From Candidatus Gordonibacter avicola (GTDB lineage Bacteria; Actinomycetota; Coriobacteriia; Coriobacteriales; Eggerthellaceae): a DNA stretch of 64,000 nt. The notes under the pieces are model-generated. The model saw only the letters and a program-made list of their open reading frames with translations. It made no database searches and was not told the DNA's origin. Positions 1 to 64,000 of the stretch are shown here, in pieces (position 1 is the stretch's first letter; each line of letters begins with the position of its first letter). The translations under genes were made by a program, and so were the position numbers. Location: contig DXGM01000013.1 of assembly GCA_019113915.1 (NCBI GenBank), positions 62,001-126,000 on the forward strand, given 5' to 3'.

Positions 1-54
1 AGACGTCCACCATCCTTTTGTCCAATTCGCATCAAGCAAGGAAAGGTGTAAGAC

Positions 55-1368
55 ATGGTAGAAGAAAAGAAGGGGATCCATCGTGCTTGGCTCGTCTTCA
101 TCGGTGTATGCATGATGATGGCTGGCGGCATGGGGTTAGTGCTCAACGTCATGGGCAACTTCTTCGTGCCGATGGCGTTGCAATTCGGGCTCGTGACACC
201 CGAGGGTAAGCCCGACGTGACGCAGGTGACGTTGCTCATGACCGTGTACTCGTATGTCATGCTTGTATGGCTGCCGTTTGCTGGCCGCCTGTTCGACAAG
301 GTGGACGCGCGCGTGCTGTTCGGGGTCGGCGGCCTGTGCGTCGTGGCGGCTGTGGCGTTGCTCGGTGTGTGGGGCGACGTATGGCAGATCTACATTTCCG
401 GCGTGCTGCTTGGCCTCGCTGGTCCGATTATCTTCCTGGTCGGTCCGTCGGTTCTGATCAACAACTGGTTCGCGCCGAAGCAGGCCGGCAAGTTCCTCGG
501 CATCGCCTCAGCGTTTACGGGTGTCGGTACGTTCGTGTGGTCTCCGCTGTTCGCAGGCCTCATCAAATCCATAGGCTACCAATCGTCATTCTTCGTAGAA
601 GCCGCGATCTCAGCTGTGCTTATACTCATCCCCGCCGTGTTCTTCTTCCGCACGCGCCCCGAGGATGTGGGACTTGCGCAGTACGGTATTGAGAAGGAGA
701 CGGCCGAAGGTGCCGAGCCGGCGAAGAAGAGCGGCGTGTCTGGCAAGTTTGCTCTCGGTACCGTGGCGTTCTACTGCATTTTTGTGGCGGCCTGTCTCAT
801 CTCGCTCGGCGGTGGCTACAAGTCCATGATGCCGACGGCTGTGCAGTCGGTTGGTGGCACGGAGCTTGCGCTGCTGGGAGCTTCCATGATCTCAGCCGCG
901 GCTGTAGGTAATATTCTTGGCAAGATTACGCTTGGTACTCTGTCGGACAAAATTGGCATTATGAACTCCATGGTGGCGTTTGCCGTGGTGAGCATCATCG
1001 GGTTTGCGCTCATGGTGTTCATGATGGGCGACAACCAGGTACCCATGCTGGCTGCTGGCTTCTGCATTGGTACAGGCGACGCCATGATGTCGGTGGGTCT
1101 GCCCTTGCTCACGCGCCATTGCTACGGTGACCGCGACTACGCCAAGATTTATTCGTATCTGAACATGGGCATCGCCGTACTCGGTGGCCTCGGCGCGACG
1201 TTCGTCGCCCTTGTGGCTTCTATGGCGGGAGGCTTCCAGGCAGCGTATGGCTGCGGTATTGGGTTCGAGATTGTCATCGCCCTGGCCATCATTGTGGCCG
1301 TAGTGACGGCGAAGAAGTTCCGTGACAAGTGGACGGAAGAGGGCGAGCCCGAGAAATCCCGCTCGTAG
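55..1368 (+). CDS. MFS transporter, oxalate/formate-antiporter (OFA)-like
   Basis: A 437-residue membrane protein with about twelve hydrophobic segments. The HRAWLVFIGVCMMM first helix and the RTRPEDVGL loop after helix six are typical of the OFA branch of the major facilitator superfamily, which moves organic acids. The ATG at 55 follows a purine-rich AAGGAAAGG ribosome site. It is the first of two MFS genes leading into molybdoenzyme A, so it may import that enzyme's substrate or export its product. The substrate cannot be read from sequence. The promoter lies outside the window or within the first 54 bases. Confidence 0.9.
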   Translation: MVEEKKGIHRAWLVFIGVCMMMAGGMGLVLNVMGNFFVPMALQFGLVTPEGKPDVTQVTLLMTVYSYVMLVWLPFAGRLFDKVDARVLFGVGGLCVVAAVALLGVWGDVWQIYISGVLLGLAGPIIFLVGPSVLINNWFAPKQAGKFLGIASAFTGVGTFVWSPLFAGLIKSIGYQSSFFVEAAISAVLILIPAVFFFRTRPEDVGLAQYGIEKETAEGAEPAKKSGVSGKFALGTVAFYCIFVAACLISLGGGYKSMMPTAVQSVGGTELALLGASMISAAAVGNILGKITLGTLSDKIGIMNSMVAFAVVSIIGFALMVFMMGDNQVPMLAAGFCIGTGDAMMSVGLPLLTRHCYGDRDYAKIYSYLNMGIAVLGGLGATFVALVASMAGGFQAAYGCGIGFEIVIALAIIVAVVTAKKFRDKWTEEGEPEKSRS

Positions 1369-1399
1369 AGACTTGCTCCGCCGAAGGATGTTCGTTTCG

Positions 1400-1435
1400 C
1401 GCGTGCTGCTGCGTCTGAGCTGGCGGCAGCACGCG
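1400..1435 (+). other. Intercistronic hairpin between two MFS genes
   Basis: A perfect 10-bp inverted repeat, CGCGTGCTGC and GCAGCACGCG, around a 16-base loop. No T-tract follows, so it is more likely an attenuator or RNA-processing and stability element than a full terminator. Confidence 0.55.
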
Positions 1436-1509
1436 TCCTCTAGGCTGATTTTGTACACGGGTGGGGAAAGCGACGCCGCGTGCGGCGCGCGACAGATAGG
1501 TGGTTTGCA

Positions 1510-2823
1510 ATGCCGGCACCAAAAACACGGTTTCACTACGCATGGCTCATCCTCATTGGCTGTTGCTTTATGCAGGCAGGCGGTCTGGGTGCCGTCCTTG
1601 ATGCGGCGGGAGTGTTCTTTGTACCCGTGTGTGAGGACTTAGGTTTTTTGCGCTCAGAACTCTCGCTTTACCTGACGTTCTACTTCATCGCGACGGTGTT
1701 TGCCATGCCAATTGTGGGGAAGTGGATCACGAAGTTCGATCTCAATCGCGTGCTGAGCGTGTCCTTCGCGCTTGTAGTTGCTGCTGTGGCGGCCATGGGG
1801 TTCTATACCGAACCCTGGCAGTGGTGGATATCGGGCGTCGTGTTCGGGTTGGCGGGTAGTTTTATCTTTGTCGTTCCCGCGCCCATTCTCATAGGCAACT
1901 GGTTTCACACTCACCGGGGTTTGGCGCTCGGCGTAGCCATGTCATTCTCCGGTATAGGCGGCGCGGCGCTTGGACCCGTATTTACGCTGCTCATTCAAAC
2001 GGTCGGCTGGCGGGAGGCGTACTTCATTGCGGCGGGTATCATGGCGCTGCTCGTGCTGCCGTGGACCCTTGTTGTGTTCAAGTTGCGCCCTGAGGACATG
2101 GGACTCAAGCCTTACGGATGGACAGAGGCCGACGAGCAAACCGAACGTGTGCGTGAGGAGCGCCACGAGGGCTTGCCGGGCGTCCCGCTGTCGAAGGCGC
2201 TCAAGACGGTTCCGTTCGTATGCATGTTTCTGTTTTCGGGCCTCATTGCCTACTTTGCCGGCTTTAACTCGCACCTGCCGGGTTACGCGCAGTCCATCGG
2301 CTTCTCGGCGATGGTGGGATCGTCGCTGCTCACAGCCGTCATGGTGGGTAACGTGGTGGAGAAGCTGCTCATTGGGTGGCTGAACGACAAGGTGGGAGTG
2401 CAATTCACGGTGAATATACAGCTAGCTATGGTGGCGCTCGGATTTATGGGTTTCATACTTGCGGGTGACAACCTTGTGCTGTTATATGTGTCGGCATTCT
2501 TGTTTGGTGCGCAAAATTCGCTCGTGTCCGTATCAACGCCGCTGCTCATTCGCCAACTTTTTGGCGAGCGCGACTTCCCTGCCATCTTCACGTATGCCCG
2601 TATCGGTACCGGTGTCATTGGATGTTTGGGTCCTGTGACCGTAGCTGCTGTGTTCGACGCTACGGGCAGTTTCGTTCCCGCGTTCATGTTGGGCATTGGT
2701 ATCACGGTGCTTGGGTTTGTCACTGTGCGGTTGGCGTACGCATTTCGTGGCCGTCTGCACTGGATAGAGCGTGATCAGGATGAGGCGAAGTCTGAGGATA
2801 CGCGAATCAAAGCTATTTCATAA
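1510..2823 (+). CDS. MFS transporter, OFA-like
   Basis: A 437-residue, twelve-helix carrier. It starts FHYAWLILIGCC and has a KLRPEDMGLKPYG loop after helix six, as in the preceding MFS gene, so the two are paralogues. A GTG at 1480 in the same frame would add ten residues, but the ATG at 1510 aligns with the first helix of the relatives. The stop is 22 bases before molybdoenzyme A, which suggests co-transcription and a transport role for that enzyme's substrate or product. Substrate unknown. Confidence 0.88.
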   Translation: MPAPKTRFHYAWLILIGCCFMQAGGLGAVLDAAGVFFVPVCEDLGFLRSELSLYLTFYFIATVFAMPIVGKWITKFDLNRVLSVSFALVVAAVAAMGFYTEPWQWWISGVVFGLAGSFIFVVPAPILIGNWFHTHRGLALGVAMSFSGIGGAALGPVFTLLIQTVGWREAYFIAAGIMALLVLPWTLVVFKLRPEDMGLKPYGWTEADEQTERVREERHEGLPGVPLSKALKTVPFVCMFLFSGLIAYFAGFNSHLPGYAQSIGFSAMVGSSLLTAVMVGNVVEKLLIGWLNDKVGVQFTVNIQLAMVALGFMGFILAGDNLVLLYVSAFLFGAQNSLVSVSTPLLIRQLFGERDFPAIFTYARIGTGVIGCLGPVTVAAVFDATGSFVPAFMLGIGITVLGFVTVRLAYAFRGRLHWIERDQDEAKSEDTRIKAIS

Positions 2824-2845
2824 CGAAGAGAAAGAGAGGAGCGGT

Positions 2846-5416
2846 ATGGAATTCAAAAATGACCTGGGTAAACCGTGGAAATATGAGGAAGGCGATTTTA
2901 CGGTTGTACGCACGTCTATGTGGTCGCCCCCGGGCTGCCATCCGGTGGGTTGCGGCCTCAAGCTTTACGTTGACGCAGATGGACGTCTTGATCACGTGGA
3001 GGGAGACGAGAACAACCCCATCACAAAGGGGCGCCTGTGCGCTCGCTGTCTTGCCTTGAAAGACTATGTATACAATCCGAGCCGCGTCATCTATCCGATG
3101 AAGCGCGATCCGAAGGATCGTGGCCAGCACGACAAGTGGGAACGCATTACGTGGGATGAGGCGTACGCCCTCATCAAAGAGAAGCGCGACTACTTCCGCG
3201 ACACGTACGGTCCCGAATGCATGGCGGTGTTCTCCGGCACGGGCCGCTCGGGTGGCATTTTGGTAGCCGACATGGCGCAGGCCGTGCTTGGTACGCCGAA
3301 CGCTTGCTACACCCAGTCGGGATACGCCTGCTACCAGCCCCGATCCATGTCCTGTTCGCACGTGCTGGGTGCGTACTACCCTGAGCTTGACTACGCGGGC
3401 GGCTTGGAGGGCACCTACGATAACCCGGCCTACCGCGTGCCCGAGGTTATGGTCATGTGGGGTAAGATGCCACTCGCTTCTAACGGCGACGGCCTGTGGG
3501 GCCATGCCGTTATCGATCTTATGAAGCGCGGTGCGAAGCTCATCAGCGTTGACCCGCGTGTCAACTGGCTTGCCACGCGCGCCGAGGTGCATCTGCGTGT
3601 TCGCCCCGGCACCGACACGGCGCTCGCCATGGCGTGGCTGTGGGTTATCATCAATGAGGACCTGTACGACCACGAGTTTGTGGAGAAGTGGACGTACGGC
3701 TTCGAAGAGTTCGCGGCCCGCATCAACGACCCCGAGAAAGGTATGACGCCTGAGCGGGCGGCGGAGATCTGCGAGGTGCCGGTGGAAGACATCTACCGCG
3801 CCGCGCGCATGTATGCCCAGGCCACTCCGGCGTCCATCGCCTGGGGCCTCGCGTTCGACCAGAACCAGAATGGCAACCAGGCGGCGCACTGCGTGCTGGC
3901 GCTCATGGCTATTACGGGCAACATTGATGTGCCCGGCGGCCAGATCATCGCCGAGATTGACCCCGCCCCTGGTGTGGAAGAAGATGCGGAGGCGCAGGCA
4001 GCCGCCGAGGCCGCGGTGGCTTGCGGTTCCACGCTCGATATCGACAAGGCGGATGACACGTCGGCTGAGGATGCCGCGCGTCCCCAGCGCCGCATCGGCT
4101 GGGACAGCCTGCCCGAAGACCTGCGGGATAAGACTATCGGCTACGCCGAATATCCGCTGTATGTAGACAACATCCGCAACGCCCAGGCCGACATGATGTT
4201 TGACGCCGTGACCACGGGCAAGCCCTACCGCATCCGCATGGGCTGGATTCAGTCCACGGCGCTACTTACCCCGACGTGCTGTGCGCAGCCAACTGGCTGG
4301 TATGAGGGATGCAAGAATCTGGAGTGGTGTATGGCCACCGACTGCTTCATCACCCCGGCCATTGAGGCGTTCGCCGACCTTATTCTGCCTTTGGCATCGT
4401 GTGCTGAGAAGGATGACGTCGTCATGACGCACTACGCGGGCTCGCCCGTTACGCTGGGTTCAGTGAACAAAGCCGTTGACGTGGGCGAAGTGAAGTCGGA
4501 CATCCAGATACTCATCGAGTTGGGCGAGTATCTAGAGATGGACTGCCTCAAAGACGAGAACGGCGAGCGCTTGTTCAAAGACGAGGATGACTTCCTTACA
4601 CAGCGTCGCGCCCGGCCTGCGAAAATGCCGTTCGAGGATTTGCGCGAGAAAGTGGTACACCAGCGCGGCGTGAACTATCGTAAGTACGAGACCGGCAAGT
4701 TGCGTCCCGATCGCAAGCCCGGCTTCCTCACGCCGACCGGACGTGTGGAACTGTGGTCGACGGCGTACGCTCACTATGGCGAAGACCCGTTGCCCTACTA
4801 CCAGGAGCCGGCGTTTAGCCCGCACAACGACCCCACATTGGCAGAGAAGTATCCCTTCATCCTGACGACGGGCGCCCGCAACTACGCTTCGTTCCATGCC
4901 GAGCATCGGCAGATTCCTGTGTTGCGCGAATTGCATCCCGATCCAATCATCGAGATCAACCCTTCTGATGCGGCCGAGTTGGGCGTGGCAAACGGACAGT
5001 GGGTGGAAATCAAGAACGACTATGGCCGCGCCAAGTTTAAGGCTGTTGTGTCGCCCATCGTGAAAAAGGGCGTAGTTCAGGCTGATCATGGCTGGTGGTT
5101 CCCCGAGCGTCAGGCCGATGATGACGCGCGCGGCGATGTGGTGCCCTTGGGCGAAATCGTGGAGCCTAACGAGGTACAGGCTGTCATCAACGGCACCGAG
5201 ATCAGGGATGGTTTCGTGAAAACAGATCACGCCGACGAGAAGAGCCTGTATGGCGTGTGGCAATCGAACTGCAACGACCTCGTATCGAACCACTACAACT
5301 CCAAGCTAGGCTACGGTGGACCTTACAAGTGCAACTGCTGCAGCGTCACGCCTTTGCAGGAGAGCTACGACACGGACATGAGCCTGGTCGTCGAAAAATT
5401 CGGAGAATTGGAGTAG
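2846..5416 (+). CDS. Molybdoenzyme A: molybdopterin oxidoreductase catalytic subunit
   Basis: An 856-residue DMSO-reductase-family protein expected to bind bis-MGD molybdenum and one N-terminal [4Fe-4S] cluster. Cluster ligands are C31, C36, C65 and C68 (GCHPVGCG ... GRLCARC). C162 in SGYACYQPR sits where the Mo-ligand cysteine is expected. The C-terminal cofactor motifs FHAEHRQ and DHGWWFPER are present, and there is no TAT signal. The start is the ATG after AGAGGAGCGG, not an upstream in-frame GTG or ATG. An Ala/Glu/Asp-rich insert at about residues 370-415 and a CNCC motif near the end are absent from the other copies here. Relatives in Eggerthellaceae are catechol dehydroxylases; hydration or transhydroxylation is also possible. 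Function is inferred from family only. Confidence 0.88.
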   Translation: MEFKNDLGKPWKYEEGDFTVVRTSMWSPPGCHPVGCGLKLYVDADGRLDHVEGDENNPITKGRLCARCLALKDYVYNPSRVIYPMKRDPKDRGQHDKWERITWDEAYALIKEKRDYFRDTYGPECMAVFSGTGRSGGILVADMAQAVLGTPNACYTQSGYACYQPRSMSCSHVLGAYYPELDYAGGLEGTYDNPAYRVPEVMVMWGKMPLASNGDGLWGHAVIDLMKRGAKLISVDPRVNWLATRAEVHLRVRPGTDTALAMAWLWVIINEDLYDHEFVEKWTYGFEEFAARINDPEKGMTPERAAEICEVPVEDIYRAARMYAQATPASIAWGLAFDQNQNGNQAAHCVLALMAITGNIDVPGGQIIAEIDPAPGVEEDAEAQAAAEAAVACGSTLDIDKADDTSAEDAARPQRRIGWDSLPEDLRDKTIGYAEYPLYVDNIRNAQADMMFDAVTTGKPYRIRMGWIQSTALLTPTCCAQPTGWYEGCKNLEWCMATDCFITPAIEAFADLILPLASCAEKDDVVMTHYAGSPVTLGSVNKAVDVGEVKSDIQILIELGEYLEMDCLKDENGERLFKDEDDFLTQRRARPAKMPFEDLREKVVHQRGVNYRKYETGKLRPDRKPGFLTPTGRVELWSTAYAHYGEDPLPYYQEPAFSPHNDPTLAEKYPFILTTGARNYASFHAEHRQIPVLRELHPDPIIEINPSDAAELGVANGQWVEIKNDYGRAKFKAVVSPIVKKGVVQADHGWWFPERQADDDARGDVVPLGEIVEPNEVQAVINGTEIRDGFVKTDHADEKSLYGVWQSNCNDLVSNHYNSKLGYGGPYKCNCCSVTPLQESYDTDMSLVVEKFGELE

Positions 5417-5420
5417 CGCC

Positions 5421-5774
5421 ATGACTGAATGGGGACTGTTGATTGACTACGAGTACTGCACGGGCTGCGAGACGTGCGTGGTAGCGTGCAAGGAAGAGCA
5501 CGGCTTCCCGGTTGGGAAGTGGGGTATTCGCGTCCTGGACGATGGGCCCTGGCAGAAGGACGATTCCGGCGAGGGCGGCAACTGTTTCAACTGGAATAAG
5601 ATTCCCGTACCCACCGATTTGTGCGACCTGTGTGCTGATCGCGTGGCGGCGGGCAAAGACCCTTCCTGCGTGCATCATTGCCAGGCGTTCTGTATGAAGT
5701 TTGGCCCGCTGGATGAGTTGGCGGCGGAATTGAAGAAGAAGCCCAAGCAAGTAATCTGGGCACCCTGCGCCTAA
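5421..5774 (+). CDS. 4Fe-4S dicluster ferredoxin subunit (partner of A)
   Basis: A 117-residue DmsB/HycB-type electron-transfer protein. Ligand sets are CTGCETCVVAC at residues 13-23 and CDLC with CVHHC further on. Eight core cysteines predict two [4Fe-4S] clusters, fewer than the four of full DmsB. It starts four bases after the stop of catalytic subunit A, so translation is probably coupled. It should pass electrons to the Mo subunit in the cytoplasm; no membrane anchor is encoded next to it. An insert around residues 45-58 (SGEGGNCFNW) is particular to this copy. Confidence 0.9.
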   Translation: MTEWGLLIDYEYCTGCETCVVACKEEHGFPVGKWGIRVLDDGPWQKDDSGEGGNCFNWNKIPVPTDLCDLCADRVAAGKDPSCVHHCQAFCMKFGPLDELAAELKKKPKQVIWAPCA

Positions 5775-5787
5775 GTTGGAGAGATGA

Positions 5788-5813
5788 CGGTGTCGCCCAG
5801 CCAAGCGACACCG
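5788..5813 (+). other. Intercistronic hairpin before the zinc-ribbon gene
   Basis: A perfect 9-bp stem, CGGTGTCGC and GCGACACCG, with an 8-base loop, between the ferredoxin and the small zinc-ribbon gene. It shares the GTGTCGC core with the hairpin at 12802-12828. No T-tract follows. Confidence 0.5.
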
Positions 5814-5830
5814 GGGGAAGGGAGCGCACC

Positions 5831-6040
5831 ATGTGCTATTGCTGCAACCTATGCAACCGCTGTGGTCGCGCCGACGAGATGAGCGCACAGTTGGGACACC
5901 GGTTGTGCCCAGCTTGCGGCGCGGAGGCTCCCGACAAGGTCGCGCGTGCGTGCCCCTCCTGCGGCGCGGCGCTGCCGCCACCGTTTCCTGCTTTGCCGGA
6001 TAGGCCGGAGTCAACTCAACAAATCAAAAACAGTGTATAG
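5831..6040 (+). CDS. Small Cys-rich zinc-ribbon protein (MCxxC type)
   Basis: A 69-residue protein beginning MCYCCNLCNRCGR, followed by a second pair of knuckles, CPAC and CPSCG, and a proline-rich end. The spaced CxxC pairs suggest one or two zinc-ribbon (or rubredoxin-like) sites. It is the last gene of the enzyme A operon, after a GGGAAGGGAG ribosome site, and is followed by a strong terminator. Eight such small proteins occur in this window, each near a molybdoenzyme or MFS gene. I know of no named family or function; a role in metal or cofactor handling is speculation. Confidence 0.75.
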   Translation: MCYCCNLCNRCGRADEMSAQLGHRLCPACGAEAPDKVARACPSCGAALPPPFPALPDRPESTQQIKNSV

Positions 6041-6045
6041 TGAAT

Positions 6046-6074
6046 GAAGCCGCCAGTGAGGCGGCTTCTTTATA
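6046..6074 (+). terminator. Rho-independent terminator of the enzyme A operon
   Basis: A perfect 9-bp GC-rich stem, GAAGCCGCC and GGCGGCTTC, with a 5-base loop followed by TTTATATA. Confidence 0.88.
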
Positions 6075-6107
6075 TATAAGATGTTTTGGCTTGAGTTTGC
6101 GAAGGCG

Positions 6108-6362
6108 TTACGCCCGCTGGGTGAACGGGTCGCCCACTTCTATTTCTGGTTCGGTGAAGAGGTAGCTGGGGGATATGCCGAGGGCATCGGCTATGCGGAA
6201 CAGCTTGTTAATGCTGATGTTGCTGATGCCGTTTTCCACTTCAGAGAGGTATCCCTGGTTGATGTTCGACATGAGGGCAAGCTGTTTTTGGGAGATGTTT
6301 TGAGCCTTACGCGTCTCCACGATGCGCTGCCCAAGCTGCCTTCTTTTGTCGAAATAATCCAT
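6108..6362 (-). CDS. XRE-family helix-turn-helix regulator
   Basis: An 84-residue protein that is almost entirely a Cro/C1-type HTH domain. Helices run from LGQRIVETRKAQNISQKQLA through NINQGYLSEVENG to INKLFRIADALGI. The ATG at 6362 places the domain in its usual position near the N terminus; an upstream in-frame ATG at 6491 would add 43 unconserved residues. It converges on the enzyme A operon and may regulate either flanking operon. No ligand-binding domain is present. Confidence 0.85.
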   Translation of the reverse strand: MDYFDKRRQLGQRIVETRKAQNISQKQLALMSNINQGYLSEVENGISNISINKLFRIADALGISPSYLFTEPEIEVGDPFTQRA

Positions 6363-6876
6363 ACCGTGAAGGCTATCTAAGCCGCGATCTAATGAATCGG
6401 TTATATCCGAACTGGCCAAAAAAGAGCGATAATCTGCAGCAATTCCCGACCTATTCGCAAAGAAAACGCGCTTTCTGGCACTTTCGCGCATTCGGCAAGC
6501 GTCAGACTTTTCGGTCCAAAAACCTCAACAAATAGGGCCAAGACGAAAGTTCTGCTTCTCTCCGCACTTTGTAGGAAAAGCGGCCCCGTAAAACCCTTCT
6601 CAATGAGGATATGCAGGAAAAACGCTGGCAGATAGACTAACGGTACGCCATGGCTCGATTGAAAGCAAGTGGGGCGGAACCCCGCTTGCAAGGTTGCTTC
6701 TTCGTGAGAAGGAGGAAGCCTCTTGCGGGCCGGCATCTTCACTCATTTCCGTCGGCTCCCTTCGCACGTGGCGAAGAAAGAGGAGTCCTTCCCCTCACGC
6801 GCTGCGATCAATCAAGCCAGCGACCCCTGCTTTGGCATGTGCTAATCGGGTCGTTCAACGAGAAAGGACGTACGCT
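6363..6876. other. Non-coding gap upstream of the enzyme B operon
   Basis: About 510 bases without a convincing gene; a minus-strand open frame of 113 codons shows no recognisable domain. It holds a hairpin at 6665-6689 (GCAAGTGGGG and CCCCGCTTGC with one G-T pair) and presumably the promoters of the XRE gene and the zinc-ribbon, MFS and enzyme B operon. The long leader suggests RNA-level or multi-factor control, but I recognise no riboswitch. Confidence 0.5.
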
Positions 6877-7110
6877 ATGTGTTTCAGACCGCCAACTGTG
6901 GAAGGGCAAGCAGAGAAGGCCTGCCCTTCGTGCGGTGCCGAGAATTCCGCCGACGCTGCCGTCTGCGCCTCCTGCGGCAAGCCGCTGCCTGCGGTTCCGC
7001 AATCGCAGGCTCCCACTGCTCCCAAGAACCCGGGAGCGCCCAAGAATCCCGGCGCGCCCAAAAACCCGGGAGCCCCCGTGGCCCCCAAGAACCCGGGAGC
7101 CTCGCAGTAG
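6877..7110 (+). CDS. Small zinc-ribbon protein (MCFRP type) with PKNPGA repeats
   Basis: A 77-residue protein. It starts MCFRPPTVEG, has two CxxC knuckles (CPSCG and CASCG) making one zinc ribbon, and then a low-complexity tail of PKNPGA repeats. The ATG follows GAAAGGACG. It is 39 bases before the MFS gene at 7150 and is probably the first cistron of the enzyme B operon. The MCFRP start and the Pro/Gly/Ala tail recur in the copies at 36151, 51915 and 56227. Function unknown; the disordered tail plus zinc knuckle could mediate protein contacts. Confidence 0.78.
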   Translation: MCFRPPTVEGQAEKACPSCGAENSADAAVCASCGKPLPAVPQSQAPTAPKNPGAPKNPGAPKNPGAPVAPKNPGASQ

Positions 7111-7149
7111 CAAAGAGGTGCTTTTACCAACAGAGGAGGGGATAGGTTC

Positions 7150-8451
7150 ATGGCAAGGAAGAAAACGCACTATGCGTGGGTTGTGCTGGTGGCCTGTTGT
7201 GCTCTGACGAGTGGTTTGGGGATATTGATTTCATCCGCTGGTCAGTGGTTCGCCCCGGTGACGGGGGAACTTGGTTTCAGCGTCACGGAACTGACGCTGT
7301 ACATGTCCGTCTGTTGTTTGGGGTTCGCCGTGGTTTCGCCCTTTGTGGGGAGGGTGCTTGCCAAGGTGAATGTCCGTTTGTTCCTCACCCTTGGGTATGC
7401 CATATGTATCGCTACCCAGGCTGCCATGTCATTCTTTAACGCCCCTTGGCAGTGGTGGATATCGGGTGCGGTACTTGGCTTTGTAGGTGGGTTTGTATTC
7501 ATGATTCCTACCCCCATCATTCTGGGAAACTGGTTCGCGAAGAAAACGGGGCTCGCGGTAAGTATTGCCATGTCCTGCTCGGGCATTGCGGCTGCCATCA
7601 TGAACCCTATCGCAGCAGCGCTCATCGCCGGCGTGGGGTGGCGCACCTCCTACCTGATTGCCGCCGCCATTGCTGCAGTAATTGTGTTGCCTTGCACGCT
7701 GTTCCTCATCCGCTTCAAACCTGAGGACAAGGGCCTTTTGCCGTACGGCATTGATGAGGCAAGCGAAAGTGGTGCCGAAGAAGCAACGTCCATCATGGCC
7801 GAGGGTGTGCCTGCGCGTCGCGCCTTCCGCTCCCCGTCGTTCTGGCTCCTAGCGCTGGTGCTGGCAATGATAGCCATTCTGAGTTCGTTCTCGCAGCTGC
7901 TTCCTGTGTACATGGAGACTATCGGCATGGTGGCCATGGTTGGCCTCATCGCTTCTATGGCCATGATCGGGCAGTTTGTGGGCACGCTTGGCTTGGGCGC
8001 GGTGAGCGACCGGTTCGGTGGCACGGCTACCGGCTTGGTGGGCTTTGCGATAGCGGGAGTTGGTTTCCTCCTGCTGATCTTCTTCGGCCAAATGGTATTC
8101 GGTGATCTTGCTGGTGGCGTTCTCTATGGTGCAGCTTTGGCGCTGGGTTCTGTGGCACCGCCGCTCCTCTGCCGCAATGCCTACGGCAACCGCGACTTCG
8201 CCAAGTTGTATTCATCGCTCATGTTGGTCATTAACGGTATGGCGTTTGTTGGTATGCCCCTGTTGTCGCTCACGCTTGACCTGACCGGCAGTTTCTACCC
8301 GGCACTGTGGCTCGGCTTTGTCCTGTGTGTTGTTGCCATCCCCACGCTCATGGCTTCTATGGGTATTGCGAAGCGCCTGCCGCGCGAAGGTGGCGCTGAA
8401 GAGGAAGTGCAAAAGGAAGGGGGTGCGCTGGAAGAGACCGTTGTGGCATAG
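7150..8451 (+). CDS. MFS transporter, OFA-like (enzyme B operon, first copy)
   Basis: A 433-residue, twelve-helix carrier starting THYAWVVLVACC after an AGAGGAGGGG ribosome site. Motifs NAPWQWWISGAVLG, ILGNWFAKKTG and FKPEDKGLLPYG are shared nearly word for word with the MFS at 11491, so the pair arose by duplication on either side of enzyme B. An uncharged-to-acidic tail of about 20 residues is unique to this copy. Two different carriers in one operon would fit one importing substrate and one exporting product. Confidence 0.9.
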   Translation: MARKKTHYAWVVLVACCALTSGLGILISSAGQWFAPVTGELGFSVTELTLYMSVCCLGFAVVSPFVGRVLAKVNVRLFLTLGYAICIATQAAMSFFNAPWQWWISGAVLGFVGGFVFMIPTPIILGNWFAKKTGLAVSIAMSCSGIAAAIMNPIAAALIAGVGWRTSYLIAAAIAAVIVLPCTLFLIRFKPEDKGLLPYGIDEASESGAEEATSIMAEGVPARRAFRSPSFWLLALVLAMIAILSSFSQLLPVYMETIGMVAMVGLIASMAMIGQFVGTLGLGAVSDRFGGTATGLVGFAIAGVGFLLLIFFGQMVFGDLAGGVLYGAALALGSVAPPLLCRNAYGNRDFAKLYSSLMLVINGMAFVGMPLLSLTLDLTGSFYPALWLGFVLCVVAIPTLMASMGIAKRLPREGGAEEEVQKEGGALEETVVA

Positions 8452-8504
8452 CGTGCAGTTCGCGTAAGCGAGAGAGATACAAGAGAAACGAGAAAGAGGT
8501 CAAA

Positions 8505-10979
8505 ATGAGTGAGAACGAGAATTTCGTCTACACTGCCTGTCAGGGATGGGGGTGCCATGAGCACTGCGTTCTGAAGACCTATGTGAAAGACGGCGTCATT
8601 GAACGTACCGAGCGCGCTATTCTGAAAGGGCCGCGTGCTGAGCGTCACCGCGTCTGCCAAAAGGGCATGGTTGTGGGCAAGCTGCCCTACATCAAAGAGC
8701 GCATCCTGCATCCGCTCAAGCGCACGGGTGAGCGCGGCGAGGGCAAGTTCGAGCAGATCAGCTGGGATCAGGCTATCGAAGAGATCACTGAGAAGATGCA
8801 GGATTCCATCGAAAAGTACGGCCCCGAAACAGTCATGGTCAACACGTTTTGCTGTGGCATCGTGGGCGGCGTGGGCGCTCTTGAGACCGCTCTTACCCTG
8901 CGCCTGATTTTCACCTCGGGTGCCACGCGTTTCCACTTTCCCATTATCGACGTGGCGGGTCAGTGGGAATACAACATTGAAGACGGTGACGGTGGCTTCA
9001 CCATCATGTCCGACACCGATGCCCTCGCTGATGCAAAGTACCTCATCACCTGGGGTGGTAACCCGGTTGGGTGGACGCGTGCGGCTCACACCACGCGTAC
9101 CATCATCGACGCGCAGGAAAAGGGTATGAAGCTGGTGCACATCGGCCTTGTGTATGACTGCACGGCTGCCAAGGCGGATCAGTTTATTCCCATTAACGCA
9201 GCGACGGATGCGGCACTGGCTCTGGCCATGGCTAAGATTGTGATTGACGAGGACCGCGTAGACGAAGACGCCCTGCTCAAGTACACGTGCGCACCGCTTC
9301 TTATCCGCGACGACAATGGCCAGTACCTGCGCGAGGCCGACATCAAAGAAGGCGGCGACCCAAAGACGCTTCTGTGCTGGGACAAGACCACCAACGGTCC
9401 TGCGCCCATCGGTCCTGCCGAGAGCATCGACCGCGACCTGGAAGACCGCACGTTCAGCTCGTTTGCGAACTACCGCACTAACACCACCGTGTCAGCTGAG
9501 GACCTCGACCCTGAACTGGACAAAATCGTTGAGATCAACGGCATCGCCTGCAAGACCGCCTTCGCGAAGCTGAAAGAGCACCTGGAGCCGTGGACCCCGG
9601 AAAAGCAGGAATCTATCACTGGCGTACCCGCGCAGGTGGCAATCGATCTTGTGCACGAATACATGGACGCCGACCCCGGCTGCATCTACTTGAACGACGG
9701 CCTGCGCTACTCCAACGGCGGCCAGGCGTACCGTGCCATCAACCTGCTGCCCATTCTCACGGGTAACTTCGCTAAGCGCGGTGGCCGCATCACCATTTCG
9801 CCTCTGGGCGACGGCGAGACGGTCTATCTGAACGACACCGAAATGACCATGCCTGATGGCTACGAGAACATGAAGGGCAATCAGGTCTCCTTCGATGAGA
9901 TTCTGGAAAGCTTCGATCATCCTGAGCGCCAGCAGTACCGCGTTTATCTCAATACCTACGTGAACCCGGTGCACGCGTGGCCTAATCCTAAGGTGGTGTG
10001 CGACCAGTTCCTGAAGCGGCTCGATCTCATGATTGACATCGACTTCCGCATGACCGACTCCACGGCTTGGGCCGATTACGTGTTGCCGGTGTGCACGCCG
10101 TTTGAGCGCGAGGAAATTTTGGCCACGGCGAACACCATGACGCTGCTTGAGGCTGCCATCGAACCGATGGGCGAGTCCAAGCCTCCTTCGTTCATCTATT
10201 CAATTTTTGCCAAGGCTATGGGTGTGGGCGACTACTTTGAGGGTATGGAAGACGCCGATTGGCATCGTTTGCGCCTGTCCGGAGGCGACCCGAAGCTTGG
10301 CGGACCCGAGCCCATCACCTATGAGCGCCTGAAGGAAGAAAAGACCATCCCGCTGTACGGTGCGGTGGATGATACCGATGTCTACGCACGCAAGGCGTGG
10401 AAGTTCGACACGGTTTCTGGTCGCTACGAGTTCTACTGCGAGGACCTGGCAGGTGCCGGCGGCGGCTTCGGAACGTACGAAGAGCCGCGCCTGCACGACC
10501 CGGAGAAGCTGGCCGACTACCCGCTGCAGATGTATCCGGGGCGCCACCGCGTATTCATGCAGACGCAGTTCACCGAGTTCCCGGAGCTCACGGCTATCGG
10601 CGGCGACAAGCCACGCGTGTCGCTGAACCCCGCCACCGCTAAGGAGCGCGGCATCAAGGAAGGCGACCTCATTGAGGTGTACAACTACCAGGGCAAGATG
10701 ACCTCGGTAGCCACGCTTTCTGAGGCGTTCCCGCCGGGCATGGCTCACGTGTGGTACGCCTATCCGAAGAAGTTCCACCGCGACAATCCGCCGACAGTTT
10801 TGTCGACCACGCTCACCGGTCCTGAGGCGCACACCCCCATGGCGGACGAGTGGGAGCGTATCAACACGGCGAAAAGCCTGGCCGCAGGCGTGCCGAAGGC
10901 GCTGATCTACAACGGCCTCGACCGCGTTGAAACCTACTGGGAGGACCTCTGTGAGGTCCGCAAGATCGAGGAGGCATAA
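8505..10979 (+). CDS. Molybdoenzyme B: divergent molybdopterin oxidoreductase catalytic subunit
   Basis: An 824-residue molybdopterin-family protein, clearly the most divergent of the nine. Predicted [4Fe-4S] ligands are C12, C17, C21 and C51 (CQGWGCHEHC, then VCQKG). In the stretch where the others have a Ser/Gly-Cys-aromatic motif carrying the Mo-ligand Cys, this one reads FHFPIIDVAGQ, so an Asp or another residue may bind Mo. The HSEHRQ and HGWWFPE motifs are replaced by MQTQFTEF and AHVWYAYPKK. No TAT signal is seen. It sits between two MFS genes with a ferredoxin 3 bases downstream and a phosphotriesterase-like gene at the operon end. The family includes gut catechol dehydroxylases; the substrate is unknown. 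Confidence 0.85.
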   Translation: MSENENFVYTACQGWGCHEHCVLKTYVKDGVIERTERAILKGPRAERHRVCQKGMVVGKLPYIKERILHPLKRTGERGEGKFEQISWDQAIEEITEKMQDSIEKYGPETVMVNTFCCGIVGGVGALETALTLRLIFTSGATRFHFPIIDVAGQWEYNIEDGDGGFTIMSDTDALADAKYLITWGGNPVGWTRAAHTTRTIIDAQEKGMKLVHIGLVYDCTAAKADQFIPINAATDAALALAMAKIVIDEDRVDEDALLKYTCAPLLIRDDNGQYLREADIKEGGDPKTLLCWDKTTNGPAPIGPAESIDRDLEDRTFSSFANYRTNTTVSAEDLDPELDKIVEINGIACKTAFAKLKEHLEPWTPEKQESITGVPAQVAIDLVHEYMDADPGCIYLNDGLRYSNGGQAYRAINLLPILTGNFAKRGGRITISPLGDGETVYLNDTEMTMPDGYENMKGNQVSFDEILESFDHPERQQYRVYLNTYVNPVHAWPNPKVVCDQFLKRLDLMIDIDFRMTDSTAWADYVLPVCTPFEREEILATANTMTLLEAAIEPMGESKPPSFIYSIFAKAMGVGDYFEGMEDADWHRLRLSGGDPKLGGPEPITYERLKEEKTIPLYGAVDDTDVYARKAWKFDTVSGRYEFYCEDLAGAGGGFGTYEEPRLHDPEKLADYPLQMYPGRHRVFMQTQFTEFPELTAIGGDKPRVSLNPATAKERGIKEGDLIEVYNYQGKMTSVATLSEAFPPGMAHVWYAYPKKFHRDNPPTVLSTTLTGPEAHTPMADEWERINTAKSLAAGVPKALIYNGLDRVETYWEDLCEVRKIEEA

Positions 10980-10982
10980 ACC

Positions 10983-11408
10983 ATGGCTACACCCGCTATT
11001 TTGGTGAACGTTAACCGCTGCACGGGGTGCTGGACGTGTTCTTTGGCCTGCAAGGTAGGCCACAAACTGGGCACCGACGAGTGGTGGCAGTATGTCAATA
11101 CCATCGGTGACGGCAAGGGTGTGGACAGCCCCGGCGGCACCTGGCCAAACCTGTTCATGAAATGGGAGCCCGTTTACACCAAGAAGTGCACGTTGTGCGC
11201 CGACCGTACGGTGGAGGGAGATCAGCCCTTCTGCGTGTTTAACTGCCCGACTGAGGCACTCACCTATGGTGATGCCGATGACCCCGAGAGCCCCTTCAAC
11301 GTGCGCATTGAAGAGTTGAAAGAACTGGGCTTCGGCGTATACAAGCGTCACGCCTGGGAAGGCACCCGCGACAACATTTACTATGCGGAAAAGGTAACAG
11401 CCATCTAG
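10983..11408 (+). CDS. 4Fe-4S dicluster ferredoxin subunit (partner of B)
   Basis: A 141-residue protein with CTGCWTCSLAC near the N terminus, then CTLC and CVFNCP, giving eight ligands for two [4Fe-4S] clusters. It is longer than the other small subunits in the window, with an inserted Trp/Gly-rich segment (residues about 32-58) and a longer C terminus. The start codon comes three bases after the stop of catalytic subunit B. It should be the electron donor or acceptor of B. Confidence 0.9.
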   Translation: MATPAILVNVNRCTGCWTCSLACKVGHKLGTDEWWQYVNTIGDGKGVDSPGGTWPNLFMKWEPVYTKKCTLCADRTVEGDQPFCVFNCPTEALTYGDADDPESPFNVRIEELKELGFGVYKRHAWEGTRDNIYYAEKVTAI

Positions 11409-11419
11409 ACACTTCCTTC

Positions 11420-11459
11420 TGTCCCTGCGCGTCCTGCTGAGGTGGGGCGCGCAGGGACA
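11420..11459 (+). other. Intercistronic hairpin after the enzyme B ferredoxin
   Basis: GTCCCTGCGCG pairs with CGCGCAGGGAC across a loop of about 18 bases. There is no T-tract, so read-through into the second MFS gene is likely. Confidence 0.5.
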
Positions 11460-11490
11460 CCTCGTAGTAGAGATCAAGGACAAAGTAGAA

Positions 11491-12738
11491 ATGAAGAAGA
11501 AGTTGCATTACGCATGGATCGTGCTTGTAGGCTGCTGCGGACTCACCTCGACGATGGGTATTATTCTGAACACGGGCGGGCAATGGTTCGCCTCAGTGAC
11601 GGGGGAATTGGGTTTCAGTACCACAGAACTCGGGCTCTACTTGACGGTTTGCTCGTTGGGCCTGGGTTTGGCGGCACCGTTTGTGGGGAGGCTTTTGCCC
11701 AAAGCGAACATTCGCGTATTGCTCACTGCCTGCGCGCTGGCGAGCGTTGCCGCGTTGGGCGCCATGGCGTTTTACGATGCCCCTTGGCAATGGTGGGTCT
11801 CGGGTGCAGTTATTGGCCTTGCGGGTGGCTTCGTGTTTCTGGTGCCCGCGCCCATAATTTTGGGAAACTGGTTTGCCAAAAAGACCGGGTTCGTTGTGGG
11901 TATTGCCATGGCATGCACCGGCATTGCTGCGGCTATTATGAATCCTATCGTTGCGACTCTTATCGCGTCGCTGGGTTGGCGTACCACGTATCTGGTGACG
12001 GCGGCCATCGCTGCAATCATTGTGTTGCCCTGCACGCTCTTCCTCATCCGTTTTAAGCCTGAGGACAAAGGCCTTCTGCCCTATGGTGCAGAAGCTTTCA
12101 CTGCCGAGGGCGTACAGTCTTCTGGCGCGCCCTCGTCCGCCTCTGAGGGTGTGTCGGCGAAGCGCGCCTATCATTCGCTCGCATTTTGGCTGCTGTTCTT
12201 CGCATTTGTGGCGTTTTCTATGCTGGGCGGCTTCTCGCAATTGCTTCCGCTGTACATGAGCAACGTGGGATTGACGGCTATTGTTGGCCTTATTGCCACC
12301 ATGGTTATGATTGGGCAGTTCAGCGGTACGCTGGGTCTGGGGGCGGTCAGTGATCGGTTCGGTGGACTGGTCGCTGGCATGCTGGGTTCCGGCATTGTGC
12401 TTGGAGGCTTTTTGCTACTCATCTTCTTCGGAAACCTCGCGCCGAGCGCGCTGGGTGGCGGGCTCTTCTACGGCGTAGCTCTGTCGCTTTCAAGCGTGAC
12501 GCCCGCGCTGCTCTGTCGAGATGCGTTTGGCAACAAGGATTTCGCTTCGCTGTACTCCACGCTCATGTTTGCGGTGAGCGCTGTGGGGGCGTTCGGCATG
12601 ACCATTATCACACTCATTCTTGATACTACCGGTAGTTTCTATCCGGCGCTGTGGTTTGGCGTGGCGCTTTGCGTGGCCGCCGCAGCGGCGGTTATCACGT
12701 CCCTCAAGCTGGCGAAACGACTCCCACGCGAAGCGTAG
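11491..12738 (+). CDS. MFS transporter, OFA-like (enzyme B operon, second copy)
   Basis: A 415-residue, twelve-helix carrier that aligns along its whole length with the MFS at 7150 (shared ILGNWFAKKTG and FKPEDKGLLPYG). It lies downstream of the enzyme B ferredoxin and upstream of the phosphotriesterase-like gene on the same strand. The start follows GATCAAGGACAAAG, a modest ribosome site. Direction and substrate cannot be told from sequence; the pairing with its paralogue suggests related but different cargo, such as substrate and product of enzyme B. Confidence 0.9.
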   Translation: MKKKLHYAWIVLVGCCGLTSTMGIILNTGGQWFASVTGELGFSTTELGLYLTVCSLGLGLAAPFVGRLLPKANIRVLLTACALASVAALGAMAFYDAPWQWWVSGAVIGLAGGFVFLVPAPIILGNWFAKKTGFVVGIAMACTGIAAAIMNPIVATLIASLGWRTTYLVTAAIAAIIVLPCTLFLIRFKPEDKGLLPYGAEAFTAEGVQSSGAPSSASEGVSAKRAYHSLAFWLLFFAFVAFSMLGGFSQLLPLYMSNVGLTAIVGLIATMVMIGQFSGTLGLGAVSDRFGGLVAGMLGSGIVLGGFLLLIFFGNLAPSALGGGLFYGVALSLSSVTPALLCRDAFGNKDFASLYSTLMFAVSAVGAFGMTIITLILDTTGSFYPALWFGVALCVAAAAAVITSLKLAKRLPREA

Positions 12739-12801
12739 TAGCTCGGGTGTAAGAGGGTGTGGCTACGAGGCACCACCGCGACATCCAGCAACAAATGAAG
12801 A

Positions 12802-12828
12802 GCCGTGTCGCACCTGCGGCGACACGGC
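12802..12828 (+). other. Intercistronic hairpin before the phosphotriesterase-like gene
   Basis: A perfect 10-bp stem, GCCGTGTCGC and GCGACACGGC, with a 7-base loop, 24 bases before the start codon. It shares the GTGTCGC core with 5788-5813. Confidence 0.5.
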
Positions 12829-12851
12829 AGAATACGACAAGGAGCAGGGAT

Positions 12852-13982
12852 ATGAAAAAGGTACGGACGGTATGCGGCGACATCGCGCCTGAACGTCTGG
12901 GCACCACCATGATCCATGAACATGTCGCTATCAATCTGAGCCCCGTTACTGCGGGGTCGCGGACGTTCTTTCCCCAGATAAAAGACGAGCAGCTGACACT
13001 GGAGAATCGCAATCTCAAGTTTCTCCAGAGCGGCGCGTGGTCCATGGCTCCCGAGGTGATGGATACGTCGGGGGATGACTATCTCAAGTTTATTGTGAAT
13101 GAATTGAAGGAGTACAAGGCGGTTGGCGGGGAAGCGCTGTGCGAGTGCTCGGTCTACGGCATCCTGGGCAGGCCGTACGAGGATTTGGTGCGCGCGTCTG
13201 AGGAGTCGGGCGTCAATATTGTTTATGGTGTGGGGATGTATCGCGACTCCGTGCGCCCGGCCAAGTTTCAGGGCAAGTCTGAAGACGAAATCAAGACGCT
13301 ATTTGAGGCTGACATCGACAATGGTTTTGAGGAAACCGGCATCAAGCCGGGCTTTTTGAAAGCCACGTTTTCCGGCTTGGCTGACGGGCGGCTGCCCTTC
13401 CCCGGAGAGATGGATGTGTTTCGGGCGGTTGCGCGTATTTCGGCCGAGCGCGGCATGCCCATGATGGTGCATCTGGAAGTGCCGCCGCTCAGCGGCGACC
13501 AGATTCTTGGATTCGCTGAGCTGGCGATTGCTTTGGGGGCCGACCCGAAAAAGGTGCTCTTCTGCCATGCGCAAAGTCTCGTGACTTCTCCTGATGGTCG
13601 TCCGGAAATGATAGCCGACGTTATCAAAAGTCATCAGCCGCGCTTCAGCATTGAACCCCACCAGCGGCTACTTGATTTGGGAATCAATATCTCCTTCGAC
13701 AGTTTCGGCAACCAGGCCGTTCAGCCCTTCGAGTTGGGTGGCGCGAATGTGGTGAGCGAGTATCTGGAGTTGAGTGCCGTCTACGAGTTGTTGAAGTTGG
13801 GCTATGAGGGACAGATCATGCTGGGCCACGACTTCTGCTGCAAGTTGTCCGCCAAGGCCTACGGCGGCTACGGCTACACGCGCGTACCCACCTTCGTCTG
13901 CGACATGCTGGGCCAACTAGGCTTCGCCGATGCCGCCCACCGCATGATTACAACAAACCCTGCCGAGTTCCTTGCGTTTTAG
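12852..13982 (+). CDS. Phosphotriesterase-family metallohydrolase
   Basis: A 376-residue amidohydrolase-fold protein. The family's binuclear metal site can be traced: HEH at residues 24-26 (TTMIHEHVA), the bridging lysine in GFLKATF, histidines in MVHLE and FCHAQ, and the late aspartate in LGHDFCCK. Relatives hydrolyse phosphotriesters, lactones or other esters. The ATG at 12852 follows AAGGAGCAGGG; an in-frame upstream ATG would run through the hairpin. As last gene of the enzyme B operon it may open a lactone or ester of an aromatic substrate before or after the molybdoenzyme step. That role is inference; the hydrolase family call is firm. Confidence 0.88.
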   Translation: MKKVRTVCGDIAPERLGTTMIHEHVAINLSPVTAGSRTFFPQIKDEQLTLENRNLKFLQSGAWSMAPEVMDTSGDDYLKFIVNELKEYKAVGGEALCECSVYGILGRPYEDLVRASEESGVNIVYGVGMYRDSVRPAKFQGKSEDEIKTLFEADIDNGFEETGIKPGFLKATFSGLADGRLPFPGEMDVFRAVARISAERGMPMMVHLEVPPLSGDQILGFAELAIALGADPKKVLFCHAQSLVTSPDGRPEMIADVIKSHQPRFSIEPHQRLLDLGINISFDSFGNQAVQPFELGGANVVSEYLELSAVYELLKLGYEGQIMLGHDFCCKLSAKAYGGYGYTRVPTFVCDMLGQLGFADAAHRMITTNPAEFLAF

Positions 13983-14062
13983 GGGTTGAGCGGCGCGCGG
14001 GCGAAGCTTTTGTTTGAAGTTGGTGTGTGTCGGTGCCAGCGTCTGGTTCGGCACACACTGGC

Positions 14063-14090
14063 TGCACATTGCTCGGTAGTGTGCATTTTT
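14063..14090 (+). terminator. Terminator of the enzyme B operon
   Basis: TGCACA and TGTGCA form a stem around an 11-base loop, followed by TTTTTGTT. It lies 80 bases after the phosphotriesterase-like gene. Confidence 0.7.
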
Positions 14091-14165
14091 GTTATCATCG
14101 TGGTGCGGGCAAGTATCCAAAATGCGCAGGTGATGAGGCGCATCCAAGCCGAATAGGGGCGGCGT

Positions 14166-15725
14166 ATGGAACTGGGATACGGCTATATACGTGAGTATAT
14201 GACAAAGCGGTTCACCGTTCTTTCTGCGAGTAAAGATAGGCGCGCGCGTTATGCGATGCCTGCGGTGTATAGCAAGGGTGTGCCTGTTGAGGCGAAGCGC
14301 ATCTACCTGATGCGTCTGGAATCTGCAAATGATGAGCGCGTAATTTGCGAGGACATTCTATCTATTATCTGCTGCGAGTCGGGTACGTACTTGTCGGAGA
14401 GTGAGGCGCTCGGGCGTCCGCAAAGGAAAGGTCGCACGCTGTACCTTGAGGTTCCTGATGGTGGACTTCTTGAAGTGTGCGCGAGCCTGCTGGATCTGTT
14501 CCATCGCGAGGGTGTGTGGCGTGAAGCGCTCTGGCGCTTGCATCAGGACCGTGAGGGCAGTACCATTAAGAACTTTTTGGACGCAAGTGTGGATTTGTTT
14601 GACGGCATGCTTGTGTACTATCCCGCTGGTGAATGGCGTGGTTGCGTTTTCTCGACGGCGGATGATTGGAAAGCCACCCGCGTGTGGGGTCTGGTCGATG
14701 AAGACGGCCGTTACTCCGAAGAAATTGATTATAGCTGTCTTGAAGAGGCTATCGGCTCCACCGAGCCGCTTGCGACGCAGATCACTGACCGGTTCGGCGA
14801 TGTCTTAGACGTATTGGCGGTGCCGGTGAGAGTGAGTGACGGGTCGTGTTTGGGACTGCTGTTGGTGCCCCTTCCGGATGGACTGGCAACTGAGGCGCAG
14901 ACGTGGCATCTTTCCCAGCTGCGAGTTGCCCTTGAGGCGTTCCTGAACACCCAGACTTCCCTTGATGGGAAAGAGATCGTGTCGCCCCATTCCCTTCTTA
15001 AGCTGCTCTTGTCCGACAAGACCGAGAACCTGCGGTCGATTAAGCGACATCTCAAGGCGTTTGGGTTTCCCCACTGCGGGAACTATGCGTGCGCTATCGT
15101 TGATCTTAATACTTACGGAAGCTACAAGACTATTCCCTTGCAGCAGAATTGTGCCATCATTGAGGGCATGGGGGAGGGGTATTTGACGGTTCAGCACGAG
15201 TCGGATGTGTTTGTCCTGGCTGATCTCAGTCGCTGCAAGCCGGCCCTGCCGGAGTTCTTCCAAAAGGTGGTCAAGTATTACAGTGCCTATCCGATGCAGA
15301 TTGGGGTTAGTTTTCCGTTCTCCGACTTGTTGCAAGTGGGTAAGTATGTCCAGCAGGCCAAGGCGGCGCTTGAGTTGGGCGCTGAAGCCCATCCGTCGCG
15401 GAAGACTCACTGGTTCACTGACGTTGCGGCAACGTACATTCTTTTGCATGGCACCGAGCGGCTGCCGGCTCGTATGCTTTGCTCACCAGGGGTGCTGGAG
15501 TTGCAGAAGCAGTCCGACAGCGGCGGTGTCGACTACCTGGAAACACTGACCTCTTACATCGAGAATCTCTATAACGCTTCGCTCACCGCCAAGGCGCTGC
15601 ATATCCATCGTAGTACGCTGCAGTATCGCCTTGAGCGCATTGCTGCCATCACTGAACTAAACCTCGAGGATCCCGACGACCGCCTCTATCTAGAATTCTC
15701 CCTCGCCCTACTACGGCAACGGTAG
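14166..15725 (+). CDS. PucR-type transcriptional regulator
   Basis: A 519-residue soluble regulator. The C terminus (about residues 459-519) carries the PucR/CdaR helix-turn-helix with the hallmark LHIHRSTLQYRLERI. The middle resembles a GGDEF-like CdaR domain; the N-terminal third is probably a ligand-sensing region without a recognisable fold. It sits directly after the enzyme B operon and before a membrane LuxR regulator, so it is a good candidate activator of enzyme B genes in response to an aromatic substrate. Two more PucR-type regulators occur at 30797 and 42432, each bordering a molybdoenzyme set. Confidence 0.85.
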   Translation: MELGYGYIREYMTKRFTVLSASKDRRARYAMPAVYSKGVPVEAKRIYLMRLESANDERVICEDILSIICCESGTYLSESEALGRPQRKGRTLYLEVPDGGLLEVCASLLDLFHREGVWREALWRLHQDREGSTIKNFLDASVDLFDGMLVYYPAGEWRGCVFSTADDWKATRVWGLVDEDGRYSEEIDYSCLEEAIGSTEPLATQITDRFGDVLDVLAVPVRVSDGSCLGLLLVPLPDGLATEAQTWHLSQLRVALEAFLNTQTSLDGKEIVSPHSLLKLLLSDKTENLRSIKRHLKAFGFPHCGNYACAIVDLNTYGSYKTIPLQQNCAIIEGMGEGYLTVQHESDVFVLADLSRCKPALPEFFQKVVKYYSAYPMQIGVSFPFSDLLQVGKYVQQAKAALELGAEAHPSRKTHWFTDVAATYILLHGTERLPARMLCSPGVLELQKQSDSGGVDYLETLTSYIENLYNASLTAKALHIHRSTLQYRLERIAAITELNLEDPDDRLYLEFSLALLRQR

Positions 15726-15988
15726 ACGGGTGGGAGGGGGAGGATAACCTTCTCGACTCTGACTTGAATGCATGGAAAACCTCGCGCTAGGATGGCTGAG
15801 GTTGGTTGAATACAGCCTCGTTTGTTATAGCTGAGCGCTTGAAGCGCTGCGTTTTGGACAAGCTGCGAAAATCACGAAAAGTGGTGTGCAAATCGCCAAA
15901 ATCGGCGAAAAGGGCCTCGGAAAGGGCTTAAAAGGCCTGTGCTACACTGGCCTTGCCGCAGGGAGAAGTCGGGCAGGGGGAGACTTTC

Positions 15989-17635
15989 ATGCAACGCGAG
16001 CGGGCCGCTCAGTCGGACATTTCCATCGATATGAAGTTCCTGCATCCCAATGCTGGGCAAACGCCGTTGCGCGAATTCACACTTCGTATCCCTCTGTTAT
16101 GTGTGTTAGGTCTTTCCTTTTACCTGGGTTGGATATTCTGTCTATTCTGGAGTCCGTCACTGCTTCCTCACAGCGTTTTTGGTGACTTTGGTGCACATAT
16201 TGTACGCACGGCTATGACCGTTGCTATGTTTGCGGCTTACGTTGTATTTGGCGTGTTTGCTCGATTCTTTGCCTCTCGTAGGGGTGAGACTGCCTTGCGT
16301 GTGGTGGCGCTCTTGTGCTGTCCTTTTGCTGGCGCAGTTGGACTACTTCCTGCGAATACTGATGTTGCTTGGGGCATTTTCCTTTGGTGTGCGAGTGGAG
16401 TGGGTAGTTCCGCACTGCTGCTTGTGTGGTCTAAAAAATTGGTAGTACTCAACCGAAAGCAAATTATCTTTTCAGCATCGAGCGCCTTCCTTGTAGGATC
16501 GCTTTTCTATGTCGCCACAGCGTTCATGCCCTCGGGTATTGCCTATACTGCCACGGTTTCGCTTCCTGTAGCTTCTGTTGTACTTGCGTGGTTGGCTCTT
16601 TCGCCTTCAGTTGTGTTCGCGCAGTTTGACGAAGAAGGTACCAGTTGTGCAGTGGAAGACAGTATTGCGTTTCAAGATGATGATGTATCAAGTAATATAT
16701 GGGTCGATTCGGACGAAGGCGAAGTTCTGGCTGAGGGTGTTGAAGCGGGACAGCGCTTCTCCTTCATGCGTACCGTGTTATTAGCATTTGCTTATAGCGT
16801 CGGCATCGGTTTTGTGGGAGCTTCTGCAACGGTGGAGGCGTACTATCCTTTTACCGTGCATGTAATAGCCATGGCTAACGTGATTGCTGCTGTATTTACG
16901 GTATTGTTTTTAGTTCGCAAGCCTCGCAACATTGCACTTATCCTGACAGAAGTTTTTTTGCCCATTATGCTTATAGGGATCTTTGCGTTCTCGTTCGCAA
17001 ACTATGTAGGGCAACTTCTCTGCCTTCTTGTTTTGTTTGCCCTGTTGGCGTGCCATGACATTGTGGACATCGCTAGCGTTTCTAAGAGTTTTCGCCTTTT
17101 TGACGAAAACTATGTAAAAACCTTTGCGGTAGGGCGTACGTTAAATGGGCTAGGATGCACATTGGGGTGGATTGTAGGTACCGTGATGTGCTTCGGATTT
17201 GCCGGTGACCCGCTCGGGCGTATGTTTATCTGCTTTGCTCTTGTGGTGTTTCTTGTAGTGGCCACCAGTTTCGCTGTATTTCATCCCGGGCCTCTTTCCT
17301 ATGTTCGCGAGGTAAGAATTGATGCGGAACGCTCGGCGCGTCAAGCTATATCCGGTGGAATAGGGGAAACGCTAAAGCTTAAAACGAGTCTCGTGGCGCA
17401 GCGCTACGAGTTAACTCCGCGCCAAACAGAGGTGCTGTGCTGTCTCGCACAGGGTCGCAATGCGGGTTATATCGCCGATCGTTTTACCATATCGGCACAT
17501 ACCGCTAAAAGTCATATCTACAACATATATAACAAATTAGGGGTCCATTCGCAGCAGGAGTTGCTCGATATTGTAGAAGCCGAGGAGTGCCTCTTTCAGG
17601 AAACGACTGAACCTCCTGATGATCGGCTCGTTTAA
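15989..17635 (+). CDS. Membrane-anchored LuxR-type regulator (12-helix sensor plus HTH)
   Basis: A 548-residue protein. About twelve hydrophobic segments fill residues 25-450, then a LuxR/GerE helix-turn-helix follows (LTPRQTEVLCCLAQGR, FTISAHTAKSHIYNIYNKLG). An acidic cytoplasmic loop lies near residues 210-255. This MFS-like sensor with an output HTH is characteristic of Eggerthellaceae, where many copies sit beside molybdoenzyme genes. The ATG at 15989 follows CAGGGGGAG; a TTG at 15953 is a weaker choice. It probably senses a transported compound and controls the adjacent MFS, zinc-ribbon and ferredoxin set. Base composition is visibly richer in A and T than the neighbours. Confidence 0.87.
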   Translation: MQRERAAQSDISIDMKFLHPNAGQTPLREFTLRIPLLCVLGLSFYLGWIFCLFWSPSLLPHSVFGDFGAHIVRTAMTVAMFAAYVVFGVFARFFASRRGETALRVVALLCCPFAGAVGLLPANTDVAWGIFLWCASGVGSSALLLVWSKKLVVLNRKQIIFSASSAFLVGSLFYVATAFMPSGIAYTATVSLPVASVVLAWLALSPSVVFAQFDEEGTSCAVEDSIAFQDDDVSSNIWVDSDEGEVLAEGVEAGQRFSFMRTVLLAFAYSVGIGFVGASATVEAYYPFTVHVIAMANVIAAVFTVLFLVRKPRNIALILTEVFLPIMLIGIFAFSFANYVGQLLCLLVLFALLACHDIVDIASVSKSFRLFDENYVKTFAVGRTLNGLGCTLGWIVGTVMCFGFAGDPLGRMFICFALVVFLVVATSFAVFHPGPLSYVREVRIDAERSARQAISGGIGETLKLKTSLVAQRYELTPRQTEVLCCLAQGRNAGYIADRFTISAHTAKSHIYNIYNKLGVHSQQELLDIVEAEECLFQETTEPPDDRLV

Positions 17636-17770
17636 CGCCTTCATACTCAGAGTCTGATCTTGGGCGCGTCAGGTTCTGCGTGCCTTGGCCGGCAGCGTTG
17701 GCCGCTCTAACCTGCCACTCATACACCGATGCTGAAGTTGCTTCCGCATCTTGGCCAAAGGAGGGCTTTT

Positions 17771-18985
17771 ATGTCCAATTCCACCATACGTCATCGATCA
17801 AAGCTTAGTACAAAGGCCACATTGCTTCTATGCGCCTGCGACAGCAACGCGCTTGGCTCTGAAATGACGCCTATCCTAGCGGTGATGGCGCTCGCGTTTC
17901 CGGGGGAGAACGTGAACCTGCTCGTCGCTTTGCCGCCGCTGTGTATCATTCCCGCATCGCTCATTGCGGCAAAGTTGTCGTATTACATTAGCCGTAAAAC
18001 TATTCTTACCGTGGGTCAGTTGTTGTTTGTTCTTGGCGGCATTGGGGGTGCATTCGCGCCAAATTTCGAAGTTTTACTATTTACGCGAGTACTCTTTGGG
18101 CTGGGTTGCGGTCTTGTGTACCCCATCGTGCCCACGCTTATCTCGTACTTTTTTGCGGGACAGGAGCGCGCGGGAATGATGGGCGGTGCGAATGCGGTCG
18201 GGTCAATCATTGCCATGGTGTTCTCTACCCTTTCGGGGACGTTGGCTGTTATTGGTTGGCATGTGCCGTTTTTTGTGAACGTCTTCTTTGTGTTTGTACT
18301 GATTATGCAAATCATATTTCTACCAAAAGTACCGCCCGAGAAAGATCTTGCGTTTGCCCAGGAGGCCGCCGCGCTTTCGCCGGAGCAAAGGCGTATCGGT
18401 GGGCGAGCATGGATGGGTATTTTGCTCATGTTTGTATCTATGACTATAGGCATGGTGTATCTGTTGAAAATGGCTATTTTCATTCAGGAATCGGGCATTG
18501 GTGATTCTGTTATGGCTGGATTCGCTTCGTCGTCTACCACGTTTACGGCACTTCTCATATCGCTTGTGTTTGCGCAGATATTTAAGCATCTGCGGCGCTA
18601 TACCGTGCTTGTTCCTATGGCAGCTATTGCGGCCTCATTTACGCTGCTTGCGTTTGCGACCACCCCTGCGGGAGTGTTTGTGGGTGCTATTGTCTATGGT
18701 ATATATTTGGGCACCATCATTCCGTATTTACAAACCGCTCTCAGCGGGCTGGTGCATCCGTGTCGACGAACCTTTGCGCTTTCAGCACTTTCAATTGCCA
18801 TGTTTGCGGGGCAGGCGTGCTCGTCGATATACGTCGCATTTGCTGAAGGTGTTGTTGGCGGAAGCACAACGGCTCTGTTTGAACTTATGTCTGCCATGTT
18901 TGCAGTGCTCTTTGTAGTTGTGCTTGTTTACCTGGTGCTAACGCGAAAAGATGCAGCGTATCCATACGGCGACGTGACGGAGTAG
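17771..18985 (+). CDS. MFS transporter
   Basis: A 404-residue, twelve-helix carrier of a different MFS branch from the OFA-like genes: it lacks the RPEDxGLxPYG loop and has SYYISRKTILTVGQ after helix two and VLFGLGCGLVYPIVP in helix four. It resembles the MFS at 23244 and both halves of the double MFS at 57035. The ATG at 17771 follows AAAGGAGGGC. The next genes are a zinc ribbon (3-base gap) and a ferredoxin, a module that elsewhere contains a molybdoenzyme catalytic subunit, missing here. Confidence 0.88.
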   Translation: MSNSTIRHRSKLSTKATLLLCACDSNALGSEMTPILAVMALAFPGENVNLLVALPPLCIIPASLIAAKLSYYISRKTILTVGQLLFVLGGIGGAFAPNFEVLLFTRVLFGLGCGLVYPIVPTLISYFFAGQERAGMMGGANAVGSIIAMVFSTLSGTLAVIGWHVPFFVNVFFVFVLIMQIIFLPKVPPEKDLAFAQEAAALSPEQRRIGGRAWMGILLMFVSMTIGMVYLLKMAIFIQESGIGDSVMAGFASSSTTFTALLISLVFAQIFKHLRRYTVLVPMAAIAASFTLLAFATTPAGVFVGAIVYGIYLGTIIPYLQTALSGLVHPCRRTFALSALSIAMFAGQACSSIYVAFAEGVVGGSTTALFELMSAMFAVLFVVVLVYLVLTRKDAAYPYGDVTE

Positions 18986-18988
18986 CTC

Positions 18989-19186
18989 ATGTGTTGCCCT
19001 TGTATTCATTGTGGGAAGTGCGTTGAAAGGCAGGGTCGCTGTATCGCTTGTTACGAGAAATTGCCAAGTGCAACAGTGCGCTGCTGTCCGGTTTGTGGTG
19101 CCGCGCAACCACCTCCTCCAGGCGAACGGTTGCTTGCGAGATCAATACAACAAAGTGCTCGATACGGCGCACGAAGTACAAAATGA
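18989..19186 (+). CDS. Small Cys-rich zinc-ribbon protein (MCxxC type)
   Basis: A 65-residue protein starting MCCPCIHCGKC and continuing with CIAC and CPVCG, so about ten cysteines in 40 residues. It begins three bases after the stop of the MFS gene and is surely co-transcribed and probably translationally coupled with it. The N-terminal pattern matches the copies at 5831, 40898 and 53008. Function unknown. Confidence 0.75.
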   Translation: MCCPCIHCGKCVERQGRCIACYEKLPSATVRCCPVCGAAQPPPPGERLLARSIQQSARYGARSTK

Positions 19187-19228
19187 GACTTCTCGTCACA
19201 TGCGTACTTGAAGCAAAAAGGGGGTTGC

Positions 19229-19585
19229 ATGATGGACGTGGAGAAAGCTTTGCTGATTGATTATGAGTATTGCCTCGGCTGTTCCGAGTGTGAAACGACG
19301 TGCATGGAAGCGCATGGACTTGGACCCGACGCACTGGGTATCAAGGTTACAAAGCTAGGTCCGTGGAAAACGCGGGATGGATCGTGGCAGTATGACTTCG
19401 TTCCGTTGCCTACTGATTGGTGCGACTTATGCGAAGAGAGGGTAACCCAAGGTGGCCGTCCTGCTTGCGTACGAAGGTGCCGCTATGGTGTTATTACCTA
19501 TGGCTTTGTTGATGAGTTAATGGAGTTGTTTACCGGTAAGTCCAAGATGTTGCTGTTCACGCCAAGGAGTGCGGATGGACGGTAG
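19229..19585 (+). CDS. Orphan 4Fe-4S dicluster ferredoxin subunit
   Basis: A 118-residue protein with CLGCSECETTC, then CDLC and CVRRC, the eight-ligand two-cluster pattern of the molybdoenzyme small subunits. It reads YEYCLGC where most copies have YEYCTGC. No catalytic subunit adjoins it: upstream are MFS and zinc-ribbon genes, downstream a convergent TetR gene. It may serve a catalytic subunit encoded elsewhere, for example G at 49344 which has no small subunit, or be the remnant of a set that lost its enzyme. The ATG at 19229 follows AAAAAGGGGG. Confidence 0.88.
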   Translation: MMDVEKALLIDYEYCLGCSECETTCMEAHGLGPDALGIKVTKLGPWKTRDGSWQYDFVPLPTDWCDLCEERVTQGGRPACVRRCRYGVITYGFVDELMELFTGKSKMLLFTPRSADGR

Positions 19586-19612
19586 TGGTGCGCTGGTTCT
19601 TACCCTGTCGCA

Positions 19613-20278
19613 CTAGTCCATGGAGCTAAACAAATGCTTGTCAATACCTCGAATACCTTTTGCTGACTTTGCAAGCAGCGTGTGATGAAGGGAATCCCAG
19701 ATCGCATCAATGTGAGTGGCATAAAACGCGCGTAAATCACTCTCATCAAAGGTACCCTTTTTCCTGAACCGGTACAAGTCGTTGCAGTGGCGGTAGAGTC
19801 CCATGACAATGGATGCGCATAGAGCCACCATTTCATTGGGCTCTATGCCTGCACGCAGTTGCTCTTGCTTGAAGAGATTGCAGTAGATCGATTCGCTCGT
19901 GAGAATGTTTTCTAATTCGAAGCGCGCGAACATACCGGACTCGTCGCGCGCGGAATGTAGGATATAGCTGACATCAAACAGCCCAAACATCAGCTTGAAG
20001 TCTTGCACCATGGTTTGGAGAACCTGTTCTTTGAGTGGCATGTCGGAAGGCAATCTGCCAGCGAAGGCCTTGAGCGCAAGAATATTTTCCTTGCCGAATT
20101 TTCGCAGAATAGACTCTTTGGTGGGGAAGTACTTGTAGAGGGTACGTGTGGATACCTCTGCCTCTGCGGCGATGTCGGTAAGCGTGGTTTTTTGGTAACC
20201 CAACTCGCAAAACAAACTGATGGCGGCATCGTAGAGCCGCTGTTCCATCGCCTGCTTGTTCTCTTGTCGACTCGGCAT
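19613..20278 (-). CDS. TetR-family transcriptional regulator
   Basis: A 221-residue regulator. The N-terminal TetR HTH is clear (YDAAISLFCELGYQKTTLTD, IAAEAEVSTRTLYKYFPTKE); the rest is a helical ligand-binding domain of normal length. It is transcribed divergently from the enzyme C operon, with 223 bases between the start codons, and the conserved AAACTTAC element lies in that interval. Control of enzyme C and of itself is the simplest inference. Confidence 0.9.
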   Translation of the reverse strand: MPSRQENKQAMEQRLYDAAISLFCELGYQKTTLTDIAAEAEVSTRTLYKYFPTKESILRKFGKENILALKAFAGRLPSDMPLKEQVLQTMVQDFKLMFGLFDVSYILHSARDESGMFARFELENILTSESIYCNLFKQEQLRAGIEPNEMVALCASIVMGLYRHCNDLYRFRKKGTFDESDLRAFYATHIDAIWDSLHHTLLAKSAKGIRGIDKHLFSSMD

Positions 20279-20375
20279 AACCGCCTCGTTTCTTTAGATG
20301 CACCTGGGAGCCATTCTAACGAGAACCGTCTGATGTGCCAAGTCGGTGCGGGGGGAGCATTTCCTTCACGAGATG

Positions 20376-20396
20376 AAACTTACTTTTTTCTTGTTA
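20376..20396 (+). promoter_or_regulatory. Conserved AAACTTAC element, copy 1 (enzyme C promoter)
   Basis: AAACTTACTTTTTT at 20376-20389, then GTTA where the other copies have CGTA. It lies 126 bases before the enzyme C start. The same 14 bases recur exactly at 23173 and 27443, in front of other operons of this cluster. Confidence 0.65.
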
Positions 20397-20501
20397 GCCT
20401 TCGTGCCGAGGCGGCAGGGACGTATCGGGCTGAGTGAAATCGGTATCTGATGGTGTTTCTGCCCCAGGCGGTTGGGGAAAAGCAACGATAAGGAGGACAT
20501 C

Positions 20502-22790
20502 ATGCCGACATTGCATTTTAGCGAGCACGCTTCGCCGGCTATAACAGTGCTTGAGGATGGCACGCGCGTGTATCGGACGTGCTCGGCAGGTATCGGGTGT
20601 CACAACCTGGGCTGTGGGCTTAAGGTGCACGTAAAGGACGGGCAGCTGGTGAAAGTGGAGGGCGACGAGGAGCATCCCATAAGCAAGGGCCGCCTGTGTG
20701 TGCGCTGTTTGACGGCTAAGGAGTACTACTACCACAAAGACCGCCTGCTCTACCCGATGAAGCGCGCCCGGGAGGATCGTGGGCGCAACCGCTGGGAGCG
20801 CATCAGCTGGGATGAGGCGCTTGAGACCATCATTGCTCAGTATCGCAAGACCGTAGAAGGCTATGGCATTGGTGCGGTGAGTGTGTGGTGTGGTACGGGG
20901 CGTGAGGCAAGTCAGATTCACTTTCAGATGGCCAACGATGTGTTCGGCACCGTGAATGCTGTACATCCCAACAGCGGGTGGTCCTGCATCGTGCCGCGCA
21001 TGGCGGCCATGTTGTGGACTATGGGTAGCTCCTATATCGAGGCCGACAACGCCATCGGGTTTCCTGACCGCTACGACGATCCACGTTGGGAATGCCCACG
21101 ATACCTTCTTGTGTGGGGACGTGACCCTTTGCGTTCTAATCCGGATGGTCTGTTTGGGCACTCTCTTGTGGAGATGATGAAGCGTGGGATGAAACTGGTG
21201 GTGGTTGACCCTCGTGTGAATTGGCTGGCGACGCGTGCAGAAGTGCATCTGCAGCTGCGTCCTGGTACGGATGGTGCGCTTGCTCTCGGGCTACTGAACG
21301 TGGTCATTGAGGAGGATCTCTATGACCATGGCTTTGTGGAACAGTGGTGCTACGGCTTCTATGAGCTGGCTGAACGCGTGCAGGAATACCCGGTGGATCG
21401 TGTGGCGAAGATCTGTGAGGTTGATGCCGACGACATTCGTACAGCTGCTCGCTGCGTGAGCCAAGTTCCCTCAGCGCTTTCCATGGGGCTGGCGGTCGAC
21501 CAGAACCCGAACACGTTGCAGATCGGCCATGCGCTGCTCTCGCTGTTTGCCATCTGCGGCAGCATGGATGTTCCGGGCGGCTGCTTCATGGGCCTGCCGC
21601 CCATTTTCGCCGGCATGGCAGAGAACGCACCCGTAGCCGACGGGGTGGGGGAGCCCGAGGGGCTGGCCAAGTTCGGCAATGTCGGCGTGGAGCCGCTCGG
21701 GCACGACCGCTACCCGGCCATGAGCGCCATTGTGAACACGACGCACCCCGACGCAACGCTCGATGTGCTGGAGACAAACGTACCCTACGGCATCCACTTT
21801 GCATACGCATTTGGGCACAACACGCTCTCCTGCATGGTGCCGCAGCCTCAGCGCTGGTATGAAGCCATGCGTAAAATCGACTTCATAGCTGTGGCTGATC
21901 TATTCATGACGCCCACCATCATGGGCTTGGCGGACCTCGTGTTGCCAGCGGCGACATTCTTTGAAAAGCAGGGCTATGTGTCCAACAACAATGCCTCGCA
22001 ACCTGGGCAGATGGGTGCTATCGTGCCAGTGCTTGAGCCGGCAGGTGAATGTCGCGCCGACTTGGAAATTATGCTCGAATTACATCGCCGTTTGTATCCG
22101 GATAGTGAAAAGCCAGGCTGGGCGTCAGCAACTGACTTCATCGACAGTCAGCTGGGGAAAATGCGTGGTGTGGATGCCACATACGACGATCTGTGCGAGC
22201 ATGTCATTGGTCAGTACGAAATAGAATACCGCAAATACGAGAAGGGGCTTTTGCGTGCTGACGGGCAGCCCGGCTTCAACACGCCTACGGGTCGCATAGA
22301 GTTGTACTCCACCGTGCTGCAGAACCTTGGCGACGACCCGCTGCCCTACTACTTAGAGCCCAAGTTTAGTGCCGTATCGCGCCCCGACCTGGCCGAGGAG
22401 TACCCGCTCACGCTCACGACCGGAGCACGTCGCTTTACGTCGTTTCACTCAGAGAACAGGCAAATTGCCACATTACGTGAAATTCATCCTCAGCCGACTG
22501 TAGATATTCATCCCGCTACCGCTGCGGGGTACGGCATTGCTGAAGGCTCGTATGTCTGGGTGGAGAACCACTTGGGACGGGCGAGGATGATGGCTCACCT
22601 TACACCCATTGTGAAGGAAAACGTCGTGAGTTGCGATCATGGGTGGTGGCTGCCCGAAGCTGACCCAGAAAACCTGTTTGATGTGTTCGAAATGAATGTA
22701 AACCAACTTATCCCACATGAGGAAAATGGCCCCTTGGGATTTGGAACCCACTACAAAAGTATGCCTTGCAAGATCTATCGCACTGAATGA
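20502..22790 (+). CDS. Molybdoenzyme C: molybdopterin oxidoreductase catalytic subunit
   Basis: A 762-residue DMSO-reductase-family subunit. [4Fe-4S] ligands are C33, C38, C66 and C69 (GCHNLGCG, GRLCVRC); the likely Mo ligand is C162 in SGWSCIVPR. Cofactor motifs FHSENRQ and DHGWWLPEA lie near the C terminus. No signal peptide. The ATG at 20502 follows AAGGAGGACATC, an excellent ribosome site. Its N terminus aligns with enzyme D without gaps, so C and D are close paralogues. It is followed after 11 bases by its ferredoxin and then by an MFS gene. A catechol-dehydroxylase-like reaction is plausible but unproven. Confidence 0.88.
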   Translation: MPTLHFSEHASPAITVLEDGTRVYRTCSAGIGCHNLGCGLKVHVKDGQLVKVEGDEEHPISKGRLCVRCLTAKEYYYHKDRLLYPMKRAREDRGRNRWERISWDEALETIIAQYRKTVEGYGIGAVSVWCGTGREASQIHFQMANDVFGTVNAVHPNSGWSCIVPRMAAMLWTMGSSYIEADNAIGFPDRYDDPRWECPRYLLVWGRDPLRSNPDGLFGHSLVEMMKRGMKLVVVDPRVNWLATRAEVHLQLRPGTDGALALGLLNVVIEEDLYDHGFVEQWCYGFYELAERVQEYPVDRVAKICEVDADDIRTAARCVSQVPSALSMGLAVDQNPNTLQIGHALLSLFAICGSMDVPGGCFMGLPPIFAGMAENAPVADGVGEPEGLAKFGNVGVEPLGHDRYPAMSAIVNTTHPDATLDVLETNVPYGIHFAYAFGHNTLSCMVPQPQRWYEAMRKIDFIAVADLFMTPTIMGLADLVLPAATFFEKQGYVSNNNASQPGQMGAIVPVLEPAGECRADLEIMLELHRRLYPDSEKPGWASATDFIDSQLGKMRGVDATYDDLCEHVIGQYEIEYRKYEKGLLRADGQPGFNTPTGRIELYSTVLQNLGDDPLPYYLEPKFSAVSRPDLAEEYPLTLTTGARRFTSFHSENRQIATLREIHPQPTVDIHPATAAGYGIAEGSYVWVENHLGRARMMAHLTPIVKENVVSCDHGWWLPEADPENLFDVFEMNVNQLIPHEENGPLGFGTHYKSMPCKIYRTE

Positions 22791-22801
22791 GGAGGAGAAT
22801 T

Positions 22802-23140
22802 ATGACGAGCTTTGGCCTATTCATCGATAATGAATACTGTACCGGATGTCATTCCTGCGAGGTGGCATGTAAAAACGAGCACGATCTTCCACTCGGGCAG
22901 TGGGGTATCAAGGTGCTTGAGCTGGGTCCCTGGAAACTTCCCGATACTAAACGGTGGGAGTACCGCTTCGTGCCCGTGCCGACATCGCTTTGCGACTTGT
23001 GTGTTGATCGTATAGCCGCAGGTAAAAAGCCCAGTTGCGTGCATCACTGCTTAGCTCAGGCGCTTGAGTTTGGGTCCTTGGACGAACTTGCTGCTCGCAT
23101 GGCCGACAAGGGTAAGATGGCTTCCATCTTTATCCCATAA
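22802..23140 (+). CDS. 4Fe-4S dicluster ferredoxin subunit (partner of C)
   Basis: A 112-residue small subunit with CTGCHSCEVAC, CDLC and CVHHC, for two [4Fe-4S] clusters. It ends in the short hydrophobic ASIFIP tail shared with the D and I partners. The ATG follows TGAGGAGGAG immediately after the enzyme C stop, so the pair is an operon. Confidence 0.92.
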   Translation: MTSFGLFIDNEYCTGCHSCEVACKNEHDLPLGQWGIKVLELGPWKLPDTKRWEYRFVPVPTSLCDLCVDRIAAGKKPSCVHHCLAQALEFGSLDELAARMADKGKMASIFIP

Positions 23141-23172
23141 CCCCCTGTTGAATCCGTTTCACCCAGTGTTCA

Positions 23173-23193
23173 AAACTTACTTTTTTATACGTA
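23173..23193 (+). promoter_or_regulatory. Conserved AAACTTAC element, copy 2 (MFS promoter)
   Basis: AAACTTACTTTTTT at 23173-23186, then CGTA at 23190-23193. It is 71 bases before the MFS start at 23244. Its presence inside the run of same-strand genes suggests the MFS has its own regulated promoter. Confidence 0.7.
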
Positions 23194-23243
23194 TGCTCCC
23201 GATGTGCGCACCACTGTAGAGGCATCCATTGAAAGGGGAAATT

Positions 23244-24470
23244 ATGTCAGATAAAACGAGGATATCAGGTGGACAAATAGGCGTGTTTGTTGCGCTGATG
23301 TGTATGTACTTTATTGCACCGACGCACAGCGCGGTAAATGTAGCGTCCACTGGTCTCATGAGCACCTATGGTGTTGATGCAAATGCTATCTCTTATATGG
23401 TGTCCATTACCAACTTGCTTGAAATTCCTGCAGCGTTCGTCATTGGTCTTGTGGCTGGTCGTAAGTTGAGTTATCGCATCTGCGCGCTGCTAGCTACTGC
23501 ACTCGTGTTTGTGGGGGGTCTACCTACCTTTTTGGGTGCGGCGCTGCCTTGGGAGGGAATCCTTGTGACGCGCGCTATCCTCGGTTTGGGGCTTGGCTGC
23601 TTTATGCCTGTTGTTCTGGGTGTTATTTCGCTCATGTTCCAGAAGGAATCGGTCCGCGCCACCATGATGAGTATCGCATCGGTGGTGTTCAACGTGGGTA
23701 TGATCGTGACAACGAATGTAGCTGGCATCTTAGGTGCCATCTCGTGGAACCTTGCGTGGGGTATCTACTTGTTTTCACTTTTGCCCTTCGTGCTCTGCAT
23801 CTTCTTGCTTACGCCTAAAAACGTTCCGGCTGTTCCCGCTACCGATGCAAAAGGTGAGAAGGTTAAAATTAAGCTGCCTGTGTCCGGTTGGGTACTGCTT
23901 GTACTGTTCTTGGGCGGCATCATTATGAGCCAGTCGCTGTTCAACCTTGGTGGCGCAACCATCGGTGCAGTGGTGGACAACCCAGCTGTTATTGGCACTA
24001 TCTTTTCGTTGTTCTCTGTGGGAGCTATCGCTTCTGCCGTGTTATTTGGACCTGCGTATAAGTTTCTCAAGGCCTATGCTATTCCAGCATTTTGGATTGT
24101 GGGTATCGTCGGTTACGTGTTGTGGTATATCGCTCATGTGACAGGCAATGTTGCGTTGTTCTACGTGGCTATCGTGCTTGCCGGCTTTGGTACGAACACC
24201 ATGACGGTGGGCGTCCCTATGCTGCTGTCCACCTTTGTGGCACCTGCCATTGTTGGTACGGTTATGGGCTTTAGCTACGTGTTCCAGAACGGCGGCGGCT
24301 TTCTCGCGTCACCCATTGATCAACTTGTCTCTACGGTGGCAGGCGCCGACGCCATTATGAGCTCCGTGTGGATCTTCGACATTGTTGTAGGAGTTGTAGT
24401 GTTGCTAGGTCTGCTCTACGTTGCGAAAAAGGCGAATGCCATGAAGCAGGAAGAAGTAGTCTCTGAATAG
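23244..24470 (+). CDS. MFS transporter
   Basis: A 408-residue, twelve-helix carrier resembling the MFS at 17771 and the double MFS at 57035 (LVAGRKLSYRICALLATALV after helix two, ILGLGLGCFMPVVLG in helix four). The ATG at 23244 follows GAAAGGGGA. It follows the enzyme C pair and carries its own copy of the conserved promoter element, so it is probably co-regulated with enzymes C, D and E. Substrate unknown. Confidence 0.9.
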   Translation: MSDKTRISGGQIGVFVALMCMYFIAPTHSAVNVASTGLMSTYGVDANAISYMVSITNLLEIPAAFVIGLVAGRKLSYRICALLATALVFVGGLPTFLGAALPWEGILVTRAILGLGLGCFMPVVLGVISLMFQKESVRATMMSIASVVFNVGMIVTTNVAGILGAISWNLAWGIYLFSLLPFVLCIFLLTPKNVPAVPATDAKGEKVKIKLPVSGWVLLVLFLGGIIMSQSLFNLGGATIGAVVDNPAVIGTIFSLFSVGAIASAVLFGPAYKFLKAYAIPAFWIVGIVGYVLWYIAHVTGNVALFYVAIVLAGFGTNTMTVGVPMLLSTFVAPAIVGTVMGFSYVFQNGGGFLASPIDQLVSTVAGADAIMSSVWIFDIVVGVVVLLGLLYVAKKANAMKQEEVVSE

Positions 24471-24502
24471 TAGTGTTCTCTAGCACGTAAGGGGAGTTCA
24501 GA

Positions 24503-24537
24503 AAACGGAGCAGAGGTGTTATGCCTCTGCTCCGTTT
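24503..24537 (+). terminator. Terminator of the enzyme C / MFS region
   Basis: A perfect 14-bp stem, AAACGGAGCAGAGG and CCTCTGCTCCGTTT, with a 7-base loop, 32 bases after the MFS stop. Thymine-rich sequence follows the stem. Confidence 0.85.
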
Positions 24538-24564
24538 GCTCTATTTGGGTTAATTTGCAAGGTT

Positions 24565-24595
24565 AAAAAAGGCCCCTTGGCTGTTGCAAGGGGCC
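24565..24595 (-). terminator. Terminator of the enzyme D operon (minus strand)
   Basis: On the minus strand, GGCCCCTTG and CAAGGGGCC form a 9-bp stem followed by TTTTTT. It is just past the stop of the D ferredoxin and back-to-back with the plus-strand terminator. Confidence 0.88.
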
Positions 24596-24623
24596 CTGAG
24601 AAGGTGCTCTTTTGTGAGGGTAC

Positions 24624-24959
24624 TTACGGAAGGAAGATCACCGCTTTAGAACCCTTTTCTTCAAGTTTACGGGAAAGCTCTTCGATAGGCCCCCATTCGA
24701 TAACATTTGCCAGACAGTGCAGCGCACAGGAAGGAATGCCGCCTGCCGCTATGCGATCGGTACACATATCGCAGTAGCTTGTGGGGAAAGGCAGATAGTT
24801 CCATTCCAGTTTGCCCTCGTCCATCTCGAAGGGGCCAAACTCCATCATCTTGATGCCCCACTTGTCCAAAGGGAAGCCATGCTCGTTTTTGCAAGCAAGC
24901 TCGCAGCTTTGGCAGCCTGTACAGTACTCGTAATCTATCATCAGCCCTAACTTTTGCAT
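24624..24959 (-). CDS. 4Fe-4S dicluster ferredoxin subunit (partner of D)
   Basis: A 111-residue small subunit with CTGCQSCELAC, CDMC and CALHC ligand sets, for two [4Fe-4S] clusters. It lies 15 bases after the stop of enzyme D on the same strand, with AAAAGGAGT as ribosome site. The order catalytic subunit then ferredoxin is the same as in the A, B, C, E, F, H and I sets. Confidence 0.92.
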   Translation of the reverse strand: MQKLGLMIDYEYCTGCQSCELACKNEHGFPLDKWGIKMMEFGPFEMDEGKLEWNYLPFPTSYCDMCTDRIAAGGIPSCALHCLANVIEWGPIEELSRKLEEKGSKAVIFLP

Positions 24960-24974
24960 GAGCGGACTCCTTTT

Positions 24975-27260
24975 CTAAAGCACGCAGGCTTCGCTCGGGG
25001 TTCGGTACACTTTGACCGGAAGCTGCTTGTAGGGGGCTCCAAAGCCCATCTTGCCCAGCACGCGGTGCGGTACGAGACTGTTTACGTTGGATTTCCACAC
25101 GCCGAACAGGTTCGGCTCCTCGCCATCCTCTTCGGGGTACCACCAGCCGTGTGCGGCGGCAACCACGTCCTTGCGGACAACGGGCGTCACCTTGGCTATT
25201 TCGTGCGCCTCGCCCCACGGGTTCTCTATGGTTACTTCGTCGCCGTCCTTGATGTCCAGCTCCGCGGCCGTTTCCGGGTGAATTTCGAGGTACGGGTCGG
25301 GCGTCAGCTGGCGCAGGCTGGGAATTTGCCGGTGCTCGGAGTGGAACGACGCGTAGTAGCGCGCGCCTGTGGTGCACATAAGCGGATACTCCTTAGCCAA
25401 GTCGGGCCGCTCCTCGGCGCCGAGCTTCGGGGGGAAGTAGTACGGCAGCGGGTCGTCGCCGAGCGCCTGGTAGCCGGTGGACCACAGTTCCACGCGGCCG
25501 GTGGCCGTTTGGAAGCCGGGTTGTCCGTCGGCGCGGATGAGCCCACGTTCGTGCTTGCGGTAACCGCCGATGTCGTTCGTGGCCACCACCTTCTCGGACA
25601 GCTCCTCCCACGTCATGTCCATCTTGCCTACGTCATCGGTCAGATACTCTTCCACCGTTTTGAAGGGGTATTCCTCGTGATAAGCATGCTCGTAGAATGC
25701 GTTGCCGAAGTGGATAAGCATTTCCAAGTCGGACTTACATTCGCCCACTTGAAGACCTTTGTTTATGGCTCCGGCAATACCCATTTGGCATCCCTGGTTC
25801 GTCATAACGATGCCATCGTGCTCGGCCCACGTGGCCAAGGGCAGCACGACATCGGCAAGGGCCATGACGGTGGGCGTCATGAACATCTCCTTGGCCACGG
25901 TGAACTCCATCTTCATGAGCGCGTCGTGCCAGCGCTTCGGCTGGGCGGAGCAGGTGGGGGACAAGAGGTTCGTGGAGTCGATCCAGGCCATTTTCAGCTC
26001 GTAGGGGCGTCCCGTCTCAAGCGCCTCCAGCGTGATGTCGGGATGCGTGGTGTTCAGCAGCACCTTCACGATGGGGTAGACGTCCCAGCCAATGCACTTG
26101 TTCTTGAGTTCCTCACTCATGAAGTCGGTGGCTCCGGTCATTTCGAACTGCATTTGTACGCCCACGACGGTACCGCCGGGTACGTCGAGGTTGCCCGTGA
26201 TAGCGGCTATGGCGATGAGGCCCTGCGTCACCTGGCAGCCGTTGGGGTTCTGGTCCACGGCCACGCCCATGAGCAGGCTCCAGCGATGCACGCCGTCAAA
26301 GCCCAGCTTGCGGGCGCACGCGTAGATCTCCTCCGCTGTGATGCCGCACGTTGTGGCGGCGAACTCGGGCGAATATTCTTGCACGCGTTCGGCCAACTCA
26401 TCAAAGCCATAGCACCACTTTTCGATAAAGTCATGATCAATGAGATCTTCGTTTACCAGTACGTTCAAGATGGCTAATACGAGCGCGGCGTCCGTTCCGG
26501 GTATTACCTGCAGTACCTGGTCTGCGCGCGTGGCGAGCCAGTTCAAACGCGGATCAACCATAATAAGTTTGCTCCCGCGTTTCATGAGCTCGATAAGTGC
26601 ATGGCCCCACAAACCGTCAGGGTTTGATTTGAGCGGCTCCTTGCCGAGGCAGAATACGTAGTCGGGTACAACGAACTCCGGGTTGTTCCATACGTCTACG
26701 TAGCCGCCGCCGTAATCAAGCTCAATGTAAGCGCTCCCAAGCATCATGGTCATGGCTGTTTGCCGAGGTCCCATGCATGACCAGCCCGATTGCGCGTAAC
26801 AGTTGTTTGGCGTGCGTAGCACCTTGGACGACAGCGTGAATCCGTAGCGTACGGCCTCACGCCCCGTGCCCATGTACACACAGATGGCTTCGGAGCCGTA
26901 TTTTGCGCGAATCTCCTCTGTCCTGGATACAATGAGGTCGGTGGCTTCGTCCCAGCTGATGCGCTCCCATTTGTCGAGGCCGCGGTCCTCGCGGGCGCGC
27001 TTCATGGGATATAAAATGCGGTCGGGGTGATACACTGCCTCTTTTAGCGCGAGGCACCGTGGACACAGCCTTCCTTGTGTGAGCTGGTGATCCGGGTCAC
27101 CCTCTACTTTGACAAGCTCACCATCCTTTACAAAGAGCTTGACTCCGCAGCCTACGGCGTGACAGCCCGGTGGCGACCACGCGCACGTGCGCACAACTTC
27201 TGTGCCATCATCGAGCACGGTCTTCTTCGGCGTTGGATGATCTTTGAAATGAAACGCCAT
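24975..27260 (-). CDS. Molybdoenzyme D: molybdopterin oxidoreductase catalytic subunit
   Basis: A 761-residue DMSO-reductase-family subunit. [4Fe-4S] ligands are C33, C38, C66 and C69 (GCHAVGCG, GRLCPRC); C162 in SGWSCMGPR is the probable Mo ligand. FHSEHRQ and AHGWWYPEE cofactor motifs are present; there is no TAT signal. The start follows GAGGAGAGGAG. It is divergent from enzyme E, sharing a 238-base control region with AAACTTAC elements pointing both ways. It is close to enzyme C in length and N-terminal sequence, so C and D may act on similar substrates. Confidence 0.88.
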   Translation of the reverse strand: MAFHFKDHPTPKKTVLDDGTEVVRTCAWSPPGCHAVGCGVKLFVKDGELVKVEGDPDHQLTQGRLCPRCLALKEAVYHPDRILYPMKRAREDRGLDKWERISWDEATDLIVSRTEEIRAKYGSEAICVYMGTGREAVRYGFTLSSKVLRTPNNCYAQSGWSCMGPRQTAMTMMLGSAYIELDYGGGYVDVWNNPEFVVPDYVFCLGKEPLKSNPDGLWGHALIELMKRGSKLIMVDPRLNWLATRADQVLQVIPGTDAALVLAILNVLVNEDLIDHDFIEKWCYGFDELAERVQEYSPEFAATTCGITAEEIYACARKLGFDGVHRWSLLMGVAVDQNPNGCQVTQGLIAIAAITGNLDVPGGTVVGVQMQFEMTGATDFMSEELKNKCIGWDVYPIVKVLLNTTHPDITLEALETGRPYELKMAWIDSTNLLSPTCSAQPKRWHDALMKMEFTVAKEMFMTPTVMALADVVLPLATWAEHDGIVMTNQGCQMGIAGAINKGLQVGECKSDLEMLIHFGNAFYEHAYHEEYPFKTVEEYLTDDVGKMDMTWEELSEKVVATNDIGGYRKHERGLIRADGQPGFQTATGRVELWSTGYQALGDDPLPYYFPPKLGAEERPDLAKEYPLMCTTGARYYASFHSEHRQIPSLRQLTPDPYLEIHPETAAELDIKDGDEVTIENPWGEAHEIAKVTPVVRKDVVAAAHGWWYPEEDGEEPNLFGVWKSNVNSLVPHRVLGKMGFGAPYKQLPVKVYRTPSEACVL

Positions 27261-27356
27261 AACGCACTCCTCTCCTCAGGTTTCCTTCTGCGACCCACTA
27301 CCGCTATCTCGGTACGGGTTTGGCAGAGCTTGCCGATGATTCGGCGCTTCGATGGT

Positions 27357-27377
27357 ACGAGCCGGCAGGTAAGTTTC
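27357..27377 (-). promoter_or_regulatory. Conserved AAACTTAC element, copy 4 (enzyme D promoter, minus strand)
   Basis: On the minus strand the 8-base core AAACTTAC at 27370-27377 is followed nine bases later by CGTA, the same spacing as in copies 2 and 3, but the T-run between is replaced by a GC-rich stretch. It lies 97 bases before the enzyme D start. Confidence 0.55.
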
Positions 27378-27442
27378 CCAGCCTTCAGCCGCGCCTTCTC
27401 GTGAAGCTTTGAGCACGCTGAATAAAGGAGGACGGCACTTAC

Positions 27443-27463
27443 AAACTTACTTTTTTGCCCGTA
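27443..27463 (+). promoter_or_regulatory. Conserved AAACTTAC element, copy 3 (enzyme E promoter)
   Basis: AAACTTACTTTTTT at 27443-27456, then CGTA at 27460-27463. It is 56 bases before the enzyme E start codon. Confidence 0.7.
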
Positions 27464-27498
27464 TTCTGCGGCCAGTTCGGTAAACGAGAGGAGCGAGT

Positions 27499-29907
27499 AT
27501 GGTGAAACGCATCGATATGGAAGTCGAGCAGGGCGGAACCAATGAGGTGCGGCCTGATTTCTTCCGCGAACCCCCGGTGAAATATACAGGCGGTGATCTG
27601 CCGTGGCAGTGGGAAGAAGATGGCCTGGTTGCAACCCGCACCGGAGCGTGGGCGGCTCCAGGTTGTCATGACGGCTGCGGCGTCATTGTGTACACGGATA
27701 AAGAGACGGGCCGGTTCGTGAAGGTGGAAGGCGACGAAGAGAGTCCCTACTACCAAGGGCGCCTGTGTGCCCGCTGCATCGCTCTTAAGGAGGCGGTGTA
27801 CCATCCCGACCGCGTCCTGCACCCGATGAAGCGCGATCCGCGCGACCGCGGCAAGGCTGACAAGTGGGAACGCATCTCGTGGGACGAGGCGTACGCGCTG
27901 ATCAAGGAGAAGTTCGACACCATCAAGGCCGAATCGGGCGCGAAAGCCGTCGTGTTCCACCTGGGAACCGGTCGCGGCACGGCACCTTATATGACACGGC
28001 TGCAGTACGCGTTCGGTTCCGTGCAGTACGCCTACATGCTGTCGGGCAACAGCTGCTATGTGCCGCGCGTGGGCGCCTCCAACGTGCTCATGGGTACCTA
28101 CACCGTGCCCGATTGCTCGCAGAACCACCACGACCGCTACGATCATGAGGGCTGGGTGCCGCCCAAGAACATATTCATTTGGGGTAACAACCCGCTCGTG
28201 TCTAATGCCGATGGCAACCTGGGCCACTGGATCGTCGACTGCATGAAGCGCGGCAGCAAGCTCGTGGTGGTGGATCCGAAGCTCACGTGGCTTGCTGCCC
28301 GCGCCGACCTGTGGCTGCAGATTCGTTGCGGCACCGATGCCGCGCTCGCGCTGGCTATGGGCAAATACATCGTCGAAGAGGATCTCTACGATCATGAATT
28401 CGTGGAGGGCTGGTGCTACGGTTTCGAGGAGTACTACGAGGCAACGCGTGAATGGACGCTCGAGCGCGCGAGCGAGGTCACCTGGATTCCTGCGGAGAAG
28501 ATCGCCTGCGCCGCGCGTATGATGGCCGAGAAGCCTACGGCAGTACAATGGGGACTTGCACTCGACATGACCATGGAGTGCCTCGCTGGCTCGGCTGCCG
28601 TCATCGACCTGTGGTCTATCACCGGACAAATTGACATCCCGGGCGGCATGGTGACAGTGCACCAACCATTCAACATTCAGACGTGGAACCCGCCCGATCC
28701 AGCCGAGTGTCTCACGCTCGAAGAGCAGAAGCAGCGCATCGGCGGCGAGGATTTTCCGGCGCTCAAATATTCGGGTGTGGTACTGACGCAGGCTGACATG
28801 ACGGTTGATCAAATGCTGTCGAACCGCCCGTACAAGATACGCGCGAATTGGATACAGTCCACGAACCCGCTGTCGTGCACGGCTCAGGAGCCGAACACGC
28901 GCATGGAGCAGGCCTACCTGAACGCGGAATTCAACGTCATGGTGGATCCATTCATGACACCTACGGCGCAAGCGTGTTGTGACGTGTTTTTGCCCGTGTG
29001 CCTCTACCCCGAGCGCAACGGCATTCGCTCCATCTACTACCACGTTCAGACCACAAACAAGGCGTGTGAAGCGCTTGGCGAAAGTAAGTCGGACATGGAA
29101 ATATGCTGGGAACTCGGACGCCAGTGGAACGCGGACATGTGGCCAGGCGAGACGCTGGAAGAGTTCTTCACCTTCACGATGAAGGAAACCGGTATGACGT
29201 TCGAGGAGGCGCGCGCCGAGAACTGGATCTACCCCGAGTATCACTACGAGAAGTTCCGCACGGGTGAGCAGCGCCCCGACGGCAAGCTCGGCTTCAACAC
29301 ACCCACGGGCCGCATTGAGTTGTACTCCACGCTGTTCGGCCAGTGGGGTCAACGCCCGGTGCCCCACTTTGCCGAGCCGCCCTACAGCCCCAACCAGGTG
29401 CCCGCGCGCTTTGACAAGGGCGAGTATCTGGCGAAGTACCCGCTTATCATGACCACAGGCGCGCGCCAATGGGCCTCGTTCCACTCCGAGCATCGCCAGA
29501 TTCCCCACCTGCGCGCACTGCATCCCAACCCCGAGTTCGAAATCGCACCGGCGACGGCTGAGGCGTACGGCGTGCGTCACGGCGACTGGTGCTGGATCGA
29601 GAACCATCTGGGTCGTGTGCAGATGAAGGCAAACGTGTCGCCGGTTCTGGACCCGTCCACCATTTCGCTCGACCACGCGTGGTGGTTTCCCGAGCGTGAC
29701 CCGGAGGACGATGGAGCCGGATGCTATGACACGTATCTTTCCAATCCAAACGTCATTGTGGAAGCGGGATGTGGAGAGAGCGGTTTTGGCAACAATTGCA
29801 AGTCGCATATGTGTCGCGTGTACAAATGCGAGCCGGAGGAAATTGTCGGCGACACCGACATGGACTATATCGTGGAGCGTTTCGCGATGAACGAGGAGCT
29901 GGTGTAA
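27499..29907 (+). CDS. Molybdoenzyme E: molybdopterin oxidoreductase catalytic subunit
   Basis: An 802-residue DMSO-reductase-family subunit with an N-terminal extension of about 25 residues over C and D. [4Fe-4S] ligands are C56, C60, C90 and C93, in the GCHDGC spacing (three residues between the first pair) shared with F and H rather than the four-residue spacing of A, C and D. C186 in SGNSCYVPR is the probable Mo ligand. FHSEHRQ and DHAWWFPER are present. The ATG follows GAGAGGAGCG. It forms an operon with a ferredoxin and an FKBP-type isomerase. Substrate unknown. Confidence 0.88.
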   Translation: MVKRIDMEVEQGGTNEVRPDFFREPPVKYTGGDLPWQWEEDGLVATRTGAWAAPGCHDGCGVIVYTDKETGRFVKVEGDEESPYYQGRLCARCIALKEAVYHPDRVLHPMKRDPRDRGKADKWERISWDEAYALIKEKFDTIKAESGAKAVVFHLGTGRGTAPYMTRLQYAFGSVQYAYMLSGNSCYVPRVGASNVLMGTYTVPDCSQNHHDRYDHEGWVPPKNIFIWGNNPLVSNADGNLGHWIVDCMKRGSKLVVVDPKLTWLAARADLWLQIRCGTDAALALAMGKYIVEEDLYDHEFVEGWCYGFEEYYEATREWTLERASEVTWIPAEKIACAARMMAEKPTAVQWGLALDMTMECLAGSAAVIDLWSITGQIDIPGGMVTVHQPFNIQTWNPPDPAECLTLEEQKQRIGGEDFPALKYSGVVLTQADMTVDQMLSNRPYKIRANWIQSTNPLSCTAQEPNTRMEQAYLNAEFNVMVDPFMTPTAQACCDVFLPVCLYPERNGIRSIYYHVQTTNKACEALGESKSDMEICWELGRQWNADMWPGETLEEFFTFTMKETGMTFEEARAENWIYPEYHYEKFRTGEQRPDGKLGFNTPTGRIELYSTLFGQWGQRPVPHFAEPPYSPNQVPARFDKGEYLAKYPLIMTTGARQWASFHSEHRQIPHLRALHPNPEFEIAPATAEAYGVRHGDWCWIENHLGRVQMKANVSPVLDPSTISLDHAWWFPERDPEDDGAGCYDTYLSNPNVIVEAGCGESGFGNNCKSHMCRVYKCEPEEIVGDTDMDYIVERFAMNEELV

Positions 29908-30270
29908 ATGGCAAACGACAAGGTCTTCGGTCTTCTGATCAACTATGAATTCTGCACTGGCTGCCACTCGTGTGAGGTGTCGTGTCAGATGGAGCACAAT
30001 TTGCCACCAGACCGCTGGGGTATCAAAATTCAGAAGGTGGGTCCCTGGCACATTGGCGGAGATGACTACCAGTACGATTTTGTACCTGTACCCACCGACC
30101 AGTGCAATCTCTGTGGAGAGCGCACGACGAAAGGCAAGAAGCCGTTGTGCGTGAAGCACTGTCAGAGCCTGGCTATGCGTTTTGGTTCAGTGGACGAACT
30201 TGTGCACGATATAGACGGCACAACAAAATACGTCCTCTTTGTGCCCAAGGCCGGTACGCTGCGGTCATAA
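29908..30270 (+). CDS. 4Fe-4S dicluster ferredoxin subunit (partner of E)
   Basis: A 120-residue small subunit with CTGCHSCEVSC, CNLC and CVKHC ligand sets, for two [4Fe-4S] clusters. Its ATG follows the stop codon of enzyme E with no spacer, so the two are translationally coupled and should form one complex. Confidence 0.92.
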   Translation: MANDKVFGLLINYEFCTGCHSCEVSCQMEHNLPPDRWGIKIQKVGPWHIGGDDYQYDFVPVPTDQCNLCGERTTKGKKPLCVKHCQSLAMRFGSVDELVHDIDGTTKYVLFVPKAGTLRS

Positions 30271-30292
30271 AAATGATTGCATCTTAGTCTGC

Positions 30293-30322
30293 GGAAAAGG
30301 GCCTAGCGAGGGGTCCTTTTCC
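30293..30322 (+). other. Hairpin between the E ferredoxin and the FKBP gene
   Basis: GGAAAAGG and CCTTTTCC form the base of a stem-loop (inner GCC against GGT) followed by CTTTTA. It may act as a partial terminator that lowers FKBP expression relative to enzyme E. Confidence 0.5.
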
Positions 30323-30342
30323 CTTTTACGAAGGAGTTCATC

Positions 30343-30768
30343 ATGGTTGCTTACGGCACGACCGTACGAGTGCACTACGTGGGAACATGCGCAGACGGCA
30401 CGGTGTTCGATAGCACTGAAGGTTTGGAACCTCTTGAGTTCACCGTGGGTTCGGGAAAGGTAATTCATGGCTTTGACGAAGCGGTTGCGTCCATGAAGGT
30501 GGGGGAGACAAAATCTGTCACGGTACCAGCGTGTAACGCATTCGGCGTATGGTGCGAAGATAAAGTGGAATGTGCTCCCTTGTATGCACTTCCGAATGCG
30601 AAAGACGTACGTGTGGGCAAGTTGTTCTACTTCGTGACGGAGGTGGGTATACGCATTCCTGCCAAGGTGCTGGATATCGAAGCGGGAGTGGCGCGCATCG
30701 ATTTTAATCATCCTCTCGCAGGTCAGGATCTTACGTATCAGATCGAACTGCTGGATGAGTTGGGCTGA
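30343..30768 (+). CDS. FKBP-type peptidyl-prolyl isomerase, SlyD-like
   Basis: A 141-residue protein with the FKBP fold (VRVHYVGTCADGTVFDST at residues 8-25, GKVIHGFDEAVASMKVGE) and an insert-in-flap segment as in SlyD. The His/Cys-rich metal-binding tail of E. coli SlyD is missing. SlyD-type proteins fold proteins and, in E. coli, help hydrogenase maturation. It is third in the enzyme E operon, after a hairpin, with CGAAGGAG as ribosome site. A role as folding or cofactor-insertion chaperone for the neighbouring molybdoenzyme is inferred from position. Confidence 0.88.
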   Translation: MVAYGTTVRVHYVGTCADGTVFDSTEGLEPLEFTVGSGKVIHGFDEAVASMKVGETKSVTVPACNAFGVWCEDKVECAPLYALPNAKDVRVGKLFYFVTEVGIRIPAKVLDIEAGVARIDFNHPLAGQDLTYQIELLDELG

Positions 30769-30796
30769 CGTAGCTGTATAGATTTTAGCTTCGGGT

Positions 30797-32401
30797 TTAG
30801 CGCTCTGCTGGAGCCAGAAACTCCATGTTGGAGAGGCCGTAAAGGTCAACAAGTTTGAACGAAATAAGCAGTAAGAGTCTGACATCTGGGTTGTCCAGAT
30901 CGAGTGCCAGTATCTTTTTGGCTTTTTCGAGCCGGTAAACGAAGCTACTGCGTTGCAAGTTAAGGTGCTTGCTTGCCTCGCTGGAGTTGCAACCTGATAC
31001 GAGGTATGTTTTCAGAGCAAGGTATAGGTCCTGGTTTTGCTGCGCGAGTTCGATGAGTGGTCGTGGGCAGAAACGCTCAGGATTCATTTCCTTCATGATG
31101 AAGTTCATACCAATGTTGAGTGCATGATCGGTGAATAGAATAAGCTGGTCATCGTTTGCGGCATAGCCTTGCCGCAAGGCTGCAAATGCCTGTCGGTAGC
31201 TGTCTCGCAAACTGCGTAGTCCGTAGTACGGTGCACTTGCACCTGCGATGAGGTGGTGCTCCTTGGCGAAGTGCCTAAAGTTGGTAAAGAACTGCTCGTG
31301 AGGTATATTCATGCGCGAGCAGTTCACCACGGCGATAATGCGGTTCTCTGCAACGAATGCCAAGCAATCGAACGTCGCCTGGAGGCGACTGCATACGGCG
31401 GCATAGGGGCGCATGAAACAGCAGTCTTGAATTTGCAGGGATGACGCAAAATCGATGCACAGACAGCGATACTCGTCGGCGTCTTGGCTCCACCCTTGCG
31501 CGATGGCGCTTTGAATAAGATCGGCATCGGACACCTGTTTCCCCTGGATAAGCGCTTTTAACGAGGAATGGGCATTGATGAACGGCTGACTGCTCCCCGT
31601 GGCACTATTCGCACGAAACAGCCGCTCGATAGCAGCAGCAAGCGTGAGCATGGGTGCGCAGTCATGCTCACCGACGGGCTGGTAGTTAGGATGGACGGAA
31701 AGGACAACAGCATATTCGGGTGACAGTGTAATAGTTGAACGTAGCACGGTGCAGTGAAACGCGTGCATCGTGGAAAACGTAGGAACGTGAGACGCAAAGT
31801 TTTCGCCGCCTTGCTCGTCTTCTACGCCATCGAACATCATGCTTGTGGGAAGATACTCGCCCTCTGTGATGAGATCGGTTTGTTCGCGCGTAAAGCGTTC
31901 ATTGCGGTACACGCGGTAGGCAAGAACGCGGCTGAACGGGTCGGTAATGCACAGATCGTTTTTGAAGATCTTGAGGCTTGCGTTTACGAGATCGGGAAGC
32001 TCGCCGCCTCGCTCAACAATCATACCGAGTTCGCGTTCCCAAGCGTTGAGACGTTGGAATGCCTCTTGGACAGCGTTAAAGGTTTTGCTCTCCTGGTACT
32101 CCGCATTGACCCACACAATATCGCAGTTCTTTGCTTCGAGGCAGTATGCAGGAGGCACGCCACGACACACGAAGGTGAGCGCGAGGTGCGGGTTGCGGCT
32201 CAGTTGTCGCTTAATTTTGTCTTTAGCGTTTTCGAGATCTTGGTGGTTAGTTACATAGACGATATGTTCTGAGAGACGGGGTTCGCCGGCACCAAATAGT
32301 GCTGGATAGTCAAGGGTTGGCTCGCATGCATTTGAGCATATGCTGGAACCTGCGACTGCTTCGCCCAGTTCGTGCTCGATGGTTTGAAGACTCAATTTCA
32401 T
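30797..32401 (-). CDS. PucR-type transcriptional regulator
   Basis: A 534-residue soluble regulator. The C-terminal PucR HTH is clear (SSEASKHLNLQRSSFVYRLE, about residues 463-520). An N-terminal sensing region precedes a CdaR-like middle domain. The ATG at 32401 is chosen because the 40 residues upstream in the same frame are unlike a protein. It converges on the enzyme E operon and has the same architecture as 42432, so it may activate enzyme C, D and E promoters through the AAACTTAC element. That link is untested. Confidence 0.85.
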   Translation of the reverse strand: MKLSLQTIEHELGEAVAGSSICSNACEPTLDYPALFGAGEPRLSEHIVYVTNHQDLENAKDKIKRQLSRNPHLALTFVCRGVPPAYCLEAKNCDIVWVNAEYQESKTFNAVQEAFQRLNAWERELGMIVERGGELPDLVNASLKIFKNDLCITDPFSRVLAYRVYRNERFTREQTDLITEGEYLPTSMMFDGVEDEQGGENFASHVPTFSTMHAFHCTVLRSTITLSPEYAVVLSVHPNYQPVGEHDCAPMLTLAAAIERLFRANSATGSSQPFINAHSSLKALIQGKQVSDADLIQSAIAQGWSQDADEYRCLCIDFASSLQIQDCCFMRPYAAVCSRLQATFDCLAFVAENRIIAVVNCSRMNIPHEQFFTNFRHFAKEHHLIAGASAPYYGLRSLRDSYRQAFAALRQGYAANDDQLILFTDHALNIGMNFIMKEMNPERFCPRPLIELAQQNQDLYLALKTYLVSGCNSSEASKHLNLQRSSFVYRLEKAKKILALDLDNPDVRLLLLISFKLVDLYGLSNMEFLAPAER

Positions 32402-32538
32402 GGCACGCCTTCGGAGAGGTTTTGTTGATGCTGCTATTTTACCATCGAGGTAGGCATGCTCGCCTCTCTTCCATTTTGGGAATGCTTCTTCGAAAGGGGG
32501 TGTGTTACAATGCACATACAATCGGAACGGAGGATGCC

Positions 32539-32766
32539 ATGAGTACCACGTATACCATGAGGATGCAGGAAGGGCAAAAGAAGCTCATCAGCGAATATGC
32601 CAAGATGCAGGGTGTGTCCATGGCCGATCTAATGATTTCCTCAACGCTTGATGTCATTGAAGACGCTTTGGATTTGCGCGATTGGAAAGCCGCGAAGGAA
32701 GAATTTGACGCGCATCCGGTCACGTATAGTAACGATGAAATTATGCGAGAATTCGGGCTGAGATGA
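32539..32766 (+). CDS. Type II antitoxin, RelB/DUF6290-like
   Basis: A 75-residue protein with a ribbon-helix-helix-like N terminus (TTYTMRMQEGQKKLISEYAK) and an acidic, helical C terminus that would wrap the toxin. ATG after ACGGAGGATG. It overlaps the RelE-like toxin gene by four bases (ATGA), the standard antitoxin-first arrangement. Confidence 0.85.
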   Translation: MSTTYTMRMQEGQKKLISEYAKMQGVSMADLMISSTLDVIEDALDLRDWKAAKEEFDAHPVTYSNDEIMREFGLR

Positions 32767-33032
32767 CCGCCTGGAAGTTGGAGTATTCCGAGGCTGCTCG
32801 GCGTCAGCTTCATAAGATGGATGCCGGACAGCGTACGCTGGTGCTGTCGTGGATGAATAAGAACATCGACGGATGTTCCGACCCACGTTCGCAGGGAAAG
32901 TCGCTAACCGGCCAGCTGCCAGGCATGTGGCGCTATCGCATAGGGAATTACCGTGTGTTATGTGATCTACAGGACGACCGCGCGGTGGTGGTTTCTATCA
33001 AAGTGGGTCACCGTCGCGATGTGTATAGATGA
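32763..33032 (+). CDS. Type II toxin, RelE/ParE-like
   Basis: An 89-residue protein with the RelE fold signature RYRIGNYRVLCDLQDD and the C-terminal basic end GHRRDVYR. It is expected to cleave mRNA on the ribosome. It is translationally coupled to the antitoxin by a four-base overlap. Confidence 0.87.
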   Translation: MTAWKLEYSEAARRQLHKMDAGQRTLVLSWMNKNIDGCSDPRSQGKSLTGQLPGMWRYRIGNYRVLCDLQDDRAVVVSIKVGHRRDVYR

Positions 33033-33094
33033 CGGGCGTGGGGAACGTGATTATCTGAGAGATTGTGCTCGCAGGGCAGAAAACAACCTAACTG

Positions 33095-33391
33095 TTAGCG
33101 AAACAGTTCGTCGTGTGATCCGGTGCGTTGAAACACTGCCAAGCCTTCGCCTGTTTTCCAGATGAGAAGCCAATCTCCCGCGTTTGCGACATGGCATTCA
33201 TAGCTGCCCTTCCAAACGCCAGTGAGCACATGCATATTGTGACGACGCACAAGTTCGTTGTGGCTTCGCTCGCTATTCTCAAGCACGAGGGCGAAAACGC
33301 TTTCAAGAGGTGCTGTGTCCACGTGCTTTTTTTGAAGCTGTTTGAAGTCGCGCTTGAATTGGGGAGTGAATCGAGCACTCAGGCGCGCCAT
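33095..33391 (-). CDS. Type II toxin, YafQ-like mRNA interferase
   Basis: A 98-residue RelE-superfamily toxin of the YafQ group. It starts FTPQFKRDFKQLQKK and ends with the family's GSHDELF, where the histidine is the catalytic residue in YafQ. The start codon directly follows the antitoxin stop. This second toxin-antitoxin pair is on the opposite strand from, and converges with, the first. Confidence 0.87.
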   Translation of the reverse strand: MARLSARFTPQFKRDFKQLQKKHVDTAPLESVFALVLENSERSHNELVRRHNMHVLTGVWKGSYECHVANAGDWLLIWKTGEGLAVFQRTGSHDELFR

Positions 33392-33661
33392 TTAAGCCTC
33401 CAGGGCTTCCATGAGTTCCTCGACGGTTTTGTATCCCGGTTTCCCTTCGGCAATGATGCGATCCGCTTCTTCGATGGCGCGCAAAGATTCCTCGTTGGGC
33501 AGCGGCGTGGTGATGTTAAGGGGAATGGCTCGCTCGCGCACCATTTGGCGATAGAAGGCGCGCGTGACCGAAGAAAGATCGAAACCAAAGCTCTCGGCGA
33601 TGCGGGCAGCTTCTTCTTTTATGCTCTCGTCCACGCGGACGGTAACCGATGCCATAGCCAT
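33392..33661 (-). CDS. Type II antitoxin, RelB/DinJ-like
   Basis: An 89-residue protein with the RelB/DinJ ribbon-helix-helix (SVTVRVDESIKEEAARIAES) and the typical IPLNITTP followed by an acidic tail. The ATG at 33661 follows AAGGAGGATC; an alternative ATG two codons downstream is possible. Confidence 0.88.
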   Translation of the reverse strand: MAMASVTVRVDESIKEEAARIAESFGFDLSSVTRAFYRQMVRERAIPLNITTPLPNEESLRAIEEADRIIAEGKPGYKTVEELMEALEA

Positions 33662-33848
33662 GAGATCCTCCTTGTGCTTAATAATTTATAACTAATGCAA
33701 GACGATAGTATCAGTATGTCTTACATTTCGCAAGAAGGAGGGCTGCCAAAAAGAGGTAAGGAATGTTTCGTGAGTTCTCTAAAACAGCACTTATCGTTAT
33801 AACGAGGCAAGTTTTCATGGTTAGCGTACTTGGCAATCCGGCGCGTTC

Positions 33849-33918
33849 AAGTGTGACGCGCTTCGCGCTACAGATTACACCAAGGGCTGGTTGCCATCCC
33901 TACCGTAATGACGAGGGC
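33849..33918 (+). repeat. Dispersed 70-base intergenic repeat, copy 1
   Basis: The 19-mer AAGTGTGACGCGCTTCGCG is followed 30 bases later by CCCTACCGTAATGACGAGGGC. The same 19-mer and a near-identical second block at the same 30-base distance occur inverted at 44348-44417. Confidence 0.7.
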
Positions 33919-34209
33919 GTGTTCTCCTGCGATTAACGTGCTTGCATGGTGGCCCCCCGTAGGGTCACTCCAGTGCACCCGCTCCGCCATAGGCGGAGAA
34001 CGCAACCTCAACCTGTGTTTTCGCGCTTGCGCGCGAACGGGGCTGTAACAAAAGTTCCCTTTGTGAGTTTTCGTAGGGCAAGCTGGCAGGTTAAGTGCTT
34101 TTGTACCTCTCCCTACGGAGGTTTCCCCAACTGCATGGCAAGACCAACAAGTCAGTCAGCCCGCGTCGTAAAGCTAGGCAAGGCAGCCGCCTCATGGTGA
34201 AATAGATAG

Positions 34210-34229
34210 CGCGATAGCGCGCCACACTT
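34210..34229 (-). repeat. Partial copy of the dispersed repeat
   Basis: On the minus strand AAGTGTGGCGCGCTATCGCG resembles the 19-mer block of the repeat at 33849; the second block is absent. Confidence 0.4.
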
Positions 34230-34340
34230 TGATGGGCGACGATCGCTCTGCCAGAGGTGGAAACGCAATCGGCAAAAGGTATGCCAAAGGGAGGCTGACT
34301 CTGATTTCAGCTTTGCGCGACACTCAGTTCCCGAGAAAAT

Positions 34341-34478
34341 GGCAGGGATCGCCGTTTGGGTACGGATTTTCGAATTCGAAAGAGGCGAATATTCTCTCCC
34401 GATAAAGAAATGCCTGGTCGTGATTTCCCAAAACCCATTTCAACCCTCGTAATCCGTACCTAAACGGCGATCTCTGCC
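34341..34478. repeat. Long imperfect inverted repeat
   Basis: Two 28-base arms at 34341-34368 and 34451-34478, running from GGCAGGGATCGCCG inward to TACGGATT, match as reverse complements with two mismatches. The 82 bases between include the small palindrome TTTCGAATTCGAAA. It could be a stable RNA stem, a MITE-like element or a protein-binding site. Confidence 0.65.
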
Positions 34479-34538
34479 AACCAGTTCCCAATCAAGTGCC
34501 AAGCTGCGATCATTCGCTACCATCCCTCTCAAACAACA

Positions 34539-34569
34539 ATCGGCCGCAGGCTTGTAGCCTGCGGCCGAT
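34539..34569 (-). terminator. Terminator of the minus-strand MFS gene
   Basis: A perfect 13-bp stem, ATCGGCCGCAGGC and GCCTGCGGCCGAT, with a 5-base loop. On the minus strand it is followed by TTGTTGTTT. It is 110 bases past the MFS stop. Confidence 0.82.
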
Positions 34570-34678
34570 CTCATCTCGGCGAAACGTGGCGTTCAGGGGG
34601 TTGCTGCGCTTCGCGTTGATGGTTGGTGAATCCTCGCCCGCCAAGGCGGGGAGGGGTGTGATGTGCGGAAGAACTCTG

Positions 34679-35911
34679 CTACTTCTCGCCTTCAGCCTGC
34701 GAAGACGTGGCATACTTGCTGCAGCGTGCCATGAATACGATGGCGCATACCACGCCAATCACGCCCACAATACCCAGCGGCACGGCGGTCATCGCCCAAC
34801 TTCCCGTGGACTCCACGATGGCACCCGCGATGGGGGCTGCAGGAATACCACCGAAGTTCGACCCGATAGGCAGTGCGGCCATGACCAGCGCCACGCCAGC
34901 CGGGGTCTTAGCGGCCCATTGTGCGTTCGAGAACAGTGCCGGCGGCACAATGTTGGTGAACAGGCCTACGAGTACGGCAACCACAATAATCATTGCCTGA
35001 CCAGTAAAGATAAACTGGATGATGCCCGCAACGGTGCACAGCACCATGGTTCCCACCAAAATCAACGGCTGGTTCTTCACCTTGTTCAGCACCACGCCAA
35101 TGATGAGCGAACCAATGATGCCGGTGACGGTGGTGATGGACGAGATGGAGTTCGCGGCCGCCATGTCCATACCCACAAGCGGGGTCTGCAAATACGTGGG
35201 CGCCATGGCCGACCACACGGAGAAAATGAAGGCAAAGCATGCGAAGATAATAACCAGAAGCCACGAGTTCAGCGAGGTCAGGCCTGCCCACGGCTTCACG
35301 TCGCCGCTGCCAGCCACCATCTGCATCTCTTCGGCGTGGTTGATGCGTACGCCGAAGACGGTCAGCACCAGGCCTACAACCACAATGGCCAGGCATACCC
35401 ACCACACGCCTTGCCAGCTGCCCGTGGCATTCAGAATAAACGCGTAGGAGTTCAGCATAATGAGGGATCCGGCCGCGGTCCAGCAGGCCCAAATGGAGTT
35501 CGGCAGGCCGCGCTTGGCCGGATCCTTAAACAGAAGGGCAATGAGCGTCGGGCCGGCCGTGGCCAAAAAGCCGTTGCCGAGGCCGCCGATGAAACGTGAC
35601 GCAATGAACACTTCCACGTTGGGGGCCAGCACGCCAATGAGCGAGTCGAGCGCCATGCACACCAGCGCGGCAATGAGCATGCCCTTCGGCCCGATCTTCG
35701 TCTGAATCATACCTGTGGCAAACGCAATGATAGTGCCGGCCACCGAGCAGGCAGACATGAACCATCCGGCCTGGCCCAGGTCGCATTGGAAGTACGCCAT
35801 GAGGCTGCCCATGGCGGGCGGTACCTTAAAAAAGCCAATGGCGAAAATGGCTCCCATAATAAATATGAGAATAAAGTTCGCCCACGCGTTGCCGGTCTTT
35901 GCTTTTTCCAT
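34679..35911 (-). CDS. MFS transporter
   Basis: A 410-residue, twelve-helix carrier. The ATG at 35911 follows GAGGAGAGGG; the in-frame upstream extension is unlike protein. Helix four region RFIGGLGNGFLATAGPTLIA and the RINHAEEM loop after helix six differ from the OFA-like genes. It lies downstream of the minus-strand zinc-ribbon gene at 36151, separated by a 106-base hairpin-forming repeat. Probably part of the enzyme F neighbourhood, divergent from it. Substrate unknown. Confidence 0.88.
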   Translation of the reverse strand: MEKAKTGNAWANFILIFIMGAIFAIGFFKVPPAMGSLMAYFQCDLGQAGWFMSACSVAGTIIAFATGMIQTKIGPKGMLIAALVCMALDSLIGVLAPNVEVFIASRFIGGLGNGFLATAGPTLIALLFKDPAKRGLPNSIWACWTAAGSLIMLNSYAFILNATGSWQGVWWVCLAIVVVGLVLTVFGVRINHAEEMQMVAGSGDVKPWAGLTSLNSWLLVIIFACFAFIFSVWSAMAPTYLQTPLVGMDMAAANSISSITTVTGIIGSLIIGVVLNKVKNQPLILVGTMVLCTVAGIIQFIFTGQAMIIVVAVLVGLFTNIVPPALFSNAQWAAKTPAGVALVMAALPIGSNFGGIPAAPIAGAIVESTGSWAMTAVPLGIVGVIGVVCAIVFMARCSKYATSSQAEGEK

Positions 35912-35945
35912 AATTTCCCTCTCCTCTTGTTGGCAGGTCCTGCCA

Positions 35946-36051
35946 GGTTGACCGTAGGGCAAGGGCTCTGCCCTTGTCACCAACTACGTTTGACCTGGCA
36001 AGTTCGTTCTTGTTGAACGGCAAGGGTAGAACCCTTGCCCTACGGTCAACC
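35946..36051. repeat. Long inverted repeat between zinc-ribbon and MFS genes
   Basis: Arms of 31 bases (35946-35976 and 36021-36051; outer part GGTTGACCGTAGGGCAAGGG) pair with two mismatches around a 44-base centre. It could form a very stable hairpin in the transcript between the two minus-strand genes. Confidence 0.7.
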
Positions 36052-36150
36052 TGCAAAGAGCTTTTGTTGCGGCCTGTCGTCGGTCGTGTGGATGGGCTGC
36101 GGTGCGGTCGACCTCGCAGGCGTGGCGGGATCGGCCGCACCGCACGAGCG

Positions 36151-36369
36151 CTAGTTCTGCCCCGGAGCTTTCGGTGCTGCGGGTGCACCAGGGGCTGCAG
36201 GAGCGCCAGGAGCACCGGGCGCCGTGGGGGCACCGGGAGCGCCCGGTGCGCCGGACGTTGCGGGTAGCTCAGCGCCGCATTCGGGACACGTTGTCAGGTT
36301 CGGCTCGCAAGAGTGACCGCACGCGGGGCACTTCTTGTTGAGCTCGACAGCTGCTGGTCTGAAGCACAT
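36151..36369 (-). CDS. Small zinc-ribbon protein (MCFRP type) with GAP repeats
   Basis: A 72-residue protein starting MCFRPAAVEL, with two CxxC knuckles (CPACGHSC, CPECG) and a tail of PGAPGAP-type repeats ending PKAPGQ. It matches the copy at 56227 in length, knuckle spacing and ending. It is divergent from enzyme F and precedes an MFS gene. Function unknown; the collagen-like Gly-Ala-Pro tail is probably disordered. Confidence 0.78.
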   Translation of the reverse strand: MCFRPAAVELNKKCPACGHSCEPNLTTCPECGAELPATSGAPGAPGAPTAPGAPGAPAAPGAPAAPKAPGQN

Positions 36370-36461
36370 GGTCAAGCCTCTTTTCTGTTGGGGATTACTG
36401 GAGGGCCGGCGGGGGACCGACCTCACCAGCAGTATAGGAAACGCCTCCTTTCGCAGCCTAT

Positions 36462-36505
36462 GGAGGAACTTCCAAAACTCCCCTTGCTTTTTTGGAACTT
36501 CCTCC
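36462..36505. promoter_or_regulatory. Inverted repeat in the enzyme F / zinc-ribbon divergent promoter
   Basis: GGAGGAACTTCCAAAA at 36462-36477 pairs with TTTTGGAACTTCCTCC at 36490-36505 with one mismatch. Each arm contains the small palindrome GGAACTTCC. It lies between divergent start codons, so it is a good operator candidate. Confidence 0.6.
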
Positions 36506-36601
36506 GTATCGGCCACGGGAGCGCCGTCTCTAGAATGGGCGCTATTCGGCGAGCGGCTCGCGCTCAAAGATCCCAGAGGACGAGGTAAGAGAGGAATAGG
36601 T

Positions 36602-39001
36602 ATGGAGTACAACAACGAGTACAACCTTGACCTGTACCCAAAACAGCTGCACTGGAAGGAGGGCGACCTCACCGCCACGCGTACAACCATGTGGTCGGGC
36701 CCGGGTTGCCACGAGGGCTGCCAGGTCATCTTCTACACCGATGACGACGGCAAGCTGGTGAAGGTGGAAGGCGACCCGAACAGCCCGTTTAACCAGGGCC
36801 GTTTGTGCATGCGCTGCCTGGAGCTGCCGGAGCTCGTGAACCATGAGGAGCGCCTGCGCTACCCCATGAAGCGCGCCGGCGAGCGTGGCGAGGACAAGTG
36901 GGAGCGCATCAGCTGGGATGAGGCGTACGACATCATCGAGGAAAAGGTGCGCGCGTTCCAGGAAAAGGATGGCCCCGAGTCCATCATCTCCATGATTGGC
37001 ACCGGCCGTAACGTTTCCCAGGTCATCGCTCACAACCAGTACGCGAACTTCGGTGGCCCAGACCTCACGCTCTGCTTCCTCTCGGGCGACTCGTGCATGC
37101 TGCCTCGTACGGCGCTTTGCTACGTGGTCATGGGCAACCAGTGGGTGGCCGACATGAGCCAGTTCCGCCCCGACCGCTACGAGAACGACCCCGAGTGGCA
37201 GCTGCCTGAGTGCATCGTCATCTGGGGTACGAACCCGGTCGTGTGCAACTCCGACGCCTTCCTCGGTCACTGGATTGTGGAGTGCATGAAGCGCGGCAGC
37301 GAACTGGTGGCCGTCGATCCGCAGCTCACGTGGATTGCTTCAAAGGCGAAGTACTGGTTGCGTTTGCGTCCCGGCACTGATGCGGCGCTCGCGCTTGGCA
37401 TGATGAACGTCATCATCGGCGAGGACCTGGTCGACCACGAGTTCATCGATAAGTGGACGTACGGTTACGAAGCCCTGGCCGAGCGCGTCAAGGACTACCC
37501 GGTTGAGAAGGTGGCCGAGATCTGCTGGGTCGAGCCTGAGCTCATCGTGGAAGCCGCGCGCTTCTACGCGAAGGCACATCCGTCCACCATCCAGTGGGGC
37601 CTTGCCGTCGACATGTCGAAGATCGGCACACCCACGGCCCACGCCATCGCCTGCTTGGCGGGCATCACCGGCAACATTGACAATCCGGGCGGCAACATCC
37701 TCATTGACCAGGCGTGCGGCCTTGAGTTTGGCTACAACTCCGGCATCGAGTACCTGAAGGAGGGCATGGTTGAGAAGCGCCTCGGCAACTCCAAGTACAA
37801 CCTGAAGAAGTACGGCTTCACCGCGTCTTCCCAGTCCGACGCCATCCTCGTTGCCTGCGAGACGGGCCTCGACGAAAAGGGCGACCCGCGTCCGGTGAAC
37901 ATGCTGTGGATTCAGTCGTCCAACCCCATTACGAACATGGGCCAGGATGCTCCGCGCATCTACCGTGCCATGAAGAATGTGCCGTTCATCTGCGTGGTTG
38001 ACCTGTTCAAGACCCCGTTCATCGTGGCATGCGCCGACCTCGTGCTGCCCTGTGCCATGTCCAACGAGCGTGACTGCATCCGCGTGTGGTTCGACCCGGT
38101 ACGCTCGCTCACGAAGTGCTCCAGCTTCTACGAGGCCAAGGAAGACGAGCAGATTATGATCGACCTCGGTCATCGCCTGGCACCCGAGAGTTGGCCTGAG
38201 TGGGTTCAGGAGCCGCGCGACTACATGAACTGGCGTCTTCAGGTTGGCAACTGCGGCTTTACGATGGAAGAGCTCGAAGATAAGGGCGGCATGATCTACA
38301 ACGACTTCCGCTACTATAAATATGAAAAGGGCCTGCTGCGCCCCGACGGCCAGCCCGGCTTCATGACCCCCACCGGCCGCTACGAGTTCTACATCAGCCT
38401 GTTTGACAGCTGGGGAGTGGACGCGCTGCCCTTCTACGAAGAGCCGCCCACCTCACCGGTGTCCACGCCGGAACTCGCCGAAGAGTATCCGCTTGTGCTC
38501 ACCACCGGTAAGCGTTCCTTTGAGTTCTTCCACTCAGAGTGGCGCCAGGCAAACACCACCTCGCGTGAGCTGCACCCGGTTCCGTACTTTGACATTCATC
38601 CCGACACGGCCGCGAAGTATGGCATCCATGAGGGTGAGTGGGCCTGGATCGAAAACCAGATGGGCAAGTGCCGCCAGGTGGCGCGCTTCAACGACACGCT
38701 TGATGCGCGCGTGGTGTCCACCGAGCACGGCTGGTGGTTCCCGGAGCAGAAGGCCGCCGAGCCGAACCTGTTTGGCGTGTTTGACTGCAATCCGAACAAC
38801 CTCATTCCGATGTGCGAAAACGGCCCCTCTGGCTACGGTGCGCCCATCAAGTGTGGCATGGCGAAGGTGTATGCCTGCACGCCCGACAACATGAAGCCTG
38901 AAGATCAGCCCACCTACCAGGTGACGGCCACCAATGGCTACACGCATGGCCCGTCCCACAAAAGCGACGAGCCCAGCTTCTACGACTACCGCGCCGAATA
39001 G
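36602..39001 (+). CDS. Molybdoenzyme F: molybdopterin oxidoreductase catalytic subunit
   Basis: A 799-residue DMSO-reductase-family subunit. [4Fe-4S] ligands are C36, C40, C69 and C72 (GCHEGC, GRLCMRC); C165 in SGDSCMLPR is the probable Mo ligand. FHSEWRQ and EHGWWFPEQ motifs are present; no TAT signal. Shared stretches such as MKRGSEL and KAKYWL show that H (53763) is its closest relative here. The ATG at 36602 follows AGAGGAATAGG. It is strongly biased to G or C at third codon positions, more than C or H, as expected for a highly expressed or long-resident gene. Confidence 0.88.
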   Translation: MEYNNEYNLDLYPKQLHWKEGDLTATRTTMWSGPGCHEGCQVIFYTDDDGKLVKVEGDPNSPFNQGRLCMRCLELPELVNHEERLRYPMKRAGERGEDKWERISWDEAYDIIEEKVRAFQEKDGPESIISMIGTGRNVSQVIAHNQYANFGGPDLTLCFLSGDSCMLPRTALCYVVMGNQWVADMSQFRPDRYENDPEWQLPECIVIWGTNPVVCNSDAFLGHWIVECMKRGSELVAVDPQLTWIASKAKYWLRLRPGTDAALALGMMNVIIGEDLVDHEFIDKWTYGYEALAERVKDYPVEKVAEICWVEPELIVEAARFYAKAHPSTIQWGLAVDMSKIGTPTAHAIACLAGITGNIDNPGGNILIDQACGLEFGYNSGIEYLKEGMVEKRLGNSKYNLKKYGFTASSQSDAILVACETGLDEKGDPRPVNMLWIQSSNPITNMGQDAPRIYRAMKNVPFICVVDLFKTPFIVACADLVLPCAMSNERDCIRVWFDPVRSLTKCSSFYEAKEDEQIMIDLGHRLAPESWPEWVQEPRDYMNWRLQVGNCGFTMEELEDKGGMIYNDFRYYKYEKGLLRPDGQPGFMTPTGRYEFYISLFDSWGVDALPFYEEPPTSPVSTPELAEEYPLVLTTGKRSFEFFHSEWRQANTTSRELHPVPYFDIHPDTAAKYGIHEGEWAWIENQMGKCRQVARFNDTLDARVVSTEHGWWFPEQKAAEPNLFGVFDCNPNNLIPMCENGPSGYGAPIKCGMAKVYACTPDNMKPEDQPTYQVTATNGYTHGPSHKSDEPSFYDYRAE

Positions 39002-39013
39002 AAGGGGAGAACA

Positions 39014-39361
39014 ATGGCTGAAAAGGGACAATACGGTCTTTTGATCGACTACCAGTACTGCTCGGGCTGCCATGCATGTGAGGTAGCCTGCAAGAAAGAA
39101 CATGACCTGCCCAAGGGCGACTTCGGTATCAAGATTGTGCAAGATGGCCCACGTCAGTGCTCCGATGGCGTGTGGGAGTATGACTACCTGCCGGTACCGA
39201 CGCACCTGTGCGACCTCTGCGCCGACCGCGTGGCCGCAGGTAAGCTTCCCACCTGCGTGCATCACTGCCAGGCTGGTGTCATGGTGTATGGCGCGCTCGA
39301 CGAACTTGCCGCCAAGGCAAAGGCTGCTGCGAAGGACAAGATGGTGATCTTCGCGAAGTAG
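39014..39361 (+). CDS. 4Fe-4S dicluster ferredoxin subunit (partner of F)
   Basis: A 115-residue small subunit with CSGCHACEVAC, CDLC and CVHHC ligand sets for two [4Fe-4S] clusters. It starts 12 bases after the enzyme F stop with AGGGGAGAA as ribosome site. Confidence 0.92.
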   Translation: MAEKGQYGLLIDYQYCSGCHACEVACKKEHDLPKGDFGIKIVQDGPRQCSDGVWEYDYLPVPTHLCDLCADRVAAGKLPTCVHHCQAGVMVYGALDELAAKAKAAAKDKMVIFAK

Positions 39362-39375
39362 CGCCTCACGGGATG

Positions 39376-39407
39376 AGCCTGCCCTGCCGAGTGCGACGGG
39401 GCAGGCT
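39376..39407 (+). other. Hairpin after the F ferredoxin
   Basis: AGCCTGCCC and GGGCAGGCT form a perfect 9-bp stem with a 14-base loop, followed by TCCC rather than a T-run. Candidate weak terminator or processing site. Confidence 0.5.
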
Positions 39408-39541
39408 TCCCGCAGTGTCTCACCTGGTCGTATGCACGTGTGACCAGGCATCCCCGCAAGGTGTTTTCTGGCTGGCCCTCGAGGTCGGCTGGCCCTGTAT
39501 GCGGCGGATTCAGGGGGATTTAACATACAAGGAGGTTTCCT

Positions 39542-40810
39542 ATGCAAGAGGAAAAGCTCTATCCGTGGCGATGGGTCATCCTTATTGGTATGACCGTTTT
39601 GCTCATCAGTTTGCAATTCTCGTTTATCGTTCCCGGCGGCGCTGCCATCCTGGTCATGCAGGAGTATCAGTGCGAACCGATGATGTTTTCCATGATCATG
39701 TCTATCCCGTACTTCTCGGGTGTGCTGTTCTGCATGGCGGGTGGCGTGTTGGCGGACCGCCTTGGCTTGGGGAAGGTGTTCGCCGCGGCTTTCATCGTGT
39801 CGCTTTTAGGCGCGCTTGCCCGGTGCTTCTCGGGTGATTATTGGACACTGTTTATTTCCAGCTTCTTCATGGGTATGGGTGTGGCGGCCTTGAACGCGAA
39901 CTCCGCGAAGCTGCTGCGCCTGTGGTTCCCCGGTACGGCGAACTCGTTTGCCATGGGCGTGTACACGGCTGGCATGTCGGCCGGTGCTGCGTTGGCCATT
40001 TGGTACGGCTCGCGTGTGGCGGTCATTCAGGACGCGTGGTGGTTCAGCTTTGGCCTGATGGTAGTAGGGGTTATCGTGTGGTTTGCCGTGTATCGCAAGC
40101 ATCCTGATGGCGAGCATCGCTCTGTGGAGCCTGTCGGCCAGTACCTGCGTGTTGTGGTGAAGAACTGGCACGTGTGGGCGGTGGCTATCGTGGCGTTTTT
40201 GGTGTTCGGCATGACGAACGTGAACGGTTCGTACATGGTGGCGGCGGTGACCACCCTCATGGGCGACCCGAGCCTGACCAGCATTGCGGGCGACATGTCC
40301 ACCATCAACACGGTTATCGCGTGCGTGGCTTCCATGGCGCTGCCGGTGGTATTCGCGAAGCTGTTCAAGAATATGCGCGCGCCGTTCATCATTTGTCTGG
40401 TCGGTACTGCCCTCTGCTTCGGTGTGGTGTTCTTCCTGCCGTATGGCCCCATCACGTGGGCGGTGTTCTGCATCCAGCCCATTTTGATGGCGTCGGCCAT
40501 GCCGTTCACGAAGATGCTGCCCACGTTGCTGCCCAGCGTGAAGACCGAGCACTATGGCGTTGTCGGCGGTATCCAGGCGACGTTCCAGAACTTCGGTATG
40601 TTCCTCATTGCGTCGTACATCATTTCGCCCATCGCCATTGCGGCGACGGGCGCGGTGGATGGCGTGCCGTACTACCAAGGCGTGTACGTGGCGACGGCTG
40701 TGTTGTGCCTTGTTGCGGTGGCGTCGCTTTTTCTGTTCCCGAACGTACGCAGCTCGGTTGCCGGCAAGATTGCCGACGAGCAAGCGGCGGCGAAGAATGA
40801 CCAGGTTTAA
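39542..40810 (+). CDS. MFS transporter
   Basis: A 422-residue, twelve-helix carrier with the MFS loop GGVLADRLGLGKVF after helix two and a charged PDGEHRSVEP loop after helix six. The ATG follows AAGGAGGTTTCC, a perfect ribosome site. It follows the enzyme F pair on the same strand and precedes a zinc-ribbon gene, so it probably serves enzyme F. Substrate unknown. Confidence 0.9.
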   Translation: MQEEKLYPWRWVILIGMTVLLISLQFSFIVPGGAAILVMQEYQCEPMMFSMIMSIPYFSGVLFCMAGGVLADRLGLGKVFAAAFIVSLLGALARCFSGDYWTLFISSFFMGMGVAALNANSAKLLRLWFPGTANSFAMGVYTAGMSAGAALAIWYGSRVAVIQDAWWFSFGLMVVGVIVWFAVYRKHPDGEHRSVEPVGQYLRVVVKNWHVWAVAIVAFLVFGMTNVNGSYMVAAVTTLMGDPSLTSIAGDMSTINTVIACVASMALPVVFAKLFKNMRAPFIICLVGTALCFGVVFFLPYGPITWAVFCIQPILMASAMPFTKMLPTLLPSVKTEHYGVVGGIQATFQNFGMFLIASYIISPIAIAATGAVDGVPYYQGVYVATAVLCLVAVASLFLFPNVRSSVAGKIADEQAAAKNDQV

Positions 40811-40854
40811 GGCTAACTGCTGCGGAGAATGAATGTGTTCGCATAAAGTGAGAG

Positions 40855-40877
40855 GGGGCCGGACTTGTTCCGGCCTC
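40855..40877 (+). other. Hairpin before the zinc-ribbon gene
   Basis: GGCCGGA and TCCGGCC form a stem with a 5-base loop, extended by partly paired G and C runs, in the short space between MFS and zinc-ribbon genes. Confidence 0.5.
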
Positions 40878-40897
40878 CCGTGTGGAGAGGGACGTGT

Positions 40898-41107
40898 ATG
40901 GGCAACTGCCATTACTGCATGAACTGCGGTCGCTGCCGCGGCGAGAAACCAAAACCCATCCTCGTCCGCCGTTGCCCCACCTGCGGCCATATGAACGAAC
41001 CCGGATCAACCGCGTGCGCCGCATGCAGCGCGTCCCTCACGCTCCAATCCGGCACCACGAGCCTAACCCCCGGCGCGGCACTACCAAAGGCCGAGTCCGC
41101 TCAGTAA
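40898..41107 (+). CDS. Small Cys-rich zinc-ribbon protein
   Basis: A 69-residue protein starting MGNCHYCMNCGRCRG, then CPTCG and CAAC. The N-terminal CxxCxxCxxC belongs to the same type as 5831 and 18989 with two residues inserted before the first Cys. ATG after GGAGAGGGAC. Its stop overlaps the end of the convergent AAA ATPase gene by seven bases. Last gene of the enzyme F set. Confidence 0.75.
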   Translation: MGNCHYCMNCGRCRGEKPKPILVRRCPTCGHMNEPGSTACAACSASLTLQSGTTSLTPGAALPKAESAQ

Positions 41108-42231
41108 ACCTCCTGCTCAAGCTCTTGCCGGTTATGTTCCAAATAACGTGCCATATAAGGAATGGTAAAACTGACCTTCCCTCGATCAGCCGCTTCAATG
41201 ATGCCATCCTTGATAAGCTTCGCGCGCACGGGGCTGGCACCGTTAAGGCTCATGCCCAGGCGAGCTGCCACTTCGCTTGTTTCGCTTGCTTTTCCCTGAT
41301 CTTCGGCCATTGCGAGCAGATAGCGCATGGCTGAAGGCGATACATGGTGGACGGCGGGTTCAATAACCATGGCATCAAAGCGGGCAAGAGCCTCGGAGAT
41401 TCCCTTTTCGACATCGGCGGCCGACACCTCGCCTGCTTCGCGGCCAAGTCGTCTAAAGGCGACCTGCCAGGTTTGGTAGCCAACCAGCTGCACCATGAAG
41501 GGGTAGCCAGCGGATGCGTGTGCGAGTTCGTCCACAAGATCATCCTTGATAGTCATACGACCCAGGCGGCGCATAGTGTCGGCGAGCGAGAAAGCAACCT
41601 CGGAAATGGGGATGGCTTCAAGATTCACGGGAATAGCGCGCCTCAGGAAGGTGAGCGTGTTGCCATTCACCACCTCGCTTATCATGGACGGAAGCCCTGC
41701 GAACACGAAGGCGATATTCCTATCTTCGCTGATGATGTGCTGGACGGCGATGGCGAGGGCCTTCGTTTCCTCAAGCGAGGCATCCTGCACCTCATCAAGA
41801 GTGATGAGCAGGCCCTGGTTCTTCTCGGTCGCTTTTATCATAGCTTCACGCAGATCAAGGGAGGCCCGTTCAATTTCCAGGCTACCCAGGCTCACGCCGA
41901 AGGCGGTCGGTTGAATCTTCATGCTGGAGGCATGGCTTGTTCGCGAAAGCGCTTCCAGAATGCGGGCGGAGAAGCCGGGGCTTGCCGTTTCACTGACAAC
42001 GGTCCATTTCTTGGGTTCTACAAGCGCAATCCGCTTGAACTCACTGAGCATGACCGTTTTTCCCATGCCGCGCACACCTGAGACGCGCATTAAGCGCTCA
42101 GGCGCTCCCGGCCCGTTCGCAAGGCCGTCACGGAATTCCTCGATGACCTGGTCGCGTCCAATCAGCTCCGGCGGCATTTTCCCCGCGGTGGGTTTGAAAG
42201 GGTTTTGCAATGGTTGCTTGGTGGCGGACAT
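41101..42231 (-). CDS. AAA+ ATPase with C-terminal winged helix
   Basis: A 376-residue ATPase of the archaeal-ATPase/Orc1-like class. Walker A is GVRGMGKTV at about residues 52-60, Walker B is LLITLDEVQ, and a sensor region (FVFAGLPS) follows. The last 80 residues (SEVAARLGMSLNGASPVRAK) look like a winged helix. Similar stand-alone ATPases are found in mobile or defence contexts, but their function is mostly unknown. It is preceded by a striking run of six 10-base repeats, likely an operator. Confidence 0.8.
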   Translation of the reverse strand: MSATKQPLQNPFKPTAGKMPPELIGRDQVIEEFRDGLANGPGAPERLMRVSGVRGMGKTVMLSEFKRIALVEPKKWTVVSETASPGFSARILEALSRTSHASSMKIQPTAFGVSLGSLEIERASLDLREAMIKATEKNQGLLITLDEVQDASLEETKALAIAVQHIISEDRNIAFVFAGLPSMISEVVNGNTLTFLRRAIPVNLEAIPISEVAFSLADTMRRLGRMTIKDDLVDELAHASAGYPFMVQLVGYQTWQVAFRRLGREAGEVSAADVEKGISEALARFDAMVIEPAVHHVSPSAMRYLLAMAEDQGKASETSEVAARLGMSLNGASPVRAKLIKDGIIEAADRGKVSFTIPYMARYLEHNRQELEQEVY

Positions 42232-42320
42232 AGGCTCAGCCTTTCATCTCGCAAGAAAGTGAAGGCTCTTTGCGCGGCGCTCTCTTTGTGGCGAGTGCGA
42301 GCCTTCTCGGTGTCTTTCTA

Positions 42321-42380
42321 CCAATTTATATCACTTTATACTATTTTATACTAAAGTATAGCTCTTTATAACAAAGTATA
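42321..42380. repeat. Six tandem 10-base AT-rich units upstream of the ATPase gene
   Basis: The 60 bases split exactly into six 10-mers, each ending TATA: CCAATTTATA, TCACTTTATA, CTATTTTATA, CTAAAGTATA, GCTCTTTATA, ACAAAGTATA. The 10-base period matches one DNA turn, so a protein could bind along one face. It lies 90 bases upstream of the ATPase start. Confidence 0.75.
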
Positions 42381-42431
42381 GTGCTTCTCGCTGATTGCTA
42401 TAGGTTTGTCATTCGCAGGCGCGTCACACTG

Positions 42432-44144
42432 TTATCTCTGCTCTTCGTCCTCTTCTTCCTCACCCTTTGGCACCCCTACCAGCACTTTCTCTATGGAGTC
42501 TTGGCTGGTGTTGAGGAAGAAGGCTTTGAAGTCCATGAGCATGCGCTCGTGGGCGCCGGGCATGGAGAGGTCGAAGTCGAAGCGCTTTTGGATTTTCTCT
42601 ATGTGGTAGAGCACGGTGTTGCGGTGGAGGTGCAACTTCTGCGCCACCACGGTGGCGTTGCGGCCGCTGTGCAGGTAGTGCCAGAACAGCGCCAAATAGT
42701 TCGTGTTGTTGCGCACGTCTTCCGCGTGGATTTTCTCAACGACCGTATGGGTGAAACAGAAGCGCATGAAGCGCTCGTCTTTGTCCGAGGGGTCCACCAA
42801 AAAGTACATGAGGGCATCGCCAAAGAGGTACACGCCGCGGTCGGCATTCTCGTCGGCGGCGAACTGCAGCCGTATGGTCTGGCGCAGCCCAAGCGCAATC
42901 TTCGCCTGTCGGTATGCCAGGTCGAGGTTGGTAATGCCTTCGAAAATTTCCGATACCCCGCAGGCTATGTCGAAGGGCTCGGTCACCCGTTCTTCCAGTT
43001 CATCCATGGTGCGGCGGTGCGAAAGCAGGCTGTCGCTCGGTGGCGCGTAACACAGCGCCAGCACCTCGGAGCGAAAGGCGAAGCAGTGCACGTTGCCCTG
43101 GTTCAGGTGCGCAGCCGCCTTCACCACGCGCGCCGCCTTCTCGGGCTCGGCGCCCTCATCCACCTCCATGACTATCAGCTTGTACTGCGTGTCCCACCCC
43201 AGGGATGCCATCTCCAGTTGCGTGCGCACGTATTCGTCGGAGACGGGCGTGTGCTCCAGCAACTTCTCGAAGAAGAAGTAGTGGGGGATGTTGAGGCGCA
43301 CTTGGAGGCGCCATTGCCGCTCGCAAATGGGCATGACGTGGCGAAAGAGGAGGGAGAACAGGTCCTTAAGCCCCTCGGTGAGCGGCACCTCGTGGCAGGA
43401 CATGGACAGCGAGCCGAAGTACGTGTGGCTCAGGTAGAGCGGCCGCGAGAGGCGCGCGTAGGGTGTCACCTCGGAGGGTTCTTTGATGTAGAACGTTTTC
43501 TCGGGCAGGTGGAAGCGCTTCTCGGCGATCATCTGGGGCGAGAGGCAGCCGGTCTTCACCAGACGTCGGTGTAGGTCATCGGGTGGTTCTATGCCGGAAG
43601 TGCGCGCTATCACGTTAAAGTCGTTGTCGGTGACGAACATGAAATTCTTGATGATGGGCGCGCTGGCATCGAGCGCTTCGGCGAGTGTACCTTGGCGCGC
43701 CGCGATGCGATCGAGTTCGTTTTCCCACATCAGCAGCCGTAGAAAGTAGGTTTGCAGCAGGAAGATAAAGTAGGAAAAGCGGTTGGGTTGCCGAATGACC
43801 AGCAGACGTTCCGCCTTGTCGTGCAGCTCATCCGGGAAGGTTTCGCCTTCGTCTGCTAAGGCCAGCGCGAACGACGAAGGCCGGTCGCGCAGCGCCGCTT
43901 CCGCGTGGCTGAGGCGACACACGAACAGCACGTGGGCATCTTCGATGTCGTTCGGCATATCTGCGGCCACGTTATCGCGCGACAAGGCGGCGAACCAGCG
44001 AAACGTTCTGCGCGACCGCGTGGGGCGATGCACTATCTCGGCATCCGAGAGGAAATCCAGCAGCATGGACAGTGTCACGGAGGGCAAACTGCTCCCCGAG
44101 ACAGATGGAAGGAAGATATCGTCGCCAAAGTCATGCGATGTCAC
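42432..44144 (-). CDS. PucR-type transcriptional regulator
   Basis: A 570-residue soluble regulator. The C-terminal PucR HTH carries KLHLHRNTVLYHIEKIQKRF at about residues 510-530, then an unusual acidic tail (GEEEEDEEQ). The N-terminal 400 residues contain sensor and CdaR-like regions. The start is a GTG at 44144 after GAAGGGGG. It is divergent from the arsM-like operon, with a 424-base shared region holding a perfect 15-bp palindrome near the arsM-like start, and may regulate either that operon or the enzyme F set. Confidence 0.83.
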   Translation of the reverse strand: MTSHDFGDDIFLPSVSGSSLPSVTLSMLLDFLSDAEIVHRPTRSRRTFRWFAALSRDNVAADMPNDIEDAHVLFVCRLSHAEAALRDRPSSFALALADEGETFPDELHDKAERLLVIRQPNRFSYFIFLLQTYFLRLLMWENELDRIAARQGTLAEALDASAPIIKNFMFVTDNDFNVIARTSGIEPPDDLHRRLVKTGCLSPQMIAEKRFHLPEKTFYIKEPSEVTPYARLSRPLYLSHTYFGSLSMSCHEVPLTEGLKDLFSLLFRHVMPICERQWRLQVRLNIPHYFFFEKLLEHTPVSDEYVRTQLEMASLGWDTQYKLIVMEVDEGAEPEKAARVVKAAAHLNQGNVHCFAFRSEVLALCYAPPSDSLLSHRRTMDELEERVTEPFDIACGVSEIFEGITNLDLAYRQAKIALGLRQTIRLQFAADENADRGVYLFGDALMYFLVDPSDKDERFMRFCFTHTVVEKIHAEDVRNNTNYLALFWHYLHSGRNATVVAQKLHLHRNTVLYHIEKIQKRFDFDLSMPGAHERMLMDFKAFFLNTSQDSIEKVLVGVPKGEEEEDEEQR

Positions 44145-44347
44145 AGCGAACCCCCTTCAAATGTGACAAAAGACCGCCGAGAATATGTGTCGAGTAACAG
44201 TAGTATACCAGTGGCTTTTGCGGCCTCCCTAGCGAGGCGAGGCGGGTTCACGAAAAACGGATTGCGGAGAGCGCGGGTGAAACAAGCAGGTGCTGAAGGT
44301 TCTTACCCTACGGATAACCTGGTGGACTGCGGGATCTGATGCTTGAT

Positions 44348-44417
44348 GCCCTCGTCATAATGATAGGGAAGCGCAGCACATTTGGGCGTATTCGCTAACG
44401 CGAAGCGCGTCACACTT
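44348..44417 (-). repeat. Dispersed 70-base intergenic repeat, copy 2
   Basis: On the minus strand the 19-mer AAGTGTGACGCGCTTCGCG is identical to copy 1 at 33849, and CCCTATCATTATGACGAGGGC follows after the same 30-base distance. Confidence 0.7.
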
Positions 44418-44476
44418 TAATGTGCTGGACATCCTGCTCCCGCTTGCCCCCCCATTCCCTCATTTAGTCGTTCATA

Positions 44477-44522
44477 ACAACTATAAGACTTGCATTATTA
44501 CTAGACTAAGTCTTATAGTTGT
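44477..44522. promoter_or_regulatory. Perfect 15-bp inverted repeat upstream of the arsM-like operon
   Basis: ACAACTATAAGACTT at 44477-44491 and AAGTCTTATAGTTGT at 44508-44522, 16 bases apart, 46 bases before the start codon. An operator, for example for an ArsR-like repressor encoded elsewhere, or a leader hairpin. Confidence 0.65.
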
Positions 44523-44568
44523 ATAGGTCGCATAAAAGAATGCGGTGCGAACGAAAGGGAGGCTTGTC

Positions 44569-45666
44569 ATGGACTATTCTGCTTACTATCGTAAAGCCAC
44601 TTCGGAAGGGTACCAGGCGTACTATGATGTCGTCGCTCAGGCTGGGGGGATTGACCCGCAGGCGACGGCGCGGACGCGTAACGCGGTTGACGCCGTGCCT
44701 GGTGAGGCCAAGGACAAGCTGTTCAACGTGGCCGCCGAGATCAAGAATACCTTCCACGAGTTCGGCGCTCCGTTGCCGCCGCTTCTCGAGGGATGCACGG
44801 TGGTGGATCTCTGCTGCGGGTCGGGGCGGGATACCTACCTGGCGGCGCAACTGGTGGGGCCTGGCGGTAGAGTCATCGGCGTGGAATCTAACGAGGCGCG
44901 CCTTGGCATCGCACGCAAGTACCTCGACAAGGAAATGAAGCAGTTTGGCTTCGCGGAGGCCAATGTGGAGTTGGTGCACGGCGTGCCCGAGGACCTGTCC
45001 TTTATCCCCGACGACACGGTTGACGTGGTCATTTCCAACTGTACGTTCAACCTCTCGCCCGACAAGGCGGCCTACATTGCCGAGGTTAAGCGCGTGCTGA
45101 AGCCCCAGGGCGAGTGGTACTTTACCGACGTGTTCACCGACCGCCGCATCCCGCAGGCAACCTCAAACATCATCGAAAACGTGGCTCTGCGCCTCGGCGG
45201 CGCGCTCTTCGTGGAGGACTTCCGCCGCATGGCTCAAAGCCTCGGCTTCCACGACCCGCGCTACGTCATCACGCGCCAAACGCCGCTGACCGATGCTGAG
45301 GCCGCGCGCTTCCCCGGCATCGCATTCGCCACCATCACCTGCCGCCTTTTGAACTCCGAACTCACGTCGGACCATTGCGAAGACTACGGCGAAGAGATCA
45401 TCTACGACGGCTCACTGCCCGACTACCCTGAGTTTTTCCTGTTCGACAAGGACATCAAGTTCCCCGCCGGCAAGCCGTGCCACGTGTGCGACAACGTGTC
45501 GGTGCTGGGTCTCGAGGGCTGCCGTTATGCGAAAGTCATCACGGTGAAGGGCAACCGCGAGGTGCATTACGGCGACATCCACGGCGACCAGATTATCAAG
45601 ACAGCCCCCGACTGGGAGGGCATCGTGGACGAAGACGACCAGCCCCTCATGGTGAGCTGCTGCTAG
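44569..45666 (+). CDS. Atypical ArsM-like SAM-dependent methyltransferase
   Basis: A 365-residue Rossmann methyltransferase of ArsM type. The SAM motif is DLCCGSGRD, and VISNCTFNLSP carries the conserved As(III)-binding cysteine (C174 of CmArsM). The other canonical cysteines are lost: no N-terminal CC pair, EFGAPLPP instead of GCGSPIPP, and LRLGGAL instead of ECxxGAL. New cysteines appear in the SAM motif, in CHVCDN and in the terminal SCC. The ATG at 44569 follows GAAAGGGAGG. It heads an operon with a COG0523 GTPase and an ArsM-ArsS fusion. Arsenite methylation cannot be assumed; the substrate may be a different thiophilic element or an arsenic intermediate. Confidence 0.82.
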   Translation: MDYSAYYRKATSEGYQAYYDVVAQAGGIDPQATARTRNAVDAVPGEAKDKLFNVAAEIKNTFHEFGAPLPPLLEGCTVVDLCCGSGRDTYLAAQLVGPGGRVIGVESNEARLGIARKYLDKEMKQFGFAEANVELVHGVPEDLSFIPDDTVDVVISNCTFNLSPDKAAYIAEVKRVLKPQGEWYFTDVFTDRRIPQATSNIIENVALRLGGALFVEDFRRMAQSLGFHDPRYVITRQTPLTDAEAARFPGIAFATITCRLLNSELTSDHCEDYGEEIIYDGSLPDYPEFFLFDKDIKFPAGKPCHVCDNVSVLGLEGCRYAKVITVKGNREVHYGDIHGDQIIKTAPDWEGIVDEDDQPLMVSCC

Positions 45667-45744
45667 CAGGCACTGCGGCGAAAAGGTAGACGAAGGCGGG
45701 CGGGCCAGATGGGTTCCGTCCGCCCTCTCGTGAAAGGTACGAAT

Positions 45745-46833
45745 ATGGACAAGATCAGATTTATGGTGGTGAGCGGGTTTCTGGGCGCCGGCAAAACCAC
45801 CACGATGATAGCCCTGGCTGAGCACATGAACAAAACCTACGGCGAGACGGCTATCATCGCCAACGACCTGGGCGCGAACCTCGTGGACACCAACCTTACC
45901 CAAACGTCGGGCTGCACGGTGGCTGAAATTGCCTCGGGCTGCATCTGCTATCAGATGGACAACACCATCGACCAAATCCGTCGGCTGCGCGACAAGGACG
46001 GCGCCGTGTTCGTCATGTCGGACATCCCCGGCTGCGGCGTGGGCGCGCTCGACCACGTGTACCACCGCCTGGCCGAAGACTGCGCCGACGAATTCACGCT
46101 GTCGCCGTTCACCGTGGTGGTAGACCCGGAGCGGCTGCGCATGATCATGCCGGAGCGCGCCGACATCAACCTGCCCGAAGAGCTGGTATATCTGCTGAAG
46201 CTACAGCTGGAAGAGGCTGACCTCGTTGTGCTGAACAAGGCTGACCTGCTTGAACCCACCGACATCGAGCGCTACGTCGACTTCCTCAAAACCGCCTGCC
46301 CGGACATTCCGGTCATCGTTATTTCGGCACTTAAGCGGACGGGCATTGACGAGTTGGCGGCGTTTATCACCACGCACGAAACCCAGTTGAAGAACTTCTC
46401 CGTGCGTAACAATAAGGAATTCGAAGATGCCGAGGCGAAACTCACCTGGTACAACCGCCGCCTGTACCTCAAGACGAACGACGGCAACAAGATTGACTGC
46501 AACGCGGTGGTGGAGGACCTCATTGAGGGCATTCGCATGGGCTTCATTGAGCGCAAGCGCAATGTGCCACACCTGAAAACGTTCGCCACCTCGGGCAACG
46601 GCGACTTCAACAAGGCATCGCTCATCGGCGTGGACTACGACGTGGAATATGCGCAGCAACTGTTGCGGCCGCACAAGAACCTGCGCATGATTATCAACGC
46701 GCGCGCCGTGTGTGAGGCGCGACCGCTCGCACGGCTTATGGATGATGCGCTGGATGAAGTATGCGAGAAGTACGGTCTGGACTGCCAGGTGTTCTTTACG
46801 GAATGCTTTGGAATGGCGGACGAAGGACGATAG
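45745..46833 (+). CDS. CobW/COG0523-family G3E GTPase
   Basis: A 362-residue P-loop GTPase. Walker A is SGFLGAGKTTT near residues 9-19, a CxC metal motif is in ASGCICYQ, and the G4 motif VLNKADL is near residue 160. COG0523 proteins are metallochaperones or cofactor-insertion GTPases for Zn, Co, Fe or nitrile hydratase. The ATG at 45745 follows GTGAAAGG. Placed between two ArsM-domain genes, it may deliver a metal or cofactor to one of them or to the radical SAM partner; this is unusual and unproven. Confidence 0.87.
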   Translation: MDKIRFMVVSGFLGAGKTTTMIALAEHMNKTYGETAIIANDLGANLVDTNLTQTSGCTVAEIASGCICYQMDNTIDQIRRLRDKDGAVFVMSDIPGCGVGALDHVYHRLAEDCADEFTLSPFTVVVDPERLRMIMPERADINLPEELVYLLKLQLEEADLVVLNKADLLEPTDIERYVDFLKTACPDIPVIVISALKRTGIDELAAFITTHETQLKNFSVRNNKEFEDAEAKLTWYNRRLYLKTNDGNKIDCNAVVEDLIEGIRMGFIERKRNVPHLKTFATSGNGDFNKASLIGVDYDVEYAQQLLRPHKNLRMIINARAVCEARPLARLMDDALDEVCEKYGLDCQVFFTECFGMADEGR

Positions 46834-46845
46834 GACCTGCGGGGT

Positions 46846-46969
46846 GAGGCCTGAAGTGGGCGGGAGGGGCCTCGTGCTCAAACAGTCCTCGCTCGGTGGA
46901 ACAGTCCGCTGGACTGTTCCATTCGCTGCGGAACTGCGCGCGAGACCCCTCCCGCCCACTTCAGGCCTC
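46846..46969. repeat. Nested inverted repeat between the GTPase and ArsM-ArsS genes
   Basis: Outer 32-base arms (46846-46877 and 46938-46969; GAGGCCTGAAGTGGGCGGGA outward part) pair with a few mismatches. At the centre GGAACAGTCC-GCT-GGACTGTTCC (46898-46920) is a perfect hairpin. The whole could fold as one long stem with an inner stem, acting as a terminator, processing site or mobile mini-element. Confidence 0.75.
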
Positions 46970-47060
46970 TAGGCATGTCCAATCACCAAAAATGAGGGGG
47001 GGGGTTCAACCTGTGAGGGGTTGGCGGTTAGATCGTTGGGGGAGGAAGAGGGAGGTCGAC

Positions 47061-49118
47061 ATGGGGTTTGATGAGGGTCGGGATATTCGGGAGCTGGTGC
47101 GGGAGTATTATGGGGAGGTGCTGCAAGGCAGTGATGACCTAAAGACGGATGCGTGTTGTTGTACTTCGCATACGCCGCCGAAGTATGTTCTTGATGTCAT
47201 GAATGAGATAGATGACGAGATTATGGCGCATTTCTACGGGTGTGGGTCGCCTATTCCGCCGGCGCTTGAGGGGGCGACCGTACTCGATTTGGGGTGCGGG
47301 ACGGGGCGCGATGTGTATATCTGCTCGAAGTTGGTGGGCCCGTCCGGGCGTGTCATTGGGGTGGATATGACTGAGCAGCAGCTCGCGTTCGCGCGTCAGC
47401 ATGAGGCTGCGCAGATGGCGCGGTTTGGGTTCGAGCGCTCCAACGTGGAATTCCATTGCGGGTTCATTGAGGATTTGGCCGCGCTTGGCATTGCAGACGA
47501 GTCGGTGGATGTGGTCATATCCAACTGCGTCATCAACCTTTCTCCCTTCAAAGACCAGGTGTTTAAGGAAATCTGCCGCGTGTTGAAGCCCGGCGGCGAG
47601 CTGTACTTCTCGGACATCTTCTCCGACCGCCGTGTGCCGCCGAAGTTCTATGACGACCCGGTGCTGCGCGGCGAATGCCTGTCGGGTGCACTCTATATCG
47701 AGGACTTCCGGCGCATCTTGGCGAAGCATGGCATCGCTGCGTTCTATGACGTGGAGACCGAGCCATTGCACGTGGGCGATTTTCAGATTGAGACGAAGCT
47801 GGGCTGCATCGGCTTCGCTTCGCATACGGTGCGCGCCGTCAAGTGTGATGGCTTGGAGGACCGCGAGGAAAACTACGGCCAGACGGCCACGTACCTGGGC
47901 ACCCTGCCCGAAAACGCGCGCTACTTCGACTTGACCGAAGACGTGCGCCTTATCAAAGGGCGGCCGGTGGCGGTGAGCGGCAACATGGCTGCGCTGCTGC
48001 GGACCTCGCGCTATGCGCCGCACTTCACGGTGACGGGCGACACGGCGCATCACGTGGGCGCCTACGACTACGGCTCAGCCCAGGAGGCGCTTGAACTCAG
48101 GCGCGGCAAGCGGCACTTCGGGCTCGCCGACTTGGAGCAGGCGTGCGATGACTTAGGCATTGAGCCTTTCGCCGAGCGCGTGCACGATAAGGAGTTGCTG
48201 CGCAGCGCGCCCAACCTCACAACCATGCAGGTCAACGTGGGGTATGGCTGCAATCTGGCCTGTAGTCACTGCTTCTTGGAAAGCGGCCCCGCGCGCACCG
48301 AGGTCATGGAGCGCGCCACGATGGAGGCGGTGCTTGCGGCCTTCGAAACGGGCGGCTTCCGCACGCTTGACATCACCGGCGGCTCGCCCGAGATGAACCC
48401 CCATCTGGAATGGTTCGTGCGCGAAGCGGCGGCGCGGGCAGACAAGGTTATTGTGCGCAGCAACCTGACCATTCTTGATGACCCGGCGTACCGGCACTTC
48501 ATGCAGGTGTACGCCGACAACAAGGTGCACCTGGTCACCTCGCTGCCGTACTTCAACGAACAAGGCTGCGACCTACAGCGCGGCCGCCAGGTGTTCGATC
48601 GCGTGATCAAAGTGCTGCGCAAGCTGAACGCACTCGGCTATGGCGTGAACCCTGACCTCGTCATCGACGTGGCCTACAACGTGTCCGGCCCCTTCCTGCC
48701 GCCTGACCAGCGCGAACTGGAGGAATTCTACGCCTTCGAATTGGAGCGCGAGCAGCACGTGAAGTTTAACAACCTCTACGCCTTCAACAACTATGCCCTC
48801 GGGCGCTTTGCGCACCAGCTGAAGCACGAGGGGAAGTTTGACTTCTACCTGGACTTACTCTCTGAAAACTATAACGCGGCGGTGGTTGCACGCATGATGT
48901 GTCGCACGCAGGTGAACGTCGACTTCGACGGGCGGCTGTACGACTGCGAGGTCAACCACGTGTTGGGCCTGCCGCTCGACGGACCCAGCACCATCCACGA
49001 CCTGGTGGATAAGCCGCTGGACGTGCGCACCATTGCCACGAACCCCATCTGTTACAGCTGTGCCGCCGGCTGCGGCAGCTCCTGCGGCGGCAGCCTCATG
49101 GAAAAGTACGGGGAGTGA
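47061..49118 (+). CDS. ArsM-ArsS fusion: arsenite methyltransferase plus radical SAM domain
   Basis: A 685-residue two-domain protein. The N-terminal half is a canonical ArsM: DACCCTS, GCGSPIPP, DLGCGTGRD, VISNCVINLSP and GECLSGAL, so all four arsenic-site cysteines are present. From about residue 385 it is an ArsS-type (DUF3641) radical SAM protein: GYGCNLACSHC gives the CxxxCxxC SAM cluster, and late cysteines (CRTQVN, YDCEVN, CYSCAAGCGSSC) suit auxiliary clusters. ArsS transfers the adenosyl group in arsenosugar synthesis after ArsM dimethylates arsenic. The ATG at 47061 follows GAGGAAGAGGGAGG. The fusion suggests direct channelling of a methylated arsenical. Confidence 0.87.
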   Translation: MGFDEGRDIRELVREYYGEVLQGSDDLKTDACCCTSHTPPKYVLDVMNEIDDEIMAHFYGCGSPIPPALEGATVLDLGCGTGRDVYICSKLVGPSGRVIGVDMTEQQLAFARQHEAAQMARFGFERSNVEFHCGFIEDLAALGIADESVDVVISNCVINLSPFKDQVFKEICRVLKPGGELYFSDIFSDRRVPPKFYDDPVLRGECLSGALYIEDFRRILAKHGIAAFYDVETEPLHVGDFQIETKLGCIGFASHTVRAVKCDGLEDREENYGQTATYLGTLPENARYFDLTEDVRLIKGRPVAVSGNMAALLRTSRYAPHFTVTGDTAHHVGAYDYGSAQEALELRRGKRHFGLADLEQACDDLGIEPFAERVHDKELLRSAPNLTTMQVNVGYGCNLACSHCFLESGPARTEVMERATMEAVLAAFETGGFRTLDITGGSPEMNPHLEWFVREAAARADKVIVRSNLTILDDPAYRHFMQVYADNKVHLVTSLPYFNEQGCDLQRGRQVFDRVIKVLRKLNALGYGVNPDLVIDVAYNVSGPFLPPDQRELEEFYAFELEREQHVKFNNLYAFNNYALGRFAHQLKHEGKFDFYLDLLSENYNAAVVARMMCRTQVNVDFDGRLYDCEVNHVLGLPLDGPSTIHDLVDKPLDVRTIATNPICYSCAAGCGSSCGGSLMEKYGE

Positions 49119-49343
49119 GGGGGCAAGCTACCAACCCCCTCCTCTATCCTCGCGCGCAAATATAAGACCTGGTCAATCTCCATCTTTTTCTTTCCCTCAC
49201 TAGCCAGCGGGACGAAGTTGGATAGGGCGCGGGCGTGCCTCAAGCGCGCATACTAGAGCCATGTTCAAGCGCCCGCACGTACGGGCCCTCCCGTTCGAGC
49301 GGACGCGACGTCCGTCTGAAAAGACGAGTGAGGAGGAGGTATC

Positions 49344-51569
49344 ATGGCCGACCAAGTGGAAGTCAAGCGAGCAGGTTGCTTCTTCTGCCACGTGCGCTGC
49401 GGCGTGCTGGTAACGAAGGTGAACGGCCGCATCACCAAGATCGAAGGCGACCCAGATTGTCCGCACAACAAGGGATACATCTGCTCGCGCCTCGAGAAGG
49501 AACGTTACCTCGATGGGTTCGTGTACAACCCGAATCGCCTGAAGAAGCCGCTCAAGCGCAAGGGCGAACGCGGCGGCGGCCAGTGGGAGGAAATCACCTG
49601 GGATCAGGCCTTTGACGAAATTGCCGAGAAGCTGGCGAAACTCCGCGACGAATACGGCCCCGAGACTCTCGCCTTCACCGAGGGCACGGCGCGCACGTGG
49701 AGCTGGCTGCATTACAAGTTCACCAACCTGTTCGGCAGCCCGAACACCGGCGGCAACGGCACCATCTGCTACTCGTCTGACATGTGGCTTGAGCCGTGCA
49801 CGTATGGCGGCTTCTGCTCGGACAAGTCCGACTGGGTGAACGCCGACCTCGTGGTGCTGTGGGGCCGCAACACCATTGCATCCGAGCCGCTTCTGTGGCA
49901 CTGGGTGGACACCAATCGTAAGGAACGCGGCGCGAAGCTCCTGGTCATCGACCCGCGCTTTAGCGAAGTGGCCCAGCAGGCCGACCTCTTCCTGCAGCTG
50001 CGTCCCGGCACCGATGCGGCGCTGGCGCTCGGCTTCATCAACGTCATTATTGAGGAAGACCTCTACGACCACGAATTCGTCGACGAATGGTGCATCGGCT
50101 TCGACGAACTGAAGGAACGTGCGGCCGAATATCCGCCCGAAAAGGTGGCGGAAATTACCTGGGTTCCCGCTGACAAGATTCGCGAGGCCGCCCGCATGTA
50201 CGCCACCATCAAGCCCGCGTGTTTGCCGTGGGGTCAGAAGGGCGGCGACGCCAGCGGCATTAACGCCTCCAGCGCCATCCAGGCGAAGGCAATCCTGCGC
50301 GCCATCACGGGCAACCTCGACAAGAAGGGTGGCGACCAGCTGGCTCCGCCGTCGCGCTTCCCCCCGGCGTTCTACGAGCACTACGCCCTTTCGCAGGAGC
50401 AGCGCGACAAAATGATTGGCAACGACCGCTTCCCGGGCCTCACGTTCAAGGGCTGGGACGTCATCTCGCAGGCCTATCCGTCGTTCTACCCGTACAGCAA
50501 CGCGCCGCTGCTGTTCCGCGCCATGCGCGACGGCGACCCGTACCCGGTGAAGGCGCTCATCGTGCAAGCCGATAACCCGGTTATGGCGTTCTCGAATACA
50601 AAGCTGGTTGTTGAGGCGCTCATGAACCTGGAGCTGCTGGTGGTGCACGACTACTTCCTCACGCCCACTGCGGCGCTGGCCGACTACGCGCTGCCCGCGG
50701 CCACGTGGCTGGAGCGTCCGGACAACTGCTATGCCGTCATGAACCACCGCCCGATGTACTTTGGTGCACAGGCGCGCGTCATCGAGCGCTTCGAAGGCGG
50801 CACCGATGTGGACTTCCGCGACGACTATGAATTCTTCTATGGCCTGGCCAAACGCCTCGGCCAGGAAGACAAGTGGTGGGGACCCACCACCGAGGGCATG
50901 CTGGACTTCCAGCTTGCGCCCATGGGTATGACGCACGAGAAGTTCTATAACGACGTGAAGTACATGGCCGGTCAGAAGAAGTTCGAGAAGTACAAGGAGC
51001 CCGGCTTCAAATTCCTCACGCCCTCAGGCAAGGTGGAGCTGAAGTCCAGCGTGGTGGAGAAGCTGGCCGAAGAAACCGGCATCCCGTTCGACCCGCTGCC
51101 GCACTTCGAGTATCCGGGCCTCAGCGTTGAGAAACACCCCGAGTGGGAAGGCGAGTACCCGCTCATCATGATTACGGGCGCGCGCTTCATGCCGTTCTAC
51201 CATTCGGAGCACCGCCAGCCCGGCCCCTACCGCGACCTGCATCCGGACCCGATTTTCGACATTCATCCCTCTACGGCGGTGGATTTGGACATCCGCGACG
51301 GCGACTGGTGTTGGATTGAGACGCACCTGGGCCGCATCAAGCAGCGGGCACGCAAGACGTCCATCGTGGATCCGCGGGTCATCAGCGTGCAGCATGACTG
51401 GTGGTTCCCGGAGAAGGACGAGGCGCTGCCCAGCCTGATGGGAGCGTTTGAGTCCAACGTGAACATGATTTTGGACGATGATCCCGACACGCTTGACCAG
51501 CTCATTGGCGCGTGGCAGCAGACCGGCGTTGCGGTGAAGGTGTACAAGTGCGAGGAGCAGGACGCGTAA
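49344..51569 (+). CDS. Molybdoenzyme G: molybdopterin oxidoreductase catalytic subunit without small subunit
   Basis: A 741-residue DMSO-reductase-family subunit. Its [4Fe-4S] motif is the classical C12xxC15xxxC19 ... C47 (GCFFCHVRCG), unlike the GCH types in the window. C142 in NGTICYSSD is the probable Mo ligand. YHSEHRQ and QHDWWFPEK motifs are present. No TAT signal is visible. The ATG follows GAGGAGGTATC. No ferredoxin gene adjoins; the next genes are a helix-hairpin-helix protein and a zinc ribbon. It may use the orphan ferredoxin at 19229, a general ferredoxin, or carry out a non-redox reaction. It lies directly after the arsenic-type operon, so an arsenic-related role is a fair alternative. 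Confidence 0.87.
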   Translation: MADQVEVKRAGCFFCHVRCGVLVTKVNGRITKIEGDPDCPHNKGYICSRLEKERYLDGFVYNPNRLKKPLKRKGERGGGQWEEITWDQAFDEIAEKLAKLRDEYGPETLAFTEGTARTWSWLHYKFTNLFGSPNTGGNGTICYSSDMWLEPCTYGGFCSDKSDWVNADLVVLWGRNTIASEPLLWHWVDTNRKERGAKLLVIDPRFSEVAQQADLFLQLRPGTDAALALGFINVIIEEDLYDHEFVDEWCIGFDELKERAAEYPPEKVAEITWVPADKIREAARMYATIKPACLPWGQKGGDASGINASSAIQAKAILRAITGNLDKKGGDQLAPPSRFPPAFYEHYALSQEQRDKMIGNDRFPGLTFKGWDVISQAYPSFYPYSNAPLLFRAMRDGDPYPVKALIVQADNPVMAFSNTKLVVEALMNLELLVVHDYFLTPTAALADYALPAATWLERPDNCYAVMNHRPMYFGAQARVIERFEGGTDVDFRDDYEFFYGLAKRLGQEDKWWGPTTEGMLDFQLAPMGMTHEKFYNDVKYMAGQKKFEKYKEPGFKFLTPSGKVELKSSVVEKLAEETGIPFDPLPHFEYPGLSVEKHPEWEGEYPLIMITGARFMPFYHSEHRQPGPYRDLHPDPIFDIHPSTAVDLDIRDGDWCWIETHLGRIKQRARKTSIVDPRVISVQHDWWFPEKDEALPSLMGAFESNVNMILDDDPDTLDQLIGAWQQTGVAVKVYKCEEQDA

Positions 51570-51607
51570 CGCATCCTGGCTGGTAGACACCCGGCGTTCG
51601 TTCAAAG

Positions 51608-51635
51608 GCCCCTCGCGCCTGAGTGCGTGAGGGGC
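51608..51635 (+). other. Hairpin after enzyme G
   Basis: GCCCCTCGCGC and GCGTGAGGGGC form an 11-bp stem with one mismatch and a 6-base loop. No T-run follows, so read-through into the small genes is likely. Confidence 0.5.
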
Positions 51636-51683
51636 TGCACCCGCAAGGGGCGAGGCGGCGCCCGCAAGAGAAAGGACGATGAC

Positions 51684-51902
51684 ATGGCGAATGACATCGC
51701 GAGCCTTTTCGGCATGGATCCCGAGGCTGCTGAGAAGATAAAAGCTCAGGGTATCGAAACCATCGAAGCGTTTTACGAGGTGGCTAAACACCCTGATACG
51801 CGTGCCGATTTGTCCGAAAAGATTGGTGTGGATACGTTTAAGTTGGAAGAGTGGTCGGCCACGGCCGGCAACTTTATTCTCATGTCGAATTGCGAATGGT
51901 GA
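51684..51902 (+). CDS. Small helix-hairpin-helix protein, DUF4332-like
   Basis: A 72-residue protein. The stretch KAQGIETIEAFYEVAKHPDT followed by RADLSEKIGVDTFKLEEW matches the helix-hairpin-helix pattern of DUF4332. ATG after GAGAAAGGACG. It is 12 bases before the zinc-ribbon gene and likely part of the enzyme G operon. Function unknown; such small domains usually bind DNA or protein. Confidence 0.7.
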   Translation: MANDIASLFGMDPEAAEKIKAQGIETIEAFYEVAKHPDTRADLSEKIGVDTFKLEEWSATAGNFILMSNCEW

Positions 51903-51914
51903 GGGGGTGGGCGT

Positions 51915-52130
51915 ATGTGCTTTAGACCGCCAAGCGCGGAGGCGGGGGAGATCGTGTGCCCCCACTGCTACACCGTGGCCGAGCCCGATGCTGAGGGGAA
52001 GTGTCCGGAGTGCGGGGAGCTGATGAGGCCGGCTGATGAGGCGCCTGCGCCTGGAGCGCCCGGGGCTCCTGCCGCTCCTGCGCCTGGGGCGCCTGGGGCG
52101 CCGAGTGCGCCGAAGCCGCCAACGGCGTAG
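51915..52130 (+). CDS. Small zinc-ribbon protein (MCFRP type) with GAP repeats
   Basis: A 71-residue protein starting MCFRPPSAEAG, with CPHC and CPECG knuckles, then an acidic linker and an APGAPGAP-type tail ending PKPPTA. It is of the same type as 6877, 36151 and 56227. It is linked to enzyme G through the small HhH gene. Function unknown. Confidence 0.78.
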   Translation: MCFRPPSAEAGEIVCPHCYTVAEPDAEGKCPECGELMRPADEAPAPGAPGAPAAPAPGAPGAPSAPKPPTA

Positions 52131-52186
52131 CGCGAGAGGCTTGGGCCCGCTCCGCTTCGCAGAAGGGCTGACAAGCAAACCACGTG

Positions 52187-52216
52187 AGGTTCCCGTTGCT
52201 TTGGTGGCGGGAACCT
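52187..52216 (+). other. Hairpin between the zinc-ribbon and TetR genes
   Basis: AGGTTCCCG and CGGGAACCT form a perfect 9-bp stem with a 12-base loop. It may terminate the enzyme G operon, although the T-tract is weak. Confidence 0.5.
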
Positions 52217-52343
52217 TGGCGTGCTTTGGTTCGGTGAACTAAAACGGCAGGTGTCGGTGGGTAAAAAGGAGTATCTGTCGAAGGGGATGCGCTGCGCCGC
52301 GCAACACGCTAGGATGGGCCCAGGGCGCAAGGGGGATGATCGG

Positions 52344-53096
52344 ATGGCGGGATACGACTCCAAACTGTGTGTGGCCGAGGCGTTTGCTTCGCTGGTGCAA
52401 ACCATGCCGCTTGAGCGGGTGACCGTGGGCATGGTGGCCGAGCGCATTGGCAAGCATCGCAAAACGTTCTACTACCACTTCTCCGACAGGGGCGAGGTTA
52501 TCACGTGGCTCTTCCGCTACGATTTGGCGCAGGGTCTCAAGGCGCTGTTCGATGATGGTCTGCTTGTGTGCGAACCTGCTGGTGAGGGGGCCTATCCCAC
52601 GTTGCCGTTCTACGTGCGCAACATGCAATCCGACGGCCGGTTGTACAACGCACCGTTTTTTGACGAGCTGTCCCGCACGCTGGAGCGCCGGCGCGCCTAT
52701 TACCGCGCGGTGCTGTCGGTCCGCGGGCCGGGGTCGCTCGAAGAGTATCTGTATCGCCTGTACCGCCCCCAGATCAAGCAGGACATCATGCTACTGATAG
52801 AGCGACGACTGGCCGATGAAGGGCCGCTTGAGCGGGCGGTTGAGCAGGAGTTATTGTCTGGGGGCTCGAATGTCGATTTCCTGGCTGAATTCTTTACGGG
52901 TGCGTTCATCCAGCGCATGGTCAAGCGCCTGTTAGATGAGCCCTGCCAGCGCTCGCTCGAAGAGGTGCGCCCGTACGAGAACATCGTGCACGACTCACTT
53001 GCGCTGCTCATTGAACGCTCGGTGAATTCGCGTCGACAGACGGGTGGGTGGACGAAGGGCGGTCAGCCTGGTTCGCCGCCGTTCGCGGCGGAATGA
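52344..53096 (+). CDS. TetR/AcrR-family transcriptional regulator
   Basis: A 250-residue regulator. The HTH runs through VTVGMVAERIGKHRKTFYYH followed by FSDRGEVITWLF, as in TetR proteins of the DhaS type. The start is the ATG after CAAGGGGGATG; an upstream in-frame extension is unlike protein. The C-terminal ligand domain ends beyond a convergent overlap of 89 bases with the zinc-ribbon gene at 53008. It may control the enzyme G operon upstream. Confidence 0.85.
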   Translation: MAGYDSKLCVAEAFASLVQTMPLERVTVGMVAERIGKHRKTFYYHFSDRGEVITWLFRYDLAQGLKALFDDGLLVCEPAGEGAYPTLPFYVRNMQSDGRLYNAPFFDELSRTLERRRAYYRAVLSVRGPGSLEEYLYRLYRPQIKQDIMLLIERRLADEGPLERAVEQELLSGGSNVDFLAEFFTGAFIQRMVKRLLDEPCQRSLEEVRPYENIVHDSLALLIERSVNSRRQTGGWTKGGQPGSPPFAAE

Positions 53097-53229
53097 ACGT
53101 GTAGCATTGCGGGCAACTAATAGCATCCGGAGGAACTGGCGAACCGCACTCCGGGCACACGCCTGACGTCGCGGTTTGGCCCGCGTCATCCTGCCAACAA
53201 GCCCCACACATCACGCAAGGAATACACAC
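53008..53229 (-). CDS. Small Cys-rich zinc-ribbon protein (MCxxC type)
   Basis: A 73-residue protein read from a GTG at 53229 after AAGGGGAG: CIPCVMCGACW, then CPECG and CPQC, and a hydrophilic tail. The N terminus aligns with 18989 (CCPCIHCGKC), which supports the GTG start. Its 3' end overlaps the convergent TetR gene by 89 bases. Function unknown. Confidence 0.6.
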   Translation of the reverse strand: MCIPCVMCGACWQDDAGQTATSGVCPECGSPVPPDAISCPQCYTFIPPRTAANQADRPSSTHPSVDANSPSVQ

Positions 53230-53384
53230 CCTCGCACTCCCCTTCCCGCGCCGCCACACACGCCACCCGCCGCGCCACTGTCGCCCCAATTATACGCTCC
53301 CCACAAAGACGTTTCCCTAACCAAGAAGCGAGAAGTGTGGTGAAGAAGACTTTGCGCGGAGGGGCTGCGGAAGGGGCCGTGTGG

Positions 53385-53413
53385 AAGGGGCCGCTGGTTG
53401 ATGGCGGCCCCTT
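53385..53413 (-). terminator. Probable terminator of the enzyme H operon
   Basis: AAGGGGCCGC and GCGGCCCCTT form a perfect 10-bp stem with a 9-base loop, 13 bases past the H ferredoxin stop. The minus-strand T-tract is short. Confidence 0.65.
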
Positions 53414-53425
53414 TCTTCGGTTGAA

Positions 53426-53788
53426 TTACTCCTTCTCGCCGGGCGAGAACAATACGCACTTTTTGATGTACGTCATCTTCTTGGCTAGTTCTTCTACGTC
53501 TCCAAACTCCATGACTTTCGCCTGGCAATTATGTACGCAAGCGGGAAGTTTGCCCATGTCTACACGCTCGGCGCACAGGGTGCACAGATCGGTGGGTACG
53601 GGGATGTAGAAATAGTCCCATCGTCCATCTGGCTTTTTGGCTGGCCCATATTCCATTACCTTGATGCCGAACTCACCTTTGTCGAGGCCGAGTTCCTTTT
53701 TGCATGCCACTTCGCACGCATGGCAGCCGGTGCAGAAATCGTATTGAATGATAAGCCCTTGGTTAGAAGTCGAGATGGCTGCGCTCAT
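53426..53788 (-). CDS. 4Fe-4S dicluster ferredoxin subunit (partner of H)
   Basis: A 120-residue small subunit with CTGCHACEVAC, CTLC and CVHNC ligand sets for two [4Fe-4S] clusters, and a short N-terminal extension (SAAISTSNQ). Its start lies inside the last codons of enzyme H (26-base overlap), so the two are translationally coupled. Confidence 0.9.
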   Translation of the reverse strand: MSAAISTSNQGLIIQYDFCTGCHACEVACKKELGLDKGEFGIKVMEYGPAKKPDGRWDYFYIPVPTDLCTLCAERVDMGKLPACVHNCQAKVMEFGDVEELAKKMTYIKKCVLFSPGEKE

Positions 53789-56144
53789 AGCTCCAGCCCC
53801 CTTTCTCTGTTACTTGCTCGGTGGGGAGAACTTCGCTGTTGGCTTCGGTGCATCGATATATCGTGCAGAGCAGTCCGTTGTAGGGTGCGCCGTAGCCGCT
53901 TTGGCCGATATTGCATTGCGTGGTCAGGTTGTTGATGTTTGAGTCGAACACGCCGAAGAGCCGCTCGCGATCGCCTTCAGGGAACCACCACCCATGTTCG
54001 GCCATGACGAAACGAGGGTTCAGACCTGGGGTAATTTTGATGCGTTGACGACAGCGGCCGCGGTGATTCTCAACCCACACCCAATCGCCTTCTGCAAGGT
54101 GGTGTTCTTCAGCAAGCTCGGGGGATACCTCAATCAGCGGGTCGGGATGGAACTCACGCATCGTTTTAAGATTGCGGTGCTCGGAGTGGAAGAATTCCCA
54201 CGAACGGCGGCCGGTCATAAGGATAAGAGGATACTTTTCGGCAAGTTCGGGAGTTGAAAGCGGGCTTTCTCGCGGCTCTTCGTAGTAGGGCGTTTGCGGG
54301 AGGCCGAACTGCTCAAGCAAAACGGGTGTGAATTCGAAGCGACCTGTTACGGTGTTGAATCCGGGCTGGCCGTCGTAGCGCACCTCACCGAGTGCGTACT
54401 TACGATAGTGCCACTCGGGCCATTCGATAACCTTCTTTTTCAAGTCTTCAAAGGTAAGATCGGTATTCGATTCCGAGAGAATTTGGTCCATCCAAGCAAT
54501 GTCGTTGTCAGGGATGGGGCTTTCCGGGTTCAAGCGATTGCAAAGTTCGGCCACCAACTCCTCGTCGGATTTGCACTCGTAGTACCGCTCTGAGGTTTTA
54601 CGTATGGAGCGTAGAGGCCACCACCAGGCGCGCAGGGAATTGCGCTCGGGTCCCATGGCGATGGGTAGTACCAATTCGCAGTACGCCATGGCGGAAGGGG
54701 TAAGAACATAGTTAACGTCAACATTAAATTCGGAGTGGTTCACCATAGCGTCATAGATGCGCGGTGCCTCGGTTGCCATGTTGGCGATAGGGTTGGTCGA
54801 GTAAAGGACGAACATCTTCAAAGGCATATCACCTTCGACGTCATTGATCTTGCCGTCGGACTCAAGCGCTTCGAGCACTACATCCTCTTGGGCCATGTTA
54901 CCGACATCTCCCTGTGCATGCATGGGGAAGACGTTGTTTCCGAGAATCATCTTACGTTGGTCTTCGGGGACAAAACGCCAGTTGCTGCCCGTCGAAAGAG
55001 CCAGGTTGAACGCGTGGTCAACCATGAGTAGATTGCCACCTGGAACGTCTATGTTGCCGGTCATGGCAACGATGCCCAGAATTGCTTGGCCTGCAGGGGT
55101 AGCGGCTACCTGCTGGTCGAGCTTAAGACCCCACTGAAGTGACGTGGGATGAGAAGAACCGATGAAGCGGGCGGCAGCGCGGATGGTATCGGCATCGAGC
55201 CAACAAATCTCCGCAGCTTTCTCCGGTGTCATAGTGCGGCACGCTTCGATGAACGTATCGTAGCCGAAGGTCCAGCAGTCGATGAACTCGTGATCGATGA
55301 GCCCTTCTTCGTCGATGACGTTGGCGATGGCCATTGCCAACGCCGCATCGGTGGCAGGACGAAGTGGCAACCAGTACTTTGCTTTTGCTGCCATCCAGGT
55401 CAAGCGCGGATCGATGACGACAAGCTCGCTACCGCGCTTCATGGCTTCAACCATCCAATGACCAAGAAAGCCATCTGGATTTGAAACAATGGCGTCGTTG
55501 CCCCATATAAGAATGCACTCAGGCAGCACATAGTCAGGAGAGTCGAAGCGCTCGGGCAACGCTTGGGACATATCGGAGATCAGAAAGCATCCAGCCATGA
55601 GTGCCATAATGGACGCACGTGGCCCATAGCAGGAACTGCCGGAAAGGAAGCCTCCGGTATCCGAGGGACTGTTAAAGCCGATGTAGCAGAGTGCCGTCGA
55701 GTGGAAAAACGTCGTGTTGCGACCTGTTCCCTGCTGAACGACGATTGAGCCGCTTCCGTAGGTTTCTTGGAAATAGCGTACCTTCTCCTCAATGAGATCG
55801 AATGCTTCGTCCCAACTGATACGTTGCCAAGCATCCTTGCCGCGATCTTCGCGAGCGCGTTTCATGGGGTATTTTAGGCGGTCTTCCGCATACATGGCCT
55901 CGACGATATCAAGACAGCGCATGCATAAGGCACCGCGGTTGTACCCATTGGCCGGGTCGCCTTCAATTTTTTCGAGCTTCCCCTCCTTGTTTACGTAAGC
56001 CAGAATGCCACAGCCATCGTGGCATCCGGGGGCGCTCCACTGGGTGGTTCGATAGACGGTGTAATCGCCTTCTTGCCAATGGTCGAGATCGCTCCGGTAG
56101 ATGTCGGGGTTGTAAGTGTTCCCCTCCAAATACTTTTTTGTCAT
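53763..56144 (-). CDS. Molybdoenzyme H: molybdopterin oxidoreductase catalytic subunit
   Basis: A 793-residue DMSO-reductase-family subunit. [4Fe-4S] ligands are C41, C45, C74 and C77 (GCHDGC, GALCMRC); C172 in SGSSCYGPR is the probable Mo ligand. FHSEHRN and EHGWWFPEG are present; no TAT signal. Closest relative in the window is F. It is preceded in the operon by the zinc ribbon at 56227 and followed by its ferredoxin. Codon third positions are less GC-rich than in F, which hints at different age or expression. Substrate unknown. Confidence 0.88.
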   Translation of the reverse strand: MTKKYLEGNTYNPDIYRSDLDHWQEGDYTVYRTTQWSAPGCHDGCGILAYVNKEGKLEKIEGDPANGYNRGALCMRCLDIVEAMYAEDRLKYPMKRAREDRGKDAWQRISWDEAFDLIEEKVRYFQETYGSGSIVVQQGTGRNTTFFHSTALCYIGFNSPSDTGGFLSGSSCYGPRASIMALMAGCFLISDMSQALPERFDSPDYVLPECILIWGNDAIVSNPDGFLGHWMVEAMKRGSELVVIDPRLTWMAAKAKYWLPLRPATDAALAMAIANVIDEEGLIDHEFIDCWTFGYDTFIEACRTMTPEKAAEICWLDADTIRAAARFIGSSHPTSLQWGLKLDQQVAATPAGQAILGIVAMTGNIDVPGGNLLMVDHAFNLALSTGSNWRFVPEDQRKMILGNNVFPMHAQGDVGNMAQEDVVLEALESDGKINDVEGDMPLKMFVLYSTNPIANMATEAPRIYDAMVNHSEFNVDVNYVLTPSAMAYCELVLPIAMGPERNSLRAWWWPLRSIRKTSERYYECKSDEELVAELCNRLNPESPIPDNDIAWMDQILSESNTDLTFEDLKKKVIEWPEWHYRKYALGEVRYDGQPGFNTVTGRFEFTPVLLEQFGLPQTPYYEEPRESPLSTPELAEKYPLILMTGRRSWEFFHSEHRNLKTMREFHPDPLIEVSPELAEEHHLAEGDWVWVENHRGRCRQRIKITPGLNPRFVMAEHGWWFPEGDRERLFGVFDSNINNLTTQCNIGQSGYGAPYNGLLCTIYRCTEANSEVLPTEQVTEKGGWSYERSHLDF

Positions 56145-56226
56145 GGTGTCACTTCCTTCTCCTCTTGCTCGTCCTCGTTCGAACTCTCCGTGCGGTGCCG
56201 AAGCACCTGTGCGGAAAGCCGCTTAC

Positions 56227-56445
56227 TTACTTGCTGCCGGGAGCTTTGGGTGCCTGTGGGATACCAGGGGCCATCGAAGTGTCGGGGGCGCCTGGTGCGC
56301 CGGGTGTGCCAACGTTTGGAATCGGCAGCGTACTTGCTGGGAGTTCGGCTCCGCATTGGGGGCATACCGTCTCGGTGGGTTGACAGGTTGCTTTACATGA
56401 AGGGCAGGTCTTGTCGGTAGACACTGCGGCAGGTCTGAAGCACAT
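56227..56445 (-). CDS. Small zinc-ribbon protein (MCFRP type)
   Basis: A 72-residue protein starting MCFRPAAVSTDK, with CPSCKATC and CPQCG knuckles and a shorter GAPGAP tail ending PKAPGS. ATG after GAAAGGAG. It is the first gene of the enzyme H operon, 82 bases before H. Equal length and ending to 36151 mark the two as close paralogues, as are enzymes F and H beside them. This co-evolution supports a functional link. Confidence 0.8.
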   Translation of the reverse strand: MCFRPAAVSTDKTCPSCKATCQPTETVCPQCGAELPASTLPIPNVGTPGAPGAPDTSMAPGIPQAPKAPGSK

Positions 56446-57034
56446 AAGAATCTCCTTTCGGGAAACGGTGAATGAGGTAAATCGAAAGAGCCGGGTCGGC
56501 TTATTGCATCGTAGCAACGGTAAAAATTGCTGTCCCTCGTCCGGTGGTTTGTTCGTGAAAAAGGGCCTTCATACCGATGGTATGAATTGGGATCGAGGAG
56601 CGAATGCATACTTCCTGATAATGGTGTGTGCTCCAAGATTTTGAGAAGGTGGAATACATCGAAAGAGGGGGCTCGGCTTGGGCGGGACGTGTGCAGCTTT
56701 GACGTTTGAACTGGGAAAATCATCTCTCCTTTTACATTAGTTGCTCTGCGGGGGGAAACGATGGTTTACCTGAAGAGGGCGCAGAAAAAGTTGCTCTTCA
56801 ATAGCAGTGAGCCCGTGAAGTCTGAGGGGGAACAGGTTGTTTTAACCGGACGTGAGGATCGGGGGCGTACCGGCCCGGTAACACCGTTTCCTCGCATCGG
56901 CGTTTGTTATGGAAGCACGGTATCGTCGGGCGTGTGGCGTCTGCGTTTCCCTGACGAAACGGTTGGTGCGAAAGATTGAACGTTCTGTTTCTGCGGATCA
57001 GAGCTACAAGTGGAATACGTGCAAGGGGGTTTCG
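56446..57034. other. Divergent intergenic region between zinc ribbon/H and double MFS
   Basis: About 590 bases. A 72-codon plus-strand open frame at 56761-56979 has a plausible ATG but no recognisable domain or good ribosome site, so I do not call it. Promoters for the enzyme H operon and the double MFS must lie here; I see no copy of the AAACTTAC element. Confidence 0.5.
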
Positions 57035-59539
57035 ATGGGCTACGCGCGCAAACAAGATGAATCACAGTGGGGCACAGGTCGCACGTCGAAAAACGGAGCC
57101 AAGATATCACTGTTGCTGAGTGGCGATGACGGAATGGTGCAAACGGCGCTCATCTCTCCGCTCTTGGCTAGTATCGCGATAGCGTATCCGGATGCCACTG
57201 AGCTTATGCTCGATCAAGCAATGTCGGTAACGGCAATGACCATGTTGCCTGCCATGCTGTGCTCAAGCGTTCTTGCTCGCTATTTCAACAAGAAAAAGCT
57301 CATCATGTTCGGCACGCTGTTGTTCATGCTTGCCGGCTTATCGGCGATGTTTGCACCGAACATGGTCATTTTGGTGCTGACGCGCGCGATCCTTGGTATT
57401 GGAGCGGGCATCGCGTTTCCGCTGGTGCCTTCATCGATTGCCTACCTATTCAATGAGCATGAGAAGAACCAAATGCTCGGATGGATGAATGCGTGCGGTT
57501 CGCTCCTCTCATTCACGTTGAGCATGGCGGCTGGATGGGTTGCGCTTGTCAACTGGAAACTTGCCTTTCTCTTCTATCTCATCTTTGTTCCGATTCTTGT
57601 GTTGCAAGCGATTTTTCTGCCGGATTTTAAGCCCGAGAAAAAGGAGGCGATCGACAGGGGGCTTCGCAAAGAGCCACTGAATTGGAAGATGTGGCTCGTT
57701 GGCATAGGCATGCTTTTGTTCATGGTCCTTGCGATGGTTGCAACGTTCAAATTATCTTTGTTTGTTGAACTTAACGGTTTGGGTACGTCGGCCGACAGCG
57801 GAACAGGCGTGTCCTGCATGACTTGCGCCTCGTTTCTTATTAGTTTGTTTTTTGCGACGTATTTCGAAAAGCTTACACGGTTCGCTCCGGTTGTCTCGTT
57901 GTGCTTCGCCGGTGCTGCGTTCATTACGCTTTCGGTTTCAGAAAGCATCCCCGCTGTGTTCGCCGGTATGGTTTTGCTGGGATTCTGCATGGGAACCATC
58001 AACCCGTTCTTTATGTCGACCATGTCACGTGTTGCTCCTGATACGCGAAAAACGCTCGGCATGACCATGATGTGCATCTTTCAGCTGGGCGGGCAGATTT
58101 TTACCCCGTACTACATGATGCTGGTCGGATCTCTCGGTTTTTCGTCCGAACGTTCCCTGTTTGGTTTTACGGCGGGCCTGTTCATTGTGGCAGCTGTTGT
58201 CGTGGCTGTATTCGCTCTTTACGCAACGGCGAAGGAAAGGAGGCGGCTGACACCTTTGTACCGGAATGCAGCTTATCTGCTGCGTTGTCTGTTTGAAGTA
58301 TTTAGGAGGGGTTCAATGTCAAGTATTGCTAAAGCCTTAAACATGAAAGAGGCTTGGGGCGTGTATGCGCTTTATGTCATGGTTGCAGGTGCGGGAGCGG
58401 TGACACCTGCCCTGGCTGCCTTTGGTGCGGCGTTTCCGGATGCCAACCCGGTTACTATCAGCCTGATTCAAAGTCTGCCGTCTCTTACAACTATTATTGG
58501 TACGTTGTTCATCGGGGCTGTTGCGGGCAAGAAGATACCGTTTAAAGTAGCCGGCATCATAGCGCTTGTTGTGTACTTCGTTTTCGGGTGCCTACCTGCG
58601 GTGTGGAACGACTCGCTCACCTCAATTCTTATCGCGCGAGCGCTGGTCGGATTTGGTATGGGCATGGTGTCGCCTTTGGGCGCGGCAATCTTCCTGCGCC
58701 TTGTCGATAACAAGCAAGAGCGCTCCAAGTACCTTGGTCGTGGTGGAGCTATGCAGCAAGCAGGTTGTGTTGTACTGACACTGCTCGGTGGCTTTTTATG
58801 CGCGATCGACTGGCGTCTAACATTTTGGGCGTATGGTCTTGCTCTTGTCGCGCTTCTCATTTTTGTCATCTGCTTCAAGGAGCCCCCGTCGCTTGCTGAA
58901 GAGGCGGCTGCAAAAGGCACCTCGGAAGAGAAGTCGCGCATTCCTGGAACGGCTTGGTTCTTCATCGTTATCTTCCTGCTTGCCCAGGTGGTGTGCAGCC
59001 CAACTATGATGAACTTCTCAATGCTGATGGCAACTAACATTCCAGGCGAAGATCCAACAACGGTAGCAGGTATCGCAGGCACGCTCCTTTCGGTGTTTGT
59101 GCTTGCGGGTGTTGTCTCTTCGGTGCTCATGGACAAGCTGATAGGCCTGTTCGGGAAATATACCGGAGCGGTTGCCCTAGCAATTACGCTTATTGGTAAC
59201 ATCATTATTGCTAACGCCAATTCAGTCGCGCTGTTTACTATTGGCATCCTTGTATTCGGCTTCGGTTGGTGTCTTGTTATTCCTGTTATTAACCTTGAGT
59301 GCGGCAATGTGACCAACAAAGCAGGCCTTGCAATGGTTGCCTCGCTTGTCATGGTTGCGATGAACCTCGGCAACTTCGTTGCCTCCTACTACATGGGTGC
59401 CGTGTTCTCAGTCGTGGGAAACAATCCGTCGATGTGTCTGATTGTCGACTCGGCTGCATTTGCCATTCTTGCTATCGCATGGGCGGTCTTCAACATGCGG
59501 AATAAAGCATGGATGAAAGACAGTTCTTCGGAGAATTAG
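57035..59539 (+). CDS. Double MFS transporter: two complete MFS domains in one reading frame
   Basis: An 834-residue open frame holding two full twelve-helix MFS units. The first spans residues 20-410 and the second starts at about 428. Both resemble the MFS proteins at 17771 and 23244. At the junction an ATG (58316, MSSIAKALNM) is preceded by a strong ribosome site, TTTAGGAGGGG, and the piece from there would be 407 residues, the normal length of one carrier. So it is either a recent fusion made by losing a stop codon, with the second half still able to start on its own, or a true 24-helix protein. Start at 57035 follows GCAAGGGGG. Enzyme I follows 104 bases later. Confidence 0.85.
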   Translation: MGYARKQDESQWGTGRTSKNGAKISLLLSGDDGMVQTALISPLLASIAIAYPDATELMLDQAMSVTAMTMLPAMLCSSVLARYFNKKKLIMFGTLLFMLAGLSAMFAPNMVILVLTRAILGIGAGIAFPLVPSSIAYLFNEHEKNQMLGWMNACGSLLSFTLSMAAGWVALVNWKLAFLFYLIFVPILVLQAIFLPDFKPEKKEAIDRGLRKEPLNWKMWLVGIGMLLFMVLAMVATFKLSLFVELNGLGTSADSGTGVSCMTCASFLISLFFATYFEKLTRFAPVVSLCFAGAAFITLSVSESIPAVFAGMVLLGFCMGTINPFFMSTMSRVAPDTRKTLGMTMMCIFQLGGQIFTPYYMMLVGSLGFSSERSLFGFTAGLFIVAAVVVAVFALYATAKERRRLTPLYRNAAYLLRCLFEVFRRGSMSSIAKALNMKEAWGVYALYVMVAGAGAVTPALAAFGAAFPDANPVTISLIQSLPSLTTIIGTLFIGAVAGKKIPFKVAGIIALVVYFVFGCLPAVWNDSLTSILIARALVGFGMGMVSPLGAAIFLRLVDNKQERSKYLGRGGAMQQAGCVVLTLLGGFLCAIDWRLTFWAYGLALVALLIFVICFKEPPSLAEEAAAKGTSEEKSRIPGTAWFFIVIFLLAQVVCSPTMMNFSMLMATNIPGEDPTTVAGIAGTLLSVFVLAGVVSSVLMDKLIGLFGKYTGAVALAITLIGNIIIANANSVALFTIGILVFGFGWCLVIPVINLECGNVTNKAGLAMVASLVMVAMNLGNFVASYYMGAVFSVVGNNPSMCLIVDSAAFAILAIAWAVFNMRNKAWMKDSSSEN
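58304..58318 (+). promoter_or_regulatory. Internal ribosome-binding site and start codon in the double MFS
   Basis: AGGAGGGG lies five to six bases before an in-frame ATG at 58316, exactly where the second MFS unit begins. This is what an intact second gene would have. Confidence 0.7.
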
Positions 59540-59643
59540 CGTTCGGCAGTCTTGCAGGGCTGTTTGGCAAAACCGCAGAGACGAAGCGCAGCTGGGCGGC
59601 ACGCATGCTTAGGCCGTCCAGCGCGCGAAAGATTGGAGAAGCA

Positions 59644-61947
59644 ATGGCATTCGGAACAATCACAACGCCGATATCATGGCAAGAGGGGGACTATACCGTC
59701 ACGCGCACCAACTCGTGGTCACCTCCGGGAGATCATCCGACGGGCGCAGGCATGCTTCTGTATGTGAAAGACGGCATTCTGGAGAAGGTGGAGGGAGATC
59801 CTGAGCAGTCTATCACCAAAGGTGCGCTGCCCATTCGCATGCTGTCGTTACCGGAATACGTATATAGCCCCTACCGGATTCTGCATCCCATGAAGCGCGC
59901 ACGCGACAAGCGTGGTGACGATACGGCATGGGAACAAGTGTCTTGGGATGAGGCATACGACCTGATCGTTGCTAACGTTCGTCGCTGCACTGAACAGTAT
60001 GGGTCTAACTCCATTGCGACGTTTGTTGGAACCGGTCGCGAGGCTGGCAACTGGGGTCCCACTATGTCGTGCCGAGTATTCAATAGCCCTAACATTGTAT
60101 ACATGCAATCGGGCTGGTCGTGCTACGGCCCCCGCATGGCATGCACATCCTACGTGCTGGGGGCACCGTATCCTGAGCTCGATTATGCGTCTCAGTATCC
60201 AACGAGTTACGAAGATCCTCGTTGGCGACGCCCTGAAGTCATTCTTATATGGGGCAAAGAGCCTTTGAAGTCGAACCCTGACGGGTTCTGGGGACACTCG
60301 ATTGTTGATATGTATGCCATGGGCACGAAGTTCATCGTTGTCGATCCTCGTTTGACCTGGGAGGCTGCTCGTGCTGAGATATGGCTTCAGGTGCGTCCTG
60401 GCACCGATGCAGCGCTCGGCATGGCGTTTTGCAACGTGATCATTTCAGAGGATCTGTACGATCACGATTTTGTTGAGAAGTGGTGTTTCGGATTCGATCA
60501 GTTCGCCGAGCGCGTGCAGACGATGAGTCCGGCCGAAGCGGCGAAGATATGTGAAGTGCCGGAAGAAAAGATCGTCGAAGCGGCGCGCATGTACGCCAAG
60601 GCAAACCCAGCAGCTTTACAGTGGGGCCTCGCCGTTGACCAGAAGCCTAACGGAATTCAGATGGGTTTCTGCTGCCTAGCTATGATGGCAATAACCGGAA
60701 ACATCGACAACCCTGGCGGCAACATTATGGGCGCTATCGATATTGGCGGTTTAGGTTCGGGCTATACCGACCTCGACCCGCAGAGCAAGGTCAATGAGAT
60801 GGTGGGTGTCGACGAATATCCCGCGATGGTGAGAACGCAGCAGTTCACCCATCCCGATACCGTGCTCGACGAGCTAGAAAAAGAGGACTCTCTCTTCCAT
60901 ATGGGCTTTTTCACAAGCGCAAACGCTATAGCGAACCCGTGTAACCTTCCCAAGCGGTGGGAGAATGCACTCAATAAGCTTGAGTTCAACGTTGTTATGG
61001 ATATCGTTATGACGCCAACAGCTGAGGCGGTATGCGACCTGTTCTTGCCCGTTAACACCTACGCCGAGCGCGACATGTACGTGGCGACTCACTACGGCGC
61101 ATGCGGGACGTGGATAGGTGCAATTAAAAAGGCTATCACGGTAGGTGAGGCAAAGTCCGACATTACCATCATGCGCGAACTTGGGAGCCGCTTGCGCCCG
61201 GAACTTTGGGACCAGTACAAAACCGATATCGAGTACATTGACGACCAGAAACTCTGCACATTAAAGACGCCTGATGGGCGGCCGCTCACCATGCAGGATC
61301 TGTTCGACCATGGCAGCTATCACGTAGATTACGAGTATAAAAAATACGAGAAAGGCTTATTGCGTCCCGACGGACAACCTGGTTTCATGACGCCGACCGG
61401 CCGTATTGAACTGTACTCTACCATGCTTGAGGCATGGGGCGATGACCCTTTGCCGTATTACGAGGAACCGCCGACCTCCCCGCTTACAACGCCGGAATAC
61501 GCCGAAAAGTATCCCATGGTGCTCTCGACGGGAGCACGAACCTGGTCCTATTTCCATTCCGAACAGCGCCACGTGCCGCTACTTCGTGAAGTAGAGCCCT
61601 GGCCGCTTGTGGACATCAATCCCAAAGATGCCGAGAAATACGGTTTGCACGACGGGGAGTGGGTCTGGCTTGAAAACGACAATGGGCGTTGCAAGATGAA
61701 GCTTTCGGTTCAACCGGGACAGAAAGAGGGTGCACTCGCTTCTCAGCATGGTTGGTGGTATCCAGAGCGCGAGGCCTCATCGCCGTCGCTGTTCGATGTA
61801 TACGAAGTGAACGTCAATAACCTGGTGCCGTACAAGACGATTGGCAAGCTGGGCTGGGGTGCGCCTTTCAAATGCCTCATGTGCAAGATATACAAGGCAG
61901 AGCCCTCCGTAGATATCGACAAAATCGAGGAGGTCTACCATGGCTAA
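59644..61947 (+). CDS. Molybdoenzyme I: catalytic subunit lacking the N-terminal iron-sulfur ligands
   Basis: A 767-residue DMSO-reductase-family subunit that aligns without gaps to A, C and D at the N terminus, but all four [4Fe-4S] cysteines are replaced: D30 and A35 (GDHPTGAG for GCHPVGCG), P63 and M66 (GALPIRM for GRLCARC). The probable Mo ligand C160 (SGWSCYGPR) and FHSEQRH and QHGWWYPER are kept, and the frame is intact, so it is not a pseudogene. No TAT signal. Its ferredoxin is kept and overlaps the end. Cluster-free large subunits are known in periplasmic DMSO reductase and in pyrogallol transhydroxylase, which also has an FeS small subunit. ATG after GATTGGAGAAG. Confidence 0.88.
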   Translation: MAFGTITTPISWQEGDYTVTRTNSWSPPGDHPTGAGMLLYVKDGILEKVEGDPEQSITKGALPIRMLSLPEYVYSPYRILHPMKRARDKRGDDTAWEQVSWDEAYDLIVANVRRCTEQYGSNSIATFVGTGREAGNWGPTMSCRVFNSPNIVYMQSGWSCYGPRMACTSYVLGAPYPELDYASQYPTSYEDPRWRRPEVILIWGKEPLKSNPDGFWGHSIVDMYAMGTKFIVVDPRLTWEAARAEIWLQVRPGTDAALGMAFCNVIISEDLYDHDFVEKWCFGFDQFAERVQTMSPAEAAKICEVPEEKIVEAARMYAKANPAALQWGLAVDQKPNGIQMGFCCLAMMAITGNIDNPGGNIMGAIDIGGLGSGYTDLDPQSKVNEMVGVDEYPAMVRTQQFTHPDTVLDELEKEDSLFHMGFFTSANAIANPCNLPKRWENALNKLEFNVVMDIVMTPTAEAVCDLFLPVNTYAERDMYVATHYGACGTWIGAIKKAITVGEAKSDITIMRELGSRLRPELWDQYKTDIEYIDDQKLCTLKTPDGRPLTMQDLFDHGSYHVDYEYKKYEKGLLRPDGQPGFMTPTGRIELYSTMLEAWGDDPLPYYEEPPTSPLTTPEYAEKYPMVLSTGARTWSYFHSEQRHVPLLREVEPWPLVDINPKDAEKYGLHDGEWVWLENDNGRCKMKLSVQPGQKEGALASQHGWWYPEREASSPSLFDVYEVNVNNLVPYKTIGKLGWGAPFKCLMCKIYKAEPSVDIDKIEEVYHG

Positions 61948-62275
61948 AAAGGGACTCATGATCGACTACTTGCTGTGTACGGGATGCCATTCTTGCGAAG
62001 TGTCCTGCAAACTGGAAAAAGGTCTTCCGACCGGGAAATATGGCATTAAGCTTGCCGAAGACAAACCGTGGCAGATTGACGAGGATACATGGGAGTATAA
62101 GTGGATTCCCGTTCCAACCCAGCTCTGCGATTTGTGCGAGGAACGTACGGCTGCGGGCAAGGTGCCAAGTTGTGTGCTTCATTGCTGCTCGCACTGTATG
62201 CATTATGGCGATATGGAAGAGTTGGCGAAGGAAATGGCCGAACTTGATCGCAAAGCCGTGCTGTTCACCGTGTAA
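61940..62275 (+). CDS. 4Fe-4S dicluster ferredoxin subunit (partner of I)
   Basis: A 111-residue small subunit with CTGCHSCEVSC, CDLC and CVLHCCSHC ligand sets, for two [4Fe-4S] clusters plus two extra cysteines. It overlaps the enzyme I stop by eight bases, so expression is tightly coupled although enzyme I has lost its own cluster. Confidence 0.92.
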   Translation: MAKKGLMIDYLLCTGCHSCEVSCKLEKGLPTGKYGIKLAEDKPWQIDEDTWEYKWIPVPTQLCDLCEERTAAGKVPSCVLHCCSHCMHYGDMEELAKEMAELDRKAVLFTV

Positions 62276-62365
62276 GCGGGCGTATGGAAGAGAGTGGTTT
62301 TGCGGGGGCCTTCGCGGTGAGAAGGATGCTGGCGAAGGCTTCCCGTTTGAAAAAAGGAGGTTTTG

Positions 62366-62575
62366 ATGACGAAGGACGAGTTTCTTGCATTGACGGAAGA
62401 AGAGCAACTCTCCTGGTTGACCGAACAGACCGATGGCGGCCGCGAGGTGGTCGACATCTGCGAGGAGATGGGTTGCACGCGTGCTGACCTTCAAGGGTTT
62501 GGCTATACCTGGGCCCTGGGACAGTGGCGCTATCTTTCCATGAAAGACCGCGCATCGGTAGTAGCGCAAAACTAG
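62366..62575 (+). CDS. Small protein of unknown function
   Basis: A 69-residue, acidic, soluble protein (TKDEFLALTEEEQLSWLTEQ, then EEMGCTRADLQGFGY). It has an excellent ribosome site, AAAAAAGGAGG, and is the last gene of the enzyme I operon. The segment VVDICEEMGCTRADL looks like a possible helix-turn-helix, so it may be a small regulator or adaptor. I do not recognise a family. Confidence 0.7.
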   Translation: MTKDEFLALTEEEQLSWLTEQTDGGREVVDICEEMGCTRADLQGFGYTWALGQWRYLSMKDRASVVAQN

Positions 62576-62584
62576 AACCGAAAA

Positions 62585-62625
62585 AGGTGTCTGAAGGCGC
62601 ACTCGGTCGGTGCCTTCAGACACCT
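62585..62625. terminator. Stem-loop terminator after the enzyme I operon
   Basis: AGGTGTCTGAAGGC and GCCTTCAGACACCT form a perfect 14-bp stem with a 13-base loop. The T-tract is on the minus strand only, so plus-strand termination may be less efficient. Confidence 0.7.
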
Positions 62626-62673
62626 GAGCAGCAGGTTGGGAAAGGGTATAGGTGGAGGTGTTGTGTTTTAGGC

Positions 62674-62713
62674 TGTCTATGTCTTTTTAGGATAAGGTAG
62701 ACAAGAATAGACA
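62674..62713. promoter_or_regulatory. TGTCTA/TAGACA box cluster
   Basis: TGTCTA at 62674-62679 faces two TAGACA boxes at 62698-62703 and 62708-62713, the last two 10 bases apart. A candidate operator for the LuxR-type gene at 62954. Confidence 0.45.
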
Positions 62714-62953
62714 AGGGGAGAGAATTCGAAATTCGCATTGTATTACCTATGAGTGTCGTTGAATATGATAGGCTCAGGGTCTAAAACATACGTTGTGCTG
62801 CGCCTTTTTCGGTCATCCATTCTGGGTGAAACTTTCGTGTGGTTACCCATTATCACTGATGGCGCTCAGTGCGACGGACTCTTGTATATAACGTAGTTGT
62901 GAGAAGCGGTTTTACCTAGTGCGACGGGGCTCAATCAGGGGGTGGCTTCAGGG

Positions 62954-64000
62954 ATGGAGCGCGCAACAAAAAATGTCGTAGATACTGCCGCAACAAGGAA
63001 TAAGGACTTGGTGGGCGATCCTGAAAACGGTTTGGTGCTCTTGCCCTTATGTGATATTGCGGGGTATTCCTGTTTCGTTGCATGGGCATTTACCGTAGGC
63101 TGGGATAAGGGCGTAGTGCCGCTTGGGGACAGCGGGGAACTCGATTTCCTTATTCTGAGGTGCGCGCTTTTTGGTGGCGTTGCTTTGGCGACATGTTTTC
63201 TGCTTTTTACCGGTCGCTTGGCCTTCGCTGGACTTCGCAATAAAATTTGGGAGGCATTGGTTCCAGCGCTCTGCATGGGGCTTGCGGTTACGCTTTTTGT
63301 GCCTCTTCCCTTTGAAATTACGCTCATGCTTTGGTTTGTTGCGGGAGCCGGTCAGGCTGCAACATTTTTTCTTTGGGGAGCAAGGTTTAAAGTTTTGTCC
63401 CACAAACAGCAGCTTTATACCGTTTGCGGAGCTTTTGCCGTGGGCGGTTTGGTGCTCTCAGTGTTTCCTTTTGTGGATCAGTCGGTTGTGTCCCCTACGG
63501 TTACCATACTTCCCGTGGCATCATATGGTTTTATGCGCTTGGCCTACCAGAGGTACGCTGGCAGGAAAGAAGAAACTGCAGAGTGGAAAGCGCCCGTAAC
63601 CTTTTCCGGTGGTGTGAAAAAGTTGCGGGAACAGATTCCTTTTGATGAAGATCGCCGCTCCATTATTCTTAAAGGGCTTTTTACGCTGCTCTATTCAATA
63701 GCGCTTGGATTTGTGGCATGCGCCGCTTTAGCGGATTGGCTCTATCCGGCAAACGGTGTCGTCATTGGGTTCGGGAATGCAATCGCTGCCTTGATCATGG
63801 TGATCGTGCTAAGCGATCGTGAGCGCGATGTGTGCAATGTATTGCCAAAGCTGTTTCTGCCGGTCACGAGCTTTTGTTATCTGTTCTTGGGAATTCTTTG
63901 GCCGACGGAGTGGGTTCTCATATGCGCTGCCATCCTTTTTGTTCTGTTTGGGTGCTATGAGATACTAAATGCGCATACGGCGTACGCGTATTCATCCTAC
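62954..64000 (+). CDS. Membrane LuxR-type regulator, N-terminal part (cut by window edge)
   Basis: An open frame of 349 codons running off the right end. It starts ATG after AGGGGGTGG and encodes repeated hydrophobic segments, for example VGWDKGVVPLGDSGELDF after a first helix and ILKGLFTLLYSIALGFVACA near residue 240. The architecture matches the sensor half of the regulator at 15989, so the missing C terminus is expected to carry a LuxR HTH. It lies downstream of the enzyme I operon. The LuxR part is inferred, not seen. Confidence 0.72.
   Translation, partial: MERATKNVVDTAATRNKDLVGDPENGLVLLPLCDIAGYSCFVAWAFTVGWDKGVVPLGDSGELDFLILRCALFGGVALATCFLLFTGRLAFAGLRNKIWEALVPALCMGLAVTLFVPLPFEITLMLWFVAGAGQAATFFLWGARFKVLSHKQQLYTVCGAFAVGGLVLSVFPFVDQSVVSPTVTILPVASYGFMRLAYQRYAGRKEETAEWKAPVTFSGGVKKLREQIPFDEDRRSIILKGLFTLLYSIALGFVACAALADWLYPANGVVIGFGNAIAALIMVIVLSDRERDVCNVLPKLFLPVTSFCYLFLGILWPTEWVLICAAILFVLFGCYEILNAHTAYAYSSY

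Follow-up and report, generated by a model that had tools for sequence, protein, structure and literature searches.

The closest described systems couple an ArsM methyltransferase to a radical SAM enzyme. In Synechocystis, the ArsM/ArsS steps are carried out together by SsArsM and SsArsS (PMC8552651), and a radical SAM enzyme is known to adenosylate arsenic (PMC12159101). The arsinothricin cluster arsQML of Burkholderia gladioli likewise joins an ArsM to a radical SAM enzyme, which there forms a C-As bond (PMC8552651). The TrsS cluster (NF045646) also combines a radical SAM enzyme with an ArsM-like methyltransferase, and GTPases of the COG0523/G3E family, which includes YjiA, HypB, UreG, MeaB and ZigA, can be found adjoining it.

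The locus studied here lies in a 64,000-nt stretch of Gordonibacter DNA, called the window below, to which all coordinates refer. It is made of three genes on the plus strand, as had been predicted for the interval 44569-49118: P1, a divergent ArsM paralog of 365 aa (44569-45666, + strand), P2, a G3E/COG0523 GTPase of 362 aa (45745-46833, + strand), and P3, an ArsM-ArsS fusion of 685 aa (47061-49118, + strand). The two domains of P3 are those of the ArsM/ArsS pathway (TIGR04167 for ArsS) and share its signature residues. Unlike in that pathway, they are fused in one protein and accompanied by a GTPase, and a degenerate ArsM is present as well, in Gordonibacter and in many of its relatives. The locus also differs from arsQML: the radical SAM domain of P3 matches ArsS (TIGR04167) and not ArsL, no ArsQ transporter was seen at the Gordonibacter locus, and arsQML has no GTPase. 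As to TrsS, it is a Tes-related radical SAM enzyme and not an ArsS, and its cluster contains no ArsM-ArsS fusion. The chemistry of the ArsM/ArsS pathway is itself already known; what appears to be undescribed in the literature searched, most subscription journals lying outside that search, is the fusion, its pairing with a GTPase and the splitting of ArsM. Within the same bounds, queries on the C-terminal cysteines of ArsM, on COG0523 together with arsenic and on gut Gordonibacter together with arsenic gave nothing specific. The original prediction had placed the GTPase and the second ArsM outside the published ArsM/ArsS arsenosugar pathway, and on this point it was right. We propose that the locus probably encodes the two opening steps of an ArsM/ArsS (arsenosugar-type) pathway, in a form that is fused and assisted by a GTPase.

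The three proteins

The fusion P3 is the most readily identified of the three. Within its ArsM domain (residues 1-345, 47061-48095, + strand), residues 8-338 match CmArsM and CrArsM in the PDB with an E value of 5e-89. When the whole 685-aa fusion was scored against the arsenite methyltransferase model NF008823, it stayed below the cut-off (189 versus 263 bits). The As(III)-binding set is complete, with C32/C34, C61, C156 and C206 corresponding to C44, C72, C174 and C224 of CmArsM. The ArsS radical SAM domain (residues 385-685 plus the stop codon, 48213-49118, + strand) matches TIGR04167 over residues 385-679 and model positions 6-303, with 354.2 bits for a cut-off of 300, so that the predicted fusion of an ArsS domain to the second ArsM is borne out. 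Its cluster motif C397xxxC401xxC404 and its C-terminal motif (C614, C629, C664, C667 and C675) are both invariant in 27 orthologs. Where some stand-alone ArsS proteins have Sec, the fusions have Cys; in one stand-alone ArsS gene (L038) a TGA codon stands at that position. Read-through of a TAG stop codon in ArsS was also considered and discarded, the fusion ORFs ending normally just 3' of the motif in the loci read. The fusion is not a frameshift artefact, since it is a single open frame kept in 27 of 101 genomes.

P2 has a cobW nucleotide-binding domain (PF02492, 76 bits for a cut-off of 20.7), which confirms that the operon contains a COG0523 GTPase. Its AF2 model (pLDDT 90) shows a G domain of the UreG/HypB/MeaB type, and a fold search with this model gave UreG, MeaB and HypB at Z values of about 15-16. 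It shares fold, motifs and the CxC with the COG0523/G3E GTPases, but differs from them in its partner, ArsM-ArsS or TrsS, in its unassigned C-terminal domain and in its metal motif: instead of CxCC it has GCICY, where a Tyr replaces the third Cys. C66, C68 and Tyr69 are invariant in 34 sequences. The C-terminal domain (residues 220-362) carries a near-invariant FFTECFGM; Pfam gave no CobW_C match at E 0.001, and hardly any of the matches listed by VIA-align extended over residues 220-362.

P1 is more difficult to classify. It matches Pfam Methyltransf_31 (78 bits), in the PDB it comes closest to arsenite methyltransferases (CrArsM 5evj, E 2e-55), and its AF2 model has the ArsM fold (2.1 A rmsd to CmArsM; TM 0.74 by query and 0.81-0.83 by target against 5jx7/6cx6). 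The SAM motif, CGSGRD, is present. Against the arsenite methyltransferase model it scored only 117 bits, well below the cut-off of 263. Given this score, and since two of the three invariant As-binding cysteines are absent, 'ArsM-like' is the apt label. The claim that the operon holds two ArsM-type methyltransferases is overstated for P1, which has lost the equivalents of Cys44, Cys72 and Cys224.

Association of the GTPase with the fusion

The distribution of the three genes was determined in 101 Coriobacteriia genomes (100 relatives plus the genome of origin) searched with P1, P2 and P3. The fusion was found in 27 of them, a count that includes one genome where it is split over two contigs (G086) and another where its ArsM half is divergent (G006). 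Each of these 27 also has the GTPase, which in 26 cases is no more than about 2 kb away from the fusion; reciprocally, the fusion is present in 27 of the 29 GTPase-bearing genomes. In G066 the GTPase occurs without a fusion and adjoins TrsS; in G052 the GTPase and an ArsS piece both run into contig ends, so that the two genes probably do form a pair, which the assembly has left in pieces. The 13 genomes with ArsS-type matches and no fusion are all devoid of the GTPase. No fusion was found in 291 Clostridia genomes, and the six of them with a non-fused ArsM or ArsS do not have the GTPase either. As the Fisher test on the co-occurrence of fusion and GTPase (p 1.6e-22) ignores shared ancestry, trees were used too. 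The ArsS domains of the fusions form one clade (100/100). The GTPases next to fusions, by contrast, make up two clades that stand apart, one of which groups with the GTPases of TrsS-bearing Clostridia, and the starred branches of the GTPase tree force at least two changes. That one fusion clade is associated with two GTPase clades argues for need rather than mere co-inheritance.

P1 behaves differently. Of the 27 fusion genomes 16 have it, and no others do (close class, E below 1e-70), so that the core of the unit consists of the GTPase and the fusion, P1 being frequent but dispensable. The outcome that would have spoken against the original prediction, a trio that does not stay together in relatives, was not observed. 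An independent scan starting from the GTPase gave 30 Coriobacteriia loci, with the fusion adjoining in 28 and P1 present in 24; the full trio, or as much of it as the contig allows, is present at 24 of the 30.

On the strength of these sequence data, the following scheme can be put forward. As(III) would be bound by the C61/C156/C206 thiolates of the P3 ArsM domain and methylated with SAM; the methylarsenical would then be passed, as the architecture suggests, to the ArsS domain of the same polypeptide, which would add the 5'-deoxyadenosyl group. Judging from the families involved, the product would be of the 5'-deoxy-5'-dimethylarsinoyl-adenosine type. P2, a GTPase of the metallochaperone type, may in view of its family and of its association with the fusion serve the latter specifically, loading or maturing it by metalloid delivery or by metal/cluster insertion. 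The locus ties an orphan GTPase family to two radical SAM/methyltransferase systems, one of known arsenic chemistry; a subgroup of COG0523 thus gains a function that can be tested, and TrsS a point of entry.

The occurrence of the GTPase outside the fusion opens another possibility, which we regard as unlikely though deserving of attention: P2 would be a maturation factor supplying a cofactor or metal (Fe-S, cobalt or another metal) to radical SAM or methyl-transfer enzymes, recruited to ArsM-ArsS and TrsS for the same reason and without a direct role in arsenic metabolism. P2 does group with UreG, HypB and MeaB by fold and by sequence, and GTPases stand beside TrsS in several Bacillota families, in Synergistota and in one Coriobacteriia genome. 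Close homologs (47-60% identity) belong to TrsS clusters in Clostridium ragsdalei, Synergistaceae, Peptococcaceae, Gracilibacteraceae and other Bacillota. These clusters comprise a DVU_1553 ligase, a DVU_1555 protein, a DVU_1556 methyltransferase (ArsM-like) and a dicluster oxidoreductase, and the TrsS proteins of GTPase-bearing clusters score 655 and 524 bits for a cut-off of 490 (NF045646); in Synergistaceae, where the contig breaks off before the TrsS position, the genes for the ligase and the DVU_1555 protein are present. More distant GTPases (24-31% identity) are next to an MtaA/URO-D-like methyltransferase, in one case near a B12-binding protein (L092). However, TrsS is without GTPase in seven of the 11 TrsS-bearing Clostridia genomes and non-fused ArsS was never accompanied by it in our samples, which excludes a general need of these enzymes for the GTPase. 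Also against this explanation, the GTPase has an ArsR/SmtB metalloregulator with a CxC motif as its neighbour at two loci (L069 and L091), which points to a thiophilic metal(loid); the regulator occurs at these two loci only and could sense another thiophilic metal. As the GTPase pairs with TrsS too, what it carries may be unrelated to arsenic. In the genome of origin no protein exceeded the TrsS cut-off (NF045646), the best, encoded on another contig, reaching 290 bits.

Cysteine partition and the possible role of P1

The cysteines of 24 P1, 27 P3 and 12 stand-alone ArsM sequences from Coriobacteriia and Clostridia were compared by alignment. Equivalences were made in that way, the numbering and roles being those generally accepted for CmArsM. 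Stand-alone ArsMs have C44, C72, C174, C224, a pair in the C-domain (CExY and VCxN) and a terminal CC, each in 12 out of 12 sequences. P3 has C72, C174 and C224 in all 27, and C44 in 21 of the 24 with a letter at that position; it has neither the C-domain pair (0/27) nor the CC tail, whose place is occupied by the ArsS domain. P1 shows the reverse: C44, C72 and C224 are missing from every sequence (0 of 23-24), while all 24 have kept C174 along with the C-domain cysteines and the tail. Of the three-thiolate As(III) site it thus retains C174 (24/24) without C72 (0/23) and C224 (0/24). In the Gordonibacter protein, the residues kept are C158 (equivalent to Cys174), C270, C307 and the C-terminal C364-C365. 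The CC tail was dismissed as a feature unique to P1, stand-alone ArsMs ending likewise.

Two other groups complete the picture. Seven clade-2 fusions have lost the C-domain pair (C270/C307) as P3 has, and a separate degenerate ArsM-like group (L101, L102, L073, L132, L134 and L135) has lost most of the catalytic cysteines and kept that pair. More than one branch has thus kept the C-terminal set in the absence of the catalytic site, a pattern which suggests that this set has a role of its own. In stand-alone ArsMs these residues might serve some other handling of the arsenical, and in the fusion ArsS would have come in their place. The partition makes the role of the C-terminal cysteines of ArsM directly testable.

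Under the fused, GTPase-assisted scheme, P1 would be a duplicate ArsM that has lost the three-thiolate site and kept the C-terminal thiols and the SAM pocket, most likely an arsenical carrier or accessory and not a full As(III) methyltransferase. We describe it as a putative non-canonical ArsM, perhaps an arsenical carrier; this is the least certain part of the mechanism. It is not obligatory, being absent from 11 of the 27 fusion genomes, and in some clade-2 fusion genomes no partner ArsM or P1-like gene was found.

The original prediction went further and saw in the locus a possible pathway to a new organoarsenic (or related metalloid) product. In one such reading, P1 would be an active methyltransferase working after ArsS, e.g. 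methylating an adenosylated arsenical, and the product would fall outside the known arsenosugar series. We consider this doubtful. P1 has kept its SAM motif and the equivalent of Cys174, it forms a distinct clade (100/100), and there is a precedent in arsinothricin biosynthesis, where an ArsM follows a radical SAM step (PMC8552651). But the Cys44, Cys72 and Cys224 equivalents are missing in all P1 orthologs, no further conserved biosynthetic gene is found at the locus, and 11 of the 27 genomes dispense with P1. A new product is not favoured, and a 5'-deoxyadenosyl methylarsenical of known type is the default expectation because both domains of P3 have the motifs that go with the reactions established for ArsM and ArsS.

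An equally speculative and rather improbable elaboration would have ArsM duplicated and split, with the catalytic half fused to ArsS, P1 acting in trans as a non-catalytic thiol-arm carrier, and the GTPase acting as metalloid chaperone. If true, a biosynthetic enzyme would be receiving its arsenic by GTP-driven delivery, a principle that the TrsS systems would share. Obligatory complementation in trans by P1 was rejected: the clade-2 fusions, too, are without C270/C307, and some of their genomes are without a P1-like gene.

Substrate and genomic context

Inspection by eye of the ORFs in the window revealed no ArsR, ArsB or ArsC gene, in agreement with the earlier reading of the sequence, and a search of the genome of origin for ACR3 gave none. 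Without ACR3 and without a nearby arsenic-resistance gene, the case for arsenic as the substrate rests on homology. The fusion may conceivably act on another metalloid, or on a substrate that is not a metalloid, with the ArsM/ArsS ancestry kept and the function changed. This would fit the lack of arsenic-resistance context and the origin of many of the genomes from the gut or rumen of animals, habitats normally poor in arsenic. We hold it to be improbable, the core As(III)-binding cysteines and the ArsS signature being invariant in P3. With arsenic as substrate, gut Coriobacteriia (Gordonibacter, Adlercreutzia and Ellagibacter) are suggested to be able to make adenosylated organoarsenicals, as cyanobacteria are known to do; no description of this ability in gut bacteria was found in the literature searched.

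The region is gene-dense, with many molybdopterin oxidoreductases and MFS transporters, and the genes on both sides of P1-P3 are unrelated; that the three are mere neighbours without functional link is, however, already contradicted by the co-occurrence (27/27) and adjacency (26) of fusion and GTPase, often with gaps of 0-8 bp or overlaps, and by the pairing of the fusions with two GTPase lineages, and can be given almost no credence. Apart from the members of the unit, no gene at the locus is kept across genera. A PucR-type regulator, MFS and molybdopterin genes were examined as further members and set aside, being common only to two Gordonibacter or to a few loci. A plasmid context gave no match for the locus.

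Two repeats were noted in the non-coding DNA. Upstream of P1, an inverted repeat (44475-44526, no strand assigned) has perfect 15-bp arms, ACAACTATAAGACTT and AAGTCTTATAGTTGT, and a 16-bp loop. By eye, the inner half of this repeat, TAGACTAAGTC, can be aligned with motifs resembling TAGACWNNRTC that lie 5' of P1 in many relatives; the long perfect inverted repeat was seen in this strain only. From its sequence and position it is a probable operator or promoter; the motif is short and too unspecific for a regulon scan. The gap between P2 and P3 ranges from -31 to 424 bp in the 18 relatives measured and is at most 8 bp in seven (8 bp in G. pamelaeae). Here it is 227 bp, a strain-specific length, and holds a dispersed palindromic repeat element (46838-46975, no strand assigned), identified from genome matches and folding. 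This element has nine matches in its own genome, one of them its own reverse complement, and a fold z-score of -10.3.

Genes neighbouring the GTPase and degenerate ArsM-like proteins

In five sampled loci (L099, L100, L101, L102 and L105), a DUF5714 gene adjoins the G3E/COG0523 GTPase gene or lies close to it; four of the five are clade-2 fusion loci, i.e. loci where the ArsM-ArsS fusion pairs with the second of two separate GTPase clades, and lack the divergent ArsM paralog P1. A PadR-type regulator carrying the motif PDPTGVYR (L061:3-482 and L095:7475-7819) adjoins the GTPase gene in two loci, which represent two phyla. A group of degenerate ArsM-like proteins (L101:8065-9012, L102:756-1688 and L073:13820-14917; also in L132, L134 and L135) have kept the CExY and VCGN motifs and lost most of the catalytic cysteines.

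ArsS proteins outside the fusion

A stand-alone ArsS (L038:2879-3862, - strand) has an in-frame TGA at its GSSxGG motif, where the ArsM-ArsS fusions carry Cys; this TGA probably encodes selenocysteine. A 678-aa protein of the own genome (L113:4701-6734, G000:C46), with a homolog in genome G044 (L117), has a second ArsS as its C-terminal half (367 bits with TIGR04167). Its N-terminal ~370 aa gave no match in a Pfam search and, read by eye, appear metallophosphoesterase-like.

Surroundings and dispersed repeat

The window (1-64000), a dense respiratory or xenobiotic-reduction island, carries numerous genes for molybdopterin oxidoreductases and their small ferredoxin-type subunits, plus MFS transporters. 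Between the GTPase and fusion genes, at 46838-46975, lies a palindromic dispersed repeat, possibly a small non-autonomous mobile element, with nine matches in the own genome (73-100% identity), one of them being the element's own reverse complement.
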